DNA from: Pseudomonas nicosulfuronedens
Lineage (GTDB): Bacteria > Pseudomonadota > Gammaproteobacteria > Pseudomonadales > Pseudomonadaceae
Reading direction: 5' to 3'
Length of the DNA: 64,000 nt
Assembly (NCBI RefSeq): GCF_005877905.1
Contig: NZ_SWDV01000001.1
Span: forward strand, 310,001 to 374,000
How positions within the stretch are numbered: position 1 is the first letter of the stretch; each line of letters opens with the position of its first letter. Positions 1 to 64,000 of this stretch are shown in pieces. The translations under genes were made by a program, and so were the position numbers. Under the pieces are notes generated by a model, which ran no database searches, was not told the DNA's origin, and saw only the letters and a program-made list of their open reading frames with translations.

Positions 1-1
1 G

Positions 2-217
2 GTGGCCATGCTCACCATCGGTGCGGCGGACGGATTCGGCCTGCCGGTATCGACGACTCAGGTGCTCTCCTCCGGCGTGGCCGGCACCATGGCCGCCAAC
101 GGCAGCGGGCTGCAGTGGCCGACCATCCGCAACATGCTGCTGGCCTGGGTACTGACGCTGCCGGCGGCCATCGGCCTGGCGGCGGGGTTGTACTGGCTGT
201 TTACCCGGCTGCTGTAG
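2..217 (+). CDS. Inorganic phosphate transporter, PiT family (C-terminal fragment, cut by window start)
   Basis: This is the last 71 codons of a gene that begins before the window. The sequence GFGLPVSTTQVLSSGVAG is the conserved C-terminal repeat of PiT permeases (PitA type), which carry metal-phosphate or Na+/H+-coupled phosphate across the inner membrane. A final hydrophobic segment (LLAWVLTLPAAIGLAAGLYW) ends at LFTRLL and a TAG stop. The first in-window codon is GTG at position 2, but that is internal, not a start. The family is clear from the motif; which PiT paralogue it is cannot be said from the fragment. Confidence 0.85.
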   Translation: MAMLTIGAADGFGLPVSTTQVLSSGVAGTMAANGSGLQWPTIRNMLLAWVLTLPAAIGLAAGLYWLFTRLL

Positions 218-286
218 GCCCTCGCTCCTACGAAAAGCGACGCGGTCGACCACCGAGCAAGTAATGCTGGCTGTGGAAAACTCAGT

Positions 287-314
287 GGATTACTGTATTC
301 ATATACAGTAATCC
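287..314. promoter_or_regulatory. LexA (SOS) box inside a 28-bp palindrome
   Basis: The core CTGTATTCATATACAG at 293-308 fits the gammaproteobacterial LexA consensus CTGT-N8-ACAG exactly. It is flanked by matching arms, so the full inverted repeat runs 287-314. It ends 16 bases before the start codon of the radical SAM gene at 331, a position suited to repression. PA0069, the counterpart in P. aeruginosa, is from memory among the LexA-controlled genes of that species. Confidence 0.85.
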
Positions 315-330
315 TTCAGAGCCTTCCCAC

Positions 331-1389
331 ATGACCACTTCCCTTCCGCCCCGCGGCCGGGGTACCGCTAGCAATCCACACAACCGCTTCGCGCCGACCA
401 CCTCGGTGCCTGTGGATAACGACTGGTACGACGAAGTGCCCAAGCCCCAGGTGACCGAAATCCGTACCGAGCGGGCGAAGTCGGTGATCTCGCGCAACCA
501 GTCGCCGGACCTGCCCTTCGACCGCTCGATCAACCCCTATCGCGGCTGCGAGCACGGTTGCATCTATTGCTACGCGCGGCCGAGCCACGCTTACTGGGAC
601 CTGTCGCCAGGGCTGGATTTCGAGACGAAGCTGATCGCCAAGACCAACGCCGCCGAGGTGCTGGAAGAGGAACTGAGCCGCAAGGGCTATGTCTGCGCAC
701 CGATCAACCTGGGCGCCAATACTGATCCTTACCAGCCCATCGAGCGCCAGCAGCGCCTGACCCGGCAGATCCTTGAGGTGCTGCTGCGTTACCGCCATCC
801 GGTGACCATCGTCACCAAGGGTTCGCTGATCCTGCGCGACCTCGACCTGCTGGCCGAACTGGCGCAGCACCGGCTGGTGGGCGTGATGATCAGCCTGACC
901 AGCCTGGACGACGAACTCAAGCGCATCCTAGAACCGCGCGCCGCCGCACCCTCCGCACGCTTGCGGGCGATCCGCGTGCTGCGCGAGCACGGCATTCCGG
1001 TGGGCGTGCTGTGTTCACCGATGATCCCGATGATCAACGACCGCGAGCTGGAGGCGCTGCTCGAGGCTGCCCACGACGCCGGTGCCCAGAGCGCCAGCTA
1101 CATGATGCTGCGCCTGCCGCGCGAAGTCGGCCCGCTGTTCGAGGAGTGGCTGGCGGCGCACTACCCGCAGCGCGCCAACCATGTGATGAGCCTGATCCGC
1201 CAGCTGCGCGGCGGAGAAATCTACGACAGCCGCTTCGGCCACCGCTTTCGCGGCGAAGGCCCGTTCGCCGACCTTCTGGCCAAGCGTTTCGAGGTCGCCA
1301 TGCGCCGCCTCGGGCTGGGTCGGCGCGGCAACTTCAATCTGGACTGCACGGCGTTCGCCCCGCCGCGCAGCCAGATGAGTCTGTTCTGA
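331..1389 (+). CDS. PA0069-family radical SAM protein (SplB-related), SOS-controlled
   Basis: A 352-residue protein with the radical SAM cluster motif CxxxCxxC at C73, C77 and C80 (GCEHGCIYCYA), which would hold a 4Fe-4S cluster that cleaves S-adenosylmethionine. The family is known as the PA0069/Rv2578c group and is distantly related to spore photoproduct lyase (SplB). Its substrate is unknown. An ATG at 331 follows the LexA box directly, with no other start needed. The gene converges on the next gene with one base between the stop codons (stop at 1387-1389). SOS control suggests a DNA- or nucleotide-damage role; that is inference. Confidence 0.88.
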   Translation: MTTSLPPRGRGTASNPHNRFAPTTSVPVDNDWYDEVPKPQVTEIRTERAKSVISRNQSPDLPFDRSINPYRGCEHGCIYCYARPSHAYWDLSPGLDFETKLIAKTNAAEVLEEELSRKGYVCAPINLGANTDPYQPIERQQRLTRQILEVLLRYRHPVTIVTKGSLILRDLDLLAELAQHRLVGVMISLTSLDDELKRILEPRAAAPSARLRAIRVLREHGIPVGVLCSPMIPMINDRELEALLEAAHDAGAQSASYMMLRLPREVGPLFEEWLAAHYPQRANHVMSLIRQLRGGEIYDSRFGHRFRGEGPFADLLAKRFEVAMRRLGLGRRGNFNLDCTAFAPPRSQMSLF

Positions 1390-1390
1390 A

Positions 1391-2398
1391 TCAGCGGTCG
1401 GGGGCCACCAGGTCCGCCATCATCTGGGCGAGTTGCAGCGGCGAGTTGAGCAGCTTGTCGAGGACGACCAGCACGTTCTTCTCTTCCTTGCTGACCTTGC
1501 TGCCAAAGCCGAAGAAACCACCGGAGGACTCGGCCACGGCCTTGCCCAGTGCCAGCAGGTCCTTCTTGAAGGCCTCCGCGTCATCATCGCTGGCCTGCTG
1601 TTCCAGCAGACGGTTGACGTCGACGAAGTACTGCAAGCGGTTGAAGTCGGGGCTGATGAAGCGCTGCAGGAAGTCCATCAGCACCGCACGGCCGTTGGGC
1701 GTGTCGGGGCTGAGCTCGGTCATGACGCGTTGCATCAGCACGCTGGGGTACTTGCCGGACTCCTTGAACAGCTTGCCGAAGGCTTCGGCCTCCTTGGCGT
1801 CTATCTCGCCGTCGGCGCTGGCAACCATGCAGAAGATCGCCACGGGCGCCTCGCGCAGGTGCTTCCAGTCTTCGCTGGAGAAACCGGCGAAGCCGGTCAT
1901 GCCGGTGATCTGGTCCTGCTGGTGCTCTTTCCAGATCGCACGGCCCTCGGCATGCTCGTCGCGGCCCTGGTAGAAGGCGTCGATCAGCGGTTGCAGCTCG
2001 TCCTGGGCAATGCCGGTGACGCCCAGCAGCTTGGGCTTGAAGACGGCGAAGCCTTCATGGCTGTGGGCATGCCGATAGGGAACCGCCAGTTGCATCTCTC
2101 GACGCGGCTCGGCGTAGGAAACTACGTTCAGAATCAGCGCATCGACCTTGCCGACCTCCTTGTGGGTCACGAAGCCGTCGACAATCCACACTGCGCCGAT
2201 CGCCTGCTGGGTGTTCTCCTGGTACATCCGTTGGCCTGCCTGCATGGCTTCTTCACCGGTATCCGCCATCAGCACCACCATCTTGAGCCGGCCATCCGGC
2301 TCCAGGCAGTGGAACATCGGCATCAGCAGCTCGCCGCCGCTGACCGTTTGTACCGCGCTCGCAGCCGCATTGCCGGCCATCCTGTAGATGTCTTGCAT
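1391..2398 (-). CDS. Conserved protein with a TerB-like domain, function unknown
   Basis: A 335-residue protein with no signal peptide. Around residues 195-250 the segment VASADGEIDAKEAEAFGKLF matches the acidic helical pattern of TerB/tellurite-resistance-like domains (ADGxI followed by E-rich helix). The N-terminal 160 residues carry no family I recognise. The start was placed at ATG 2398 because AAGGA lies 7 bases upstream; the frame stays open to 2629, but that extension has no ribosome site and crosses the palindromic control region. It is divergent from the carbonic anhydrase gene. No function can be assigned. Confidence 0.7.
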   Translation of the reverse strand: MQDIYRMAGNAAASAVQTVSGGELLMPMFHCLEPDGRLKMVVLMADTGEEAMQAGQRMYQENTQQAIGAVWIVDGFVTHKEVGKVDALILNVVSYAEPRREMQLAVPYRHAHSHEGFAVFKPKLLGVTGIAQDELQPLIDAFYQGRDEHAEGRAIWKEHQQDQITGMTGFAGFSSEDWKHLREAPVAIFCMVASADGEIDAKEAEAFGKLFKESGKYPSVLMQRVMTELSPDTPNGRAVLMDFLQRFISPDFNRLQYFVDVNRLLEQQASDDDAEAFKKDLLALGKAVAESSGGFFGFGSKVSKEEKNVLVVLDKLLNSPLQLAQMMADLVAPDR

Positions 2399-2542
2399 GG
2401 TCACATCCTTGTTTACTGGGGGGAGGGTCCGGCGTCGTGCGCCACGCTCGTCATCCTGACCAAGCGCTAGGCCCGGTGGTCCGGGTCTTACAGCAATCGC
2501 CACGAATAATGTCACATTGCCTGTAGCGAAAAGTGTGGCGTC

Positions 2543-2604
2543 GTCACAGTAGCACTGTGACATTTCATCGCCATGATAGCTTGCCGATATCATCGTGAAA
2601 TGTC
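2543..2604. promoter_or_regulatory. Overlapping palindromes in a 395-bp divergent control region
   Basis: The stretch 2399-2793 separates the TerB-like gene from the carbonic anhydrase gene. It holds a perfect inverted repeat GTCACAGTAGCACTGTGAC at 2543-2561. A second inverted repeat, GACATTTCA / TGAAATGTC, has arms at 2559-2567 and 2596-2604. A further AATGTCACATT lies near 2508. The half-sites face outward (TCACA then TGTGA), so this is not a standard CRP/Vfr site. The regulator is unknown. Confidence 0.55.
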
Positions 2605-2793
2605 GGCGAAACATCATGAAAAAGCTCATTCCAGAGCGGTTTTTTAACTTTGGTTTAATCTTCGTTGTCTAGGGTTTGCGCATAAAGTGACTTATCGGTC
2701 ACAACAGATTTTTTCCCGCGGCTGTGCCTTTTCTCCCCAGGGAGAGCGTCGGCTGACGTGGGAAAATTCTTCGTCTTTATTCGAGGCTGATAC

Positions 2794-3510
2794 ATGAACG
2801 ACAAAACGCACGGTGAGGATCACGCCCACGAATCTGCTGACGAGGCGCTTCGCCATATCGTCGAGGGCTTCCGCCAGTTCCGCCATGAGGTCTTCCCGCA
2901 GCAGGAAGAACTGTTCAAGAAGCTGGCCCATGCACAAAACCCGCGCGCCATGTTCATCACCTGTGCCGACTCGCGCATCGTCCCCGAGCTGATTACCCAG
3001 AGCTCGCCGGGCGACCTGTTCGTCACCCGTAACGTGGGCAACGTGGTCCCGCCGTACGGCCAGATGAACGGCGGCGTTTCCACCGCCATCGAGTTCGCGG
3101 TGATGGCACTGGGTGTGCAGCACATCATCGTCTGCGGCCACTCCGACTGCGGCGCGATGAAGGCGGTGCTGGCTCCCCAGACACTGGAAGGCATGCCGAC
3201 CGTAAAAGCCTGGCTGCGCCACGCCGAAGTGGCCCGCACCGTGGTCGCGCAGACTTGTGGCTGCGCCACCCAGGAGCACCTGGGCATCCTCACCGAGGAG
3301 AACGTGGTCGCCCAACTGGACCACCTGAAGACTCACCCGTCGGTAGCCGCTCGCCTGGCTTCCGGTCAGCTGTTCATCCACGGCTGGGTCTACGACATCG
3401 AGACCAGCGCCATCAAGGCTTACGACGCCCAGGAAGGCCGATTCCGAGCCCTCGACGGCGAAGGTCCGACGCCGAGTGCGACCCCGCGTCCGCGCTACTC
3501 CCCCCAGTAA
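2794..3510 (+). CDS. Beta-class carbonic anhydrase
   Basis: A 238-residue cytoplasmic zinc enzyme that interconverts CO2 and bicarbonate. The zinc ligands and catalytic pair of beta-carbonic anhydrases are all present: C57 with D59 and R61 (TCADSR), then H116 and C119 (CGHSDCGA). The protein resembles the PA0102 enzyme (psCA1) of P. aeruginosa. It carries a slightly long His/Asp-rich N-terminus and a Pro-rich tail. ATG 2794 has GAGG upstream. The next gene on the same strand is a SulP transporter, so the pair probably moves and hydrates inorganic carbon; that link is inference from position. Confidence 0.93.
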   Translation: MNDKTHGEDHAHESADEALRHIVEGFRQFRHEVFPQQEELFKKLAHAQNPRAMFITCADSRIVPELITQSSPGDLFVTRNVGNVVPPYGQMNGGVSTAIEFAVMALGVQHIIVCGHSDCGAMKAVLAPQTLEGMPTVKAWLRHAEVARTVVAQTCGCATQEHLGILTEENVVAQLDHLKTHPSVAARLASGQLFIHGWVYDIETSAIKAYDAQEGRFRALDGEGPTPSATPRPRYSPQ

Positions 3511-3707
3511 GCGGCTGATACCAGCACGCTCCCGGGGCGCGGCGGCCCAGCAGAACAAACACCGCGCCCCGCTTCTGACTTGATCCCTGCCTGAGGCGTA
3601 CGCCCCCACCGCGTTCGCCATCCCTCTGAATTGCGCGTGTCGATGCGGTCGAGACCGGCGTCGTGGGCTTTCGCGCGCCCGAAAAATGCTTGAAGGAGAA
3701 CAGTGCC

Positions 3708-5243
3708 ATGTCGGCCTCCCACTCTGCTCCATGCGGATTTTCCCAGCTGCGCCAAGTGCTGCCACGCGACCTGCTCGCATCGGTGGTGGTGTTCCTCGTT
3801 GCTCTGCCGCTGTGCATGGGCATCGCCATCGCCTCGGGCATGCCGCCGGCCAAGGGCCTGGTGACCGGCATCATCGGCGGCCTGGTGGTCGGCGGCCTCG
3901 CCGGCTCGCCCCTGCAAGTCAGCGGCCCGGCGGCGGGCCTTGCGGTGCTGGTCTTCGAACTGGTGCGCACCCATGGCATCGCCATGCTCGGGCCGATCCT
4001 GCTGCTGGCCGGTGCGCTGCAATTGCTGGCGGGAAGGCTGCGCCTGGGCTGCTGGTTCCGCGTGACTTCGCCGGCGGTGGTCTACGGCATGCTCGCGGGC
4101 ATCGGCATCCTCATCGTGCTGTCGCAGGTACACGTCATGCTGGACCTCAAGCCGCAGGCATCCGGGCTCGATAACCTGCTGGCGTTCCCCTCGGCGCTGC
4201 TGTCCGAAGCCAGCGGGTTCGATGCGGCGCTGCTCGGGCTGGGCACCATGGCCTGCATGGCGCTATGGGACCGCTTCAAGCCGGGCCGGCTGCGCATGCT
4301 TCCCGGCGCGCTGATTGGCGTGAGCCTGGCGACATTGGCATGCATCGCACTGCAGCTCGATGTGCTGCGAGTGAGCGTGCCGGAGAACCTCGGCGACGCC
4401 ATCGACTGGGTCCGTCCGACCGACCTCGCCGCGCTACTCGACCCGACGCTCTTGCTGGCCGCCGGGGTGGTGGCCTTCATCGCCAGCGCCGAGACGCTGC
4501 TCTCGGCCGCCGCTGTGGATCGTATGCACAGCGGCCCGCGCTCGGACATGGACCGCGAGCTGAGCGCCCAGGGTGTGGGCAACATGTTCTGCGGGCTGGT
4601 CGGCGCGCTGCCGATGACCGGGGTGATCGTGCGCAGTTCGGCCAACGTGCAGGCCGGGGCGCGCAGCCGCGCCTCGGCGATCTTCCACGGGTTGTGGCTA
4701 CTGGCGTTCGTCGTGCTGCTGGGCGGGTTGCTGCGGCAGATCCCCATCGCCAGCCTGGCTGGTGTGCTGGTCTACACCGGAATCAAGCTGGTGGATATCA
4801 AGGCCCTGCGTTCGCTGGGTCGCTATGGGCGCATGCCGGTACTGGTGCACGCGGCGACTGCGCTGGCCATCGTCGCCACCGACCTTCTGACCGGCGTGCT
4901 GCTGGGCTTCGCGCTGACTGTGTTGAAACTGGTGCTCAAGGCCGCGCGGTTGAAGATCAACCTGCGCTATGACGAGGAGGGCAACGGTGCCGAGCTGCGT
5001 CTGGTCGGCGCGGCCACCTTCCTCAAGGTGCCGGCGCTGTCCCAGGCCCTGCAATCAGTGTCACCCGGCACGCACCTGCGTGTGCCGCTGCAGCACCTGA
5101 GCTACATCGACCATGCGTGCATGGAGCTGCTGGAAGAATGGGGCCGCAGCGCTGCGGCCAGCGGCTGCCGGCTGTCCATCGAAGGTAACGGCCTGCGTCG
5201 CCGCGTGGAGGGCCGGGTGCGTGCGCTGCAGAGTGCGGGCTGA
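3708..5243 (+). CDS. SulP-family anion transporter with C-terminal STAS domain (PA0103-like)
   Basis: A 511-residue inner-membrane protein. The first 400 residues are strongly hydrophobic with the SulP signature region (PLCMGIAIASGMPPAKGLVTG), and the last 90 residues form a STAS-like domain ending in LEEWGRSAAASGCRLSIEGN. SulP proteins carry sulfate, bicarbonate or other anions. Pairing with carbonic anhydrase favours bicarbonate. The start at ATG 3708 has GAAGGAG 9 bases upstream; the reading frame is open from 3663 but that earlier start lacks a ribosome site. The gap to carbonic anhydrase is 197 bases, so they may or may not share a transcript. Confidence 0.85.
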   Translation: MSASHSAPCGFSQLRQVLPRDLLASVVVFLVALPLCMGIAIASGMPPAKGLVTGIIGGLVVGGLAGSPLQVSGPAAGLAVLVFELVRTHGIAMLGPILLLAGALQLLAGRLRLGCWFRVTSPAVVYGMLAGIGILIVLSQVHVMLDLKPQASGLDNLLAFPSALLSEASGFDAALLGLGTMACMALWDRFKPGRLRMLPGALIGVSLATLACIALQLDVLRVSVPENLGDAIDWVRPTDLAALLDPTLLLAAGVVAFIASAETLLSAAAVDRMHSGPRSDMDRELSAQGVGNMFCGLVGALPMTGVIVRSSANVQAGARSRASAIFHGLWLLAFVVLLGGLLRQIPIASLAGVLVYTGIKLVDIKALRSLGRYGRMPVLVHAATALAIVATDLLTGVLLGFALTVLKLVLKAARLKINLRYDEEGNGAELRLVGAATFLKVPALSQALQSVSPGTHLRVPLQHLSYIDHACMELLEEWGRSAAASGCRLSIEGNGLRRRVEGRVRALQSAG

Positions 5244-5246
5244 GGC

Positions 5247-5891
5247 TCAGTCGCGCCCCAACTCCAGCTCGACCCCGAATTGCCGCGACAGGCACGGCCA
5301 CTGCTGCCACGCCATGACCACCTGCGGATCATTGAGGCGGGCACGGTAGCTGACGGCGGACTCGGCACTGAAGGTACTGTCGTCGAGCATGCCGTTGACC
5401 GCGTGGTGCACTGCTTCATCCAGCTGGTTGGCGAAAGGTTCGCCGATCAGCTGGTGCGCCACCAGGTTGGCCACCGTGGTGTCCAGCGGGATCAGCGGCT
5501 GGTTGAAGTGGGCGATGTAGCGGTCGTTCACCTCTTCCACCAGGCGGTGGGCGAGGTAAGCCTCGTCCAGCAGCGCATCCAGGCCATCGTGGCCATCGAG
5601 CAGCGCGGGCGGGGTGAGGAAGAACTGTTCGGCGAGCTTGAGCACCGGCTTGATGCGGTCCTCGATGCCGGCCGCGCGGGCTACCGAGTTGGCGGCGTCG
5701 AGAAAGTCCGGCACCTGCTCGATGTAGGCGTGGACGAAACGTGTCAGCGTGCCGTTGGGGTCCTCTCCCGTCAGGGCGATGCTCTTGTGCAGGCTTTGCA
5801 GTTGGCTCTGGATCAGGCGGGCGAGATGGCCATGGCGGGATTCGAGCAGGTGGGCATTCCGGATCAGCTCACGCAGTGCAGCGGTGTTCAT
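5247..5891 (-). CDS. Conserved hypothetical protein (PA0104-like)
   Basis: A 214-residue soluble protein rich in helices and acidic residues, with no signal peptide or membrane segment. I recognise it only as the gene that sits between the SulP transporter and coxB in P. aeruginosa (PA0104). The start is ATG 5891, preceded on the minus strand by GGAG at a suitable distance (GGAGCTGTCATG). It converges on the SulP gene (3 bases between stops) and diverges from coxB. Function is unknown. Confidence 0.75.
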   Translation of the reverse strand: MNTAALRELIRNAHLLESRHGHLARLIQSQLQSLHKSIALTGEDPNGTLTRFVHAYIEQVPDFLDAANSVARAAGIEDRIKPVLKLAEQFFLTPPALLDGHDGLDALLDEAYLAHRLVEEVNDRYIAHFNQPLIPLDTTVANLVAHQLIGEPFANQLDEAVHHAVNGMLDDSTFSAESAVSYRARLNDPQVVMAWQQWPCLSRQFGVELELGRD

Positions 5892-6090
5892 GACAGCTCC
5901 AAGACAACGGGTTTGGAAAGTGAAGAAAGACCTTAGCCGCACCCCGGCCGTAGCTAAGACGCGATTGTCATATTCATGAACTGGTTATGCCGGCACGGCA
6001 TATCAGACGGCCAGCATGGTACTCCAAACCCTCGTCGTCCGTGGCTTTGAGATCGCACTTCGGTCTTTCAAATACAGTTTTTACTCTGCG

Positions 6091-6118
6091 TTGTTATGTC
6101 GCAACCCGTGGCTATACT
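6091..6118 (+). promoter_or_regulatory. Candidate coxB promoter with RpoS-type -10
   Basis: Within the 417-bp gap 5892-6308 before coxB, TTGTTA at 6091-6096 and TATACT at 6113-6118 are separated by 16 bases. The base before the -10 gives CTATACT (6112-6118), the preferred -10 of sigma-S. In P. aeruginosa the aa3 oxidase genes are known to depend on RpoS, which fits. The leader to the ATG would be about 185 bases. No experimental start site is available here. Confidence 0.45.
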
Positions 6119-6308
6119 CCGCTTCGACACACCGAAAACCTGATGGACCCGGCCTGCCCTGCGTGCTGCCGAGGTACGACGTCAAAGTAAGTTGTCTTGG
6201 CGGTCACTCCCTTGGCCGTTGGCTTGTTCAGGCTCGATCCCTCTGGAATGGGGATCGCAGCCAGGGCGCTATGCCGGCGGGATAAAAACAACGATAAGGG
6301 GAACCCGA

Positions 6309-7433
6309 ATGCTGCGACATCCACGAGTCTGGATGGGCTTCCTTTTGCTCTTGGCTTTCAGTCAGGCAAACGCCGCCTGGACGGTCAACATGACCCCCGG
6401 TGCGACAGAAGTCAGCCGTAACGTTTTCGATCTTCACATGACGATCTTCTGGATCTGCGTGGTCATTGGCATCGTCGTCTTCGGCGCGATGTTCTGGTCG
6501 ATGATCGTCCACCGTCGGTCCACCGGGCAGCAGCCCGCGCATTTCCACGAGAGCACCACGGTGGAAATCCTCTGGACCGTCATTCCCTTCCTGATCCTCG
6601 TAGTGATGGCCGTTCCGGCCACCAAGACGCTGATCCACATGTACGACACCTCGGAGCCCGAGCTGGACGTGCAGGTCACCGGCTACCAGTGGAAGTGGCA
6701 GTACAAGTACCTGGGCCAGGACGTGGAGTTCTTCTCCAACCTCGCCACCCCCCAGGACCAGATCCACAACAAGGCCGACAAGGACGAGCACTACCTGCTC
6801 GAGGTGGACAACCCGCTGGTGCTGCCGGCCGGGGTCAAGGTCCGTTTCCTGGTCACCTCCAGCGATGTGATCCACTCCTGGTGGGTGCCGGCGTTCGCGG
6901 TCAAGCGCGACGCCATTCCCGGCTTCGTCAACGAGGCCTGGACCAAGGTCGACCAGCCCGGCGTCTACCGCGGCCAGTGCGCCGAGCTGTGCGGCAAGGA
7001 CCACGGCTTCATGCCCATCGTGGTCGACGTCAAATCCAAGCCCGACTTCGACAAGTGGCTGGCCGAACGCAAGGAAGAGGCCGCCAAGATGAAGGAGCTG
7101 ACCAGCAAGGAGTGGACGAAGGAAGAGCTGGTCGCCCGTGGCGACAAGATCTACCACACCGTCTGCGCCGCCTGTCACCAGCCCGAAGGCCAGGGCATGC
7201 CGCCGATGTTCCCGGCGCTCAAGGGTTCGAAGATCGTCACCGGACCCAAGGAGCACCACCTGGAGACCGTCTTCAACGGCGTCAGCGGCACCGCGATGGC
7301 GGCCTTCGGCAAGCAGCTCTCGGAAGTGGATATCGCTTCGGTGATCACTTACGAGCGCAACGCCTGGGGCAACAACGACGGCGACATGGTGACCCCGCAG
7401 GAAGTGGTCGCCTACAAGCAGAAACAACAATAA
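6309..7433 (+). CDS. coxB: Cytochrome c oxidase subunit II fused to cytochrome c (caa3 type)
   Basis: A 374-residue protein of the terminal oxidase. A signal/anchor segment (residues 8-22, ending SQANA) is followed by two transmembrane helices and the periplasmic CuA domain with ligands C224, C228, H232 and M235 (CAELCGKDHGFM). A C-terminal cytochrome c domain carries the heme-binding motif CAACH (C286, C289, H290), making this the caa3 form. The true start is ATG 6309; the frame is open from 6192 but the upstream part is not protein-like. It opens a ten-gene oxidase cluster and is followed after 10 bases by coxA. Confidence 0.97.
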   Translation: MLRHPRVWMGFLLLLAFSQANAAWTVNMTPGATEVSRNVFDLHMTIFWICVVIGIVVFGAMFWSMIVHRRSTGQQPAHFHESTTVEILWTVIPFLILVVMAVPATKTLIHMYDTSEPELDVQVTGYQWKWQYKYLGQDVEFFSNLATPQDQIHNKADKDEHYLLEVDNPLVLPAGVKVRFLVTSSDVIHSWWVPAFAVKRDAIPGFVNEAWTKVDQPGVYRGQCAELCGKDHGFMPIVVDVKSKPDFDKWLAERKEEAAKMKELTSKEWTKEELVARGDKIYHTVCAACHQPEGQGMPPMFPALKGSKIVTGPKEHHLETVFNGVSGTAMAAFGKQLSEVDIASVITYERNAWGNNDGDMVTPQEVVAYKQKQQ

Positions 7434-7443
7434 GGAGGCCGCG

Positions 7444-9039
7444 ATGAGTACCGTGATCGATCACCCCGACCATTCTCACGCCGGCGACCACCACCACGGC
7501 CCCGCCAAGGGCCTGATGCGCTGGGTTCTCACCACCAACCACAAGGACATCGGCACGCTGTACCTGTGGTTCAGCTTCTGCGCCTTCCTGCTCGGCGGCT
7601 CCTTCGCCATGGTGATCCGCGCCGAGCTGTTCCAGCCAGGCCTGCAGATCGTCGAGCCGGCGTTCTTCAACCAGATGACCACCATGCACGGCCTGGTGAT
7701 GGTCTTCGGTGCGGTGATGCCGGCCTTCGTCGGCCTGGCCAACTGGATGGTGCCGCTGATGATCGGTGCGCCGGACATGGCCCTGCCACGCATGAACAAC
7801 TTCAGCTTCTGGCTGCTACCGGCGGCCTTCGGCCTGCTGGTGAGCACCCTGTTCATGCCCGGCGGCGGACCGAACTTCGGCTGGACCTTCTACGCACCGC
7901 TGTCGACGACCTTCGCGCCGCACAGCGTGACCTTCTTCATCTTCGCCATCCACCTGATGGGCATGAGTTCGATCATGGGCGCGATCAACGTGATCGCCAC
8001 CATCCTCAACCTGCGTGCCCCGGGCATGACGCTGATGAAGATGCCGCTGTTCGTCTGGACCTGGCTGATCACCGCCTTCCTGCTGATCGCGGTGATGCCG
8101 GTGCTGGCCGGTTGCGTGACGATGATGCTGATGGACATCCACTTCGGCACCAGCTTCTTCAGCGCGGCCGGCGGCGGCGACCCGGTGCTGTTCCAGCACG
8201 TGTTCTGGTTCTTCGGCCACCCCGAGGTGTACATCATGATCCTGCCGGCGTTCGGCGCCGTCAGCTCGATCATCCCGGCCTTCAGCCGCAAGCCGCTGTT
8301 CGGCTACACCTCGATGGTCTACGCCACCGCCTCGATCGCCTTCCTGTCCTTCGTCGTGTGGGCGCACCACATGTTCGTGGTGGGCATTCCGCTGGTGGGC
8401 GAGCTGTTCTTCATGTACGCGACCATGCTGATCGCCGTGCCCACTGGGGTGAAGGTGTTCAACTGGGCGTCGACCATGTGGCAGGGTTCGCTGACCTTCG
8501 AGACGCCGATGCTGTTCGCCGTGGCCTTCGTCATCCTGTTCACCATCGGCGGCTTCTCCGGGCTGATGCTGGCCATCGCCCCGGCGGACTTCCAGTACCA
8601 GGACACCTACTTCGTGGTGGCGCACTTCCACTACGTGCTGGTGCCCGGCGCGATCTTCGGCATCTTCGCCTCGGCCTACTACTGGCTGCCGAAGTGGACC
8701 GGCCACATGTACGACGAGACCCTGGGCAAGCTGCACTTCTGGATGAGCTTCATCGGCATGAACCTGGCGTTCTTCCCGATGCACTTCGTCGGCCTGGCCG
8801 GCATGCCGCGACGGATTCCGGACTACAACCTGCAGTTCGCCGACTTCAACATGGTCTCGTCCATCGGCGCCTTCATGTTCGGCACCACGCAGCTGCTGTT
8901 CCTGTTCATCGTCATCAAGTGCATCAAGGGCGGCAAGCCGGCACCGGCCAAGCCGTGGGATGGCGCGGAAGGCCTGGAGTGGACGATCCCGTCGCCGGCG
9001 CCTTACCACACCTTCAGCACGCCCCCGGAAGTGAAGTGA
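7444..9039 (+). CDS. coxA: Cytochrome c oxidase subunit I
   Basis: A 531-residue inner-membrane protein that holds heme a, heme a3 and CuB and reduces O2 to water while pumping protons. All landmark motifs are visible: the heme a ligand in MTTMHGLVMVFG, the CuB histidine and cross-linked tyrosine in HPEVYIMILPAFG, the CuB pair in WAHHMF and the heme ligands in FVVAHFHYVLV. The glutamate-containing HPEVY form marks an A-type oxidase. A strong AAGGAGG site precedes ATG 7444. A REP element sits between this gene and ctaG, although both belong to one cluster. Confidence 0.98.
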   Translation: MSTVIDHPDHSHAGDHHHGPAKGLMRWVLTTNHKDIGTLYLWFSFCAFLLGGSFAMVIRAELFQPGLQIVEPAFFNQMTTMHGLVMVFGAVMPAFVGLANWMVPLMIGAPDMALPRMNNFSFWLLPAAFGLLVSTLFMPGGGPNFGWTFYAPLSTTFAPHSVTFFIFAIHLMGMSSIMGAINVIATILNLRAPGMTLMKMPLFVWTWLITAFLLIAVMPVLAGCVTMMLMDIHFGTSFFSAAGGGDPVLFQHVFWFFGHPEVYIMILPAFGAVSSIIPAFSRKPLFGYTSMVYATASIAFLSFVVWAHHMFVVGIPLVGELFFMYATMLIAVPTGVKVFNWASTMWQGSLTFETPMLFAVAFVILFTIGGFSGLMLAIAPADFQYQDTYFVVAHFHYVLVPGAIFGIFASAYYWLPKWTGHMYDETLGKLHFWMSFIGMNLAFFPMHFVGLAGMPRRIPDYNLQFADFNMVSSIGAFMFGTTQLLFLFIVIKCIKGGKPAPAKPWDGAEGLEWTIPSPAPYHTFSTPPEVK

Positions 9040-9051
9040 CGTTCTGGCTCT

Positions 9052-9143
9052 TGTAGGAGCGAGCTTGCTCGCGAATGTCCCCGAAAGGACAAGGCATCAA
9101 GCGGTTCGCGAGCAAGGGCTAGGCGCCCCCCACGCTCCTACAG
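9052..9143. repeat. REP inverted pair, variant form, inside the cox cluster
   Basis: Two inverted copies of the GTAGGAGCGAGCTTGCTCGC element flank a short spacer. The left copy is standard. In the right copy the usual AAGCTCGCTCC is replaced by a longer AAGGGCTAGGCGCCCC block before CACGCTCCTAC. The same kind of insertion occurs in the element at 37951-38043. The pair fills nearly the whole gap between coxA and ctaG and could stall transcription or protect coxBA mRNA. Confidence 0.85.
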
Positions 9144-9158
9144 ACAGAGGATTAACCC

Positions 9159-9716
9159 ATGAGCGACGGCAACATCGAAACGCGCAAGCTGGTGACCCGG
9201 CTGGTCATTGCCGTGGTCGCCATGTTCGCCTTCGGCTTCGCCCTGGTGCCGCTGTACGACGTGATGTGCAAGGCACTGGGCATCAACGGCAAGACCTCCG
9301 GCAGCGCCTACCAGGGCGACGGCCAGGTAGTCGATCAGTCGCGCGAGGTGAAGATCCAGTTCGTCGCCAACAACAACATCGACATGGTCTGGGAGTTCCA
9401 CCCCGAGGCCGAGCAACTGGTGGTGCATCCGGGCGCGGTGAACCAGATGCTGTTCGTAGCCTACAACCCCACCGACAAGCCGATGACCGCCCAGGCGATC
9501 CCGAGCATCGCGCCGTCGGTGGCGGCCACCTACTTCCACAAGACCGAATGCTTCTGCTTCACCCAGCAGGTGCTGCAGCCGGGCGAGCGCATCGAAATGC
9601 CGGTGCGCTTCATCGTCGACCGCGACCTGCCCAAGGATGTGCGTCACCTGACGCTTGCTTACACGCTGTTCGACATCACTGCCCGCAAGCCACCCGTGGC
9701 CAGTAACGAGCGCTGA
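9159..9716 (+). CDS. ctaG: Cytochrome c oxidase assembly protein CtaG/Cox11 (copper delivery to CuB)
   Basis: A 185-residue protein with one N-terminal transmembrane helix (about residues 12-33) and a periplasmic immunoglobulin-like domain. The copper-binding motif CFCF is present at C131 and C133. Cox11 proteins insert copper into the CuB centre of subunit I. ATG 9159 lies 15 bases after the REP element. The gene is followed by coxC after 22 bases and is in the same position as in the P. aeruginosa oxidase operon. Confidence 0.95.
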   Translation: MSDGNIETRKLVTRLVIAVVAMFAFGFALVPLYDVMCKALGINGKTSGSAYQGDGQVVDQSREVKIQFVANNNIDMVWEFHPEAEQLVVHPGAVNQMLFVAYNPTDKPMTAQAIPSIAPSVAATYFHKTECFCFTQQVLQPGERIEMPVRFIVDRDLPKDVRHLTLAYTLFDITARKPPVASNER

Positions 9717-9738
9717 AGGGCAAAGGAGAACAAGAGAG

Positions 9739-10626
9739 ATGGCAACCCACGATCCCTATTACGTCCCCGCGCAGAGCAAGTGGCCGATCATCGCCACCCT
9801 CGGCATGCTGGTGACGATGTTTGGCGTCGGCACCTGGATGAACGACATGAGCGCCGGCAAGGAACACTCCCACGGCCCGTGGATCTTCTTCGCCGGCGGG
9901 CTGATCCTGGCGTACATGCTGTTCGGCTGGTTCGGCAACGTCATCAAGGAAAGCCGCGGCGGTCTCTACAGCCCGCAGATGGACCGCTCGTTCCGCTGGG
10001 GCATGAGCTGGTTCATCTTCTCCGAGGTGATGTTCTTCGCCGCCTTCTTCGGCGCGCTGTTCTACGTGCGCCACTTCGTCAACCCGTGGCTGGGTGGCGA
10101 AGGTCACCACGGCATCTCGCACATGCTCTGGCCGCAGTTCGAAACCGGCTGGCCGCAGCTCAGCAACCCGGACAACAAGCTCTTCCCGCCGCCCAAGGAA
10201 GTGATCGATCCGTGGAAGCTGCCGCTGATCAACACCCTGCTGCTGGTCACCTCCAGCTTCACCGTGACCTTCGCCCACCACGCGCTGAAGAAGAACCACC
10301 GCGGCCCGCTGAAGATGTGGCTGGCCGCGACGGTGGCGTTGGGCGCGTGCTTCATCGTGCTGCAGGCCTACGAGTACCACGAGGCCTACACCGAGCTGGG
10401 CCTGACCCTGGGCTCGGGCATCTATGGCGCGACCTTCTTCATGCTCACCGGCTTCCACGGCGCCCACGTGACCATCGGCGCGATCATGCTGAGCATCATG
10501 CTGATCCGCATCATCCGGGGGCACTTCGACGCCGACAAACACTTCGGCTTCGAGGCGGCCAGCTGGTACTGGCACTTCGTCGACGTGGTGTGGATCGGGC
10601 TGTTCATCTTCGTTTACGTGCTGTGA
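9739..10626 (+). CDS. coxC: Cytochrome c oxidase subunit III
   Basis: A 295-residue protein with seven predicted transmembrane segments and the subunit III signatures WFIFSEVMFFAAFFGALFY and FHGAHVTIG, ending FEAASWYWHFVDVVWIGLFI. Subunit III stabilises the oxidase and its proton uptake. The start is ATG 9739, seven bases after an AAAGGAGAA-type site; the frame runs back to 9655 but there overlaps ctaG. A strong terminator hairpin follows at 10635, so the structural genes may end as a unit here. Confidence 0.97.
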   Translation: MATHDPYYVPAQSKWPIIATLGMLVTMFGVGTWMNDMSAGKEHSHGPWIFFAGGLILAYMLFGWFGNVIKESRGGLYSPQMDRSFRWGMSWFIFSEVMFFAAFFGALFYVRHFVNPWLGGEGHHGISHMLWPQFETGWPQLSNPDNKLFPPPKEVIDPWKLPLINTLLLVTSSFTVTFAHHALKKNHRGPLKMWLAATVALGACFIVLQAYEYHEAYTELGLTLGSGIYGATFFMLTGFHGAHVTIGAIMLSIMLIRIIRGHFDADKHFGFEAASWYWHFVDVVWIGLFIFVYVL

Positions 10627-10634
10627 GGCGCGGT

Positions 10635-10661
10635 GGCGCGGGCTGCGGCCCGCGCCTTTTT
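10635..10661 (+). terminator. Rho-independent terminator after coxC
   Basis: A 9-bp GC stem (GGCGCGGGC / GCCCGCGCC) with a TGCG loop is followed by five T. It ends the coxBA-ctaG-coxC run just before the convergent small gene at 10666. Confidence 0.85.
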
Positions 10662-10665
10662 CAGA

Positions 10666-10875
10666 TCAGAAATGCCAGGGGGCGGAACTGCCGAGTTGGC
10701 CGCTGAAGAACCCCCAGGCGATGAGAGCGACGGTCAGGGCAGTCAGGGTGACACGCACGGTCAGCGCGTTGACCACCCGCGAACCGTGACCCTCGTCCTT
10801 GACCAGAAAGAACAGACCACTGAACAGACTGACGACGGTCGCCAGCAACAACAGAACGATCGCAGCTTTGAGCAC
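10666..10875 (-). CDS. Twin transmembrane protein, DUF2909 family
   Basis: A 69-residue protein made of two hydrophobic helices (LKAAIVLLLLATVVSLFSGLF at the N-terminus, slightly trimmed here, and VRVTLTALTVALIAWGFF near the end) joined by a short charged loop, the DUF2909 layout. The start is a GTG at 10875 with AGGAGG six bases upstream; longer readings in this frame lack a ribosome site. Members sit next to SURF1/ctaA genes in many proteobacterial oxidase clusters, so a part in oxidase assembly is plausible but unproved. It points against the cluster. Confidence 0.75.
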   Translation of the reverse strand: MLKAAIVLLLLATVVSLFSGLFFLVKDEGHGSRVVNALTVRVTLTALTVALIAWGFFSGQLGSSAPWHF

Positions 10876-10919
10876 TACCGGCCTCCTGTCCGCAGGGGAC
10901 TGGGGTTGAGGGGGATGTC

Positions 10920-11684
10920 TTGCAGTATAGCCAGCACGCATCTGAGCACCGTCAAGGCCGCGCCACGCGCGCCTTCCGGCCCGGCATCGCGCCGACCCTG
11001 GTGGTCCTCGCACTGCTGCCGGTGCTGATCGGCCTGGGCTTCTGGCAACTGTCCCGCGCCGCCGAAAAACGCACCCTCCTCGCCGCCGCCGAAGTGCAAC
11101 GCCAGCAGGACCCGATCAGCATTGCCGAGCTCGAACGCCAACCGCCGCGCAGCTACGTTCGTGTACGCCTGCAAGGCCAGCTTGATGCCGAGCATACCGC
11201 CCTGCTCGACAACCGCACCCGCAACGGCCAGGCCGGCGTCGAGGTGCTGCAACCCTTCTTCGACCGCGTCGGCCACCAGTGGCTGCTGGTCAACCGCGGC
11301 TGGGTGCCCTGGCCCGACCGGCGCGTGCCGCCAAAGATCGATACGCCCAGTCACGACCTGTTGCTGGACGCCTGGACCTACGTCCCGCTGTCCGCCGGCC
11401 CGAGCGCTCCGCTCGCCGGTTGGCCGCGCCTGATCACCCAGGTGGACGCCCCGTTCCTGTGGGATCAGCTGGGCCGCGAAGGCAGCCCGCTGGAAATCCG
11501 CCTGGAGCCGGGCGACGCCGCCTTCGACACCGACTGGCCGATCGTCGCCATGCCGCCGGAGCGTCACGTCGGCTACGCCGTGCAGTGGTTCGCCCTGGCC
11601 ATCGCACTCTCCGCCCTCTACCTCTACCTCGGCATCCGTCGCGCACGGGAGACCTTCGACCATGACCGCCATGACTCTGCCTGA
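10920..11684 (+). CDS. SURF1-family oxidase assembly protein
   Basis: A 254-residue membrane protein with the SURF1 layout: one N-terminal helix (TLVVLALLPVLIGLGFWQLS), a large periplasmic domain and one C-terminal helix (WFALAIALSALYLYLG). SURF1 helps load heme a into subunit I. The N-terminal motif GLGFWQLSRAAEKR is typical. The start is uncertain: TTG 10920 follows a GAGGGGGA stretch and is used here, but a start nearer the first helix cannot be excluded. The gene overlaps the next one by 23 bases. Confidence 0.85.
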   Translation: MQYSQHASEHRQGRATRAFRPGIAPTLVVLALLPVLIGLGFWQLSRAAEKRTLLAAAEVQRQQDPISIAELERQPPRSYVRVRLQGQLDAEHTALLDNRTRNGQAGVEVLQPFFDRVGHQWLLVNRGWVPWPDRRVPPKIDTPSHDLLLDAWTYVPLSAGPSAPLAGWPRLITQVDAPFLWDQLGREGSPLEIRLEPGDAAFDTDWPIVAMPPERHVGYAVQWFALAIALSALYLYLGIRRARETFDHDRHDSA

Positions 11685-12225
11685 CTCCTCTGCCCGCCGC
11701 CGCGGGCGCGTGCAACTGCTGCTGATCCTCGGCATGGTGCTGGGACCGATGCTGCTTGCCACCGCCATGTACAAGCTGCAGTTCTGGGTGCCGGATGGCC
11801 GCAGCTACCACGGCGACCTGATCGCCACCGGACAGACTCCGGCCGACCTCGGCGTGCAGGACGACAAGGCCAGCGACCAGTGGCAACTGCTGGTGACCGC
11901 GCCGGAAACCTGCACCAGCGACTGCCAGCAACTGGTCTACCTGGCGCGCCAGATCAACATCGGCCTGGGCCGCGAGGCCAGCCGCGCCGAACACGCCCTC
12001 GCCTTCGCCAAACCGCTGCCGGCCCAGTTCACCGGCCTGCTCGACAAGGACTATCCGCGCCTGCAGCGCCTGGGCCTGACACCCAACCAGCACACCGGCG
12101 CCCAGCCGCAACTGTGGATCGTCGACCCCCACGGCAACCTGGTGCTGCGCTACGACGCCAAGGCCAACGGCAAGTCGATCCTCAAGGACCTGCAGCTGCT
12201 GCTGAAGCTTTCGAACATCGGTTAA
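11662..12225 (+). CDS. Membrane-anchored oxidase-cluster protein, SCO/thioredoxin-like (PA0111-like)
   Basis: A 187-residue protein with one N-terminal transmembrane helix (LLLILGMVLGPMLLATAMY) and a periplasmic part. The segment LLVTAPETCTSDCQQLVYLAR has a CxxxC pair (C-T-S-D-C) where SCO proteins keep their copper-binding cysteines. I therefore think it is a divergent SCO-like copper chaperone, but the family is usually left as hypothetical. It overlaps SURF1 by 23 bases and lies 52 bases before ctaA, clearly part of the oxidase assembly set. Confidence 0.78.
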   Translation: MTAMTLPDSSARRRGRVQLLLILGMVLGPMLLATAMYKLQFWVPDGRSYHGDLIATGQTPADLGVQDDKASDQWQLLVTAPETCTSDCQQLVYLARQINIGLGREASRAEHALAFAKPLPAQFTGLLDKDYPRLQRLGLTPNQHTGAQPQLWIVDPHGNLVLRYDAKANGKSILKDLQLLLKLSNIG

Positions 12226-12277
12226 GCCGGTTGAGACATCGCCAGCCCCACGACAACAACAAGATCGGGAGCGACGC

Positions 12278-13351
12278 ATGATCCAGGCAAGACGCAAACC
12301 CGCCTTCTACCTCGCCGTGCTGGCCACGGCGCTGGCCTTCGTGGTCATCCTGCTGGGTGCCTACACCCGCCTGACCCACGCCGGTCTCGGCTGTCCGGAC
12401 TGGCCCGGCTGCTACGGCTTCGTCCACGTGCCGCTGAACGAAGCACAACTGGCCCACGCCGAGATGCACTTCCCCGACTCGCCGGTGGAGGCGCAGAAGG
12501 GCTGGAACGAGATGATCCACCGCTACTTCGCTGGCAGCCTCGGCCTGCTGATCCTCGGGCTGGCGGTGCACGCACTGGTGCGTCGCGGCCGCGACGGCCA
12601 GCCCATGCGCCTGCCGCTGGTTCTACTCGCGGTGGTGATCGCCCAGGCGGCGTTCGGCATGTGGACCGTCACCCTCAAGCTATGGCCGCAGGTGGTCACC
12701 GCGCATCTGCTTGGTGGCTTCACCACGCTGTCGCTGCTGTTCCTGCTCAGCCTGCGCCTGTCCGGCGCCTTCGCCCCACTGCAACTGCCTTCGAAGCTGC
12801 GGGCACTCGCGGCGCTGGCCTTGCTGATGGTGATCGGGCAGATCGCCCTGGGCGGCTGGGTCAGCAGCAACTACGCGGCGGTAGCCTGCATCGACCTGCC
12901 GATGTGCCACGGCGAGTGGTGGCCGAACATGGACTTCGCCAACGGCTTCCACCTTACCCAGCACATCGGCCCGAACTACCTCGGTGGCCAACTCGACAGC
13001 GACGCCCGTACGGCCATCCATATGACCCACCGCATGGGCGCGCTGTGCGTGACCGCCGTGATCCTGCTGCTGGCCTGGAACCTCCAGCGCCATGGCCTGA
13101 TCGGCATTACTGCGCTGATGCTGCTAGGGCTTTCCCTGCAGATCGGCCTGGGCATCAGCAACGTGCTGCTGCACCTGCCGCTACCGGTGGCAGTGGCGCA
13201 TAACGGCGGCGGCGCCTTCCTGCTGCTGATGCTGGCGCTGGTGAACTACCGGGTGCGCGCGCCTGCGGCTAAGCGCGTCGAGCTGCCCGCCAGTAGCCCG
13301 ATCGGCCTGGACGCGATGGAGCGCCCGGTGGCCTACCCCTCGCAGGGATGA
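12278..13351 (+). CDS. ctaA: Heme A synthase (COX15/CtaA)
   Basis: A 357-residue inner-membrane protein with eight predicted helices that oxidises the heme O methyl group to the formyl group of heme A. Conserved histidines appear in paired four-helix halves: EMIHRYFAGSLGL and THRMGALCV, with LTHAGLGCPDWPGCYG as the family signature near residue 30. It follows the SCO-like gene after 52 bases and precedes heme O synthase, its substrate supplier, by 74 bases. Confidence 0.94.
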   Translation: MIQARRKPAFYLAVLATALAFVVILLGAYTRLTHAGLGCPDWPGCYGFVHVPLNEAQLAHAEMHFPDSPVEAQKGWNEMIHRYFAGSLGLLILGLAVHALVRRGRDGQPMRLPLVLLAVVIAQAAFGMWTVTLKLWPQVVTAHLLGGFTTLSLLFLLSLRLSGAFAPLQLPSKLRALAALALLMVIGQIALGGWVSSNYAAVACIDLPMCHGEWWPNMDFANGFHLTQHIGPNYLGGQLDSDARTAIHMTHRMGALCVTAVILLLAWNLQRHGLIGITALMLLGLSLQIGLGISNVLLHLPLPVAVAHNGGGAFLLLMLALVNYRVRAPAAKRVELPASSPIGLDAMERPVAYPSQG

Positions 13352-13425
13352 CTTTGCACCGTTGAGCAAGACGGACAGCCGGCGCCAGGGCGCGCCGGCC
13401 CCATTCACCCGATGGAGAAATGACC

Positions 13426-14328
13426 ATGGCCAGCGTCATCAGCACTTCCAGCCAAGCCAGCTGGCGCGACCTGCTCGAACTGACCAAACCCAAGGTCGTG
13501 CTGCTCATGCTGATCACCTCGCTGATCGGCATGCTGCTCGCCACCAAGGCCGGCGTGCCCTGGCAGGTACTGGTCTTCGGCAACCTCGGCATCGGCCTGT
13601 GCGCCGGCGGCGCGGCAGCGGTGAACCATGTGGTGGACCGGCGCATCGACTCGATCATGGCGCGCACCCACAAGCGCCCGCTGGCCGAAGGACGCGTCTC
13701 GCCGCCCCTCGCGCTGGGCTTCGCCATGCTGCTGTCGGTCGCTGGAATGGCGGTGCTGCTGGTGTTCACCAATGAGCTGACGGCCTGGCTGACGCTGGCT
13801 TCACTGCTGGGCTATGCGGCGCTTTACACCGGTTTCCTCAAGCGTGCCACGCCGCAGAACATCGTCATTGGCGGCCTCGCCGGCGCCGCCCCGCCGCTGC
13901 TGGGCTGGGTCGCAGTGACCGGGCAGGTTTCCGCCGAACCGCTGCTGCTGGTGCTGATCATCTTCGCCTGGACCCCGCCGCACTTCTGGGCCCTGTGCCT
14001 GCACCGCAAGGACGAATACGCCAAGGCCGACATCCCGATGCTGCCGGTGACCCACGGCGAGCACTACACCAAGCTGCACATCCTGTTCTACACCCTGGTG
14101 CTGTTCGCCGTGACGCTGATGCCCTTCGCCATCCACATGGCCGGGCTGGTCTACCTGTTCGCCGCGCTGGCCCTGGGCGCGCGCTTCCTCGACTGGGCCT
14201 GGGCGCTGTACTGCGGCAGCCGACCCCATGCGGCGATCAAGACCTTCAAGTACTCTATTGCCTACCTGTTCCTGCTGTTCATCGCGCTGCTGGTGGACCA
14301 CTACCTGCCGCTGCACCTGAACTATTGA
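13426..14328 (+). CDS. cyoE: Protoheme IX farnesyltransferase (heme O synthase)
   Basis: A 300-residue membrane prenyltransferase (CtaB/CyoE) that adds farnesyl to heme B to make heme O. The allylic-diphosphate binding motif NxxxDxxxD is present (NHVVDRRID), followed by THKRPLAEG, and the second Asp-rich region is near YAKADIPMLP. Two ATGs are in frame at 13420 and 13426. GGAG at 13414-13417 is 8 bases from the second but only 2 from the first, so 13426 is preferred. P. aeruginosa-type genomes also carry a second copy near the cyo operon, outside this window. Confidence 0.93.
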   Translation: MASVISTSSQASWRDLLELTKPKVVLLMLITSLIGMLLATKAGVPWQVLVFGNLGIGLCAGGAAAVNHVVDRRIDSIMARTHKRPLAEGRVSPPLALGFAMLLSVAGMAVLLVFTNELTAWLTLASLLGYAALYTGFLKRATPQNIVIGGLAGAAPPLLGWVAVTGQVSAEPLLLVLIIFAWTPPHFWALCLHRKDEYAKADIPMLPVTHGEHYTKLHILFYTLVLFAVTLMPFAIHMAGLVYLFAALALGARFLDWAWALYCGSRPHAAIKTFKYSIAYLFLLFIALLVDHYLPLHLNY

Positions 14329-14330
14329 GG

Positions 14331-14393
14331 GTTCGCGAGCAAGCTCGCTCCTACAGGGGAACTCCGTTTGTAGGAGCGAGCTTGCTCGCGAAC
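14331..14393. repeat. REP inverted pair
   Basis: Two copies of the GTAGGAGCGAGCTTGCTCGC element in inverted orientation, separated by about 16 bases, lie between cyoE and the SCO1 gene. The repeat starts 3 bases after the cyoE stop. Confidence 0.88.
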
Positions 14394-14461
14394 ATCACCG
14401 CCCACTGCCAACGGCACGAACAGCAACACAAAGCCCAGACGTCCCGACCCACGAGAACCCC

Positions 14462-15097
14462 ATGTCCCGAGTCAACAAGACCGTCTTCATCCTCGTTGCC
14501 ATCGTCGCCCTGATCCTCGGCCTCACCGTCCAGAAGGTGCTCAACCAGCGCCACCAACTCGACCCGACCGTACTGCTCGACGCCGGCATCGTGATCCTGC
14601 CGCAGACCCGCAGCGTCCCCGACCTCGCCTTCACCGACCAGGACGGCCAGCCGTTCCAGACCGCCAGCCTGAAGGACAAGTGGTCCCTGCTGTTCTTCGG
14701 CTACACCTTCTGCCCGGACGTCTGCCCCACCACCCTGGCGCAACTGCGCGAGCTGCAGACCAAGCTGCCGCCGGAAGTGGCGAAGAACCTGCAGGTGGTG
14801 TTCGTCAGCGTCGACCCGCACCGCGATACCGCGCCGCGCATCAAGGAATACCTCGGCTTCTTCAATGCCGGCTTCAAGGGCATCACCGGTTCGGAAGAAA
14901 ACGTACAGAAGCTGGCCAACGCCATGAGCATCCCCTACATCCCGGCGGACACCAGCAAGCCCAACTACACCGTCGACCACAGCGGCAACCTGGTCATCAT
15001 CGGCCCGGACAATACCCAGCACGGCTTCATCCGCGCCCCGCTGCATAACGACAAGCTGGTCGCCCAGCTACCCGGCGTGGTCAGCGCGAACCACTGA
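14462..15097 (+). CDS. senC: SCO1/SenC copper chaperone for cytochrome oxidase
   Basis: A 211-residue protein with one N-terminal membrane anchor (VFILVAIVALILGLTV) and a periplasmic thioredoxin-fold domain. The copper-binding pair C84 and C88 is in FCPDVCPTTL. A conserved DPHRDT segment follows. SCO proteins deliver copper to the CuA site of subunit II. ATG 14462 is the first codon of the conserved sequence. The gene ends the oxidase cluster and has a strong terminator behind it. Confidence 0.94.
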   Translation: MSRVNKTVFILVAIVALILGLTVQKVLNQRHQLDPTVLLDAGIVILPQTRSVPDLAFTDQDGQPFQTASLKDKWSLLFFGYTFCPDVCPTTLAQLRELQTKLPPEVAKNLQVVFVSVDPHRDTAPRIKEYLGFFNAGFKGITGSEENVQKLANAMSIPYIPADTSKPNYTVDHSGNLVIIGPDNTQHGFIRAPLHNDKLVAQLPGVVSANH

Positions 15098-15121
15098 ACC
15101 GCGACACCGTGTCTCACCCCT

Positions 15122-15156
15122 AACGGCCACCCGATAGCGGTGGCCGTTGTTTTTTC
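15122..15156 (+). terminator. Rho-independent terminator after senC
   Basis: A 10-bp stem (AACGGCCACC / GGTGGCCGTT) with a 7-base loop is followed by a run of six T one base after the stem. It closes the oxidase cluster 25 bases after the senC stop. Confidence 0.85.
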
Positions 15157-15710
15157 CGTGTCATTCGCGCTTTACCCGGACAAATCCGAAGTTTCTGCTA
15201 AACCTCCTCTCAGGGCTCTGGCGCGGTGTAACACGCGGCCTTGAAGCTTTCCTGTGAAATTCCTGACCCCGTAGTCAATGTAAAAAATCTGCTACAGGAA
15301 GCCAGGCATCAGGAATGACTCATACTCCATATTAGAAACATTAATTAACACCTATGCCTGAGCCTGTTGCAGGATTACCGGGCCTTTCGGTGGGCATGGG
15401 GAGCCTCTGATGGGTGGTCATTCACGGCGAGGATGACATTTCCGTCCGGTCACAATAGGCAATTAGGCTAAACGCCAGGGTCCACGCGGCCTCGGTGGCG
15501 ACCGGAAAACCACGGGTCCAAACGTGACTTGTAGTTATCGCTTCGTACCACTCCAGAACTTCTTGATGCCCTCCAGGTTCGATTGCACAATGCCGCGGCC
15601 ACCGGGTCACAGCCCGGTCCACAATAAGAACTAGACCGTTGCCAGTTCGATAACCCGGGTCGCCAACGTAGTAGCCCGGACAATCCCAGGATCACGCAGG
15701 AGATTTGCGA
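15157..15710. other. Long leader/intergenic region before pntAA, no gene seen
   Basis: About 550 bases lie between the senC terminator and pntAA. No open frame with protein-like composition or ribosome site was found on either strand. The region is noticeably more AT-rich in its middle (15270-15350) than its surroundings. A small hairpin ACCGGG / CCCGGT lies at about 15601-15618. I recognise no riboswitch or known small RNA. It could hold a long pnt leader or a small RNA. Confidence 0.5.
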
Positions 15711-16829
15711 GTGCAGATCGGTGTACCCCTCGAGACCCAAGCCGGTGAGACGCGGGTCGCAGCAACGCCGGAGACGGTCAAGAAACTGATCGGGCAGGGC
15801 CATCAGGTCGTCATCCAGAGCGGTGCGGGCGTCAGCGCCAGCCTGCCGGATGCCGCTTTTGAGGCCGTTGGCGCGAAGATCGGCACTGCCGCCGATGCCT
15901 ACGGTTCGGAGCTTGTGCTGAAGGTTGTCGCGCCCAGCGAAAGCGAGCTGGCGCAGATGAAGCCGGGCACCGTGCTGATTGGCATGCTCAACCCGTTCAA
16001 CAACGAGAACATCGCCCGCATGGCCGAACGCGGCATCACCGCCTTCGCCCTCGAGGCCGCGCCGCGTACTTCCCGCGCGCAGAGCCTGGACGTGCTCTCT
16101 TCCCAGGCCAACATCGCCGGCTACAAGGCCGTGTTGCTCGCTGCCCACCACTACCCGCGCTTCATGCCCATGCTGATGACCGCCGCCGGCACCGTTAAGG
16201 CCGCCCGCGTGCTGATCCTCGGCGCTGGCGTTGCCGGCCTGCAGGCCATCGCCACGGCCAAGCGCCTGGGTGCGGTGATCGAGGCTTCGGACGTCCGCCC
16301 GGCGGTGAAGGAGCAGATCGAATCCCTGGGTGCCAAGTTCGTCGACGTACCCTACGAGACCGATGAAGAGCGCGAGTGCGCCGAAGGTGTTGGCGGTTAC
16401 GCCCGCCCGATGCCGGCCTCGTGGATGGAGCGCCAGGCCAAGGCCGTGCACGAGCGCGCCAAGCAGTCGGACATCGTCATCACCACCGCACTGATTCCGG
16501 GCCGCAAGGCGCCGACCCTGCTGCATGAAGCGACTGTCGCCGAAATGAAGCCGGGCTCGGTGGTCATCGACCTCGCCGCCTCGCAAGGCGGCAACTGCCC
16601 GCTGACCGAAGCAGACCAGGTCGTGGTCAAGCACGGCGTCACCATCGTCGGCCTGAGCAACCTGGCCGCGCTGGTGCCGGCGGACGCCTCCGCACTCTAC
16701 GCACGCAACCTGCTCGACTTCCTCAAACTCACCCTGAACGCCGAAGGCTTCACGGTGAACCTGGAGGACGACATCGTCGCCGCGTGCCTGATGTGCCGTG
16801 ACGGCCAGATCGTGCGCAAGAACGGCTGA
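15711..16829 (+). CDS. pntAA: Pyridine nucleotide transhydrogenase alpha subunit, NAD(H)-binding part
   Basis: A 372-residue soluble domain I of the proton-translocating transhydrogenase. It contains the alanine-dehydrogenase-like N-terminus (QIGVPLETQAGETRVAATP), the Rossmann motif GAGVAGLQAIATAKRLGA, and the mobile-loop segment around YARPMP. The start is GTG 15711 with AGGAG eight bases upstream; an in-frame TTG six bases earlier sits too close to that site. The alpha subunit is split, with the membrane part encoded separately by pntAB 61 bases downstream, the usual arrangement in Pseudomonas. Confidence 0.95.
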   Translation: MQIGVPLETQAGETRVAATPETVKKLIGQGHQVVIQSGAGVSASLPDAAFEAVGAKIGTAADAYGSELVLKVVAPSESELAQMKPGTVLIGMLNPFNNENIARMAERGITAFALEAAPRTSRAQSLDVLSSQANIAGYKAVLLAAHHYPRFMPMLMTAAGTVKAARVLILGAGVAGLQAIATAKRLGAVIEASDVRPAVKEQIESLGAKFVDVPYETDEERECAEGVGGYARPMPASWMERQAKAVHERAKQSDIVITTALIPGRKAPTLLHEATVAEMKPGSVVIDLAASQGGNCPLTEADQVVVKHGVTIVGLSNLAALVPADASALYARNLLDFLKLTLNAEGFTVNLEDDIVAACLMCRDGQIVRKNG

Positions 16830-16890
16830 GCCCTTCTTATATAAGAACGCGCCGGACCCCGCGTCCGGCCCTGAAGACCGGTGAGAAACT

Positions 16891-17205
16891 ATGGAAGACA
16901 TGCTGATCTCCCACGGCATCTACAACCTGATCATCTTCGTGCTGGCGATCTACGTCGGCTACCACGTGGTCTGGAACGTCACCCCTGCCCTGCACACCCC
17001 GCTGATGGCGGTGACCAACGCCATCTCGGCGATCGTGATCGTCGGCGCCATGCTGGCCGCCGCCCTGACCGTCACTCCGCTGGGCAAGGCCATGGGCACC
17101 CTGGCCGTGGCCCTGGCTGCAGTGAATGTGTTCGGTGGCTTCCTGGTCACCCGCCGCATGCTGGAAATGTTCAAGAAGAAAGCGCCGAAGGCGGAGAAGC
17201 ACTGA
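16891..17205 (+). CDS. pntAB: Transhydrogenase alpha subunit, membrane part
   Basis: A 104-residue protein with three or four transmembrane helices ([53 protein letters not shown]). It is the separately encoded membrane part of the alpha subunit and forms the proton channel together with PntB. ATG 16891 starts the conserved sequence. The pntB start codon lies 1 base after its stop, so the two are translationally linked. Confidence 0.94.
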
Positions 17206-17206
17206 C

Positions 17207-18643
17207 ATGAGCATGAACCTCGTCACCCTCCTCTACCTCATCGCCTCGGTGTGCTTCATCCAGGCGCTGAAAGGCCTGTCGCACCCAACCACCTCGCGCC
17301 GCGGCAACCTGTTCGGCATGATCGGCATGGCCATCGCCGCGCTGACCACCGTCGCCCTGGTGTTCAAGATCAGCAGCGAGATCGCCACCACCGGCATCGT
17401 CTACGTGATCATCGGCCTGCTGGTCGGCGGCACCGCCGGCTCGATCATGGCCAAGCGCGTCGAGATGACCAAGATGCCGGAACTGGTCGCCTTCATGCAC
17501 AGCATGATCGGCCTGGCTGCCGTGTTCATCGCCATCGCTGCCGTGGTCGAGCCGCAGTCGCTGGGCATCGTGCAGAACCTGGGCGACACCATCCCGACCG
17601 GTAACCGCCTGGAGCTGTTCCTCGGCGCGGCCATCGGCGCCATCACCTTCTCCGGTTCGGTGATCGCCTTCGGCAAGCTGTCGGGCAAGTACAAGTTCCG
17701 CCTGTTCCAGGGCGCTCCGGTGCAGTTCGCCGGCCAGCACATGCTCAACCTGGTGCTGGGCCTGACCACCCTGGGCCTGGGCCTGCTGTTCATGTTCACC
17801 GGCAACCTGACCGCCTTCGTGGTGATGCTGGCCCTGGCGTTCGTCCTCGGCGTGCTGATCATCATCCCGATCGGCGGTGCCGACATGCCCGTGGTCGTGT
17901 CGATGCTGAACTCCTACTCCGGCTGGGCCGCGGCAGGTATCGGCTTCTCGCTGAACAACTCGATGCTGATCATCGCCGGCTCCCTGGTGGGCTCCTCGGG
18001 CGCGATCCTCTCCTACATCATGTGCAAGGCGATGAACCGCTCGTTCTTCAACGTCATCCTTGGTGGTTTCGGCGCCGAAGCGGACGCTGGCGGCCCGGCG
18101 GGTGCGAAAGAAGCCCGCCCGGTGAAATCCGGTTCGGCCGACGACGCCTCCTTCCTGCTCACCAACGCCGACAGCGTGATCATCGTTCCCGGCTACGGCC
18201 TGGCGGTGGCCCGTGCCCAGCACGCGCTGATGGAGCTGGCGGAGAAGCTGACCCATCGCGGCGTCAATGTGAAGTTCGCCATCCACCCGGTTGCCGGCCG
18301 TATGCCGGGCCACATGAACGTCCTGCTGGCCGAGGCCGAAGTGCCCTACGAGCAGGTGTTCGAGATGGAAGACATCAACTCCGAGTTCGGCCAGACCGAC
18401 GTGGTGCTGGTACTGGGCGCCAACGACGTGGTGAACCCGGCTGCGAAGAACGATCCGAAGTCGCCGATCGCCGGCATGCCGATCCTCGAGGCCTACAAAG
18501 CCAAGACCGTGATCGTCAACAAGCGCTCGATGGCAAGCGGCTACGCCGGCCTGGACAACGAACTGTTCTACCTGGACAAGACCATGATGGTCTTCGGCGA
18601 CGCCAAGAAAGTCATCGAAGACATGGTCAAGGCCGTCGAATAA
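17207..18643 (+). CDS. pntB: Pyridine nucleotide transhydrogenase beta subunit
   Basis: A 478-residue protein with an N-terminal block of about nine membrane helices and a C-terminal NADP(H)-binding domain (from about residue 300). The nucleotide loop is VIIVPGYGLAVARAQHA, with GANDVVNP and MPILEAYKAKTVIV further on. The enzyme couples proton entry to reduction of NADP by NADH. ATG 17207 lies one base after the pntAB stop; a second ATG at 17213 is also in frame. A terminator hairpin follows. Confidence 0.96.
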   Translation: MSMNLVTLLYLIASVCFIQALKGLSHPTTSRRGNLFGMIGMAIAALTTVALVFKISSEIATTGIVYVIIGLLVGGTAGSIMAKRVEMTKMPELVAFMHSMIGLAAVFIAIAAVVEPQSLGIVQNLGDTIPTGNRLELFLGAAIGAITFSGSVIAFGKLSGKYKFRLFQGAPVQFAGQHMLNLVLGLTTLGLGLLFMFTGNLTAFVVMLALAFVLGVLIIIPIGGADMPVVVSMLNSYSGWAAAGIGFSLNNSMLIIAGSLVGSSGAILSYIMCKAMNRSFFNVILGGFGAEADAGGPAGAKEARPVKSGSADDASFLLTNADSVIIVPGYGLAVARAQHALMELAEKLTHRGVNVKFAIHPVAGRMPGHMNVLLAEAEVPYEQVFEMEDINSEFGQTDVVLVLGANDVVNPAAKNDPKSPIAGMPILEAYKAKTVIVNKRSMASGYAGLDNELFYLDKTMMVFGDAKKVIEDMVKAVE

Positions 18644-18660
18644 GACGACCGTCGATCCAC

Positions 18661-18691
18661 AAGACACCGGCCTCGCGCCGGTGTCTTGCTT
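18661..18691 (+). terminator. Terminator after pntB
   Basis: An 11-bp stem (AAGACACCGGC / GCCGGTGTCTT) with a CTCGC loop is followed by the short T-rich GCTTTC. It lies 18 bases after the pntB stop. Confidence 0.75.
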
Positions 18692-18741
18692 TCGGGCAAC
18701 ACGAAAATCGCTGGACATTGGTAGTAAGAAGACCCCGGCCG

Positions 18742-18780
18742 GGCGATTTTTCGACCTTGGTATAAGAGCCAAAAATCGCC
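18742..18780. promoter_or_regulatory. Inverted repeat around a putative -10 before the CoA-transferase gene
   Basis: Perfect 10-bp arms GGCGATTTTT (18742-18751) and AAAAATCGCC (18771-18780) flank a 19-base spacer that contains TATAAG at 18761-18766. A half-copy (AAAATCGC) occurs about 40 bases upstream. The structure ends 49 bases before the start codon at 18830. It may be an operator over the promoter or a hairpin in the leader. Confidence 0.45.
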
Positions 18781-18829
18781 GAGTCCCTAGACTGGCGGCC
18801 TCGCACTTCCTACTGCCCGAGGTTTTCCC

Positions 18830-20326
18830 ATGTTCCGTGATCGCGTGCGTATGTCCTCCCTGTTGGACAAGGTGATGACTGCCGACCAGGCCGCGGCCCT
18901 TATCAAGGACGGCATGACCGTCGGCATGAGCGGTTTCACCCGCGCCGGCGAAGCCAAAGCCGTACCCAAGGCCCTCGCCGAGCGCGCCAAGCAGGAGCCG
19001 CTGCGCATCAGCCTGATGACCGGCGCCAGCCTGGGCAACGACCTCGACAAGCAGCTCACCGAAGCCGGCGTGCTGGCCCGTCGCATGCCCTTCCAGGTCG
19101 ACAGCACTCTGCGCAAGGCGATCAACGCCGGCGAGGTGATGTTCATCGACCAGCACCTCTCCGAAACCGTCGAGCAGCTGCGCAACCACCAGCTCAAGCT
19201 GCCGGACATCGCCGTCATCGAAGCCGTCGCCATCACCGAGGAAGGCCACATCGTGCCGACCACCTCGGTGGGCAACTCGGCCAGCTTCGCGATCTTCGCC
19301 AAGCAGGTGATCGTCGAGATCAACGTCGCGCACAACACCAACCTGGAAGGCCTGCACGACATCTACATCCCGACCTACCGTCCTACTCGTACGCCGATCC
19401 CGCTGACCAAGGTCGACGACCGCATCGGCAGCACCGCCATCCCGATCCCGCCGGAAAAGATCGTCGCCATCGTCGTCAACGACCAGCCAGACTCCCCGTC
19501 CACCGTGCTGCCGCCGGACGACGAGACCCAGGGCATCGCCAACCACCTGATCGACTTCTTCAAGCGTGAAGTGGACGCCGGCCGCATGAGCAACAGCCTC
19601 GGCCCGCTGCAGGCCGGTATCGGCAGCATCGCCAACGCGGTGATGTGCGGCCTGATCGAGTCGCCCTTCGAGAACCTGACCATGTACTCCGAAGTACTGC
19701 AGGACTCGACCTTCGACCTGATCGACGCCGGCAAGCTGCGCTTCGCCTCGGGCAGCTCCATCACCCTGTCGAGCCGCCGCAATGCCGACGTGTTCGGCAA
19801 CCTGGAGCGCTACAAGGACAAGCTGGTGCTGCGCCCGCAGGAGATCTCCAACCACCCCGAAGTGGTCCGTCGCCTGGGCATCATCGGCATCAACACCGCG
19901 CTGGAGTTCGACATCTACGGCAACGTGAACTCCACCCACGTGGGCGGCACCAAGATGATGAACGGCATCGGCGGCTCGGGCGACTTCGCCCGCAACGCTC
20001 ACCTGGCCATCTTTGTCACCAAGTCCATCGCCAAGGGCGGCAACATCTCCAGCGTGGTGCCGATGGTCAGCCACGTCGACCACACCGAGCACGACGTGGA
20101 CATCCTCGTCACCGAAGTCGGCCTGGCCGACCTGCGTGGCCTGGCGCCGCGTGAGCGCGCCCGGGTGATCATCGACAACTGTGTCCATCCGTCCTACCGC
20201 GACGCCCTGAACAGTTACTTTGACGCCGCCTGCGAGCGCGGCGGCCATACCCCGCACATCCTGCGCGAGGCCCTGGAGTGGCATATCAATCTGGAAGAAC
20301 GCGGCCACATGCTGGCGGCGAGCTGA
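18830..20326 (+). CDS. Succinate/acetate CoA-transferase (acetyl-CoA hydrolase/transferase family)
   Basis: A 498-residue enzyme of CoA-transferase family I, Cat1/AarC branch, often annotated as acetyl-CoA hydrolase. It moves CoA between acetyl-, propionyl- or succinyl-CoA and a free acid. The catalytic glutamate region NTALEFDIYGNVNSTH and the glycine loop MNGIGGSGDFARNA are intact. The second in-frame ATG (codon 8) is possible, but ATG 18830 has more support from spacing. It stands alone between the pnt operon and the small-protein cluster. Confidence 0.88.
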   Translation: MFRDRVRMSSLLDKVMTADQAAALIKDGMTVGMSGFTRAGEAKAVPKALAERAKQEPLRISLMTGASLGNDLDKQLTEAGVLARRMPFQVDSTLRKAINAGEVMFIDQHLSETVEQLRNHQLKLPDIAVIEAVAITEEGHIVPTTSVGNSASFAIFAKQVIVEINVAHNTNLEGLHDIYIPTYRPTRTPIPLTKVDDRIGSTAIPIPPEKIVAIVVNDQPDSPSTVLPPDDETQGIANHLIDFFKREVDAGRMSNSLGPLQAGIGSIANAVMCGLIESPFENLTMYSEVLQDSTFDLIDAGKLRFASGSSITLSSRRNADVFGNLERYKDKLVLRPQEISNHPEVVRRLGIIGINTALEFDIYGNVNSTHVGGTKMMNGIGGSGDFARNAHLAIFVTKSIAKGGNISSVVPMVSHVDHTEHDVDILVTEVGLADLRGLAPRERARVIIDNCVHPSYRDALNSYFDAACERGGHTPHILREALEWHINLEERGHMLAAS

Positions 20327-20337
20327 TTCCAGACGCT

Positions 20338-20369
20338 TTGCGGGTCATTCAGCAATGAATGGCCCGCAA
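20338..20369 (+). terminator. Long hairpin after the CoA-transferase gene
   Basis: A 14-bp stem with one G-T pair (TTGCGGGTCATTCA / TGAATGGCCCGCAA) closes a GCAA tetraloop 11 bases after the stop codon. The run of T expected of a classical terminator is lacking (GGGTTTA follows), so it may instead stabilise the mRNA end. Confidence 0.6.
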
Positions 20370-20520
20370 GGGTTTACAGCCGGAAAAAAACCACGTAAAA
20401 ACACTCCTGAACAGATTTTTATCCCGCTCCAACTGTTCAGCTTCCCCCGCCGCCAGCTTGGCCGGCACCCTCGAAAAACCTCAGACGCCCGCCCTTTGTG
20501 CACCAGAATGGAGCGCAACG

Positions 20521-21058
20521 GTACAGTTCGCCCCGAAAAAGACCATTACAGTTCAAAATTACAATCGCCTGACCAGGCGCAATACCGTGCAACTGTACCT
20601 GTCATCCCTGACCAAAAAGTCAGATCATATGCTCAATCCATTCAGCAACTGACTACTCGCCACAAGCGAGAAGGATGACCACCATGGAACGTACCCTCGG
20701 TTCCGCAGCTCTGAGCACCACCCGTAGCACCTCCAGCGCCCACCGTGGCCTCGTCGGCACCGTTCGCCTGTGGCAGCGCCGCATGGAAAGCCGCCGTCAG
20801 CTGGCCCGCCTGGACTCCCGTCTGCTGGCCGACGCCGGCATCAGCGAAGCCCAGCGTTACGCCGAACTGAACAAGCCGTTCTGGCGCTGATTCAACAGTA
20901 CAACTGAGCCACTCTCTCCAGGCTCACTCTGACTGTACTGGTAGTTCGCCTGAGGCCGCTCATCTGGAGCGGCCCTTGGCATTCTGGAAGTCCGCTTTTC
21001 CGCACCCTCTCCCCTCGCTGATCACAGAACAGCCAGCTGCAACCGTGGCAGTACAGTT
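20521..21058. promoter_or_regulatory. Repeated GTACAGTT-type words around the DUF1127 genes
   Basis: GTACAGTT occurs at 20521-20528 and 21051-21058, TTACAGTT at 20546-20553, and the reverse word AACTGTACC at 20591-20599. Related forms AACAGTACAACT and GACTGTACTGG lie near 20894 and 20931. All are in the non-coding DNA before (20327-20683) or between (20891-21170) the two DUF1127 genes. The words resemble operators of MocR/GntR-type regulators; none is encoded in the window. Confidence 0.5.
20684..20890 (+). CDS. DUF1127 small basic protein, copy 1
   Basis: A 68-residue protein whose C-terminal half is the DUF1127 domain: RLWQRRMESRRQLARLDSRL, then LADAGISEAQRYAELNKPFWR. The N-terminal 25 residues are Ser/Thr-rich and unrelated to copy 2. 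ATG 20684 is chosen over ATG 20675 because AAGGA (20671-20675) is eight bases upstream of it. In alpha-proteobacteria DUF1127 proteins bind RNA or affect phosphate and carbon metabolism; in Pseudomonas the role is open. Upstream DNA carries several GTACAGTT words. Confidence 0.8.
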   Translation: MERTLGSAALSTTRSTSSAHRGLVGTVRLWQRRMESRRQLARLDSRLLADAGISEAQRYAELNKPFWR

Positions 21059-21170
21059 CTGAATTTCACCTCGCTGTACCCCCGCAATAACCCTTCGCTG
21101 CCTCTGACGCACCCTCTCGACCAGTGCGAGCCTGTATTGACCGTCCACCACGGTCACAAGGAGGCCCGCC

Positions 21171-21371
21171 ATGGAACGCGCACTGTCATCCGATCTGCCC
21201 ACGCTGCGCCCTGCCCCGCTGCTGCGTCGTCTGCCCGCTGTATTCAGGGAATGGCTTCGCAACGCACGAACCCGCCGCCAGCTCGCCGAGCTGACCAGCT
21301 TGCAGCTGGCCGACTTGGGCATCAGCCCCAGCGAACGCGTGAGAGAAATCTCGAAACCATTCTGGCGCTGA
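21171..21371 (+). CDS. DUF1127 small basic protein, copy 2
   Basis: A 66-residue paralogue of the gene 280 bases upstream. The shared part is the domain WLRNARTRRQLAELTSLQL, then LADLGISPSERVREISKPFWR, ending in the same PFWR. AAGGAGG precedes ATG 21171 by a good distance. The long gap between the copies holds GTACAGTT-type words, so the two may be independently promoted under the same regulator. It is followed by the DUF2388 array. Confidence 0.8.
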   Translation: MERALSSDLPTLRPAPLLRRLPAVFREWLRNARTRRQLAELTSLQLADLGISPSERVREISKPFWR

Positions 21372-21464
21372 ATGCTGGTGACCCCGGTCAGTCTTGGCTA
21401 GTCTGAGCACAGTTAGAGTGGCCGACCCGGCCACCTTTGCCTGGTCTTACTCCGGAGCCACTCC

Positions 21465-21785
21465 ATGAACAAAAGTCTTCGCCTGATCGCCGCCGCCGCT
21501 TTGATCGGTTGCGCCACCGGCGCCTACGCCACCAGCTTCGTCTACACCACCGACCTGTCGGTACGCGCCACCGGCGCCACCTCCGACGGCACCTCGGACC
21601 TGAGCAACTCCTTCAAGGATGACAAGATCGTGCTGGAAGCCCGTGACGACGCAGCGACCTTCGTCGCCAGCCAGGGCCAGATCCGCGGCGCGCACCTGGA
21701 AGCCGCCCTCGCCCACATCCGCAGCAAGCTGCCGACCCTGGCCGCCAATGACCAGCAACTGGCCCAGGCCATCCTGACCATCTGA
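21465..21785 (+). CDS. Exported DUF2388 protein, copy 1
   Basis: A 106-residue protein with a signal peptide (MNKSLRLIAAAALIGCATGAY, cut after ATS or YAT). The mature part has the DUF2388 pattern: a Ser/Thr-rich N-terminus, then EARDDAATFVAS, IRGAHLEAALAHIR and NDQQLAQAILTI. DUF2388 (also TIGR02448) is nearly confined to Pseudomonas and has no known function. It is the first of three tandem paralogues that lead into a coupled DUF4105 gene. ATG 21465 follows a GGAG site. Confidence 0.82.
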   Translation: MNKSLRLIAAAALIGCATGAYATSFVYTTDLSVRATGATSDGTSDLSNSFKDDKIVLEARDDAATFVASQGQIRGAHLEAALAHIRSKLPTLAANDQQLAQAILTI

Positions 21786-21808
21786 GTGATTCATCACTGA
21801 ATCCCGCC

Positions 21809-21832
21809 GCGCCGGGCGCTCCCGCCCGGCGC
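21809..21832. terminator. GC-rich hairpin between DUF2388 copies 1 and 2
   Basis: A 10-bp stem (GCGCCGGGCG / CGCCCGGCGC) closes a four-base loop 24 bases after the first DUF2388 stop. There is no T-run, so full termination is doubtful; it may set different transcript levels for copy 1 and the genes that follow. Confidence 0.45.
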
Positions 21833-21900
21833 TCTGCGCTGGCTCTCCACCGCGCATTCCGTTAGCCTTGTGGGCCGTGCTTTTCCGATCGTCCGAGCCC

Positions 21901-22194
21901 ATGCGTACCTTGCTGTTCCTGCTGCCGTTGCTGACCTGTTCGCTGCCCGCCTGGGCATTCGACCAGACCACCCAGTTCCCGGTAGCGACCAGCTATGCCA
22001 CCAGCCAGGTCACCAGCGCGCCCTTCGACAACAAACTGCTGCGCGGCGCCCGCGACGACGCGGCGCAGTTCGTTGCCACCGATGGAGCCCTGCGCGGTGC
22101 GCGCCTGGAGGCTGCACTGCACTGGCTGCGCCAGCGACATCCGGAGCTGGCGGCGAATGATCGGGAACTGGCCGAAGCCATTCTTGCCAAATAA
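21901..22194 (+). CDS. Exported DUF2388 protein, copy 2
   Basis: A 97-residue paralogue with a clear signal peptide (MRTLLFLLPLLTCSLPAWA). The mature protein repeats the family pattern: TTQFPVATSYATSQVTSAPF, then GARDDAAQFVA, LRGARLEAALHWLR and NDRELAEAILAK. The ribosome site before ATG 21901 is weak; an in-frame GTG at 21868 would add 11 residues in front of the signal peptide and is less likely. It is 37 bases upstream of copy 3, so they are probably co-transcribed. Confidence 0.8.
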   Translation: MRTLLFLLPLLTCSLPAWAFDQTTQFPVATSYATSQVTSAPFDNKLLRGARDDAAQFVATDGALRGARLEAALHWLRQRHPELAANDRELAEAILAK

Positions 22195-22231
22195 GTCGTG
22201 AGCAGCTCCCGCTGCCCTTTCGGAGACATCC

Positions 22232-22567
22232 ATGCGCCTCAGCTCGCTTTCCAAGAGCCCCCTGATCCTCGGCCTGCTGCTCGCCGCCTGCGCGTCCACC
22301 GCCCAGGCCCAATCGGTGGTCCGCGTGTTCAACATCACCACCAACGCCTTCGCCCGCAGCATCGACTTCACCTCGGACACCACCACCTCCGTGCGTGATA
22401 TGAAGGTCGTCCGCGAAGCCCGTGACGATGCCGCCAGCTATGTCGGCAGCGACGGCGCGATCCGTGGTGCGCAGCTGGAAGCCGCGTTCAAGGTACTGCG
22501 CGAGCAGGTGCCGCAGGCGCGCGAAGCCTCCGACCAGGACCTGGCCGAAGCCATCCTCGCTCTGTGA
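22232..22567 (+). CDS. Exported DUF2388 protein, copy 3
   Basis: A 111-residue paralogue with a signal peptide ending near STAQA. The core reads NITTNAFARSIDFTSDTT, EARDDAASYVGS, IRGAQLEAAFKVLR and SDQDLAEAILAL. A cysteine at residue 20 (LLAAC) could mark a lipoprotein, but the AQA site fits ordinary cleavage as well. Its TGA stop overlaps the GTG start of the DUF4105 gene by four bases (GTGA), so the two are translationally coupled. Confidence 0.82.
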   Translation: MRLSSLSKSPLILGLLLAACASTAQAQSVVRVFNITTNAFARSIDFTSDTTTSVRDMKVVREARDDAASYVGSDGAIRGAQLEAAFKVLREQVPQAREASDQDLAEAILAL

Positions 22568-24522
22568 GACTCCGGGCTGGCCGCTGGCTGGCGGCCCTGG
22601 CACTGATCGTCGCCGCCAGCAGCCACGCCGCGCTCCGCCTGGAGCTGGACACCGACGGCCTGAGCGCCGCCCAGCGCCAGGCTAGCCAGCAACTGCTGGA
22701 CGAAGCCCTGCACACCCTGCCGGACAGCTTCGTGCAGCGCCTGGACCGCAGCGTCCAGGTGCAATGGCGCGACGACCTGCCCAGCAATGGCATGGGCCGC
22801 ACCCTGCGTCCCGGCGCCATTGCCCTGAATACCCGCTATCTCGGCCCGCTCACCGACGGCAGCGCCGCCACCGAGCAGACCGGCCGCACCCACGGCACCC
22901 TGCGCCGTGAGCTGCTGGCCACGCTGCTCCATGAGCTGACCCACCTCTACGACCGCGCACGCCTCTGGGATACCGAGGAAGGCCGGGTGATCCGCCGCTG
23001 CACGATGCGCGACAAGAGCCTCGGTCGCGTCGGCGCACCGGACGATTGCCGTGGCCAGACCGGCCGCCGCTTCAGCCTCTCGGACGATCCACGCCTGCTC
23101 GACCTTGCTGGCTGGCCGCAGTACGCCGGTAAACACGGCGAGCGCGAGCAGCACAACCGTTTCCTGCTGCGCAGCCCGGACAAGTACGAACTGACCAACC
23201 CGCGCGAGTACGTCGCGGTGAACATGGAGTACTTCCTCCTCGACCGCAGCTTCGCCTGCCGTCGCCCGGCGCTGTACCGCTACTACGCGGAGCGCTTCGG
23301 CGAGCGCCCGCATGACCCATGCTCGACGCAATACGCCTACCTCAACGCCGGCCGCGACTTCGGTCGCCAGCCACTGGGTTACCTGGACCCTGAGCGTGTC
23401 TACGAGGTCGACTACCTGATCGCCGAGGCCAACAACGAGATCGCCAGCCGCTGGGGCCACACCATGCTGCGCCTGGTGGTCTGCGCACCCGGGCGCCCGC
23501 GTGGCCCGGCCTGTCGGCTGGACCTGGACCAGCACCTGGTGCTGTCCTACCGCGCCTTCGTCGGCGACCTACAGCTCTCCAGCTGGGACGGACTGACCGG
23601 CGCCTATCCCTCGCGCCTGTTCGTGCTGCCACTGTCCCAGGTGATCGAGGAGTACACCAAGGTCGAGCTGCGCAGCCTTGCTTCGATCCCGCTCAAGCTC
23701 AGCCGCGACGAAGTCGCCAGCCTGGTGGAGCGCTCGGCGCAGAGCCACTGGAGCTACGACGGCAATTACTACTTCCTGTCCAACAACTGCGCGGTGGAAA
23801 CGCTCAAGCTGCTGCGCAGCGGCATCCAGCGCCAGAGCCTGCAGACCATGGACAGCATCACGCCCTACGGTGTTCTCGGCCTGCTGGAGAACAAGGGTAT
23901 CGCCGACGCTAGCGTGCTCGACAACCCCAAGGAAGCCCTGCGCCTGGGCTATCGCTTCGACTCCTTCCGCGACCGCTACCAGGCCATGTTCGACGTGCTG
24001 AAGCAGCGCATGAACGTCCCGCAGGAGAAGGTCGAGGACTGGCTCGCCCTCCCCGCTGTCGACCGCCGCCCGTGGTTCGACAAGGCCGACCTGCGCTCCA
24101 GCGCCGCCCTGCTGCTGCTTGAGCAGGCCTCGCTACGCCGTCAGCTGCTGCTGGCCCAGGACGAGCTCAAGCGCCTCTACCTGAGCAACCCGGACGCCAT
24201 GAAGAGCAAGCCGGACCTCGCGGCAGCCGGCAAGACGTTGCAGCAGATCCTCGACGACAGCGGCTTCCTCAGCCGCCCGGCCGAGCTGCTCGACGGCGGC
24301 TATGGCCTGCCCCAGGCGCCGGAGACGGCGACCCTGGAGAAGCAGACGCAGCAGCGCCAGCAGCGCCTGCGCCAGCTCAGCGACAACCTCGACCGCGAAG
24401 TGCGCGCCCTGCTCACTCCGGAGCGTCGTGACGAGCTGGCTGCGCTGGAAGCCAACACCAAGCAGATCGGCGCGCACCTGCGCGAGCTGCACAAGGCTTC
24501 GGGCGGGCTGGAGCTGCCCTGA
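22564..24522 (+). CDS. Periplasmic DUF4105 protein with Lnb-like His/Cys pair
   Basis: A 652-residue exported protein (signal peptide MRLRAGRWLAALALIVAASS-HA). The N-terminal third contains HELTHLYDRARLWD, a peptidase-like HExxH. The middle is the DUF4105 domain, now known as the Lnb N-terminal domain, an NlpC/P60-like fold; its expected catalytic pair is seen as H299 (SRWGHTMLRL) and C409 (LSNNCAVETLK). In enterococcal Lnb such a pair moves acyl chains on lipoproteins. The last 130 residues are a charged helical, coiled-coil-like tail. It starts with GTG 22564 inside the stop of DUF2388 copy 3. Substrate unknown. Confidence 0.8.
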   Translation: MRLRAGRWLAALALIVAASSHAALRLELDTDGLSAAQRQASQQLLDEALHTLPDSFVQRLDRSVQVQWRDDLPSNGMGRTLRPGAIALNTRYLGPLTDGSAATEQTGRTHGTLRRELLATLLHELTHLYDRARLWDTEEGRVIRRCTMRDKSLGRVGAPDDCRGQTGRRFSLSDDPRLLDLAGWPQYAGKHGEREQHNRFLLRSPDKYELTNPREYVAVNMEYFLLDRSFACRRPALYRYYAERFGERPHDPCSTQYAYLNAGRDFGRQPLGYLDPERVYEVDYLIAEANNEIASRWGHTMLRLVVCAPGRPRGPACRLDLDQHLVLSYRAFVGDLQLSSWDGLTGAYPSRLFVLPLSQVIEEYTKVELRSLASIPLKLSRDEVASLVERSAQSHWSYDGNYYFLSNNCAVETLKLLRSGIQRQSLQTMDSITPYGVLGLLENKGIADASVLDNPKEALRLGYRFDSFRDRYQAMFDVLKQRMNVPQEKVEDWLALPAVDRRPWFDKADLRSSAALLLLEQASLRRQLLLAQDELKRLYLSNPDAMKSKPDLAAAGKTLQQILDDSGFLSRPAELLDGGYGLPQAPETATLEKQTQQRQQRLRQLSDNLDREVRALLTPERRDELAALEANTKQIGAHLRELHKASGGLELP

Positions 24523-24540
24523 GGCCCACTGGCTGGACGG

Positions 24541-24610
24541 TTTGCGAGCAAGCTCGCTCCTACAGGCTGAAAACCGTGCCGCCCTTCGTAGGAGCGAGCT
24601 TGCTCGCGAA
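24541..24610. repeat. REP inverted pair
   Basis: Two inverted GTAGGAGCGAGCTTGCTCGC copies are separated by about 25 bases. They lie between the convergent DUF4105 and GFA-type genes, a typical REP position. Confidence 0.88.
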
Positions 24611-24633
24611 CCTTCCTGGTCAGGCCACCAGAA

Positions 24634-25035
24634 CTAGAGCCTCTCCTCCCACTCCTCTTCCAGCTGCTCGTCCAGGTGAATCCACGGCAGCCGGCTGTTC
24701 ACCCAGATATGCCGGTTCGGCAGCACCGTGGCGACCTCCTCCAGCGTCGCGGTGGTGATATCCAGCGTCTCCGGAGCCTGGTCCGTGAACAGGGCCAACT
24801 GGGCACCGCAGTTGCGGCAGAAGTAACGCACACAGGGCGGCGAAGAGCGGTACTCGGCAGGCTTGCCGTGAGTCCAGCGAAAACTCTTCAGCGGCACTGT
24901 CGTCCAGGTCGTGACGATGCCGCCGGTGGTACGCCGGCAGATCGAGCAATGGCAATGGGCGACGTCCGTCAGTTCGGCATCGCATTCGTAACGCAGTTGG
25001 CCGCAATGGCAGCCGCCGGTATGTACGGCACTCAT
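24634..25035 (-). CDS. GFA family (glutathione-dependent formaldehyde-activating-like) zinc protein
   Basis: A 133-residue protein with the cysteine set of the GFA/CENP-V fold: GGCHCGQLRYEC, then AHCHCSICRR, then YFCRNCGAQLALF. These bind structural and catalytic zinc. Despite the family name, few members have a proven reaction with S-hydroxymethyl-glutathione. The start ATG 25035 follows GGGAGGATC. It shares the strand with the PhyH-type dioxygenase gene 15 bases upstream, so the two may be co-transcribed. Confidence 0.88.
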   Translation of the reverse strand: MSAVHTGGCHCGQLRYECDAELTDVAHCHCSICRRTTGGIVTTWTTVPLKSFRWTHGKPAEYRSSPPCVRYFCRNCGAQLALFTDQAPETLDITTATLEEVATVLPNRHIWVNSRLPWIHLDEQLEEEWEERL

Positions 25036-25050
25036 CGTTGATCCTCCCTT

Positions 25051-25773
25051 TCAGTCGTACTCGGCCGCCTCATGGTCACCCAGCAGACGCCGCTGGCGAG
25101 GTGTGCAGGCGGCGAGCACCTCGGGGTTGAAGTTCCAGTTCAGGTAGGGCGAGAACTTCTGCGCCACCATTCTGCGCCCGTAGTGCACCTGGAGCAGGTA
25201 GCGCGTGCGCTCGCTGAGGTTGCGGCTGCCGGAATGCCACAGGTCGCTGCGAAACAGCAGGCAATCGCCCGCGCTGCACAGCACCGGTTCGGCCACCCTG
25301 CCCGCCCATTCGCGCTCGTCCGGTGTAGGCGCGCGGCCTGCGCGATGGCTGCCGGGGATCACCCAGGTGGGGCACAGCGCCTCGTCGATGTCATCCAGAT
25401 AGACCTGCGCGGTACAGATGAACATCGGAAGATCGAAGCCTGTTCCCGGCAGCGCGACCGGCAGGTAGTCCTGGTGCATGTCGGCGCCGATGAAGCCGGG
25501 ATGGCAGCGCCAGGCCGTCTGGCCGATCACATGGCAGTCCGCGCCCAGCGCAGCTTCCGCCAGCTCGATCAATCCCGGCGGATCCAGGTAGGGCAACCAG
25601 CGCGGGGAGCGGTTGAACACGCACTTGTAATGATCCACCAACCCCTGGTAGTCCCAGTGGAGCGGTCGCAGGCCATCGATCAGCGAGTGCAATTCGGCAA
25701 CCTGTTCGCTGTCCAGCAGGCCGCGCAGCAGGACGAAACCGTCCTCGCGAAGGGCCCGCAGGCCTTCCCTCAC
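25051..25773 (-). CDS. PhyH-type Fe(II)/2-oxoglutarate dioxygenase coupled to the gpuR-like gene
   Basis: A 240-residue protein of the phytanoyl-CoA dioxygenase family. The iron ligands are visible as H and D in MHQDYLPVAL and the distal H in LWHSGSRNLSERTRY, with the arginine that binds 2-oxoglutarate shortly after. It starts with GTG 25773, overlapping the stop of the LysR gene by four bases (GTGA), so translation is coupled. Being tied to genes for guanidino-acid use suggests it may hydroxylate a guanidino compound or amino acid; this is inference from position only. Confidence 0.83.
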   Translation of the reverse strand: MREGLRALREDGFVLLRGLLDSEQVAELHSLIDGLRPLHWDYQGLVDHYKCVFNRSPRWLPYLDPPGLIELAEAALGADCHVIGQTAWRCHPGFIGADMHQDYLPVALPGTGFDLPMFICTAQVYLDDIDEALCPTWVIPGSHRAGRAPTPDEREWAGRVAEPVLCSAGDCLLFRSDLWHSGSRNLSERTRYLLQVHYGRRMVAQKFSPYLNWNFNPEVLAACTPRQRRLLGDHEAAEYD

Positions 25774-26693
25774 GCCGGCTCCCCACTACCCAGCTCGGCC
25801 TGGGCGCGCTCCAGGGCGCCCAGGAAGGCCCCCAGCACTTCACCCGGCTCGGCACCCTGCCGGGTGACGCAATGAAACTCCGAGACGTAGGCGAGCTGCG
25901 CCGGGCGGATCGCCCGCAAGCGATCCTGTGCAACCCATTGCGCCGCATAGTGCGTCGGCAGGTAGCCGATGAAGGCACCGCTGAACACCAGGTTGGCGAT
26001 GGCTTCCATGGTGTAGGCGTTGGTCGCGCGGCTGAAGACCAGCCCGTGCGGGCGACGGCTCTCGGTCATGTAGCCGCGACCGACATACTCGGCCGCGCAG
26101 ATCTGCTCCAGCGAAGGCTCGTTTTCGATAGCGTCGAAGAACGGATGCCCCGGAGCGCAATAGAGGTTCTGCTCCTCGCGGAACAGCAGCTGGTAGCGCA
26201 GACCCGACAAGCGATGGTGGAAGGCACCGATGGCCAGTTGCAGGCGCTCCTCCAGCACGGCGTTCTCCAACTCGTCCGGACGCTGGGTATGCAGGTTCAG
26301 GCGCACCCGTGGGTGGCCTTCGCGGAATAGCCGGATGGCCAGCGGCATCGGCCAGCAGTGCTGGCCGAGCACGCCGTCGACGCAGCCCAGGTGCAGCACC
26401 TCGCGGTCGCGGCCGCCCAGGCCCGTCACCTGCTCGCGGAAGCGCTCGATGTCGACGAACAACCCGAGCGCCGCTTCGTAAAGCTGCTGCCCTTCCTCGG
26501 TGAGCTGGAAACCGCTGCTGCCGCGCCGGCAGAGCGAATAGCCCAGGCGCAACTCGAGGTCGCGGACCAGCACGCTCAGCCTCGACAGGCTGGTATTCAG
26601 GCGCACCTGGGCAGCAGTGAAGCCGCCCGCCTCGACGATGGTGCAAAAGGTGCGCAGCAGGCGCAGGTCGATATCGGAAAGATTGCCCAGCAT
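25770..26693 (-). CDS. gpuR: LysR-type regulator of the guanidino-acid genes (GpuR-like)
   Basis: A 307-residue LysR regulator with an N-terminal helix-turn-helix (residues 8-66: IDLRLLRTFCTIVEAGGFT, then SRLSVLVRDLELRLG) and a C-terminal ligand-binding domain. It lies 75 bases downstream of the ureohydrolase gene on the same strand. In P. aeruginosa the order gpuP-gpuA-gpuR is the 3-guanidinopropionate unit, and this arrangement matches. The name is assigned from context; a GbuR-like role is possible. Confidence 0.7.
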   Translation of the reverse strand: MLGNLSDIDLRLLRTFCTIVEAGGFTAAQVRLNTSLSRLSVLVRDLELRLGYSLCRRGSSGFQLTEEGQQLYEAALGLFVDIERFREQVTGLGGRDREVLHLGCVDGVLGQHCWPMPLAIRLFREGHPRVRLNLHTQRPDELENAVLEERLQLAIGAFHHRLSGLRYQLLFREEQNLYCAPGHPFFDAIENEPSLEQICAAEYVGRGYMTESRRPHGLVFSRATNAYTMEAIANLVFSGAFIGYLPTHYAAQWVAQDRLRAIRPAQLAYVSEFHCVTRQGAEPGEVLGAFLGALERAQAELGSGEPA

Positions 26694-26768
26694 GGGAGTT
26701 CTCGTGGCGGCGGGCGCAGGCCTTTCGTTATAGCGCCGAGCGCGCCGCCCCGTGAACCCCCAGGACGG

Positions 26769-27725
26769 TCAACGGCGCGCGGCGACCGAGTCGGCGAGGA
26801 CGCAGAGGAGCTCGAACATCATGGTAGCGCCCACCAGCGCGGTTGCCCCGCCCTGGTCGAATGGCGGCGAGACTTCCACCACGTCGGCGCCGATCAGGTT
26901 CAGCCCCTGCAGCCCGCGGATCATGTGCTGCGCCTCCAGCGTCGTCATGCCGCCGATCTCCGGCGTGCCGGTGCCCGGGGCGAAGGCCGGGTCGAGTACG
27001 TCGACGTCGAAGGTGACGTAGGTTGGCTCCTGTCCCACCACCCGGCGTACCTCGGCGAGCGTCGCCGCGACGCCGAGGTCGGCGAACTCTTCCATGTGGA
27101 TCACGCGGATGCCCTGCTCGTTGGCAAAGGCCTCGTCGTCGGCGTCATAGATCGAGCCACGAATGCCGATCTGCACCGTGCGCCTGGGATCCAGCAAGCC
27201 TTCCTCGATAGCGCGGCGGAACGGCGTGCCATGGGTGTAAGGGTTGTCGCCGAAGTAGCGGTCATTGGTGTCGGAATGGGCATCGAAATGCACCATGCCG
27301 ACGGGCCGCTCGGCGGCTAGTGCGCGGAAGATCGGCAGGGTCACCAGGTGATCGCCGCCCACCGACAACGGGATGGTGCCGGCGGCGTGAATGCGCCGGT
27401 AGAAGCCTTCGATCTGCTTGAGCGAATCGAGCAGGTCGATGGGGTTCACCGGGGCGTCGCCGATGTCGCCGATGCGCAGCAGGTCATAGGGCGCGATGTG
27501 GCTGACGTGGTGCACCTTGCGCATCAGGCTCGACTGGTTGCGCACCTCGCGCGGGCCGTGACGGGCGCCGGCGCGATTGGTGGTGCCGCCGTCCCAGGGC
27601 ACGCCAAGCAGGGCGATATCCACCTGCGCCGGGTCCTCGAAGATGGGCAGGCGCATGAAGCTGGGGATACCGGCGAAGCGCGGTACCTGCGCGGCGTCCA
27701 GAGGCTGCGGGAAGTCGTGGGGCAT
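26769..27725 (-). CDS. gpuA: Ureohydrolase: guanidinopropionase/guanidinobutyrase (agmatinase family)
   Basis: A 318-residue manganese enzyme that splits urea from a guanidino acid. All binuclear manganese motifs are present: GGDH, then FDAHSDTND, then TFDVDVLDPAFAPGTGTPE. The length equals that of GpuA (3-guanidinopropionase) and is near GbuA (4-guanidinobutyrase); the sequence GGTTNRAGARHGPREVRNQS is typical of both. Being next to a sodium symporter and a LysR gene in the gpuPAR order favours GpuA. The product would be beta-alanine (or GABA) plus urea. ATG 27725 follows CAGGAGA. Confidence 0.78.
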   Translation of the reverse strand: MPHDFPQPLDAAQVPRFAGIPSFMRLPIFEDPAQVDIALLGVPWDGGTTNRAGARHGPREVRNQSSLMRKVHHVSHIAPYDLLRIGDIGDAPVNPIDLLDSLKQIEGFYRRIHAAGTIPLSVGGDHLVTLPIFRALAAERPVGMVHFDAHSDTNDRYFGDNPYTHGTPFRRAIEEGLLDPRRTVQIGIRGSIYDADDEAFANEQGIRVIHMEEFADLGVAATLAEVRRVVGQEPTYVTFDVDVLDPAFAPGTGTPEIGGMTTLEAQHMIRGLQGLNLIGADVVEVSPPFDQGGATALVGATMMFELLCVLADSVAARR

Positions 27726-27750
27726 GGGGCGTCTCCTGTCGAGTTGGGGT

Positions 27751-29136
27751 TCAGTCGGCCTGCGCCTGCAGGCTGGCAGCCGGCGCGTCGGCGAGGCTGA
27801 CCACCACGAAGGTAATCAGGCTGGCGAGCAGGCCGTAGGCGATAGGGGTATTGGCGAGCACGCCGTCGATGGCCATGAAGGTGACCACCACCAGGCAGCC
27901 GACCACGATGCTGGTCATGGCTCCGCGAGCGGAGGCGCGGCGCCACAGCAGGGCGCCGAAGATCGGCACCAGCAGCCCGCCGACCAGCAGGTTGTAAGCG
28001 ATGCTCAGGGCGCCGATGACGTCGTTCACCAGGCACGCCAGGGCCAGCATCACCACCCCCATCAGCAGCGTGAACAGGCGGCTTTCGCGCAGGCCGTTGG
28101 GCGCGCCGGGGCGCAGGAAGCGTGCATAGATGTCCTCCTGGAACACCGTGGCGGCCGCCAGCAGGCAGCCCGAGGCGGTGGACATGATGGCCGACAGCGC
28201 CGCCGCCACGACCAGGCCGCGCAGGCCCGGCTGGAGCACCTGGCGGGTGACCTCCGCATAGGCGTTTTCCGGCACCGCCAGGTTGGGCAGCAGCACATGG
28301 GCGGCGGCGCCGATCAGCGCACAGGCCAGGCCATAGAGCATGCAGTAGACACCAGCGCCAAGACCGGCATAGCGCACCACCTTCTCGCTGCGCGCAGTGA
28401 ATACGCGCTGCCAGATGTCCTGGCCTATCAGTGCACCGAAGAAGTACAGCAGGAAGTAGGTGAGGATGGTGTCCAGGCCGATGTGGCCAAGGTCGAAGAA
28501 GCCCGCCGGCAGCACCTCCTGCATGCGCGACAGGCCGCCTGCCTGGTGGATCGACAGCGGCAACAGCACGGCGAAGATGCCCAGGGTCTTGATCACGAAC
28601 TGGATGATGTCGGTGAGGGTCAGCGACCACATGCCGCCGATCACCGAATAGACGATGACGATGCCGCCTCCGCAGAGGATCGCCGGGATGCGCGGTATCT
28701 CGAAGACCACCTCGGTCACCGAGCCGATGGCAATGGTCGCGGTGACCGCCACCATCAGGTCGTAGGCGACCATCACGATGCCGCCGATCAATCGCGAGGA
28801 CGCCTGGTAGCGCTGCTCGAGGATCTGCGTGACGGTGTAGACCTTCAGCCGCGCGATCTGCCGCGAGAACACCAGGCTGAGGACGATGATCCCCAGGCCC
28901 AGCATGAACACCAGCCACAGCCCGGACAGCCCGTAGAGGTAGCCGAGCTTCACCGTGCCGATGGTGGAGGCGCCACCGAGCACCACGGCAGCCATGGTAC
29001 CCAGGTAGAGCCCCGGGCCGAGGCGGCGCCCGGCCACGAGAAAGTCGTTCTGGTTGCGCGCCTTGCGCATTCCGTACCAGCCCAGGGCAAGCATGCCCAG
29101 GGCGTAGACCAGCATGATCAGGTAATCGAGCAGCAT
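27751..29136 (-). CDS. gpuP: Sodium:solute symporter, probable guanidino-acid importer
   Basis: A 461-residue inner-membrane protein with about 13 helices of the SSS family. The family segments GGASTIGTVKLGYLYGLSG and VIYSVIGGMWSLTLTDIIQF-type (here IVYSVIGGMWS) are present, as is SAIMSTASGCLLAAATVFQED, the conserved helix-8/9 sodium region. The start ATG 29136 has AGGAG nine bases upstream; the longer frame to 29235 lacks a site. It is first in the unit with the ureohydrolase 25 bases downstream, which indicates that it imports the guanidino substrate. Confidence 0.78.
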   Translation of the reverse strand: MLLDYLIMLVYALGMLALGWYGMRKARNQNDFLVAGRRLGPGLYLGTMAAVVLGGASTIGTVKLGYLYGLSGLWLVFMLGLGIIVLSLVFSRQIARLKVYTVTQILEQRYQASSRLIGGIVMVAYDLMVAVTATIAIGSVTEVVFEIPRIPAILCGGGIVIVYSVIGGMWSLTLTDIIQFVIKTLGIFAVLLPLSIHQAGGLSRMQEVLPAGFFDLGHIGLDTILTYFLLYFFGALIGQDIWQRVFTARSEKVVRYAGLGAGVYCMLYGLACALIGAAAHVLLPNLAVPENAYAEVTRQVLQPGLRGLVVAAALSAIMSTASGCLLAAATVFQEDIYARFLRPGAPNGLRESRLFTLLMGVVMLALACLVNDVIGALSIAYNLLVGGLLVPIFGALLWRRASARGAMTSIVVGCLVVVTFMAIDGVLANTPIAYGLLASLITFVVVSLADAPAASLQAQAD

Positions 29137-29340
29137 CGCGGGGGGCTCCTGTTGTTGTTGTGTGGGAATCAGGCCTTCGTCCCGCCAGCCTGATGCGCCT
29201 CGCCCCGCCAACAAATCCCCGAAGCCGGAAGCCAACTTTCGCCACCACGAAAGTGTCCTCCCAGTCCACGCCAGCCGGGTTTCAGCCGAACTCCCAGGCG
29301 CCTTGATGGAAAAACTTCCACCTCTCCAAGTGCTTGATTC

Positions 29341-29375
29341 GTATACGCATGTTATCGTTGTATACTGTGTATACA
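29341..29375. promoter_or_regulatory. GTATAC operator array before the toxin-antitoxin pair
   Basis: GTATAC occurs three times, at 29341, 29360 and 29369. The last two form the palindrome TGTATACTGTGTATACA (29359-29375). The array ends 24 bases before the antitoxin start and overlaps the likely promoter, as expected for autoregulation by a ribbon-helix-helix antitoxin. Confidence 0.65.
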
Positions 29376-29398
29376 GCGTAAACGGAGCTGTTCAAAAA

Positions 29399-29626
29399 GT
29401 GACCACTGTTGTTTCGTTCCGTGCCGATGATGCCCTCGTGGCGGCACTGGACCAGCTGGCCCGCGCCACCCATCGGGACCGGCCGTATCACCTGCGCCAG
29501 GCGCTGGCGCAGTACCTGGAGCGCCAGAGCTGGCACGTAGCGGCCATCGATGAAGGGGTGGCGGACGCCGATGCCGGCCACCTGCTGGAGCACGCCGCCA
29601 TTGAAGCCAAGTGGGGCCTGGCATGA
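29399..29626 (+). CDS. Ribbon-helix-helix antitoxin (ParD/RelB-like)
   Basis: A 75-residue protein beginning TTVVSFRADDALVAALDQLA, a classic ribbon (TVVSFR) followed by two helices, the DNA-binding fold of CopG/ParD antitoxins. The acidic C-terminal tail would bind the toxin. The start is GTG 29399 with GGAG 11 bases upstream; the frame is open further upstream but that part runs through the GTATAC operator. Its stop overlaps the toxin start (ATGA). Expected to repress its own promoter. Confidence 0.8.
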   Translation: MTTVVSFRADDALVAALDQLARATHRDRPYHLRQALAQYLERQSWHVAAIDEGVADADAGHLLEHAAIEAKWGLA

Positions 29627-29904
29627 GCCTGCAGTGGACGCACAAGGCCGCGGCTGATCTGGATGCCATCTACGACCACTACGTCGTGCTGATCGGCCCG
29701 GAAAAGGCGCTGCGGGCCATCCAGGACATCGTCGAGCAGGTCAGCCCGCTGGCAAACCTGGAGCAGAGCAGTAGCGGCGTGCCGAGCGAGGTGCCCGGCG
29801 TGCGCGAACTACCGGTCGAGCGCTGGCCGTACCAGGCTGCTTTCCGGGTGAAGGGGCGTTCTGTACAAGTTTTGCGCATCGACCGTGTGGATAACTCGGG
29901 GTAA
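29623..29904 (+). CDS. ParE/RelE-type toxin
   Basis: A 93-residue protein with the RelE/ParE pattern: MSLQWTHKAAADLDAIYDHY, then GPEKALRAIQDIVEQV, then VPGVRELPVERWPYQAAFRV and a final strand VQVLRIDRV. ParE toxins poison DNA gyrase and RelE toxins cut mRNA; which applies cannot be read from the sequence. It overlaps the antitoxin stop by four bases. It ends at VDNSG, a little short of the usual RelE C-terminus. Confidence 0.8.
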   Translation: MSLQWTHKAAADLDAIYDHYVVLIGPEKALRAIQDIVEQVSPLANLEQSSSGVPSEVPGVRELPVERWPYQAAFRVKGRSVQVLRIDRVDNSG

Positions 29905-30094
29905 AAGTAGCCACACGGTTACAAGATGTTTCAAAGTATTGACTTTGTCGTTTGATTAAAAAAGCATCCAAATGCGCGACATTGTGATTATCGGTCTGTT
30001 TATCGACTGATCTTGAATAGACGATTTATTGGTGACCGCTAATAACAAGCATGGTCACAAAATCTCAACGACGCCTGGCTTTTTCCAGGCAACA

Positions 30095-30120
30095 AAAAAC
30101 CCGGCCTTGGCCGGGTTTTT
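30095..30120. terminator. Bidirectional terminator between parE-type toxin and DUF2218 genes
   Basis: The near-perfect palindrome AAAAACCCGGCC / GGCCGGGTTTTT with a two-base centre has T-runs on both strands. It would end the toxin transcript and the convergent DUF2218 transcript. A smaller hairpin (GCCTGG / CCAGGC) precedes it at about 30073. Confidence 0.85.
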
Positions 30121-30148
30121 CCGTTTTTGCGCTTTTACGCCAGCGTTA

Positions 30149-30436
30149 TCAGGCGGCTTGCCAGTTCACCGGCAGTTGGCCTTCTTTCCAGGCGAAACGG
30201 TCAAGGTGGCTGACCACCACGTTCTGCAGGCGCTCCAGGCCTTCCGCGTCGGCGGACTCGGCATCCATCAGCAGCGCGTCGGGCATCGCCTGCAGACGGC
30301 AGGTGCCAAAATCGAAGGGCAGTACGCCACGGTCGTCGGTCAGTTCGACCGGCAGCTTGTGGGCGAAGTGGTTGCACAGGCGCTTGAGGTAGCGCGCGGC
30401 ATCGGGGGTAGGGACGGTGGCTCGGCTCGAAGGCAT
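30149..30436 (-). CDS. DUF2218 family protein
   Basis: A 95-residue cytoplasmic protein with the DUF2218 pattern: ARYLKRLCNHFAHKL, then LPFDFGTCRLQAMPDALL, then VVVSHLDRFAWKE. Related proteins occur near siderophore and iron genes in actinobacteria and proteobacteria, but no function is proven. The start is ATG 30436, matching the family N-terminus, with GGAGAAGAG upstream. It is divergent from a LysR gene 97 bases away that may control it. Confidence 0.8.
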   Translation of the reverse strand: MPSSRATVPTPDAARYLKRLCNHFAHKLPVELTDDRGVLPFDFGTCRLQAMPDALLMDAESADAEGLERLQNVVVSHLDRFAWKEGQLPVNWQAA

Positions 30437-30533
30437 CTTTTCTCTTCTCCATTTTGGGAGATGACATCCTAGGCGCCGGCAATCAAGGGAAAAACCCGCT
30501 ATTTTGCCTTTCACTCTTTAGCGGAGCTTCACA

Positions 30534-31451
30534 ATGGACAATCTTCGCGGCATGGCGGTGTTCGCCACCGTGGTCGCCCGCGGCTCCATGGCCGCTGCGG
30601 CCGAAGCGCTGGGCATGACGCCCTCGGCGGTCAGCCAGCAGATCCGCAAGCTCGAAGCGCATGCCCAGGTCACGCTGCTGCATCGGACCACCCGCAAGCT
30701 GACGCTGACCGAGGCCGGCGAAGCCTTCTACCGTAGTTGCGCACAGATGCTGGCGATCGCCGAGGAGGCCGAGCAACGCCTGGGCGAATGGCGCGAGGCA
30801 CCCGTGGGAGAGTTGCGCCTGGCCGCGCCGGTGGGCTTTTCCGGCAAGCTGATCACCGAGGCGCTGCGCCCGCTGCTGGAGAACCACCGCCAGCTGCGCC
30901 TGCAACTGTTCTTCCACGACGAGCAGATCGACCTGATCGAGCAGCGCATCGACCTCGCCATTCGCGTCGGCAGCCTGTCCGACTCCAGCCTGGTGGCGCG
31001 CCATCTGGCCGAGTGGAACAACGTAGTCTGCGCGGCACCGGCCTACCTGCGGCGCATCGCGCCGATCGACCATCCGCAACAGCTGCAGAACGTCGACTGG
31101 CTGGCACTGAACACCGTGGCACACCAGGCCTACCTGAATTTCAGCGGGCCGGGTGGGGAGGGCTGCAAGCTGCGGCTGGAAGCACGGGTGGCGGCCAACA
31201 GCATGATCGCTCTGCGCCAGTTCACCCTCGACGGCCTGGGCGTGTCCTGCCAGCCGGAGCCGGAAGTGCGCGAGGCGCTGGAGGAGGGCAGGCTGGTGCG
31301 CCTGCTGCCGGAATGGACGCTGCCGCCGTTCGGCATCTATGCCGTCACCCCGCGCCGCGACGCCCAGCCGGCCAAGGTGAAGGTCGCCATCGAGGCACTG
31401 CGCCGGCACCTGGGCGGCTCCACTACGCTGCGCTTCCACGCACCGGTCTGA
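30534..31451 (+). CDS. LysR-type regulator
   Basis: A 305-residue regulator with an N-terminal helix-turn-helix (GSMAAAAEALGMTPSAVSQQ, residues 19-38) and a substrate-binding domain starting near residue 90 (GELRLAAPVGFSGKLI). It belongs to the CrgA/AaeR-like branch judged by the APVGFS start. It is divergent from the DUF2218 gene and upstream of a GNAT gene 43 bases away. Its ligand is unknown. Confidence 0.85.
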   Translation: MDNLRGMAVFATVVARGSMAAAAEALGMTPSAVSQQIRKLEAHAQVTLLHRTTRKLTLTEAGEAFYRSCAQMLAIAEEAEQRLGEWREAPVGELRLAAPVGFSGKLITEALRPLLENHRQLRLQLFFHDEQIDLIEQRIDLAIRVGSLSDSSLVARHLAEWNNVVCAAPAYLRRIAPIDHPQQLQNVDWLALNTVAHQAYLNFSGPGGEGCKLRLEARVAANSMIALRQFTLDGLGVSCQPEPEVREALEEGRLVRLLPEWTLPPFGIYAVTPRRDAQPAKVKVAIEALRRHLGGSTTLRFHAPV

Positions 31452-31494
31452 GGCGCGCTACCATGGTCGTTCTGATGATCGGAGTGAACACGAC

Positions 31495-31950
31495 ATGGCC
31501 CTGAACTGGACCTGCAAGCACCATCGCGAGCTGAGCAAGGAAGAGCTCTACGCCATCCTGCAGCTGCGCACCGAAGTCTTCGTGGTGGAACAGAAATGCC
31601 CCTACCAGGAAGTCGATGGCCTGGACCTGGTCGGCGACACCTGCCACCTGATGGTGGAAGAAGACGGCCAGCTGCTCGGCTACCTGCGCCTGCTGGACCC
31701 GCAGCGCCACGACGGCGACGTGGTGATCGGCCGCGTGGTGATCGCCCCGCAAGGCCGCGGCACCGGCCTCGGGCACCAGCTCATGGAGCAGGCGCTGCGG
31801 GCCATCGCCCAGCGCTGGCCAGGACTGCCGGTGTACCTCTCGGCGCAGGCGCACCTGCAGGGCTATTACGGTCGATATGGCTTCTCGCCGGTGACCGAGG
31901 TTTATCTGGAAGACGACATCCCGCACATCGGGATGCGCCGCGAGGCCTGA
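31495..31950 (+). CDS. elaA: GNAT acetyltransferase, ElaA family
   Basis: A 151-residue protein with the ElaA signature LYAILQLRTEVFVVEQKCPY at residues 18-37, then DCGxD-like VDGLDLVGDTCHL, and the acetyl-CoA loop IGRVVIAPQGRGTGLGHQL. The closing segment GYYGRYGFSPVTEVYLEDDIPHIGM is also family typical (trimmed here to its start and end). Acyl acceptor unknown. PA0115 in P. aeruginosa is the matching gene. ATG 31495 is the start of the conserved region. Confidence 0.9.
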   Translation: MALNWTCKHHRELSKEELYAILQLRTEVFVVEQKCPYQEVDGLDLVGDTCHLMVEEDGQLLGYLRLLDPQRHDGDVVIGRVVIAPQGRGTGLGHQLMEQALRAIAQRWPGLPVYLSAQAHLQGYYGRYGFSPVTEVYLEDDIPHIGMRREA

Positions 31951-31951
31951 C

Positions 31952-32902
31952 TCAGGCCGGGTAATGCCGGCCGAGGAAATCCCCCAGCAGCGCGTTGACC
32001 CGCTCCGGTTGCTGGCTCTGGATCCAGTGGCCGCAGTTCTCCAGCACATGCTGTTCAAGGTTGGGCACGTGCTCGGGCATGCGCTGCACGGTGTAGGCCT
32101 CGAAACGGCCGACCGGGTCGCGGTCGCCGATCAGGAACAGCGTCGGTTGCTCGACCTTGCGCCCGGCCAGCGGCTCGGTGCGCTGCCAACTGCGCTCGAA
32201 GTTGCGGTACCAGTTCAGCGCGCCGTGGAAACCACGCCCCTCGAAGGTCCGCACATACCACTGGAAGTCCTCGGCGCTGCACCAGTCCGGGTGCGCCGGC
32301 GGTTGCGGCAGGCCGTCGAACAGGCGACCGTCGGGGGACTGATCCGGCGCCAGGCGCACGTTGTCGCCGAGGAAGTGGCGCAGACTCACTGCGATGTCGG
32401 CATCCAGCTCGGCCTCGGCGCGGCCGGGCTGCTGGAAGTAAAGGATGTAGAAGAATTTGCCGGCGAACACTTCGCGCATGATCTCCACCGGCGGGCGTTT
32501 TGCGCGGCCGGCAAAGGGCACCGACAGCGTCGCCAGCACCTCCACGCGCTGTGGCTCCAGCAGCGCCAGGTGCCACGCCACCGGTGCGCCCCAGTCATGC
32601 CCGACCATCGCCACGCGCTCATGTCCCAGCGCGTCCATGGCGCCCTGAATGTCCGCACAGAGCGTCAGCACGTCATAGGCGTCGACCTCCTGCGGCGCGC
32701 TACTCTGGCCATAGCCCCGCATTTCCGGGACAAACACGCGGTAGCCGGAAGCGGCGAGGGCGCGCATCTGGTGCTGCCAGGAGTGCCAGCACTCGGGAAA
32801 ACCGTGCAGCATCCACACCGGCTTGCCGTCCGCCGGCCCGCAGCTGTAAAGGCTGAGCTGGATGCCGTTGACCGCCAGCAACTGGTGTTCGAACTCGTTC
32901 AT
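31952..32902 (-). CDS. Alpha/beta hydrolase, epoxide hydrolase-like
   Basis: A 316-residue soluble hydrolase. HGFPECWHSW gives the oxyanion-hole HGxP motif, GHDWGAPVAW supplies the nucleophile D103 (an aspartate, as in epoxide hydrolases and dehalogenases rather than serine esterases), and ENCGHWIQ near the end supplies the catalytic histidine. Tyrosines in the cap (NWYRNFERSW) suit epoxide opening. It converges on elaA (1 base between stop codons). The natural substrate is unknown. Confidence 0.85.
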   Translation of the reverse strand: MNEFEHQLLAVNGIQLSLYSCGPADGKPVWMLHGFPECWHSWQHQMRALAASGYRVFVPEMRGYGQSSAPQEVDAYDVLTLCADIQGAMDALGHERVAMVGHDWGAPVAWHLALLEPQRVEVLATLSVPFAGRAKRPPVEIMREVFAGKFFYILYFQQPGRAEAELDADIAVSLRHFLGDNVRLAPDQSPDGRLFDGLPQPPAHPDWCSAEDFQWYVRTFEGRGFHGALNWYRNFERSWQRTEPLAGRKVEQPTLFLIGDRDPVGRFEAYTVQRMPEHVPNLEQHVLENCGHWIQSQQPERVNALLGDFLGRHYPA

Positions 32903-33084
32903 GGCGCACGCTCCTGCAGATGGTGAGCTTCACTATGCCAAGCCCGGCGCGCTGGCCGAACCCCATTCACCAGGCGAATAAAGGGATCTATCCGCTCGGC
33001 AATGCGGGCCGCTCGGCGAAGCAATGCGGCAAAGCTGCGGATAATGCCCGGCGCCACCCTCGATCCTCGCCAGGAAAGACACCC

Positions 33085-33369
33085 ATGAGACGCCAGCCCA
33101 GCACCCAGCTCTGCCCGGAACTCGACGCCATCCTGAGGGCCGAACTGCGCGCCGGCAACCAGCTCGGCGAAGGCCCCGTACGTACCGACTGGCCGCAGCC
33201 CGGCTCGATCTACGCGGCCTTGCGCGACAGCCTGAAAACTCGCAAACCCGGCGATGCCGGCTCCGTTCGGCATTCGATCTGCCGCGATCCTCACTATGGC
33301 TGGAACGACGAATGCTACTGCGAGTTGCACGGCGACCTGCTGGTTGCCGGAAGCACGCAGAGGCCCTGA
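33085..33369 (+). CDS. Small hypothetical protein
   Basis: A 94-residue protein starting MRRQPSTQLCPELDAILRAE with no signal peptide or known domain. The C-terminal half has an unusual cluster of aromatic and acidic residues and two cysteines (HYGWNDECYCELHGDLL). ATG 33085 has AGGAAA about 8 bases upstream; the frame opens earlier at 32920 but without a ribosome site. Composition is protein-like and the gap it fills is otherwise empty. Function is unknown. Confidence 0.6.
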   Translation: MRRQPSTQLCPELDAILRAELRAGNQLGEGPVRTDWPQPGSIYAALRDSLKTRKPGDAGSVRHSICRDPHYGWNDECYCELHGDLLVAGSTQRP

Positions 33370-33450
33370 TGTTTCCGCGCTGGCGCGCCGGAGGATTCCC
33401 GGCCGGCCGCCGAAAGGACTTGCAATCAATCCACAAAAAACAGCATCGTA

Positions 33451-33469
33451 TTCTGCACAGCGAAACATC
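33451..33469. promoter_or_regulatory. Putative IclR operator, copy 1
   Basis: TTCTGCACAGCGAAACATC lies 34 bases before the hydratase/dehydrogenase start. The identical 19-mer occurs on the opposite strand at 39239-39257 between the iclR-type gene and the CoA-ligase gene. Such an exact shared word in two promoters of one pathway points to a common regulator, most simply the IclR protein encoded at 38315-39100. Confidence 0.7.
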
Positions 33470-33503
33470 ATTCCGTTAAAACAACGCTAAAACGGAGTTC
33501 AGC

Positions 33504-35594
<2,091 letters not shown>

Positions 35595-35604
35595 AGGACC
35601 TGCC

Positions 35605-36795
<1,191 letters not shown>

Positions 36796-36805
36796 GGGCC
36801 TGACC

Positions 36806-37936
36806 ATGGACTTCAAACTGAGCGAAGAGCAGCAAATGCTGCAGGACACCGCGGCACGCCTGGTGCGCGACGCCTACCCGTTCGACAAGCGCGAAGGCTT
36901 CAGCCGCTCCGAACTGGGCTACAGTGCTGACTTCTGGCGCCAGCTCGGCGAACTGGGGCTGACTTCGGTGTCGCTGCCCGAGGCGTACGGCGGCTTCGGC
37001 GGCGGTGTCGAGAGTATGCTGGTACTCACCGAACTGGGCCGTGGCCTGTGCCTGGAGCCGTACCTGCAATCGGTGGTGCACGGCGGCGGGCTGATCGCCC
37101 AGCTGGGCAGCGAGGCGCAGAAGGACCACTGGCTGCCACGCATTGCCAGCGGCGAAGCGCAGCTGTCGGTCGCACTGGAAGAACCGCAGAGCCACTACCA
37201 GTTGCACGACGTGCAGACCCGCGCGGAACAGGCCGGCGACGGCTGGAAGCTGAGCGGACGCAAGGCGGTGGTGATCGGCGGACAGAGCGCCACAGCGATC
37301 CTGGTTTCGGCTCGCGTAAGCGGCAATGCGCGGGACGAGGAGGGCATCGGCCTGTTCCTCATCGATCCGCAGCAAGCGGGCGTCAGCCGCCGCGAGTACC
37401 CGACGGTGGACGGCCAGCGCGCCTGCGAGCTGTTCCTCGATGGTGCTCCTGGCGAAGCCCTTGGCGTGCCGGGCGAAGCCCTTCCGGCCCTGCGTTACCA
37501 ACACGGCCGCGCCATCGCCGCGCAGTGCGCCGAAGCCCTCGGCAGCCTGCAGGAAGCCTGCGCGCTGACCCTGGACTACCTGAAGACGCGCAAGCAGTTC
37601 GGCATCCCGATCGGCAAGTTTCAGGTGCTGCAACACCGCATGGTGGACATGCGCAGCGAGCTGGAACAGGCCACCAGCATGGCGATCCTCGCCGCCTGCG
37701 TCGCCGACCAGCCCGACAGCGCCGAGCGCAGCCGAACCCTGGCCGCCGCCAAGTTCATCGTCACCCGCGCCGCGCGCTATGTGGCGGAACAGGCGATCCA
37801 GCTGCACGGCGGCATCGGCATGACCTGGGAATACGTGCTGGCACACCACGCCAAGCGCCTGGTGATGCTCAGCCACCAGTTGGGTGACGACGATCATCAT
37901 CTGAAGGCCTATGTGAGCCTGATGGAAGTGGCGTAG
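36806..37936 (+). CDS. Acyl-CoA dehydrogenase, partner subunit lacking the catalytic base (PimD-like)
   Basis: A 376-residue protein of the acyl-CoA dehydrogenase fold. The FAD end is conserved (LTLDYLKTRKQFGIPIGKFQ and ITLHGGIGMTWEY-type IQLHGGIGMTWEY). At the helix where the partner has TYER this one has QHGRAIAAQ, and there is no YEGT, so no candidate base is seen at either known place. This pattern is typical of the second subunit in two-gene heteromeric dehydrogenases (PimC/PimD, mycobacterial FadE pairs). The gene follows its partner after 10 bases. Confidence 0.87.
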   Translation: MDFKLSEEQQMLQDTAARLVRDAYPFDKREGFSRSELGYSADFWRQLGELGLTSVSLPEAYGGFGGGVESMLVLTELGRGLCLEPYLQSVVHGGGLIAQLGSEAQKDHWLPRIASGEAQLSVALEEPQSHYQLHDVQTRAEQAGDGWKLSGRKAVVIGGQSATAILVSARVSGNARDEEGIGLFLIDPQQAGVSRREYPTVDGQRACELFLDGAPGEALGVPGEALPALRYQHGRAIAAQCAEALGSLQEACALTLDYLKTRKQFGIPIGKFQVLQHRMVDMRSELEQATSMAILAACVADQPDSAERSRTLAAAKFIVTRAARYVAEQAIQLHGGIGMTWEYVLAHHAKRLVMLSHQLGDDDHHLKAYVSLMEVA

Positions 37937-37950
37937 CGGGGTGTTGCCCA

Positions 37951-38043
37951 TGTAGGAGCGAGGGGGCGCCTAGCTCTTGCTCGCGAAAGACTTCACCGGC
38001 AGCTCCGGCGCTGGGCGGTTCGCGAGCAAGCTAGCTCCTACAG
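37951..38043. repeat. REP inverted pair, variant form
   Basis: The left copy reads GTAGGAGCGAGGGGGCGCC followed by TAGCTCTTGCTCGCGA, carrying the same GGGCGCCTAGC-type insertion seen (inverted) at 9105-9140. The right copy has CAAGCTAGCTCCTAC in place of CAAGCTCGCTCCTAC. It lies directly after the acyl-CoA dehydrogenase unit. Confidence 0.82.
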
Positions 38044-38144
38044 CCGCCCGCTACACCCCGGCTCAGTTCTGGCTCTGGCTCTGGCTCCTGAAGACTTCCA
38101 GAGAAACCGCCGCGCACTCCGAACCGCCCCTTTCAACGAGGGAA

Positions 38145-38250
38145 TTTTTCGCCTAGGCGAAAAACCGGATGGAGGGGCAAGACCTTTTGGTTCCTTTTGT
38201 GGCGTTTGACAAAAGGGACTCGCCGAGAGGCGAAACAAGAAGTCTCAGCG
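38145..38250. repeat. Palindrome-rich repeat-like block downstream of the iclR-type gene
   Basis: The perfect 20-base palindrome TTTTTCGCCTAGGCGAAAAA spans 38145-38164. Downstream, CCTTTTGT / ACAAAAGG forms a hairpin at about 38193-38216, followed by TCGCC / GGCGA. The block resembles, from memory, a dispersed Pseudomonas intergenic repeat. No gene is seen in 37937-38314. The first palindrome has T-runs on both strands and could end the iclR transcript. Confidence 0.5.
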
Positions 38251-38314
38251 CACACAGATGCGGCGCAGAAACAACTGGATAAAAAGCCCAGCCCCTACGA
38301 AAGCCCAGAGAAAA

Positions 38315-39100
38315 TCAGGCCCCGAGGCTCTCGATATCCCGCGCCAGAATCTCCAGCTCATGGGCCAGCGACCCACGCAGCGTCTCCTCGCTCAACTGGA
38401 ACGACGGCGCCCCGCAAGTCAGCGCCATCAGCCCGCCGTCAGCCAGGCGCAGCGGTACGCCGGCAGCGCGCACGTTGCGGTCCCAGTCGCCCAGCGACAG
38501 GCAGAAGCCGTGCTCGTAGTACTCCTCGAAGGACGCATCCAGCGAAGCGCGCATCACCGCCCAGTCGCCCTCATGACGCTCCTGAAGCGCCGACAGCAGA
38601 TGCTCGCGCTCCTGCTGCGGGGTCGCAGCGAGGTAGGCACGGCCGGCAGCGGTGGTCGCCAGCGGCAGGCGCACACCGGCGTCCATGCGCAGCGAAGTGG
38701 CTTCCGGCGGACGGCAGTTTTCCACGTAGATCATCGACAGCCAGTCACGGCAGGTCAGGCCGACCGTGGTGTTGGTGCGACGGGCAAAGGCATCCATGTA
38801 CGGCTTGGCCAGTTGGCGGACGCGCAGGTTGGAAACGTAGGCGTAACCCAGCGCCAGCACGCCGGAATCCAGCTGGTACTTCTCATGCTGCTGCGAGTAG
38901 CAGAGGTAACCGAGCTGGGTGAGGGTGTAGGTCATGCGCGACACCGTCGCCTTGGGCAGGCCGGTGATCCGCGAGATTTCCTGGTTGCCGAGCACCACCG
39001 AGCCGTGGGTGAAGGCGCGCAGCACGTCCAGTCCGCGGGCGAGCGCCTCGACGTACTTGCGGTCCTTGGGGTTGCTGCTGTCTTCGACGTCGTCGCTCAT
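38315..39100 (-). CDS. IclR-type transcriptional regulator of the acyl-CoA cluster
   Basis: A 261-residue regulator with an N-terminal winged helix (ALARGLDVLRAFTHG, then NQEISRITGLPKATVSRMTY) and an IclR effector domain (AGVRLPLATTAAGRAYLAA is the family hallmark). The start is ATG 39100, matching the family N-terminus; the frame stays open far upstream through the antisense of the ligase gene, which is chance. It lies between the dehydrogenase unit and the ligase unit and is divergent from the latter. PcaR/PobR-like proteins of this family respond to small acids. Confidence 0.9.
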   Translation of the reverse strand: MSDDVEDSSNPKDRKYVEALARGLDVLRAFTHGSVVLGNQEISRITGLPKATVSRMTYTLTQLGYLCYSQQHEKYQLDSGVLALGYAYVSNLRVRQLAKPYMDAFARRTNTTVGLTCRDWLSMIYVENCRPPEATSLRMDAGVRLPLATTAAGRAYLAATPQQEREHLLSALQERHEGDWAVMRASLDASFEEYYEHGFCLSLGDWDRNVRAAGVPLRLADGGLMALTCGAPSFQLSEETLRGSLAHELEILARDIESLGA

Positions 39101-39238
39101 GGGGCCTCGGCGGGGGATTGCTGTTGCGGCGCCACGCGCGGCGCGGGCGAACGATAGCAGATAGCCCAGTCGCCACGCAGCGGTCCGCGTGTGCTCGTTG
39201 CGCCAGGCTAGCCTATCGCATACCATCGATTTCGACAC

Positions 39239-39257
39239 GATGTTTCGCTGTGCAGAA
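39239..39257. promoter_or_regulatory. Putative IclR operator, copy 2
   Basis: GATGTTTCGCTGTGCAGAA is the exact reverse complement of the 19-mer at 33451-33469. It sits in the 210-base divergent gap between the iclR-type gene (start 39100) and the CoA-ligase gene (start 39311), 53 bases before the latter. TTC...GAA half-sites frame an imperfect palindrome inside it. Confidence 0.7.
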
Positions 39258-39310
39258 CAACAATTCGAATCCAGAGCCAAGTCAGGCTCGAAAAAGAAAC
39301 GGAGAAGTCG

Positions 39311-40942
39311 ATGTCTGCTCAACCCTCCGGTCACGTGGCCCGCGAGATCACCCGTCACGACTACCAGAACCTCCACGACCTGCTGCGCGATGCCTGTCGC
39401 GCATTCCCCGAACGCCTCGCGTTCTCCTGTGGCGACAGCCACCTGAGCTTCGCCGAGCTGGAGCGCCAGGCCGACGCCTTCGCCCGTTACCTGCGCCACC
39501 ACGCCGGCCTGCAACCGGGCGAGCGCCTGGCGCTGATGCTGCCCAATTCCCTGCAGTACCCCATCGCCACCTTCGGCGCGTTGAAGGCCGGCGTGGTGCT
39601 GGTGAATACCAACCCGCAGTACACCGCCAGCGAGCTGCGCCACCAACTGGCCGACTCCGGCGCCAGCGCCGTGCTGCTGCTCGACCGCCTGCTGCCATTG
39701 CTGCGCGGCGTACAGGCGCACAGCGAAGTCCGGCAGGTGCTGCTGACCTCGATCGACGACATCGAGCGTCCGCAGTTCGACAGCGTCGAGGCCGACTGCA
39801 CGCGCTTCCAGCAGGCCCTGCGCCTGGGCGCCGAGGCACCGCCGGTGGATGCCGAGCCGGGCCTGGATCGCCTCGCGCTGCTGCAGTACACCGGCGGCAC
39901 CACGGGGGTGTCCAAGGGCGCGATGCTCAGTCACCGCAGCCTGATCGCCAACGTCGTGCAGACCCTGGAGCTGTTCCTGCGCCCCGGCTTGCTGGAGCCG
40001 GCCACCGACGTGCGTATCGCGCCGCTGCCGCTGTACCACATCATGGCGTTCTCGACGAACCTGCTGAGTTCGGTGGGCATGGGCCTGCACACCGTCTTCA
40101 TCCGCGACGGCCGCAACCTCGACGAGATCCTCGGCGCCATGCGCCGCTATCCCTTCACCCTGATGAGCGGGATCAACACCCTGTTCGTCGGCCTGATGAA
40201 CCACCCGGACTTCCCCGCCATCGACTTCAGCCACCTGAAGTGGGTGACCTCCGGCGGCGCACCGCTGAACCGCGAAGTGGGCCGCCGCTGGGAAGCACTG
40301 ACCGGTGCGCCGGTGCGCGAGGGCTTCGGCCTCACCGAGGCATCGCCCGTGGTTTCCACCGGCACGCTGCTGAGCCCGTACCGTGAGGGCTACGTCGGAC
40401 AGGCGCTGGTGGACACCGAGCTGCGTACGGTGGACGAGGAGGGCAACGACACTGGCCCCGACCAGCCCGGCGAGCTGTGGCTGCGTGGCCCGCAGGTGAT
40501 GCAGGGGTACTGGCAGCGGCCGGAGGAGAGCGCCCAGGTGCTGACTGCCGACGGCTGGCTGAAGACCGGCGACATCGCCGAGCTGGACGCCGACGGCATG
40601 CTGAAGATCGTCGACCGCAAGAAGGACATGATCCTGGTCTCCGGCTTCAACGTGTTCCCCAACGAAGTGGAAGACGCGGTGATGCGCCACCCCGGCGTGC
40701 GCGAGTGCGTGGCCATCGGCGTGCCGGACGAGCGCAAGGGCGAGTCGGTGAAGCTGTTCGTCAGCCTCAGGGACGAGACGCTGGCGCCGGCACAGATCAT
40801 CGCCCACTGCCGCGAGCACCTCACCGGCTACAAGGTGCCGAGCTTCGTCGAGGTGCTCGACGAGCTGCCCAAGACCAGCGTCGGCAAGCTGCTGCGCCGG
40901 CAATTGCGCGACCTGGAACTGGCCAAAAGGACCACCGCGTGA
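39311..40942 (+). CDS. Acyl-CoA ligase (AMP-forming), FadD/PimA-like
   Basis: A 543-residue adenylate-forming enzyme that activates a carboxylic acid with ATP and CoA. The P-loop YTGGTTGVSKGAML (about residues 196-209), the A5 motif GFGLTEASPV, and the late motifs GWLKTGDIAELD and DRKKDMILVSGFNVFPNEVE are all intact, with the catalytic lysine in KTSVGKLLRRQL. The substrate is not readable; context suggests a medium-chain or dicarboxylic acid. ATG 39311 has GGAGAAG upstream. Its stop overlaps the next start (GTGA). Confidence 0.9.
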   Translation: MSAQPSGHVAREITRHDYQNLHDLLRDACRAFPERLAFSCGDSHLSFAELERQADAFARYLRHHAGLQPGERLALMLPNSLQYPIATFGALKAGVVLVNTNPQYTASELRHQLADSGASAVLLLDRLLPLLRGVQAHSEVRQVLLTSIDDIERPQFDSVEADCTRFQQALRLGAEAPPVDAEPGLDRLALLQYTGGTTGVSKGAMLSHRSLIANVVQTLELFLRPGLLEPATDVRIAPLPLYHIMAFSTNLLSSVGMGLHTVFIRDGRNLDEILGAMRRYPFTLMSGINTLFVGLMNHPDFPAIDFSHLKWVTSGGAPLNREVGRRWEALTGAPVREGFGLTEASPVVSTGTLLSPYREGYVGQALVDTELRTVDEEGNDTGPDQPGELWLRGPQVMQGYWQRPEESAQVLTADGWLKTGDIAELDADGMLKIVDRKKDMILVSGFNVFPNEVEDAVMRHPGVRECVAIGVPDERKGESVKLFVSLRDETLAPAQIIAHCREHLTGYKVPSFVEVLDELPKTSVGKLLRRQLRDLELAKRTTA

Positions 40943-42513
40943 GCACAGCGTCTATGGTTGAAGCAGGTGCGCACGACGAGACCCGCAGCATGACCGAGTC
41001 CTTCCACCGTATCGGCGTGATCGGCGCCGGGGCCATGGGCCGCGGCATCGCCCAACTGTTCGCCAGTGCCGGGTTGCCGGTGCGGTTGTACGACAGCAAC
41101 CCGCAGACCGTGGAGCAGGCGCTGGCCTTCAACCGCGAGCTGCTGGAGCGCGCGGTGGCCAAGGGCAAGCTCGCCCCGGACGCCCTCGATGCGACGATGC
41201 AGCGCCTGCTGCCGAGCCACAACCTGGATGAACTGGCCGACTGCGACCTGCTGATCGAAGCCATCATCGAAGACCTCGGCGCCAAGCAGGCGCTGCTCGC
41301 CGAGCTGGAAAAACGCGTGGCGCCGGACGCCGTGCTGGCGAGCAATACCTCTTCGCTCTCGGTGACCCGCATCGCCGCGCGCTGCCTGCACCCGGAGCGG
41401 GTCGCCGGCTTCCACTTCTTCAACCCGGTGACGCTGATGCGCATTGTCGAGGTGGTACGCGGGCAGCGCACCAGCGAGTCGGTCGTGCGCCGCCTGAGCC
41501 GACTGGCCGAGCAAGCCGGGCATTACCCAGCGGTGTCGCCGGACAGCCCCGGCTTCATTGTCAACCACGCTGGCCGTGCCTTCAGCACCGAAGCGCTGCG
41601 CATCCTCGGCGAAGGCATCGCCAGCCCGGCACAGATCGACCGCATCCTGCGCGACGGCGTGGGCTTCCGCATGGGGCCGTTCGAGCTGCTCGACCTGACC
41701 GGGCTGGATGTTTCCCACGCGGTGATGGAATCGCTCTACCAGCAGTTCTACCAGGACCCGCGCTACACCCCGTCGCCGCTGGCCGCGCAACGTGTCGCCG
41801 GCGGCTTGCTGGGGCGCAAGAGCGGCGAAGGCTTCTATCGCTACCGCGACGGTCAGGCGGTGCGTGAGCCCGAGGAGCAGCACGAAACCGTGCTGCTCAA
41901 TCGCCCTTACTGGCTCGACAGCCAGGACCCCGAGCTACGCCATCGCGTGGCTGCGATCCTCACCCTCGGCGGCGTGGTGCTGGAGACCGGCGAAGCGCCG
42001 TCGTCCCGCGCCATCTGCCTGGTTACGCCGCTGGGGGTGGACGCCAGCACGCGCATCGACGCCCTCGGTCTGCCGCCGGAGCGCAGCCTGGCGCTGGAGA
42101 CCTTCACCGAACTGGACCGTCGACGGGTGCTGATGCGCCAGCCGGCGCTCGACCCCAAGCTCGAAGCCCAGGCGCGCCAGGCGCTGGGCAGCGACGGCGT
42201 GCCGGTGGAAGTGATCAACGATTCGCCTGGCTTCATCAGCCAGCGGGTGGTCGCGGGCATCGTCAACCTCGGCGGCGAGATCGCCCAGCGCGGCATTGCC
42301 AGCCCGGTAACGCTGGACCGCGCGGTGCAACTGGCACTGGGTTATCCCCTGGGCCCGCTGGCCTTCGGCGAGCACTACGGGGCTGCGCGCATCCTCACCA
42401 TCCTCCAGGGCCTGCAGGTCTGCTACGGCGAGGCGCGCTACCGGCCCAGCCCCTGGCTGCGACGCCGTGTGCAGCTGGATTTGCCGCTGCACAGCCCGGA
42501 CAGGCCGGAGTGA
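40939..42513 (+). CDS. 3-hydroxyacyl-CoA dehydrogenase, PaaH/DcaH-like
   Basis: A 524-residue NAD-dependent dehydrogenase. The Rossmann start is RIGVIGAGAMGRGIAQLFAS, and the catalytic region is VAGFHFFNPVTLMRIVEVV. After the first C-terminal helical domain a second copy (SPGFISQRVVAGIVNLGGEI) gives the long double-domain form found in PaaH (phenylacetate) and DcaH (dicarboxylate) enzymes. GTG 40939 overlaps the ligase stop and has AAGGA seven bases upstream; ATG 40990 is a shorter alternative. It duplicates the dehydrogenase activity of the protein at 33504. Confidence 0.88.
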   Translation: MSTASMVEAGAHDETRSMTESFHRIGVIGAGAMGRGIAQLFASAGLPVRLYDSNPQTVEQALAFNRELLERAVAKGKLAPDALDATMQRLLPSHNLDELADCDLLIEAIIEDLGAKQALLAELEKRVAPDAVLASNTSSLSVTRIAARCLHPERVAGFHFFNPVTLMRIVEVVRGQRTSESVVRRLSRLAEQAGHYPAVSPDSPGFIVNHAGRAFSTEALRILGEGIASPAQIDRILRDGVGFRMGPFELLDLTGLDVSHAVMESLYQQFYQDPRYTPSPLAAQRVAGGLLGRKSGEGFYRYRDGQAVREPEEQHETVLLNRPYWLDSQDPELRHRVAAILTLGGVVLETGEAPSSRAICLVTPLGVDASTRIDALGLPPERSLALETFTELDRRRVLMRQPALDPKLEAQARQALGSDGVPVEVINDSPGFISQRVVAGIVNLGGEIAQRGIASPVTLDRAVQLALGYPLGPLAFGEHYGAARILTILQGLQVCYGEARYRPSPWLRRRVQLDLPLHSPDRPE

Positions 42514-42538
42514 GGCTCAACCGGCAGCGGTGCAGACT

Positions 42539-43630
42539 TCAGCGGAAGCTGACGAACTCCCCAGCCTTCAGCTTCTCCAGCGCGACCTTGCGCTCAGCAG
42601 GCGGCAGTGCTCCAAGCTTTTCCACCCGCGCATAGAACGCCGGCCAGTTGCCGCCGACCTGGGCAAACAGCGCGGCGAACGAGGGTACCCACTGGTCGTA
42701 GAGACCGAAGGGCAGCAGCTTGGCGTTGTTCAGCGGGCCGTCGACCCAAGCGTCGAATGGCGCCTTGCCGCCCCAGTCCTCATCGCGCATCCGTGCGTAG
42801 TCGTGGCGCAAGCGCTCGAATTCGGCCTGCTTGCCGGCACGCTTCTGCGCCTCGCTGCGCGGGCTGGCATAGAGCGCCTGCAGGCGCTCGCGGGTATCGA
42901 GTACCAGTTGGGTGAAGCGCTGGCGTTGCTCGGCCAGCAGCGGCGATTCGTCCGGCAGATGGCGTGCCTCGCGCCAGCGACGGCCGCCCTCGGCCTCGAC
43001 GAACGAAGCGTACGATTCGTTGAACGCCGTATCACCCGGCAGATAGAACTTCTGGTGCGCCAGCTCGTGGAAGATCGTCTCGGCCAGGCGCTGGTCGCCC
43101 CAGCGCAGCATGCTGCTGAGGATCGGGTCATCGAACCAGCCGAGGGTCGAATAGGCCTCCACGCCACCGACATAGACATCCAGCCCCTGCTCCTTCAAAC
43201 GCCTCGCCTCGGCCTGCGCGCCCTTGTCGCCGTAATAGCCGCGGTAGGCCACGCAGCCGGCGATGGGGAAGCAATGGGTCAGCGGCTGCAGCGACAGCTC
43301 GGGCGTGGCGAAGACGTTCCACACCACGTTGGGCCGATGGATGTCGGCGTAGAGACGGTAGCTCTGGTTGTCCGGCAGGCCCAGCTCGGCGCTGGCGAAG
43401 GCGCGCGCCTCCTGGGACAGCTCCAGGCGCTGGCGCAACGCGGGGTCGCGGGTCGGATCGGCGACCACTTCGGCCACCGGTTCGCGGGCGGCGAGCAGGC
43501 GCAACTGGCCGTCCGCCAACTGGCTGTAGTAGCTCACCGTGGAACAACCGCTCAGCGCCCAGATGGCCAGGCAGGGAACCCAGCGGCACAGGCGGCGGTC
43601 GAGTGTCGGGATAAGAAGGCGGAAGGGCAT
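42539..43630 (-). CDS. Predicted zinc aminopeptidase lipoprotein (COG4324 family)
   Basis: A 363-residue exported protein. A lipobox ALSGC places the lipidated cysteine at residue 29, after a somewhat long, positively charged signal region. The zinc motif HELAH (H188, H192) lies in TIFHELAHQKFYLPGD, followed by a glutamate-rich NESYASFVE segment that would give the third ligand. The family is annotated as predicted aminopeptidase; activity is unproved. It converges on the 3-hydroxyacyl-CoA dehydrogenase gene and is divergent from a small lipoprotein gene. Confidence 0.83.
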   Translation of the reverse strand: MPFRLLIPTLDRRLCRWVPCLAIWALSGCSTVSYYSQLADGQLRLLAAREPVAEVVADPTRDPALRQRLELSQEARAFASAELGLPDNQSYRLYADIHRPNVVWNVFATPELSLQPLTHCFPIAGCVAYRGYYGDKGAQAEARRLKEQGLDVYVGGVEAYSTLGWFDDPILSSMLRWGDQRLAETIFHELAHQKFYLPGDTAFNESYASFVEAEGGRRWREARHLPDESPLLAEQRQRFTQLVLDTRERLQALYASPRSEAQKRAGKQAEFERLRHDYARMRDEDWGGKAPFDAWVDGPLNNAKLLPFGLYDQWVPSFAALFAQVGGNWPAFYARVEKLGALPPAERKVALEKLKAGEFVSFR

Positions 43631-43695
43631 GCGCGGAACATAGCACAGCGCCTGTTCCGCCCGCTGCCGACCCTTTCGACCAGGAGCCCCACCCG

Positions 43696-44112
43696 ATGCG
43701 CGCCCTTCTCATACCTGCCGGCCTGCTCGCCCTGAGCGGCTGTTCGATGCTGATGCCCCAGCCGGACCCGAACCGCGCCTGGGTCGACCTGGACACCAAC
43801 AGCCAGAGCGATCTGGCGGCCATGGAAGTGGACAACAAGGAGTGGTCCAGCACCCGCTACTTCGAGGTCGACCCGGGCTCCCACGAATTGCGTGTGCGCT
43901 TCCAGTTCCAGGTCGAGCCGGTGGACATCGGCCCGGTGGACGAGGCGCTGTGGCGCGACTGCGAAATGACCGTGCAATACAAGGAGTTCAGCGCCGGTCA
44001 GCGCTACCGCCTGGAAACCGGCAGCATCGGCTTCCGCCCCTGGGCCAAGCTCTACGATGCCCAGGGTGGCGAAATCGCCCGCGGCCGCGAACGGGGCTGC
44101 GCCAAGGCCTGA
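43696..44112 (+). CDS. Small lipoprotein, paralogue A
   Basis: A 138-residue lipoprotein: signal MRALLIPAGLLALSGC with the cysteine at residue 16. The mature domain contains AWVDLDTNSQSDLAAMEVD, then VDPGSHELRVRFQFQVE, CEMTVQYKEFSAGQRYRLE and a C-terminal cysteine. The same plan (WxDLxT, PGxHELxVRFQxxV, AGxRYRLE) appears in the next gene, so the two are paralogues. The beta-rich pattern resembles small periplasmic binding or assembly domains. No function is known. Confidence 0.75.
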   Translation: MRALLIPAGLLALSGCSMLMPQPDPNRAWVDLDTNSQSDLAAMEVDNKEWSSTRYFEVDPGSHELRVRFQFQVEPVDIGPVDEALWRDCEMTVQYKEFSAGQRYRLETGSIGFRPWAKLYDAQGGEIARGRERGCAKA

Positions 44113-44155
44113 GCGGGGTATGCTGTGGGATAAGCCCATTCCACGGTGAACTTCC

Positions 44156-44596
44156 ATGCGCCCGTGTCATCTCCCCGGCCTCCTTTCCCTGGGCTTCGCC
44201 CTGCTCGCCGGCTGCGCCAGCCCGCTGCCGGCCCACGATCCGCAGATGGCCTGGATCGACCTCTACACCACGCCGGGCAAGACCCTGATGGCCGAGCGCC
44301 TGGATGGCCAATCGGTGAACGACGGCCGCTTCTACCAGGTGACGCCGGGGCGCCACGAGCTGGTGGTGCGCTTCCAGTACGAAGTCTCCAGCGGCGGCGG
44401 CATGGGCCAGATGACCGATCCCTCGGAGCTGACCTGCCGGGTCAAGGTGGCCTACGACGACTTCGCCGCCGGTGAACGCTACCGCCTGGAGCTGCGCCCG
44501 CAATTGCGCAGCGCGCTGGCGCTGCTGACGGACGCCAACGGCAAGCTGGTGGCGAAGACGGACTTCCAGGGTGCGGTGCGCTGCGGGCCGTTCTGA
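44156..44596 (+). CDS. Small lipoprotein, paralogue B
   Basis: A 146-residue lipoprotein with signal MRPCHLPGLLSLGFALLAGC (lipid cysteine at residue 20). The mature part parallels the gene 43 bases upstream: MAWIDLYTTPGKTLMAERLD, then VTPGRHELVVRFQYEV, CRVKVAYDDFAAGERYRLEL and a cysteine near the end (VRCGPF). An extra Gly-rich loop (SSGGGMGQM) is specific to this copy. The pair probably arose by tandem duplication and may form a complex. Function is unknown. Confidence 0.75.
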   Translation: MRPCHLPGLLSLGFALLAGCASPLPAHDPQMAWIDLYTTPGKTLMAERLDGQSVNDGRFYQVTPGRHELVVRFQYEVSSGGGMGQMTDPSELTCRVKVAYDDFAAGERYRLELRPQLRSALALLTDANGKLVAKTDFQGAVRCGPF

Positions 44597-44727
44597 GCCG
44601 CAACCTGCAGGAGCGGCGGAACGCCTGGCCGACGCGCGCGCTGGTGCGCTCCTGTAGTCGATGAGTTCCTCCCGCGCAGCATCCTGTCGTACAGTCGCGC
44701 TCCCAGTGAGCGGAGCCTCGCGAACAA

Positions 44728-45090
44728 ATGCATACGCTGCTCGATTTCAAGGAAGAAGCGCTGGCCGAATACCTGAATTCGGCCCTGCGCCGGCACGGGC
44801 TGGACTCTTACGTCTTCAATGTCGGCGTTGCCCCTGACGGCAGTCCGCTGTTCTCCATCGCATGCCCCAATGTGAGTGAGATGAATCAGGCGCGCTACCT
44901 GATCTACTCCAGCACGTACTTCATCCGCGACATCCACCCCGAGGCTGCCGATGAACTACGCAAGATCCGTTGGGAGGCTCGTCGCAAGGGCCGCCAGATG
45001 TTGCTCGGGCTGCTGACATCCAAACCGGCGCTGGTGTTCTCAGCGCTAGCCCTGAGTGCAGCCGCGGTGGGTTACCTGCTGGATCTTTAG
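44728..45090 (+). CDS. Hypothetical protein with C-terminal membrane anchor
   Basis: A 120-residue protein. The first 90 residues look soluble and charged (LDFKEEALAEYLNSALRRHG, then IRWEARRKGRQ); the last 22 form one hydrophobic helix (ALVFSALALSAAAVGYLLDL), so it is probably a tail-anchored inner-membrane protein facing the cytoplasm. I recognise no family. ATG 44728 begins the conserved-looking region with GCGGAGCC upstream. It converges on the DUF1161 gene at 45129. Confidence 0.68.
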   Translation: MHTLLDFKEEALAEYLNSALRRHGLDSYVFNVGVAPDGSPLFSIACPNVSEMNQARYLIYSSTYFIRDIHPEAADELRKIRWEARRKGRQMLLGLLTSKPALVFSALALSAAAVGYLLDL

Positions 45091-45128
45091 TCGCGCGCAA
45101 GGCGTGCTGGCCCGATCGAACGCCGCGC

Positions 45129-45374
45129 TCAGCCGTCGTTCTTCTGGTAGATGATCCGCCGCTTCCCGTTGTCGCAGGTGCCGACCACCATGTTCGGATC
45201 CTTTACCTCGGACTTGTCCACGATCTCCAGGGTGTAGGAGGTCACCCCGGCGGCCTGGATCTTGGTCTCGATTTCGGCCTTGAGCTCCTCGCAGGGCTTC
45301 ACCGCCGCCCAGCTCACGCCGCTCGCCAGCAGCATCGCCACGCCTGTCGCCACAGCCCACTTCATCGTCGTCAT
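45129..45374 (-). CDS. Exported DUF1161 protein, copy 1
   Basis: An 81-residue periplasmic protein. After a signal peptide (MKWAVATGVAMLLASGVSWA) comes the DUF1161 core KPCEELKAEIETKIQAAGVT, YTLEIVDKSEV and MVVGTCDNGKRRIIYQK, with two cysteines that probably form a disulfide. The start is placed at ATG 45374, six bases after GAGGG; a GTG at 45377 and ATG 45365 are also in frame. The family is Pseudomonas-centred with no known role. A close paralogue lies at 46095-46316 beyond the osmC-type gene. Confidence 0.83.
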   Translation of the reverse strand: MTTMKWAVATGVAMLLASGVSWAAVKPCEELKAEIETKIQAAGVTSYTLEIVDKSEVKDPNMVVGTCDNGKRRIIYQKNDG

Positions 45375-45456
45375 CACAGTCCCTCGTCAGAACCCCTCGG
45401 TGGGGCACCCTATCCTAACGGTGGACCTCCGCCGCGCAACAGAGTGCCCCGCTGGC

Positions 45457-45879
45457 TCATTCGAGGCTGGCGTCGAGGGTGATGCGCGCGTTGAGCACCC
45501 GCGAGACCGGGCAGCCGGCCTTGGCCTTGTCGGCGATGGCCTGGAAGGTCTGCGCATCGGTGCCCGGCACCTTCGCCTTCAACGTCAGGTGCACGGCGGT
45601 GATGGTGAAACCATCAGTGAGCTTTTCCAGGCTGACCTCGGCTTGGGTGTCGATACTTTCGGCCGTCAGGCCGGCCTCGCCGAGCATCATCGACAGCGCC
45701 ATGGAGAAGCAACCAGCGTGAGCCGCGCCGATCAGTTCTTCCGGATTGGTGCCCGGTGCGCCCTCGAAGCGGGTGTTGAAGCCGTAGGGCTGCTCCTTGA
45801 GCGCGCCGCTTTCGGTGGAGATCGTGCCCTTGCCGTCCTTCAGGCCACCCTGCCAGTGGGCCGATGCCGATTTCTTCAT
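45457..45879 (-). CDS. osmC: OsmC-type peroxiredoxin (organic hydroperoxide reductase)
   Basis: A 140-residue enzyme that reduces organic hydroperoxides with a pair of cysteines: C57 (AAHAGCFSMALSMML) and C123 (KAGCPVSRVLN), both at the family positions. The N-terminal KKSASAHWQGGLKDGKGTIS marks the OsmC rather than the Ohr branch. The start is ATG 45879 with GGAGG upstream on the minus strand; the frame is open to 46002 through a REP element. OsmC genes are usually induced in stationary phase and osmotic stress. It is flanked by two DUF1161 genes on the same strand. Confidence 0.93.
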   Translation of the reverse strand: MKKSASAHWQGGLKDGKGTISTESGALKEQPYGFNTRFEGAPGTNPEELIGAAHAGCFSMALSMMLGEAGLTAESIDTQAEVSLEKLTDGFTITAVHLTLKAKVPGTDAQTFQAIADKAKAGCPVSRVLNARITLDASLE

Positions 45880-45947
45880 GTCGCGTCCTCCGCGTGGGTT
45901 GCAGTCAGGACTTTCGAGGCCGGGAAGGTTTGCGGGGTTCAGCTTTT

Positions 45948-46029
45948 CGTAGGAGCGAGCTTGCTCGCGAACCCGCCCAGCCGAGTAGCTGCCGGCGAGC
46001 ACCGTTCGCGAGCAAGCTCGCTCCTACAG
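45948..46029. repeat. REP inverted pair
   Basis: Two inverted GTAGGAGCGAGCTTGCTCGC copies with a spacer of about 36 bases lie between the osmC-type gene and the second DUF1161 gene, both on the minus strand. Confidence 0.88.
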
Positions 46030-46044
46030 GCAGCAGGTGCGATG

Positions 46045-46075
46045 AAAAAGGCCGGGCCCCTCACGGAGCCCGGCC
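46045..46075 (-). terminator. Terminator after DUF1161 copy 2
   Basis: On the minus strand GGCCGGGC and GCCCGGCC form a GC stem followed by TTTTTC. It starts 20 bases beyond the DUF1161 stop and separates it from the REP element and osmC. Confidence 0.8.
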
Positions 46076-46094
46076 TCGATTCACGTCCAGGCGT

Positions 46095-46316
46095 TTACTT
46101 GGAGTAAACGATTTCCTTGGTGCCGCCTTCGCAGGTGCCGACGACTTGCTTGCCGCCCGCGCTGCCCTTGTCGACGACCTCCAGGTTGAAAGAGGCGACG
46201 CCCTTGGCCTTGATCTTCGCCTCGATTTCCGACTTCAGCTCTTCGCACGGCTTGCCGGCGGCAAAGACGTTGCCAGCCAGGGCGAAGACCCCCACAGCGA
46301 TCAGGAACTTCTTCAT
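46095..46316 (-). CDS. Exported DUF1161 protein, copy 2
   Basis: A 73-residue paralogue of the gene at 45129. The signal peptide MKKFLIAVGVFALAGNVFA is followed by GKPCEELKSEIEAKIKAKGV, FNLEVVDKGSA and VVGTCEGGTKEIVYSK. The two cysteines and the EELK(A/S)EIE helix are shared with copy 1. The start ATG 46316 follows GAGGGAGCG. It has its own terminator, so the two DUF1161 genes and osmC are probably separate transcripts. Confidence 0.85.
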   Translation of the reverse strand: MKKFLIAVGVFALAGNVFAAGKPCEELKSEIEAKIKAKGVASFNLEVVDKGSAGGKQVVGTCEGGTKEIVYSK

Positions 46317-46477
46317 CGGTAACGCTCCCTCGTCGTTCACAGAAAAGGCCCGAACGGGCCGGAAAACCGGGCTACCCCGGTACGCACGACCACGCGCCTC
46401 GCCAACATGGCAGCAGCGCGTGACAAAAGAGCCACGTGCAGAAGGCCCTCGACAAACAGGATCGAGCCGCAGGCGAT

Positions 46478-46693
46478 CTAGCTGTTGGCGATGCGGAAGC
46501 CAACCTTGATGGTCACCTGGTAGTGCCCTACCGCACCGTTCTCGATATGCCCGCGGGTGTCCACCACCTCGAACCATTCCAGGAAGTCGATGCTCTTGGC
46601 CGCCTCGGCCAGGGCGTTGTTGATCGCATCCTCGATGCTGGTGCGCGAGGAGCCGACCAGCTCGATCTTCTTGTAGGTGTGGTGATTCGACAT
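46478..46693 (-). CDS. Dodecin (flavin-binding storage protein)
   Basis: A 71-residue protein with the dodecin sequence: [20 protein letters not shown] at the N-terminus, then [20 protein letters not shown] and [12 protein letters not shown]. Twelve copies form a hollow sphere that binds flavins (FMN/FAD and breakdown products) between stacked tryptophans, here W in LEWFEV. Bacterial dodecins buffer flavins and occur in stationary phase. The start ATG 46693 has GGGAG at a proper distance. Confidence 0.93.
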
Positions 46694-46815
46694 CGCGTGC
46701 TCCCAGGCGCGCTCAAGGGCGCGCGGTGAGTGAGTGTCCCAGTTGGACCCTAGTCGATGGGCACAAGTGCAGCAAATTGCCGGTAGCGGCGAATTGCCGT
46801 CTCTCCCGGGAAATG

Positions 46816-46834
46816 TATAATGCGAAGCATTCTT
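46816..46834. promoter_or_regulatory. Fur-box-like sequence before the first FecI-type gene
   Basis: The 19-mer beginning TATAATGCGAAGCATT matches the Fur consensus GATAATGATAATCATTATC at 13 of 19 positions by eye and contains the inverted repeat AATGC / GCATT. It lies 17 bases before the sigma-factor start codon, as usual for iron-starvation sigma genes. Confidence 0.65.
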
Positions 46835-46850
46835 ATTTAATAGTCCAGGG

Positions 46851-47366
46851 ATGGTCCGCGTGGCCGGCTCACTCTCCAGCAAGCTGGGGTTCTTCTTCAG
46901 CGACCACCACCGCTGGCTGCTGCAGCACGTGCAGCGCTACCTGGATAACCGCGCCGACGGCGAAGACACGGCGGCCGAGACGTTCTGCCAGATTCTCGCC
47001 GCCCAGGTCGATCCACAGACCATCGAGCAGCCACGCGCCTATCTCTCCACCATTACCCGCCGGCTCATCTACGACCGTCACCGCCGCCGCCGGCTGGAAC
47101 GCGCCTACCTGGACTACCTCAGCCTCCAGCCCGAAGCCCTGGAGCCTTCGCCGGAAGACCGTGCGCTGCTGCTCGAAGCACTGCTGCTGGTCGACCGCAC
47201 CCTGGATGGCCTGCCGCAGGTGGTGCGCCGTGCCTTCCTGCTCAGCCAGCTCGACGGCCTGGGCTACGCCGAGATCGGCCGGCTCCTGGCTGTCAGCGAA
47301 CGCACCGTGGGGCGCTACATGAAGCAGGCGCTGCGGCAGATCTACCTCAATGAGCTGGTGCCATGA
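46851..47366 (+). CDS. FecI-type ECF sigma factor (iron starvation), locus 1
   Basis: A 171-residue sigma factor with region 2 ([20 protein letters not shown], then [20 protein letters not shown]) and region 4 ([20 protein letters not shown]). It should direct transcription of the downstream TonB receptor gene when released by its FecR partner. The ribosome site before ATG 46851 is weak; GTG 46860 is an alternative. A Fur-box-like word precedes it. The gene overlaps fecR by four bases (ATGA). Confidence 0.92.
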
Positions 47367-48313
47367 GCGAAGTACAGCTGGACGCGGCCGCAGAGCAGGC
47401 CATCGACTGGATGGTGCGGCTGCGTTCGGGGCACGCCGATGTTCGACTGCAACGCCAGCTGCAAGCCTGGCTGAGCAGCGACCCAGCCCACGCCGACGCC
47501 TGGGCTCGCTTGCAACGCGGCCTCGGGGCGCCCTACGACAACCTGCGGCGCATGCCCGGCGCCGCCGATCTGCTGCTGCACCAGCAGGGCTCGCGGCGCC
47601 AGCTGCTACGCGGGCTGGCCGGCCTCGGCGTGCTCGGTGGCGGGCTCTGGCTGACCGCCAGCAGCACGCCGGTACGCGACCTGTTGGCCGACCTGCGCAC
47701 CGGTACCGGTGAGCGCCGACACTTCACCCTCGAAGACGGCAGCCGCCTGAGCCTGAATGCCGGAAGCTCGGTTGACCTGGCCTTCGACTCGCGCCAGCGT
47801 CTGATCCTGCTGCGCCACGGCGAACTGGTAATCCAGGTGGCACCTGACCCACAGCGTCCGCTGATCGTCCGGAGCGCCCAGGGCGAAGTTCGCGCCCTGG
47901 GCACACGCTTCCTGGTCAGCCAGGAGGACCACGCCACCCGCGTGGTGGTGCTGGAACATCGCGTCCGCGCCAGCCTCGTCGGGCAAGCCGAGTGGCGCGA
48001 GCTGGGCGAAGGGGAGGCGGCATTGCTGGCCGCGGACGGCATCCATCCGCTGCGCGAGCAGGCCGCCCGTGCGGACTGGCTGAATGGCCGGCTGAGCGTC
48101 ACCGATGAGCCGCTGGAAGCGGTGATCGATTCGCTGCGTCCTTACCTGCCGGGCTACGTCCGCGTCGAGCCGCGTGCACGCAACCTGCGGGTGCAGGGCG
48201 TCTTCCCGCTCGATGAGCCTAATCGCGCGCTGGCCGCGCTGGGCGAAACGTTGCCGCTGGAGGTGCGCCGCTTCGGCCCCTGGCTGACCCTGATCAGCCT
48301 GCGGGGGCCTTGA
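47363..48313 (+). CDS. FecR-type anti-sigma/sigma regulator, locus 1
   Basis: A 316-residue protein with an N-terminal cytoplasmic DUF4880 region (AAEQAIDWMVRLRSGHADVR), a single transmembrane segment (about residues 80-95, LAGLGVLGGGLWLTA) and the periplasmic FecR domain (FTLEDGSRLSLNAGSSVDLA). The Gly-Thr pair G180-T181 in RALGTRFLV matches the self-cleavage site known from Pseudomonas FoxR/FiuR proteins. It would relay the siderophore signal from the receptor's STN domain to the sigma factor. Confidence 0.92.
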   Translation: MSEVQLDAAAEQAIDWMVRLRSGHADVRLQRQLQAWLSSDPAHADAWARLQRGLGAPYDNLRRMPGAADLLLHQQGSRRQLLRGLAGLGVLGGGLWLTASSTPVRDLLADLRTGTGERRHFTLEDGSRLSLNAGSSVDLAFDSRQRLILLRHGELVIQVAPDPQRPLIVRSAQGEVRALGTRFLVSQEDHATRVVVLEHRVRASLVGQAEWRELGEGEAALLAADGIHPLREQAARADWLNGRLSVTDEPLEAVIDSLRPYLPGYVRVEPRARNLRVQGVFPLDEPNRALAALGETLPLEVRRFGPWLTLISLRGP

Positions 48314-48325
48314 TGTCACGGCGCA

Positions 48326-48355
48326 TGGAAAAATTTTCAGAAGTGCCTGTCCGGA
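48326..48355 (+). promoter_or_regulatory. Candidate ECF sigma promoter of the first receptor gene
   Basis: TGGAAAAATTTTCA at 48326-48339 is followed 8-10 bases later by TGTCCGG (48349-48354 region). A very similar TGAAAATATTTTTCA stands in front of the second receptor gene (minus strand, 60556-60570). The spacing and GGAAAA-type -35 suit FecI-class sigma factors. A single start site cannot be set by eye. Confidence 0.4.
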
Positions 48356-48410
48356 TTTTTCACTTCATCGCACCTAGCTCCTGAATACGAATAATTCTCA
48401 GGAGATTGCT

Positions 48411-50813
48411 GTGTCCTCACCCTGGCCCCGCGCCCTTGCCACCGCCTTCGTGCTGGTGGCCAACGCTCCCCAACTGTTCGCCGCCGACCCCGCGCTGCTG
48501 CACTTCGAGCTGCCCGCCGCGAGCCTGGCCACCACGCTGAACGCCATCGCCCGGCAGAGCGGCGAGGTGATCTCGCTGGACCCGGCACTGGTGCGCGACC
48601 AGCGCGCCCCGGCGATCCAGGGTGAACTGAGCATCGAGCAGGCGCTGGAGAAAGCCCTGTCCGGCAGCAACCTGCGCCTGAAAGTCACCGCCAGCGGTGC
48701 CTACAGCGTGGAGGCCGCGCCGCGCGACGGCGCCCTGGAACTGGACAGCACCACGGTGACCGGCCAGGGGCTGGATGCCACCACCGAAGGCAGCGGCTCC
48801 TACGCCGCCCGCGCCACCACCATTGGCAAGGGTGAGCACAAGCTCAAGGACATTCCCCAGTCGGTCAGCGTCATCACCCGCAAGCAGCTCGACGATCAGG
48901 ACATCACCGACCTGCGTGACGCGGTCAACCACACCACCGGCCTGGTAGGCGCCACCGGTATCGGCCCGGGCATGGTGATTTCCTCGCGCGGCTTCCAGAT
49001 CGACGACTGGCAGTACGACGGCGTGCCGATCCCGCGCAACACCTACGTGCTGGGCAACTGGGCGAACCAGGACCTGGTGTTCTTCGACCGCGTGGAAATC
49101 CTCCGCGGCGCCTCCGGCCTGCTGCAAGGCGCCGGTAGCCCCGGCGGCGCCATCAACCTGGTGCGCAAGCGCGGGCAGAGCACGCCCACCGCCACCTTCA
49201 CCGGCAAGGCCGGCTCGTGGGACCACTATGGCCTGCAGGCTGACGTCGGCGGCCCGTTGAACGAGGCCGGCACGATCCGCGGGCGCATGGTGGCCGATCA
49301 GGACGACACGCACTCCTTCACCGACTACGTCTGGAGCAAGACCACCTCGCTGTATGGCGCGCTGGACTTCGACCTGAGCCCGGACACCACGGTCGGCATC
49401 GGCTTCAGCGATTCCGACCTCGACTCGCGCCCGATGATGCGCGGTCTGCCGCGCTATCCCGACGGCAGCGACATCGGCTTTTCGCGCTCCACCTACAGCG
49501 GCGCGACCTGGAACAGCAACGACATCGAACAGACCACGGTCTACGCCGACCTGACGCACCGCTTCGATGACAACTGGAGCTTGAAGGCTGCCGCCGTGCG
49601 CATGCGCGAGCACAACGATTCGATCCACCAGCGCATGCACGGGGATGTGCAGCCCGATGGCAGCGGCCTGGATTTCGCCGACTGGATCACCAACTTCGAG
49701 TCCACCAAGATCGGCCTGGACCTGTACCTCGACGGGAAATTCGAGGCGTTCTCGCTGGAGCAGGAACTGATCCTCGGCGGCAACTATTCCAAGTACACCA
49801 CGGATGACTTCTACGCGCGGCGCTTCGTCTCCGGCGGCAACATCTTCGATATCGACCACCACCGCCCCAAACCGAGCCTGGACGACATCCTCTCCTCGCC
49901 GGGCGGCCGCTCCACCAACGCCGACTACGACATCCGCCAGAAGGGCCTGTACAGCAGCTGGCGGGTGAAGCTGGCCGAGCCACTGACCGCCGTGCTCGGT
50001 GGCCGGGTGAGTTGGTACGACTATGCCTACAACCTGCCGGACGACGACTACACCGACAGCATGACCGAGACCGGCGAGGTCACCCCGTACTTCGGCCTGG
50101 TCTATGCGCTGACGCCGGATTGGTCGGCCTACGCCAGCTACACCGATGTGTTCGAACCGCAGAGTGCACGCGATGCGCAGCAGAAGATGCTCGAGCCGGT
50201 GATCGGCAGCAACTACGAGGTGGGCCTCAAGGGCGAGCTGCTCGATGGCCGGGTGAATACCTCGCTGGCCGTGTTCCGCTATGACCAGAAGAACCGCGCG
50301 GTACTCGATGAATCCGCCGGCTACGCCTGCGACGGCTGGTACTGCTCCACCGCCTCCGGCAAGGTGCGCAGCCAGGGCATCGAGGCCGAGGTCAGCGGCG
50401 AGGTCGTGCACGACCTGCAACTGTTCGCCGGCTACACCTACAACACCACCAAGTTCCTCGACGACCCGGAGAACAAGGGCCGCGTGTTCAGCCAATGGAC
50501 ACCCAAGCACATGCTGCGGATGTGGGCCGACTACCAGCTGCCGGGCGACTGGAATCGCGTCAGCACCGGCCTGGGCTTCGTGACCCAGAGCCACACCGTG
50601 AGCTTCGACCGCGAGTTCGACGTCCCCGGCTTCACCGTCTGGAGCGCGCGCCTGGGCTACCGCCTGAGCCGCGAGATCGACCTGGCGGTGAACGCCAACA
50701 ACCTGTTCGACAAGCGCTACTACCTGCCCGGTTACGCAGCGGCCGACGGTGCCAACAACTTCGGCGACCCGCGCAACCTGATGTTCAGCGTGAAGTACAC
50801 ACCGGAGTTCTGA
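48411..50813 (+). CDS. TonB-dependent siderophore receptor with signalling domain (FpvA/FoxA-like)
   Basis: An 800-residue outer-membrane receptor. A signal peptide (ending QLFA) is followed by the STN signalling domain (about residues 27-105: FELPAASLATTLNAIARQSG), the plug (DIPQSVSVITRKQLDDQDIT ... VEILRGASGLLQGAGSPGGA) and a 22-strand barrel ending in VKYTPEF. The plug wording is that of FpvA/FoxA/FiuA-type hydroxamate or pyoverdine receptors; the siderophore is not readable. GTG 48411 follows CAGGAG by seven bases. It is the target of the FecI/FecR pair just upstream. Confidence 0.93.
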   Translation: MSSPWPRALATAFVLVANAPQLFAADPALLHFELPAASLATTLNAIARQSGEVISLDPALVRDQRAPAIQGELSIEQALEKALSGSNLRLKVTASGAYSVEAAPRDGALELDSTTVTGQGLDATTEGSGSYAARATTIGKGEHKLKDIPQSVSVITRKQLDDQDITDLRDAVNHTTGLVGATGIGPGMVISSRGFQIDDWQYDGVPIPRNTYVLGNWANQDLVFFDRVEILRGASGLLQGAGSPGGAINLVRKRGQSTPTATFTGKAGSWDHYGLQADVGGPLNEAGTIRGRMVADQDDTHSFTDYVWSKTTSLYGALDFDLSPDTTVGIGFSDSDLDSRPMMRGLPRYPDGSDIGFSRSTYSGATWNSNDIEQTTVYADLTHRFDDNWSLKAAAVRMREHNDSIHQRMHGDVQPDGSGLDFADWITNFESTKIGLDLYLDGKFEAFSLEQELILGGNYSKYTTDDFYARRFVSGGNIFDIDHHRPKPSLDDILSSPGGRSTNADYDIRQKGLYSSWRVKLAEPLTAVLGGRVSWYDYAYNLPDDDYTDSMTETGEVTPYFGLVYALTPDWSAYASYTDVFEPQSARDAQQKMLEPVIGSNYEVGLKGELLDGRVNTSLAVFRYDQKNRAVLDESAGYACDGWYCSTASGKVRSQGIEAEVSGEVVHDLQLFAGYTYNTTKFLDDPENKGRVFSQWTPKHMLRMWADYQLPGDWNRVSTGLGFVTQSHTVSFDREFDVPGFTVWSARLGYRLSREIDLAVNANNLFDKRYYLPGYAAADGANNFGDPRNLMFSVKYTPEF

Positions 50814-50820
50814 GGCACGT

Positions 50821-51708
50821 TCAGCCCAGTTCCTGGCGCAGCCACTGCGCCAGACGCTCGGCGCGAGGATCGGCGCGGCGCTCGGGCACCCACAGCGCCA
50901 GCCGCGCGGTGGTGTCGACAAAGCCCCAGGGCGCAGCGAGGCGGCCGGCGGCGAGGTCATCGGCCACCAGCTGTTGCGGCGCGATTGCCACGCCCAGGCC
51001 GGCCACGGCGGCTTCCAGCAGGTAGTAGAGGTGCTCGAAGCCCTGGCCGAGCTTCAGCCTCGTCGGGTCCAGGCCATGGCGCGCGGCCCATTCGGGCCAG
51101 GCCTGCGGGCGCGAGACGGTGTGCAGCAGGGATTCGCCCAGCAGCGCTTCGGCTGGCGCCGCACGCAACTGATCGAAGCGCGGAGAGCGTGGGCTGAGGA
51201 CCGGGCCGATGCTCTCCACCGCCAGCTCCAGCACGCGCATGTCTGCCGGCCAGGGCGGCGCGGCAAAGCACAGGGTGGCGTCGAGGCCACCACGACGCGG
51301 GTCGAGGTCGCCATCACTGGCGGAGAGCTGCAGGCGCAGGTCGGGGAGGTCGCGATTCAGGCGGTCCAGGCGCGGGATGAACCAGCGCGCCAGCAGGCTG
51401 CCGGGACAGCCGAGCACGAAAGGCGCATCGCCGCCGGCCTGGCGGCGCAATTCGGCACAGACGCTGCGCAGGCGCTCGAAGGAATCGCTGGCCACCTCGC
51501 TCAGACGCATGCCGGCATCGGTGAGTTTTACGCCGCGCCCTTCCTTGACGAACAGGGTCACGCCCAGCTCCTCTTCGAGCAGACGAACCTGTCGGCTGAT
51601 CGCTCCGTGGGTGACGCTCAGCTCATCTGCCGCTGCGCTCACACCGCGCAGGCGGGCAGCAGCTTCGAAGGCGCGCAGGGCATTGAGCGGTGGAAGGTCT
51701 CGGCTCAT
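50821..51708 (-). CDS. trpI: LysR-type activator of tryptophan synthase genes
   Basis: A 295-residue regulator with the helix-turn-helix [20 protein letters not shown] (residues 21-40) of the TrpI/GcvA/AmpR branch. It is divergent from trpBA, the fixed arrangement in Pseudomonas, where TrpI binds indoleglycerol phosphate and activates trpBA. It converges on the TonB receptor gene with 7 bases between stops. The likely TrpI site begins 13 bases before its start codon (GTGAGTTTTTCTGAC). Confidence 0.93.
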
Positions 51709-51720
51709 GGCAGTCTATCC

Positions 51721-51735
51721 GTGAGTTTTTCTGAC
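51721..51735. promoter_or_regulatory. TrpI-type operator next to trpI
   Basis: GTGAG-TTTTT-CTGAC fits the TrpI/LysR-type inverted pattern (GTGAG-N5-CTSAC). It starts 13 bases upstream of the trpI start but is now about 265 bases from trpB because a repeat block lies between. Confidence 0.55.
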
Positions 51736-51824
51736 GTATCCTGGCGATCTTATCGCTTTTCCCCGGCCTCACACAGCCGTATCCTGAGCCCCATTCGTAG
51801 GTGCCCCGCCCCTACACGATCAGA

Positions 51825-51946
51825 GCCCCTCTCCCTGACCCTCTCCCGCAAGCGGGAGAGGGGACCGTTCGGTGCAGGTTGAAACCTTGGTATCAGCCGG
51901 CACATTCGGCTCCCTCTCCCTTCAGGGAGAGGGCTGGGGAGAGGGT
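51825..51946. repeat. CCCTCTCCC-type repeat inserted between trpI and trpB
   Basis: Two successive hairpin units are present: CCTCTCCCGC / GCGGGAGAGG at about 51839-51861 and CCCTCTCCC / GGGAGAGGG at about 51912-51932, followed by GGGGAGAGGG. This GAGAGGG-rich structure is unlike the neighbouring DNA and resembles dispersed intergenic repeats of several Pseudomonas and Xanthomonas genomes. The whole gap trpI-trpB is 291 bases. Confidence 0.7.
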
Positions 51947-51948
51947 AA

Positions 51949-54011
<2,063 letters not shown>

Positions 54012-54030
54012 TGGCCGCGACTCGCTCTGC

Positions 54031-54111
54031 GTAGGATGGCGTGGAGCGAAGCGATACCCATCGATTCCGTGCACCGACAGCATGGGTATCGCTCCGCTCC
54101 ACCCATCCTAC
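54031..54111. repeat. Long inverted repeat, GTAGGATGG...GATACCCAT family, copy 1
   Basis: GTAGGATGGCGTGGAGCG, then AAGCGATACCCAT, is mirrored by ATGGGTATCGCT, then CCGCTCCACCCATCCTAC, around a spacer of about 19 bases. Copies 2 and 3 lie at 56358-56438 and 60616-60695. Confidence 0.85.
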
Positions 54112-54119
54112 GTATGCCT

Positions 54120-54202
54120 CTGTAGGAGCGAGCTGGCTCGCGAACAGTTCTTGCCGGCAGCTCTGATGCCGGACGGGTTCGCGAGCAAGCTCGCTCCTAC
54201 GA
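54120..54202. repeat. REP inverted pair
   Basis: GTAGGAGCGAGCTGGCTCGC (one base changed from the usual form) and an inverted standard copy are separated by about 35 bases, directly after the other repeat family's copy 1. Confidence 0.85.
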
Positions 54203-54207
54203 AAAGC

Positions 54208-54237
54208 AAAAAAGCCCGGCGAATGCCGGGCTTTTTC
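54208..54237. terminator. Bidirectional terminator between trpA and the DUF945 gene
   Basis: AAAAAAGCCCGGC / GCCGGGCTTTTT with a GAAT loop has T-runs on both strands. It suits both the trpBA transcript and the convergent DUF945 transcript. Confidence 0.85.
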
Positions 54238-54251
54238 GTTTCAGGCGAAAC

Positions 54252-55760
54252 TTACTGCACGCTTTCTTCCTGCGGCTCTTCTTCGGCGCCAGCCGCCGGA
54301 CCACCCAGGCCCAGGCCTTGCGCGGAGCCCATGGCGAAGGCCATGAATTCGGGCACGCTCATGTCCTTGCCGTTGAACTTCACCTGGTCGTTGGCGTAGG
54401 CCAGCGAGCTGGACAGCGCATTGCCGTCCAGAACGGCCCACTGCGAGTTCAGCGCCATGCCGCTGAACAGGTCAGTCATGGCATCGGACTGCTGCTTGAG
54501 CGCTACCGGGTCGACGCTCCCGGCAGCCTCGCCACCCAGCGAACCCTGCAGGGCGACGATGTCGCCGATCACGGCCTTGTCCACCTTCAGGTCGGCCTTG
54601 AGCGCAGCCAGGATGCTGCGGGCCATCTCGTCAGGAGTCGCAGCGGCAGCATTGGGCTTGCGCAGGTCGACCGACAGGGAAGCCTTGGCCACACCATGGC
54701 TGGTCTGCAGGGACAGCTCGTCCAGCGACAGCACCGGCGAGCCTTCCAGCAGGGCCAGGCCCAGGCGTTTGAGCTCTTCTTCCTGCGCCGGAGTCAGCTC
54801 GGTGCTTTCCAGGCTGTCCAGCGCCATCTTGTTGTAGGACTCCTTGAAGGTCTTGAGCACGCCTTCGTCGAGGTTGCGCAGGCTCAGGTCCAGCTTCATG
54901 CCGCCGATTTCCTGGCCCTGCACCACGACCTTGCCGATACGGTAGGAAACGCTCTGGTCCAGGCCCTTGCCGCCCTGCTTGAGGGTTTCCTCGACCACGG
55001 CTTCGCGCAGCTCGACTTCCGGCGCGCCCGGCGACTTGATGTTCAGGCTCTTGATGGTGGCGGAGCTGGGGCCCAGGGCGAAGCCATTGGCGTTTTCCTT
55101 CTTGTCGCCCTGCATGCCCAGATCACGCAGCTGCACGCGAGCCGGCTGGCCGGTGTTCTCGTCGGTGAAGTCCAGGTCAACCTCGGCGAGGTTGCCCACA
55201 GCGCTCACGTCCTTCTTGTCGGCGGAAACGCTGAAAGTCACCTTGGCCGGAGACAGGCGCAGCTTGTCGCTGTCCTTGGCGAACTCCAGGGCGGCGGTTT
55301 CGACGCGGCCTTCCTGCTTCTGGTCGTAGTGGATGGTCAGCTCGCCGGACAGCGGGGCCTTGCCACCGGAGGCGGTGAACAGCGGGGCAGTGAGTTCGTT
55401 CTGCTCGAGGGCAAAATGGCTCTGCGCCATGACCGGCGCCAGCTTGCCGGCTGCCAGGCGTGAGGCCGGGAAGGGACCATGTTCCAGGCGGTCGGTGAAG
55501 ACCAGGACCTGCGGCTCTTCGCCTTCCTTGCCGGTGAAGGACAGGTTGTAGCGCGCGGTGCTGGAGAGCACGCCACGCTGGATGTCCACCAGCGTCAGGT
55601 GAGCGCCCAGGCCGGGGGCTTCCTGCTCGAACAGTTGGTTGGCTTCGGTGATGCCACGGTTCACTTCCTGCTCGACACGGCTGCCGGTGTACCAGGCGCC
55701 GGCAACGGCGGCGCCAACGATGGCAACGGGAATGGCGATGGCCAGGGCGGTCTTCTTCAT
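54252..55760 (-). CDS. DUF945 (YdgA family) periplasmic protein
   Basis: A 502-residue protein with one N-terminal signal anchor (ALAIAIPVAIVGAAVAGAWYTG) and a long extracytoplasmic part of repeated beta-rich units, such as RYNLSFTGKEGEEPQVLVF and VRLRDLGM-like VQLRDLGMQG. YdgA/YihF/YhjJ-type proteins have this form; role unknown, possibly in the envelope. The start ATG 55760 has AAGGA six bases upstream; the in-frame start five codons earlier is less likely. The acidic tail (AEEEPQEES) is unusual. Confidence 0.85.
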   Translation of the reverse strand: MKKTALAIAIPVAIVGAAVAGAWYTGSRVEQEVNRGITEANQLFEQEAPGLGAHLTLVDIQRGVLSSTARYNLSFTGKEGEEPQVLVFTDRLEHGPFPASRLAAGKLAPVMAQSHFALEQNELTAPLFTASGGKAPLSGELTIHYDQKQEGRVETAALEFAKDSDKLRLSPAKVTFSVSADKKDVSAVGNLAEVDLDFTDENTGQPARVQLRDLGMQGDKKENANGFALGPSSATIKSLNIKSPGAPEVELREAVVEETLKQGGKGLDQSVSYRIGKVVVQGQEIGGMKLDLSLRNLDEGVLKTFKESYNKMALDSLESTELTPAQEEELKRLGLALLEGSPVLSLDELSLQTSHGVAKASLSVDLRKPNAAAATPDEMARSILAALKADLKVDKAVIGDIVALQGSLGGEAAGSVDPVALKQQSDAMTDLFSGMALNSQWAVLDGNALSSSLAYANDQVKFNGKDMSVPEFMAFAMGSAQGLGLGGPAAGAEEEPQEESVQ

Positions 55761-55949
55761 GCTGAGTCCTTTCAATGAGGCCGTACGGGGGACATCCTGT
55801 CGACCGTTTATGGGAGTGGGCGGCGGGATGCTAGCAGGCGCACTGCCATCACTCCAGCGCCGTTGGCGACAGACTTCACAGCGCCAGCATTGACCGTTGG
55901 GGCACGGCTGTCAGGATAGAGCGCTCCGACCCACCGGGAAGAACCGCCC

Positions 55950-56336
55950 ATGGCCCTGCTGCACAGCCTCCATCATGTTGCCCTGATCTGTTCGGACTAC
56001 CCGCGCTCCAAGCACTTCTACACCCAGGTGCTGGGCCTGAAGGTCGTCGCCGAGACCTACCGCACCGCCCGCGACTCCTGGAAGCTCGACCTGGAACTGG
56101 GCGATGCGCGGCTGGAGCTGTTCTCGTTCCCCGGTGCGCCGGCGCGGCCGTCCTATCCCGAGGCGCAGGGGCTGCGCCACCTGGCGTTCGCCGTGGATGA
56201 ACTGGAGAGTGCCGTGGCCCATCTGCAGAGCCACGGTGTGGCCTGCGAACCGATCCGCGAGGACGAACTGACCGGCAAGCGCTTCACCTTCTTCGCCGAT
56301 CCGGACGACCTCCCGCTGGAGCTTTACGAGCGCTAA
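55950..56336 (+). CDS. VOC/glyoxalase-fold protein, YaeR-like
   Basis: A 128-residue metal-binding protein of the vicinal-oxygen-chelate fold, YaeR branch. It shows the paired beta-alpha-beta-beta-beta units: LHHVALICSDYPRSKHFYTQ (first metal ligand His), LDLELGDARLELFSFPG, GLRHLAFAVDELESAVAHLQ (second His) and FTFFADPDDLPLELYE (Glu ligand). The reaction is unknown. ATG 55950 is the start of the conserved region. A long inverted repeat follows 21 bases after the stop. Confidence 0.87.
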   Translation: MALLHSLHHVALICSDYPRSKHFYTQVLGLKVVAETYRTARDSWKLDLELGDARLELFSFPGAPARPSYPEAQGLRHLAFAVDELESAVAHLQSHGVACEPIREDELTGKRFTFFADPDDLPLELYER

Positions 56337-56357
56337 GTCCCCTCGGCCAACGCCTTA

Positions 56358-56438
56358 GTAGGATGGCGTGGAGCGCAGCGATACCCATCAATCCGGTGCG
56401 CCGACAGCATGGGTATCGCTGCGCTCCACCCATCCTAC
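56358..56438. repeat. Long inverted repeat, GTAGGATGG...GATACCCAT family, copy 2
   Basis: Same structure as copy 1: GTAGGATGGCGTGGAGCGCA, then GCGATACCCAT, mirrored by ATGGGTATCGC and GCGCTCCACCCATCCTAC. It lies between the convergent YaeR-like and AraC-type genes. Confidence 0.87.
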
Positions 56439-56458
56439 GAAAGTGCTCCTGAATCCGC

Positions 56459-57400
56459 TCAGGCCGGCACGGCCTCGCTGTCCAACGCCCCACGCAGGCT
56501 CGCCAGATCGCGTAGCGGCGGCGCACCGAACAGGCGGCTGTATTCGCGGCTGAACTGCGACGGGCTCTCATAACCAACGCGATGCCCGGCCACCGCCACC
56601 TCCAATCCTTCCGAGAGCATCAATCGCCGGGCTTCCTGCAGGCGCAACTGCTTCTGGTATTGCAGCGGGCTCAGCGCAGTCACTTCCTTGAAGCGGTGGT
56701 GCAGGGTGGACACGCTGAGGTTCACCTCGCGGGCCAGGTCCTCGATGCGCAGGGATTTGTCGTAGTTGCGGTTGAGCCACTCGATGGCACGGGTGACGCG
56801 GTGGGTCTGGCTGTCGGTCATCGCCAGGTCGTGCAGCAGATGCCCCTGCGGGCCGCGCAACAGGCGGTAGAGGATTTCGCGGACGAACAGCGGCGCGAGC
56901 ATCTCGATGTCCCGCGGGGTGTCCAGCAGGCGCATCAGCCGCAGCAGGGCGTCGAGCACGGTGCAGTCCAGGCGCTGCAGGTAGATGCCACGGCTGGCCG
57001 GGCGCGGCGCGCTGCCGGCTAGGCCCGCTTCGGCGATCAGCCGGGTCAGTTCGCCCGGGTCGATGTCCAGGCGGATGGACAGGTAGGGCTTCTCCGGCGA
57101 GGCCTCGATCACCTGGCCGGACACCGGCAGCGTCACCGACACCACCAGCAGGTTGAGCTCGTCGTAGCGATACACCTCGCTGCCCAGGCGCACCTCCTTG
57201 CAGCCCTGGGCAATCACGCACAGGGCGGGGCGGTAGAGGGTCGGCATGCGGCCTTCGTGGGGGCAATCGCTGCGGCCGACCAGCAGGGAGTCGATAGCGG
57301 TTTCGAAGACACCTTCACCCTGGCAGTGGCGCTGGATGATGTCGGCCAGCTCCTGGCGGCCGGCGGCAATGGGATCGTAGGCGGGAACGGACTGGGACAT
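56459..57400 (-). CDS. AraC-type transcriptional regulator
   Basis: A 313-residue regulator with an AraC_N cupin-type sensor (LVGRSDCPHEGRMPTLYRPA, then VIAQGCKEVRLG, the PF06719 pattern) and two C-terminal helix-turn-helix motifs (IEDLAREVNLSVSTLHHRFK and VAVAGHRVGYESPSQFSREY). Start ATG 57400 has GGAGG six bases upstream; the frame is open to 57601 across the operators. It is divergent from the ABM protein gene. Two direct-repeat sites lie in the gap. Confidence 0.9.
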   Translation of the reverse strand: MSQSVPAYDPIAAGRQELADIIQRHCQGEGVFETAIDSLLVGRSDCPHEGRMPTLYRPALCVIAQGCKEVRLGSEVYRYDELNLLVVSVTLPVSGQVIEASPEKPYLSIRLDIDPGELTRLIAEAGLAGSAPRPASRGIYLQRLDCTVLDALLRLMRLLDTPRDIEMLAPLFVREILYRLLRGPQGHLLHDLAMTDSQTHRVTRAIEWLNRNYDKSLRIEDLAREVNLSVSTLHHRFKEVTALSPLQYQKQLRLQEARRLMLSEGLEVAVAGHRVGYESPSQFSREYSRLFGAPPLRDLASLRGALDSEAVPA

Positions 57401-57476
57401 GCGGGACCTCCAGTGGCGGCGCACGCAGCTTACGCCCGCGACGCGTGCGCGAGTGTGACAGTAAGGCAGCCGCTGG

Positions 57477-57617
57477 AGGATCAGGCAAGCAATCGGCAGG
57501 AATGGACAAGCCAGCGTGGTATTCCAGCGCGCACCGTTGCAGTGCAGGGCCTGGAAACGGTCTGTTACAAGGGTGGGCGAGCGCAACGCAGGATCAGGCA
57601 AGAAGCCGACAGCATCC
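57477..57617. promoter_or_regulatory. Two direct-repeat AraC operators
   Basis: AGGATCAGGCAAGCAATCGG at 57477 and AGGATCAGGCAAGAAGCCGA at 57589 are in the same orientation, 112 bases apart, and each continues with (G)CAG. The shared AGGATCAGGCAAG word is typical of operators of AraC_N-type regulators. They lie in the 309-base gap between the AraC-type gene and the ABM gene; no gene is seen in the gap. Confidence 0.65.
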
Positions 57618-57709
57618 GGATAACGCCCGGGGCTGGCCGCGCCGTAATCTTCCTGTCAGTCGTCCGAGGAGCCACTTCGGACTTCTTCCTGTAATGCGGA
57701 GGACAGGAC

Positions 57710-58027
57710 ATGCACTGGCAAACACCCATCGAACATGAATTGCAGATCCATCCCCGGCTGGGGCACGAGGCGGAACTGGGCGCATTGATCGACAACCTGG
57801 TCGACGGCGCACGCCGCGCGCCGGGATGCCTGCGCTGCCAGTTGGTCGCCCGCGAGAACGGCGAGCCGTGGCTGCTGCAGGGGAGCTGGAAGGACGAGGA
57901 AGCGCTGCTGGACTACTTCGCCACGCCCTCGTTGCAGCTGCTCGGCGAAGTGCTTTTATGCCACTGCCGAAGCCTCAGCGGCGGCATAGTGGAAACTCTC
58001 GATCAGGCCACCGGAAAGGTGGCCTGA
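57710..58027 (+). CDS. ABM-domain protein (antibiotic biosynthesis monooxygenase family)
   Basis: A 105-residue protein with a dimeric alpha-beta barrel pattern: HELQIHPRLGHEAELGALID, then GCLRCQLVAR, then PWLLQGSWKDEEALLDYFAT. The family contains cofactor-free monooxygenases such as YgiN and ActVA-Orf6; here the substrate is unknown. ATG 57710 follows GGAGGACAGG. It is divergent from and probably controlled by the AraC regulator. The stop codon lies inside the terminator stem. Confidence 0.82.
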   Translation: MHWQTPIEHELQIHPRLGHEAELGALIDNLVDGARRAPGCLRCQLVARENGEPWLLQGSWKDEEALLDYFATPSLQLLGEVLLCHCRSLSGGIVETLDQATGKVA

Positions 58028-58033
58028 GTTTTT
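58003..58033 (+). terminator. Terminator whose stem is built from the end of the ABM gene
   Basis: TCAGGCCACC / GGTGGCCTGA forms a 10-bp stem with a GGAAA loop followed by GTTTTT. The right arm includes the TGA stop codon, so the last codons of the gene double as the terminator. Confidence 0.82.
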
Positions 58034-58071
58034 CAGGAAGAGAGTTTTCCGGTAGAGAGCTTTTCAGGCTC

Positions 58072-60456
58072 TCAGTATTCCAGGCTCCAGCCCAGCGTGA
58101 AGGTGCGGCCACGGCCCTGGTAGTCGTACAGGTAGGCCGGCCCGTAAGCCGGCGAATAGAACAGCGCGGCGCGCTGGCCCCAGACGGTGCTGTACTGCTT
58201 GTCCAGCAGGTTCTGGATACCGGCGCTGAAGGTACCGAAACCGGTCTTCTGCTCGCCCATCAGGTCGAAGGTGGTGTAGCCGTCGATCTCATGATCCGCG
58301 TCGTCCTTCAGGTTGAACGCATGCTGGGCCTGCAGGCGGGCACTACGCTCGCCATCGCCCCAGCCAACGAAGGCGGTGGACTTGGACAGCGACGCATAAC
58401 GCGCATCACGCTTGATCCAGTCGCCGTCGGCATCTTCCTCTTCCGAGCGCACCAGGTGCAGCGTGGTGCCGCCCTGCCAGCCGTTGTCGAAGTAGCGGGT
58501 GACCGCGCCCTCGAAACCGAAATCGCGGCTCTTCTGGTCTTCCACGTCGATGGTCAGGGTCGCGGCGTCGGTGGTGATGATCTTGTCCGACCAGATGTAG
58601 TACACCGCCGCCTGCGCCTGCCACTGCATGTCGCTGTAGCGCCAGCCGGTCTCGACCTGGCGGCTCTTGATGCCGGCCAACGGATTGTCGTCCACCGACA
58701 GCCCAGCCTTGCCGTAGTACTTGGCCGGGTCAGGCAGGTCGAAGCCTTCGCTGTAGTTGGTCCAGACCTGATGGCCGTTCTTGAAGTCGTAGATCGCGCC
58801 GAGGTTGAACAAGTTGACCTGGTAGTCGTTGCTGCCGCCGGGCACGCCTTTGAAGTCGTCCACCTCGACGTCCATCTTCTGGTGGCGCGCGCCGCCGGAG
58901 ATAGTCAGGTTGTCGGTGGCCTTCCAGTCCAGCTGACCGTAGAACGACAGCCCGTCGACGATGTAGCTGGGGTAGCGCGGTGCGCTGCTGGCGGTTTCCA
59001 GGTCCAGCCCGCCGCTCTCGGAAGACAGGCGCTGGTCGAAGACCTTCTGCTCGGCGTTGAAGCGCTCGTGGTCGAAATCCACGCCGTAGGTGAACTTGAA
59101 CGCATCCCACTGCTTGCTGAACAGGCCCTTCAGGCCACTGACCTCGAAGTTCTGCTGGGACCCTGCGAAGTACACGCCCTTGGAGCCCGTGGGCTTGCCG
59201 GTGTTGTAGTAGGGGAAGGGATAGAAGTTGTCGTCTTCCTTGCGGTAGTACGCCTGCAGGTAGAAGTCCTGCTCCAGCAGATTGCTGTGGTGGTAATTGG
59301 CGTTGAGCAGTACGCGGCGCGAGCGCGGTTCCAGGTCGGTGTCCAGGCCGCTGCGGATTTCCGCATCTTCCAGGTTCGACGGGCCCTGGTACTTCAGGTT
59401 GGGAAAGTAGATGCCGGTGCTGCCGTCGTTGCCCGAGTCGTAGTACTGCGCCAGCAGGTCGAGGCTCTGCTCGTCGGTGAACTGCGCGGTGAGGTTGCCC
59501 ATCACGTCGACGGTGCGGTTGTACTGCAGGTCGGTCTGGGTGTTGTCGATGAAGATCTGGTTGCCGCCGCCGTCGTAGAAGGCTTCGTTCTTCTCCGCCG
59601 AGATGCCCAGGCGCCCGGCCACGCGGTCGTTGCCGCCGCTGATGGACTGTGCGGCGCGGGTAGAGAGGTCGTCGCTGTTGTTGAAGCCGCTGGTGGCGCC
59701 CAGCTGCGTCTCGAAGCGCGCATCACCGGCCGCGCCCTTCTTGGTGATGATGTTGATGATGCCGCCGGTGGCGCCGCCGCCGTAGATGGCGCTGGCGCCG
59801 GAGAGCACTTCGATGCGCTCGACGTTGAACGGCGAGATGCTGTCGAACTGGCGCGACAGGCCGCGCGAGCTGTTCTGGCTGACGCCGTCGATCATTACCA
59901 GCACGTTGCGCCCGCGCATGTTCTGGCCGTAGTTGGTGCGGCCCTCGGGTGCCAGGTCAAGACCGGGAACCAGCTTTCCCACGGCCTCCTTCAGGCTCAC
60001 GCCGGTGTCCAGCTGCTCGCGCAACTGGGTCTGGTCCACGACCCAGACGGTACCGGGAATCGAGCTGATGTCGGTGGGCGTCCGCGCCGCCACGCTGATC
60101 TGCATCGGCGCCAGGCTCAGGGCGGCGGAATCGTCCTTCTCGCGCTTGAGCAGCACGGTGCGCTCGTCGGTGAAGCGCCAGCTCACGCCACTGCCGGAGA
60201 GCAGCTGGTTGAGCGCCTCTTCGGTGCTGTAGGTGCCGTCCAACCCCTCGCTCTGAAGGCCCTGGATGTCCTCGGAGTTGAATAGCAGGTGCAACCCGGC
60301 CTGGTCGGCGAACTGGGTCAGCGCGCTGTCCAGGCTGCGTGGGGCGATGTGCAGCTCGACGGTGGCCGCGTTGGCGGCGTGGGCGGCGGGCGCGACGGCG
60401 CCGAGCAGGGAAGCGAGCAGGATCGCGCGGTGCAGCGGGGAAGGACGGTAATGCAT
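58072..60456 (-). CDS. TonB-dependent ferric aerobactin-type (IutA-like) receptor with STN signalling domain
   Basis: A 794-residue outer-membrane receptor. A signal peptide (ending AAHA) and an STN domain (IAPRSLDSALTQFADQAGLH) are followed by a plug and barrel that resemble E. coli IutA from end to end: KLVPGLDLAPEGRTNYGQNM, GRNVLVMIDGVSQNSSRGLS, PFNVERIEVLSGASAIYGGG and the C-terminal VWGQRAALFYSPAYGPAYLY. E. coli IutA lacks the STN domain; here it links to the fecR-type gene upstream. Substrate is probably a citrate-hydroxamate siderophore such as aerobactin. Confidence 0.92.
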   Translation of the reverse strand: MHYRPSPLHRAILLASLLGAVAPAAHAANAATVELHIAPRSLDSALTQFADQAGLHLLFNSEDIQGLQSEGLDGTYSTEEALNQLLSGSGVSWRFTDERTVLLKREKDDSAALSLAPMQISVAARTPTDISSIPGTVWVVDQTQLREQLDTGVSLKEAVGKLVPGLDLAPEGRTNYGQNMRGRNVLVMIDGVSQNSSRGLSRQFDSISPFNVERIEVLSGASAIYGGGATGGIINIITKKGAAGDARFETQLGATSGFNNSDDLSTRAAQSISGGNDRVAGRLGISAEKNEAFYDGGGNQIFIDNTQTDLQYNRTVDVMGNLTAQFTDEQSLDLLAQYYDSGNDGSTGIYFPNLKYQGPSNLEDAEIRSGLDTDLEPRSRRVLLNANYHHSNLLEQDFYLQAYYRKEDDNFYPFPYYNTGKPTGSKGVYFAGSQQNFEVSGLKGLFSKQWDAFKFTYGVDFDHERFNAEQKVFDQRLSSESGGLDLETASSAPRYPSYIVDGLSFYGQLDWKATDNLTISGGARHQKMDVEVDDFKGVPGGSNDYQVNLFNLGAIYDFKNGHQVWTNYSEGFDLPDPAKYYGKAGLSVDDNPLAGIKSRQVETGWRYSDMQWQAQAAVYYIWSDKIITTDAATLTIDVEDQKSRDFGFEGAVTRYFDNGWQGGTTLHLVRSEEEDADGDWIKRDARYASLSKSTAFVGWGDGERSARLQAQHAFNLKDDADHEIDGYTTFDLMGEQKTGFGTFSAGIQNLLDKQYSTVWGQRAALFYSPAYGPAYLYDYQGRGRTFTLGWSLEY

Positions 60457-60555
60457 GCGGGTGAAATCCGTTCTTGTGGGGTCAGGGTCGCGTAGTGAGA
60501 ATTTTTCGCGTTCCTGCCTACGACGAAACGGTCATGCAAACCTTGCAGTGCTGAA

Positions 60556-60570
60556 TGAAAAATATTTTCA
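60556..60570 (-). promoter_or_regulatory. GAAAATATTTTTC-type element before the second receptor gene
   Basis: On the minus strand TGAAAATATTTTTCA lies about 100 bases before the receptor start at 60456. It parallels TGGAAAAATTTTCA before the first receptor gene (48326). It may be the -35 region for the FecI-type sigma encoded at 61644-62165. Confidence 0.38.
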
Positions 60571-60615
60571 TTTTCTTGCGCTGCCGCTCCGGACCCTGTG
60601 CCGTCAGTAACGTCG

Positions 60616-60695
60616 CAGGATGGTGTGGAGCGCAGCGATACCCATCAACTCCATCCTGCCCGCAGCATGGGTATCGCAAGCTCCATCCATCCTAC
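60616..60695. repeat. Long inverted repeat, GTAGGATGG...GATACCCAT family, copy 3 (degenerate)
   Basis: AGGATGGTGTGGAGCGCAGC, then GATACCCAT, is mirrored by ATGGGTATCGCAAGCTCCAT, then CCATCCTAC. The right arm has lost a few bases compared with copies 1 and 2. It sits between fecR and the receptor gene of the second iron locus. Confidence 0.8.
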
Positions 60696-60708
60696 AAAGC
60701 GGCTTCTA

Positions 60709-61647
60709 TCAGGCTTTGGGCGCGGGACGGATCAGCACCAGCCAGGGCATATGGGTAACCTTCACCGGCTGCAGTCGCTCCAGGGTCTTGAGCAGCGCGT
60801 CCGGGTCCTTGAGGTCGAACACGCCGCTGACCTTATGCTGGCGCAGCGCGTTGTCGGTCAGCACGATGCGGCCGGGCACGTAGCGCTCCAGCTCATCGAG
60901 CACCTCGCCCAGCGGGCGCTGGTTGAAGATCAGCTTGCCGCGCTGCCAGGCGCTGGCGCTGGACAGGTCCAGCGGCTGCACCGGTTCGGGCGCAGCGGCC
61001 TCGCGGTAGCTCAGGCGCTCGCCGGCGGACAAGCGAACCGGCTCGCTGCCGGCGCTGTTCACCTGCACCACGCCCTCGGTCACGTCGACGCGCACCTGCG
61101 GCCCACGGCTGTCGACATCGAAGCGCGTGCCCACCGCGCGCACCTCGCCGCCCCTGGCCTCGACGATGAAGGGCCGTGCCGCATCCTTGGCCACTTCGAA
61201 CAGGGCTTCGCCGCTGTGCAGGCGCAAGCGCCGCTGCTGCGGGCTGAAGTCCACGGAAAGCGCGCTGTCGCTGTTCAGCCAGACGCGGCTGCCATCGGCC
61301 AGCTCCAGCATCCGCCGCTCGCCAGTGCGGGTGGCGTAATCGGAATACAGGCCGGCCAGCGGCTCGGGCAGGGCGATGGTGATGGCAATCGCCGCGACAC
61401 AGGCCGCCGCGGCCAGCGCCAACCAGCGACGTGGGCGGCGCACGCGACGGCGGTAATCTTCGGCATGGCGGGTTTCCGGCAACGCGCCCCACAGCGCCTC
61501 AGCCTCGCGGGCGGCACGCTCATGATCCATGCTCAGGCCGCGCCAGCGCAGGAAGTCCATGCGCTCAGCCGCGCCGGCACCGCCTGAATGCAGCCGCACC
61601 AGGCGCTCGATGGCCTCATCGGAAAGCGACAGCTCCGCGCGGTTCAT
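60709..61647 (-). CDS. FecR-type anti-sigma/sigma regulator, locus 2
   Basis: A 312-residue protein: cytoplasmic N-terminus with the DUF4880 pattern (SDEAIERLVRLHSGGAGAAE), a transmembrane segment (WLALAAAACVAAIAITIAL) and the periplasmic FecR domain (LELADGSRVWLNSDSALSVD). The Gly-Thr self-cleavage pair is G173-T174 in RAVGTRFDV. A C-terminal secretin/STN-like domain (KVSGVFDLKDPDALLKTLER) contacts the receptor. Start ATG 61647 lies inside the sigma stop (ATGA). Confidence 0.92.
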   Translation of the reverse strand: MNRAELSLSDEAIERLVRLHSGGAGAAERMDFLRWRGLSMDHERAAREAEALWGALPETRHAEDYRRRVRRPRRWLALAAAACVAAIAITIALPEPLAGLYSDYATRTGERRMLELADGSRVWLNSDSALSVDFSPQQRRLRLHSGEALFEVAKDAARPFIVEARGGEVRAVGTRFDVDSRGPQVRVDVTEGVVQVNSAGSEPVRLSAGERLSYREAAAPEPVQPLDLSSASAWQRGKLIFNQRPLGEVLDELERYVPGRIVLTDNALRQHKVSGVFDLKDPDALLKTLERLQPVKVTHMPWLVLIRPAPKA

Positions 61648-62165
61648 GGCGTGCCTTCCTGGCGCTGCGCCCAGTCGCGGCAATGGCGCATGGCCTGGAC
61701 GATGTATTTGCCCACCATGCTCTCGGATACGCCCAGGCGCTGGGCGATCTGCGCATGGGTGAGGCCGTCGAGGCGGTTCATCAGCAGCGCCTCGCGGGCG
61801 TTCGACGGCAACTGGTCGAGGGCGGCGTCCAGATGTTCCAGCGCCTCATGGGCGAGCAGGCGGTGCTCCAGCCCGGAAGCGGGATCGCTCAGATCATTGG
61901 CGGCGGTTTCATCGGCATGCAGCTCGGCCAGCCGGCCTTCGCGGCGCAGGTTGTCGATGGCGATGTTGCCGGCGACGCGGAACAGGTAGGCGCGCGGGTC
62001 CTGCACTTCGGCTTCGGCAGGGTGGTCGGCCAGGCGCAGCCAGGTGTCCTGGGCAACGTCGGCGGCGCGCTGGTTGTCCCCCAGCCTGCGGGCGAGGAAG
62101 CGCATCAGGTCCGCGTAGTGCGCCTGGAAGCTCTGCAGCAGGGAGGAGGAAGCGAAGCGCCGCAT
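61644..62165 (-). CDS. FecI-type ECF sigma factor (iron starvation), locus 2
   Basis: A 173-residue sigma factor. Region 2 reads FLARRLGDNQRAADVAQDTW with PRAYLFRVAGNIAIDNLRRE, and region 4 reads GLTHAQIAQRLGVSESMVGK. It should transcribe the IutA-like receptor gene. The start is ATG 62165 (MRRFASS), although its ribosome site is weak; the frame is open to 62348. A Fur-box-like sequence lies about 70 bases upstream. The two sigma factors of the window share only the general FecI pattern. Confidence 0.92.
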   Translation of the reverse strand: MRRFASSSLLQSFQAHYADLMRFLARRLGDNQRAADVAQDTWLRLADHPAEAEVQDPRAYLFRVAGNIAIDNLRREGRLAELHADETAANDLSDPASGLEHRLLAHEALEHLDAALDQLPSNAREALLMNRLDGLTHAQIAQRLGVSESMVGKYIVQAMRHCRDWAQRQEGTP

Positions 62166-62234
62166 GATGGCCGAAATACCCTGAAAAACCGGCCAACGTC
62201 TGTCAGGCCGGAGCGAAGGGTCGGCAGCATACAC

Positions 62235-62253
62235 CGAATCGAGAATTATTATC
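62235..62253. promoter_or_regulatory. Fur-box-like sequence before the second FecI-type gene
   Basis: The 19-mer ending GAGAATTATTATC matches the Fur consensus at 12 of 19 positions by eye. It lies about 70 bases upstream of the sigma-factor start on the minus strand and just past the stop of the dioxygenase gene. Confidence 0.55.
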
Positions 62254-62268
62254 GAATGCAAAAAAGTG

Positions 62269-62601
62269 TCAGCTCGTGAATTGCGAGAGGTCCAGCGGCC
62301 GCACTTCGCCCATCCAGATGCCATGGTCGCGATGATCGCGCAGGTCATCGCCGGTGTTGGGATGGACGAAGACCACCAGGCCGTCGCGGTTCAGCGCCAG
62401 CCAGGGCACCAGGGTCGCGAAGGTGGCGTTGTCGAAGGCCAGTTGGCAGCTCCAGTCCGGGTGCGGGCCGACCGGGCGTTCGTGGACGCGGCCCATCTTC
62501 GCGCCGAAACGGCGCGCTGCTTCCTCGCACAGCGCACGGGCGCGTTCGAGGGTGGTCGCGTCGAAATAGACGTGGGCGTGGAAGTCTTGAATCTCGGTCA
62601 T
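62269..62601 (-). CDS. DOPA 4,5-dioxygenase family protein
   Basis: A 110-residue protein matching the small DOPA 4,5-dioxygenase family: EIQDFHAHVYFDATTLERAR, then PVGPHPDWSCQLAF and GLVVFVHPNTGDDLRDHRDH. The repeated histidines (FHAHVYF, VGPH, VHPN, DHRDH) suit a metal site. In fungi and bacteria the family cleaves DOPA-like catechols; in Pseudomonas the substrate is unproved. The start ATG 62601 overlaps the LysR stop by four bases, so they are coupled. Confidence 0.87.
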   Translation of the reverse strand: MTEIQDFHAHVYFDATTLERARALCEEAARRFGAKMGRVHERPVGPHPDWSCQLAFDNATFATLVPWLALNRDGLVVFVHPNTGDDLRDHRDHGIWMGEVRPLDLSQFTS

Positions 62602-63509
62602 CGGTCCTGCTCCAGTTCCGCCTGCAGCCAGTCGACGAAACGCTGCACCAGGCGCATGCGCCGTTTGCGCTCGGGCAACACGGCGTAATAGCCGAACCGC
62701 GATTCCACGGCTTCGGCAACGGGCCGGCACAGTAACCCCTGCTCCAGCAGTTCGTCGACCAGATGCCGCCAGCCAATGGCCACGCCCTGCCCGGCGATGG
62801 CCGCCTGGATCAGCAGGGTGTAGTTGTCGAAGCGTAGCCCGGCGGGCGCTGGGGAGCCGTCGATGCCCAGCACGCGATAGACACCGCCCCAGTCGAACCA
62901 GCGACTGGACGCTTCGGGCTTGAGGTGCAGCAGCGGCAATTCGGTGAGCGCCTGAGGCGCCAACGGCAGCTTGCGTCCTTCCAGCAGACGCGGGCTGCAC
63001 ACCGGGAAGACTTCCTCGCTGAACAGGCGCAGCGCCTCGCCGTGCTTGAAGCGCCCATCGCCGAAAGCGATGGCCACGTCGATGTCGCTGCGCAGGGAAA
63101 TCGGGCTGCGGTCGCTGCTGATCAGGCCGACATCCAGTTCCGGGTGCGCCTGGCGAAAACGCGGCAGGCGCGGCATCAGCCAGTAGGCGGCAAAGGCGAA
63201 GTCAGTGGCGACCTGCAGCACTTCGTGAGGATGTTGTGCAGTCACCGCAGCGATGCCGGCGTCGATGCTCTCCAACCCGGCCTGCACGTGCTGCTGCAGC
63301 ACCTGTCCACTTTCGGTGAGGGCGATGCCCCGGTGGATGCGGTCGAACAGGCGCACGGCGAGGAGTTTCTCCAGCCGCTTGATCTGCTGGCTGACCGCCG
63401 GCTGGGTGGTGCCCAGCTCTCCGGCGGCGGCGGTGAAGCTGAGCAGCCGGGCGGCGGACTCGAATACCCGCAGCAGTTCCAGCGGCACGCTCAAGGCTGG
63501 CTCTCGCAT
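62598..63509 (-). CDS. LysR-type regulator, probable choline-sulfate gene regulator
   Basis: A 303-residue GcvA-type LysR regulator with helix-turn-helix SFTAAAGELGTTQPAVSQQI (residues 24-43) and a ligand domain (VATDFAFAAYWLMPRLPRFR). It is divergent from betC with a 114-base gap; in P. aeruginosa a LysR gene sits in the same place beside betC (PA0031). It therefore probably activates choline sulfate use. Start ATG 63509. It is translationally coupled to the DOPA dioxygenase-like gene. Confidence 0.88.
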   Translation of the reverse strand: MREPALSVPLELLRVFESAARLLSFTAAAGELGTTQPAVSQQIKRLEKLLAVRLFDRIHRGIALTESGQVLQQHVQAGLESIDAGIAAVTAQHPHEVLQVATDFAFAAYWLMPRLPRFRQAHPELDVGLISSDRSPISLRSDIDVAIAFGDGRFKHGEALRLFSEEVFPVCSPRLLEGRKLPLAPQALTELPLLHLKPEASSRWFDWGGVYRVLGIDGSPAPAGLRFDNYTLLIQAAIAGQGVAIGWRHLVDELLEQGLLCRPVAEAVESRFGYYAVLPERKRRMRLVQRFVDWLQAELEQDR

Positions 63510-63623
63510 AAGCAGGTGTTATCCGAAGCATGCGGCGCCATGCGCTTTACCCCCTATCCAGTAGCCAACAGACTCATACCGCACAGCATCCCATAACAGC
63601 GCCAACAGGATAAGCCCAACGCC

Positions 63624-64000
63624 ATGAAGCGCCAGCGCCCGAACATCCTCTTCATCATGGCCGACCAGATGGCCGCGCCGCTCCTGCCCTTCTACGACGC
63701 CCAGTCGCCGATCAAGCTGCCCAACCTCTCGCGCCTCGCCGGCGAGGGCGTGGTGTTCGACTCGGCCTACTGCAACAGCCCGCTCTGCGCGCCCTCGCGC
63801 TTCACCCTGGTGAGCGGCCAGCTGCCGACCAGGATCGGCGCCTGGGACAACGCCGCCGACTTCGCCGCCGACATCCCCACCTACGCGCACTACCTGCGGC
63901 GCCTGGGCTACCGCACCGCGCTGTCGGGCAAGATGCACTTCTGCGGCCCGGACCAGTTGCACGGCTACGAGGAACGCCTGACCAGCGACATCTACCCCGC
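63624..64000 (+). CDS. betC: Choline-sulfatase, N-terminal part (cut by window end)
   Basis: The first 125 codons of a sulfatase gene continue past the window end. The N-terminus MKRQRPNILFIMADQMAAPL gives the first metal-binding aspartate (MAD), and LCAPSRFTLVSG carries the CxPSR motif whose cysteine (C55) is converted to formylglycine. The text NLSRLAGEGVVFDSAYCNSP and HFCGPDQLHGYEERLT are typical of BetC, which releases choline from choline-O-sulfate for glycine-betaine synthesis. ATG 63624 is the only sensible start. The divergent LysR gene likely controls it. Confidence 0.92.
   Translation, partial: MKRQRPNILFIMADQMAAPLLPFYDAQSPIKLPNLSRLAGEGVVFDSAYCNSPLCAPSRFTLVSGQLPTRIGAWDNAADFAADIPTYAHYLRRLGYRTALSGKMHFCGPDQLHGYEERLTSDIYP

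Follow-up and report, generated by a model that had tools for sequence, protein, structure and literature searches.

Gene content of the locus

Within the window (the whole 64,000-nucleotide stretch of Pseudomonas nicosulfuronedens DNA analysed here), three small genes of the DUF2388 family (PF09498/TIGR02448) lie in tandem, followed by the gene for a large exported protein, hereafter the enzyme, which belongs to the DUF7844 (PF25226) and Lnb_N (PF13387) families (Table 1). The small proteins, designated P-3, P-2 and P-1 in gene order, all exceed the curated Pfam cut-off of 25 bits for PF09498 as well as the TIGR02448 cut-off of 53.85 (130.9, 115.3 and 118 bits, respectively). Each begins with a signal-peptide-like stretch with A-x-A at its end, as judged by eye. 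The length of P-2 is counted from an ATG; the mechanical list of open reading frames starts it at a TTG at 21868. The enzyme gene starts with a GTG codon that overlaps the P-1 stop codon. These data bear out an earlier note on this DNA, which had described three exported DUF2388 paralogues in tandem, the last of them overlapping a large DUF4105 gene through a GTGA sequence. When the four genes of the locus were compared with those of six relatives, dN/dS values ranged from 0 to 0.46 in all 24 comparisons, indicating that all four genes are real.

Table 1. Features of the DUF2388-enzyme locus (positions within the window).
Feature	Position	Strand	Evidence
DUF2388 paralogue P-3, 106 aa	21465..21785	+	PF09498, 110.1 bits; tree
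DUF2388 paralogue P-2, 97 aa	21901..22194	+	PF09498, 104.8 bits; tree
DUF2388 paralogue P-1, 111 aa, adjoins enzyme	22232..22567	+	PF09498, 105.6 bits; tree
GTGA, enzyme start on P-1 stop	22564..22567	+	read in sequence
Two-domain exported enzyme, 652 aa	22564..24522	+	profiles, AlphaFold, fold search
DUF7844 domain, residues 25-251	22636..23316	+	PF25226, 367.9 bits; cut-off 27
HExxH (HELTH), residues 123-127, predicted zinc site	22930..22944	+	invariance
E215, predicted third zinc ligand	23206..23208	+	MtfA alignments; invariant
Lnb_N (DUF4105), residues 273-440	23380..23883	+	PF13387, 97 bits; cut-off 22.2
H299, His of permuted NlpC/P60 pair (WGHTMLR)	23458..23460	+	invariant
C409, Cys of pair (NNCAVET)	23788..23790	+	invariant

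A scan for promoters and terminators between 20900 and 24700 returned no promoter-like and one terminator-like site, a yield not above that of shuffled sequences. A block upstream of the array is conserved among close relatives; no regulator was identified. Genes for a CoA transferase and a DUF1127 protein precede the array in the window, and a GFA-family gene follows the enzyme gene. A similar gene follows it in Pseudomonas aeruginosa PA7, where the upstream neighbours, judged by eye, are glycosyltransferase-like genes.

The enzyme carries two predicted active sites

The enzyme is composed of a signal peptide, the DUF7844 domain, the permuted NlpC/P60-like Lnb_N domain and a helical C-terminal region. 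The earlier note had called it Lnb-like, correctly as far as Lnb_N is concerned, and had missed DUF7844, which we predict from sequence to be a zinc metallopeptidase domain of the HExxH + Glu type, distantly related to MtfA/M90. Residues H123, E124, H127 and E215 are invariant in 31/31 diverse rows of the enzyme alignment, and the first three stand at 1.00 in a further alignment of 122 relative rows. By both HMMER and hhalign, E215 lines up with the Glu of the DPAECFAV segment of MtfA, a protein in which the HExxH motif and a third Glu bind zinc. Besides HExxH, the enzyme shares a DAY...PxE...EYF segment with MtfA (E. coli MtfA, 9srw, 3dl1/3khi). Unlike MtfA, which is cytosolic, it is exported and fused to Lnb_N; moreover, it scores 14.2 bits against the Pfam M90 profile, below the cut-off of 26.2, and relatives reach 18.1 and 21.4 bits. 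The AlphaFold model of the enzyme has a pLDDT of 85.3 and a pTM of 0.83. In a fold search with VIA-align, residues 22-247, which may adopt a gluzincin-type fold, gave hits to metallopeptidases, and residues 277-471 gave a hit to TseH (6v98).

The catalytic pair of the Lnb_N domain, H299 and C409, is invariant in the diverse-row alignment, so that the enzyme retains two complete predicted active sites. The segments around these residues align with GHTLLR and ENCSFRL, respectively, in the genome's other Lnb_N protein (DUF7843-Lnb_N-DUF7840, L094:6045-7910). That protein has the same catalytic pair; it differs in its flanking domains, lacks DUF7844 and is encoded on a contig (C2) without DUF2388. 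With Lnb, TseH and Tox-Act1, which passages of PMC12994826 report to be lipid-acting permuted NlpC/P60 enzymes, the window protein shares the Lnb_N domain, the order of His before Cys and the TseH-like fold. It differs from them in that its Lnb_N sits behind a metallopeptidase-like domain and in being paired with small exported proteins that have no conserved lipobox.

Architecture and lineages of the DUF2388 proteins

In sequence, DUF2388 proteins consist of a signal peptide, a Ser/Thr-rich tail and a conserved helical domain. The tail is probably disordered: in the AlphaFold model of mature P-1, residues 1-30 have pLDDT values of about 49-56, and the three helices that follow have values of about 83-90. 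The conserved part is thus modelled as a compact three-helix domain. The motif quoted in the earlier note (EARDDAA...) is real in the three window proteins, but an alignment of 50 diverse rows keeps only D-A, G, D and L-A as invariant columns. In the tree, the P-1 and P-2 lineages form separate clades (21 rows with support 100/100 and 24 rows with support 100/89, respectively), and P-3 belongs to a broad type also held by most one-copy loci of Pseudomonadaceae. Many genomes have additional DUF2388 copies away from the enzyme locus, for example next to gcvP or near a GST-like gene (gene names read by eye).

The DUF2388-enzyme linkage is conserved across two families

Among 137 enzyme loci read, 136 have one to three DUF2388 genes upstream, and the only exception starts at a contig end. 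Of the 79 Pseudomonadaceae genomes sampled, 65 encode the enzyme, and the DUF7844-type gene never exceeds one copy in any genome of the sample. In the 75 good genomes of this family, DUF2388 and enzyme are both present (64) or both absent (11). Altogether, the module was found in 16 of the 19 sampled genera of Pseudomonadaceae; it also occurs in a second family, from another order of the same class, where all 14 DUF2388 genes adjoin the enzyme gene and are the only DUF2388 gene of their genomes. Thus, the proposal that the system is largely Pseudomonas-specific does not hold, and the coupling is old; a third family perhaps has the module as well. The check suggested earlier, on the neighbourhood of DUF2388 and DUF4105 genes, gave co-occurrence and adjacency that are near-universal in the sample. 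In the loci of the second-family adjacency survey, no reading frame was matched by both profiles, as a fused gene would be.

DUF4105/Lnb_N as such is not tied to DUF2388: the other Lnb_N protein of this genome is encoded on a contig that lacks it, and two enzyme-less Pseudomonadaceae genomes (G150 and G214) keep Lnb_N without DUF2388. The enzyme is also present in P. aeruginosa PA7. An identification of the P. aeruginosa genes as PA3785-PA3787 was dropped, PA3785 being named as the copper chaperone PCu(A)C in a table of PMC9431628; passages on these genes (PA3785 and PA3786) in other papers make no mention of DUF2388. A second candidate pair, PA5441/PA5442, had no support in the literature listing.

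Two other readings of the locus were discarded. With the enzyme as query, the matches in plasmids were confined to distant DUF4105 proteins of Acinetobacter (5 records, identical at about 26% of positions across 35% of the query) and phages gave 2 records of the same distant kind, and P-1 had no match in plasmids, which speaks against a mobile element. None of the four proteins matched any PADLOC model at E 0.1, which speaks against a defence system.

Possible roles of the DUF2388 proteins

The family libraries assign no function to DUF2388 or DUF7844, and searches among open-licence papers of PubMed Central returned none that describes the module. The recurrence of the pairing across Pseudomonas and more distant bacteria suggests an envelope system, as yet uncharacterised, for the processing of proteins: a conserved module made of one exported enzyme and its own small exported clients. 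We postulate, tentatively and at somewhat less than an even chance, that the DUF2388 proteins are dedicated clients, of which the enzyme would recognise the helical domain and process the tail. After export, the enzyme would grip the three-helix domain common to all clients and act on the flexible tail specific to each paralogue. The metallopeptidase domain may cut this tail, and the Lnb_N domain, working through a thioester, may move or hydrolyse an acyl group, its target being either a lipid or the client already cut. The earlier suggestion of small substrates or modulators served by one periplasmic enzyme fits this scheme, except that the enzyme is not only Lnb-like. The layout would resemble that of PPEP-1 and PPEP-2, secreted Pro-Pro endopeptidases whose substrates are encoded by neighbouring genes and, in the case of PPEP-1, at further sites in the genome as well. 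These are small single proteases of Gram-positive bacteria, and their cleavage motif, Pro-Pro, is absent by eye from the three window DUF2388 sequences.

The main rival, unlikely in our judgement yet a serious contender, has DUF2388 regulating or folding the enzyme (as activator, inhibitor or chaperone subunit), with the true substrate elsewhere. MtfA, reportedly regulated through binding of Mlc, provides a model; proteases with co-encoded inhibitors provide another analogy. Among loci that have DUF2388 upstream, 107/136 offer an in-frame enzyme start with a -4 overlap, so that coupled production is likely. The one-to-one ratio of the two genes in 21/136 loci, the single DUF2388 gene of the second-family genomes and the compactness of the helical domain likewise suit a partner protein. 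Against this, up to three paralogues per locus and further unlinked copies accompany just one enzyme, and the division into separate lineages, each with its own kind of tail, is easier to square with several clients than with a single regulator.

It is less probable still that these are merely co-transcribed envelope-stress genes whose products share a compartment without contact. Linkage by itself accounts for co-loss, other surroundings may be conserved too (the GFA-family gene), DUF2388 copies occur unlinked, and the P. putida DUF2388 gene PP_3743 is listed in a passage of PMC6034422 as over-expressed in an alr mutant. However, the pair has also stayed linked in the second family, which belongs to a different order, and the upstream neighbours differ between the window and PA7.

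A more specific version of the client model is a long shot: the metallopeptidase would trim the tail, and the Lnb_N cysteine would then transfer a phospholipid acyl chain, with the newly formed N-terminus or a Ser/Thr of the tail as acceptor. If true, this would be a cysteine-independent route of protein lipidation in the Gram-negative envelope.

The window signal peptides contain lipobox-like cysteines (LIGC, LLTC and LAAC). With precursor starts chosen by rule, a Cys lies within residues 9-34 in 12/73 P-1, 52/73 P-2 and 13/73 P-3 proteins and in 0/12 proteins of two-copy loci. DUF2388 proteins are therefore not conserved lipoproteins, and their reading as such is largely refuted. That the enzyme is a lipoprotein N-acyltransferase like Lnb, which acts on diacylated lipoproteins, with DUF2388 as its substrates is thus scarcely credible, despite these motifs, the His/Cys pair of Lnb_N and the report, in passages of PMC12994826, of DUF4105 as a Bacteroides lipoprotein N-acyltransferase: the cysteines are not conserved and the tails of 98 rows contain none, though in 7/73 P-2 proteins the predicted precursor has a Cys further on than residue 34.

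In the enzyme, a predicted metallopeptidase is joined to a predicted permuted NlpC/P60 domain, a type concerned with acyl chains, so that its two catalytic domains have very different target bonds. Small exported proteins of its own accompany it in nearly all loci. For the families DUF2388 and DUF7844 and for one DUF4105 branch, this provides a shared, testable role, in which the genome itself names the likely partner. If the small proteins are both cut and lipidated, the module would represent a route of protein modification that dispenses with the lipobox cysteine.

The DUF2388 genes and the adjacent enzyme

The segment described in the earlier note as a tandem array of three DUF2388 paralogues coupled to an Lnb-like protein comprises four genes, all in the same direction. 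The first three, consecutive open reading frames named P-3, P-2 and P-1 after their distance from the fourth, score far above the Pfam and NCBIfam cut-offs for DUF2388 in profile searches. The GTGA overlap given there was found as well, the start codon of the fourth gene lying inside the stop codon of P-1. The product of this last gene, an exported protein of 652 aa (hereafter the enzyme), was rightly called Lnb-like, as it carries an Lnb_N (DUF4105) domain; that description omitted a second recognised domain, DUF7844. The C-terminal third is helical in the model and gave no Pfam match over the cut-off. Purifying selection acts on each of the four: in all 24 comparisons, made against six relatives, dN/dS lay between 0 and 0.46. 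Two successive DUF1127 genes occupy the immediate upstream side of the array, and directly 3′ of the enzyme gene lies an inverted pair (GCGAGCAAGCTCGCTCCTAC type), resembling a Pseudomonas REP pair.

Coordinates of the features discussed
Feature	Location	Remarks
Four-gene segment	window 21465-24522
DUF1127 genes (two)	window 20675-20890 and 21171-21371, + strand	both with KPFWR end
Inverted pair	window 24535-24616	29-nt arms, 93% complementary
DUF7844 domain	enzyme residues 25-251	Pfam profile match
Lnb_N/DUF4105 domain	enzyme residues 273-440	Pfam profile match
Two DUF2388 genes, distinct type	L091:6465-7347 (own genome, contig C1, about 66.5-67.3 kb)	SSGATTAS-like tail motif
Diverged DUF2388 gene	L092:6736-7263 (own genome, contig C5)	near GST-like gene, by eye
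Remnant-like DUF2388 match	L093:6473-6700 (own genome, contig C14)	31 residues, 27 bits
DUF7843-Lnb_N-DUF7840 protein	L094:6045-7910 (own genome, contig C2)	- strand
Fourth DUF2388 gene of PA7	L022 8552-8803	between permease-like and citrate-transporter-like genes
ORF upstream of the G228 enzyme	L179:491-802	103 aa, exported-looking, Ser-rich tail; enzyme from 812

Within the Lnb_N half, His precedes Cys, and both residues (H299 and C409) are invariant in the alignment. They line up with the corresponding pair in the second Lnb_N protein of the genome, where DUF7843 and DUF7840 take the place of DUF7844. The RWYHY C-terminus of that protein looks, by eye, like the end of an outer-membrane barrel. 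Passages of one article describe the permuted NlpC/P60 group as lipid-directed, equate the Bacteroides lipoprotein N-acyltransferase Lnb with DUF4105 and report that Tox-Act1 and, in one assay, TseH act as phospholipases (PMC12994826). In part of another, DUF4105 is counted among papain-like families and a role with resistance transporters or in translocation is guessed (PMC10318531).

Pairing of DUF2388 with the enzyme

DUF2388 and the enzyme form a real and old pair. Scanning genomes with the enzyme yielded, as the best 80 of 509 relatives, loci titled Pseudomonas without exception, 79 of which have DUF2388 upstream; in the remaining one (L078) the contig ends 5 bases before the enzyme match. 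Together with the window, 34 other Pseudomonadaceae loci, 10 larger regions chosen by hand (8 Pseudomonadaceae, 2 from family f58) and 12 f58 loci, these make 137 enzyme loci, the same species possibly recurring between the 80 and the 34. Three DUF2388 genes lie upstream in 85 loci, two in 30, one in 21 and none in L078, the counts for the 34 loci being minima because about 1.4 kb or less of upstream sequence is present. The co-occurrence on which the earlier note made its reading depend was observed in 136 of the 137.

Of 79 Pseudomonadaceae genomes, 65 have both DUF7844 and DUF2388 and 13 have neither; the remaining one (G179, with a completeness of 78%) has DUF2388 only, which brings the DUF2388 total to 66 against 65 for DUF7844. 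The G179 copy (L165) is of the unlinked type and lies beside gcvP. The gene neighbourhood was inspected in 43 of the 65 genomes having both. When only the 75 good genomes are counted, every carrier of one family also carries the other (64 both, 11 neither). No second DUF7844 gene occurs in any of the 79; the two matches per genome in f58 and in G228, a genome of family f57, are two pieces of one gene. DUF2388 copies number 1 to 8 per genome where both families are present. Each of three genomes of genus g102 (L137, L141, L142; 3.2-3.3 Mb) has a single enzyme and 6-8 DUF2388 genes, two of them linked. Since genera g95, g99 and g106 each mix pair-positive and pair-negative species (completeness at least 93%), DUF2388 and the enzyme have been lost together, which genetic linkage alone could explain.

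The view that the system is largely Pseudomonas-specific must be abandoned, as the enzyme adjoins DUF2388 in 14 of 14 genomes of f58, a family of another order. These were the only carriers among 121 genomes sampled from that order, with a single DUF2388 each. In a class sample of 274 genomes, four had DUF2388, including two of f58. DUF7844 was present in 5 of 145 genomes of the window's order, all of its own family, and exceeded the cut-off in 22 of 398 genomes of the phylum sample, all from families f1 or f58; nine f227 genomes in the latter sample gave weak sub-cut-off matches in frames of 269-286 aa, a length like that of the M90 peptidase MtfA. Two aligned f58 enzymes (L135, L136) lack the C146/C162 stretch and keep all predicted catalytic residues.

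A third family, f57, is represented by G228, whose DUF7844-Lnb_N enzyme retains HExxH, Glu, His and Cys, with Y208 changed to His (by eye); the sole other genome examined of that order (87% complete) lacks a DUF7844 match. Pfam detected no DUF2388 in G228. Against the DUF2388 profile, the 103-aa protein encoded directly upstream of its enzyme reaches 9.1 bits; 4 of 20,000 shuffles attain this value, as do 2 of the 5,212 reading frames that served as controls (5,531 minus 319 at 40 bits or more), and hhalign gives E 0.0079 at a probability of only 5%. This is suggestive, not proof, of a very diverged DUF2388 partner persisting there.

DUF2388 genes at other positions

The window's own genome carries further DUF2388 sequences. 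The two genes on contig C1, of the same type as the G179 copy, are flanked, by eye, by a multihaem-cytochrome/TPR-like gene and gcvP. The diverged gene on C5 may, at a guess, correspond to PP_3743 of P. putida, a gene whose over-expression in an alr mutant is listed in part of PMC6034422. The match on C14 is perhaps a decayed copy. In P. aeruginosa PA7 (L022) the order is three DUF2388 genes, enzyme, GFA-like, permease-like, fourth DUF2388, citrate-transporter-like and TerC-like, all names except DUF2388 and enzyme being assigned by eye from sequence. Judging from gene order, the PAO1 equivalents should be PA5461-PA5463, PA5464 (enzyme) and PA5467. Excerpts of published work describe PA5468 as a probable citrate transporter and PA5466 as resembling a permease (PMC2771283); PA5463 figures among the genes that one list gives as changed by cis-2-decenoic acid (PMC4412052).

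Two parts of the DUF2388 proteins

A tree of 98 dereplicated rows of 341 (84 columns), with 29 of 95 inner branches open and bootstrap not settled, contains a P-1 clade (21 rows, support 100/100) and a P-2 clade (24 rows, 100/89); rows outside them belong to f58, are unlinked or are P-3-like. Six rows of the dereplicated set come from one-copy Pseudomonadaceae loci; five of them are P-3-like, and the sixth (L119) belongs to the P-1 type. P-1 and P-2 each carry a tail signature of their own and share the domain from a conserved Lys onwards. In all 98 rows, the up to 24 residues that precede this Lys are rich in Ser/Thr, which make up 34% of them on average and 8% of the domain in the same proteins, and none of the rows has a Cys there; Cys occurs beyond residue 34 in 7 of 73 P-2 precursors, and lipobox cysteines are not conserved in DUF2388. 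Mature P-1 was modelled from 50 rows, namely the three of the window and 47 of 53 dereplicated ones, six having been dropped by hand: five carried additional residues at the N-terminus and one resembled another row. Residues 1-30 have pLDDT 49-56, and helices 32-46, 54-66 and 75-84 about 83-90. A search of the PDB gave no useful neighbour.

Possible role of DUF2388

No paper on DUF2388 function was found in the open-access literature, subscription papers being mostly outside the search: two papers there mention DUF2388, neither of them addressing what it does, and two mention DUF4105. Nor was any mention of DUF7844 found there, and TIGR02448 had zero occurrences among the matches listed. The locus is laid out like one in which an exported enzyme has its clients encoded next to it, and DUF2388 exists in linked and unlinked copies, the same pattern as the substrates of the secreted protease PPEP-1. 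For these two reasons we favour, tentatively and at somewhat less than even chances, DUF2388 as a client of the enzyme. The strongest rival, in which DUF2388 is a partner that regulates the enzyme or helps it to fold, seems somewhat less likely to us; loci with one DUF2388 gene per enzyme, and the overlap of stop and start codons in 107 of 136 loci (starts chosen by rule), would suit such a partner equally well. If DUF2388 proteins are clients, their common helical domain would serve as the handle for the enzyme and the flexible tail may be the place of cutting or modification.
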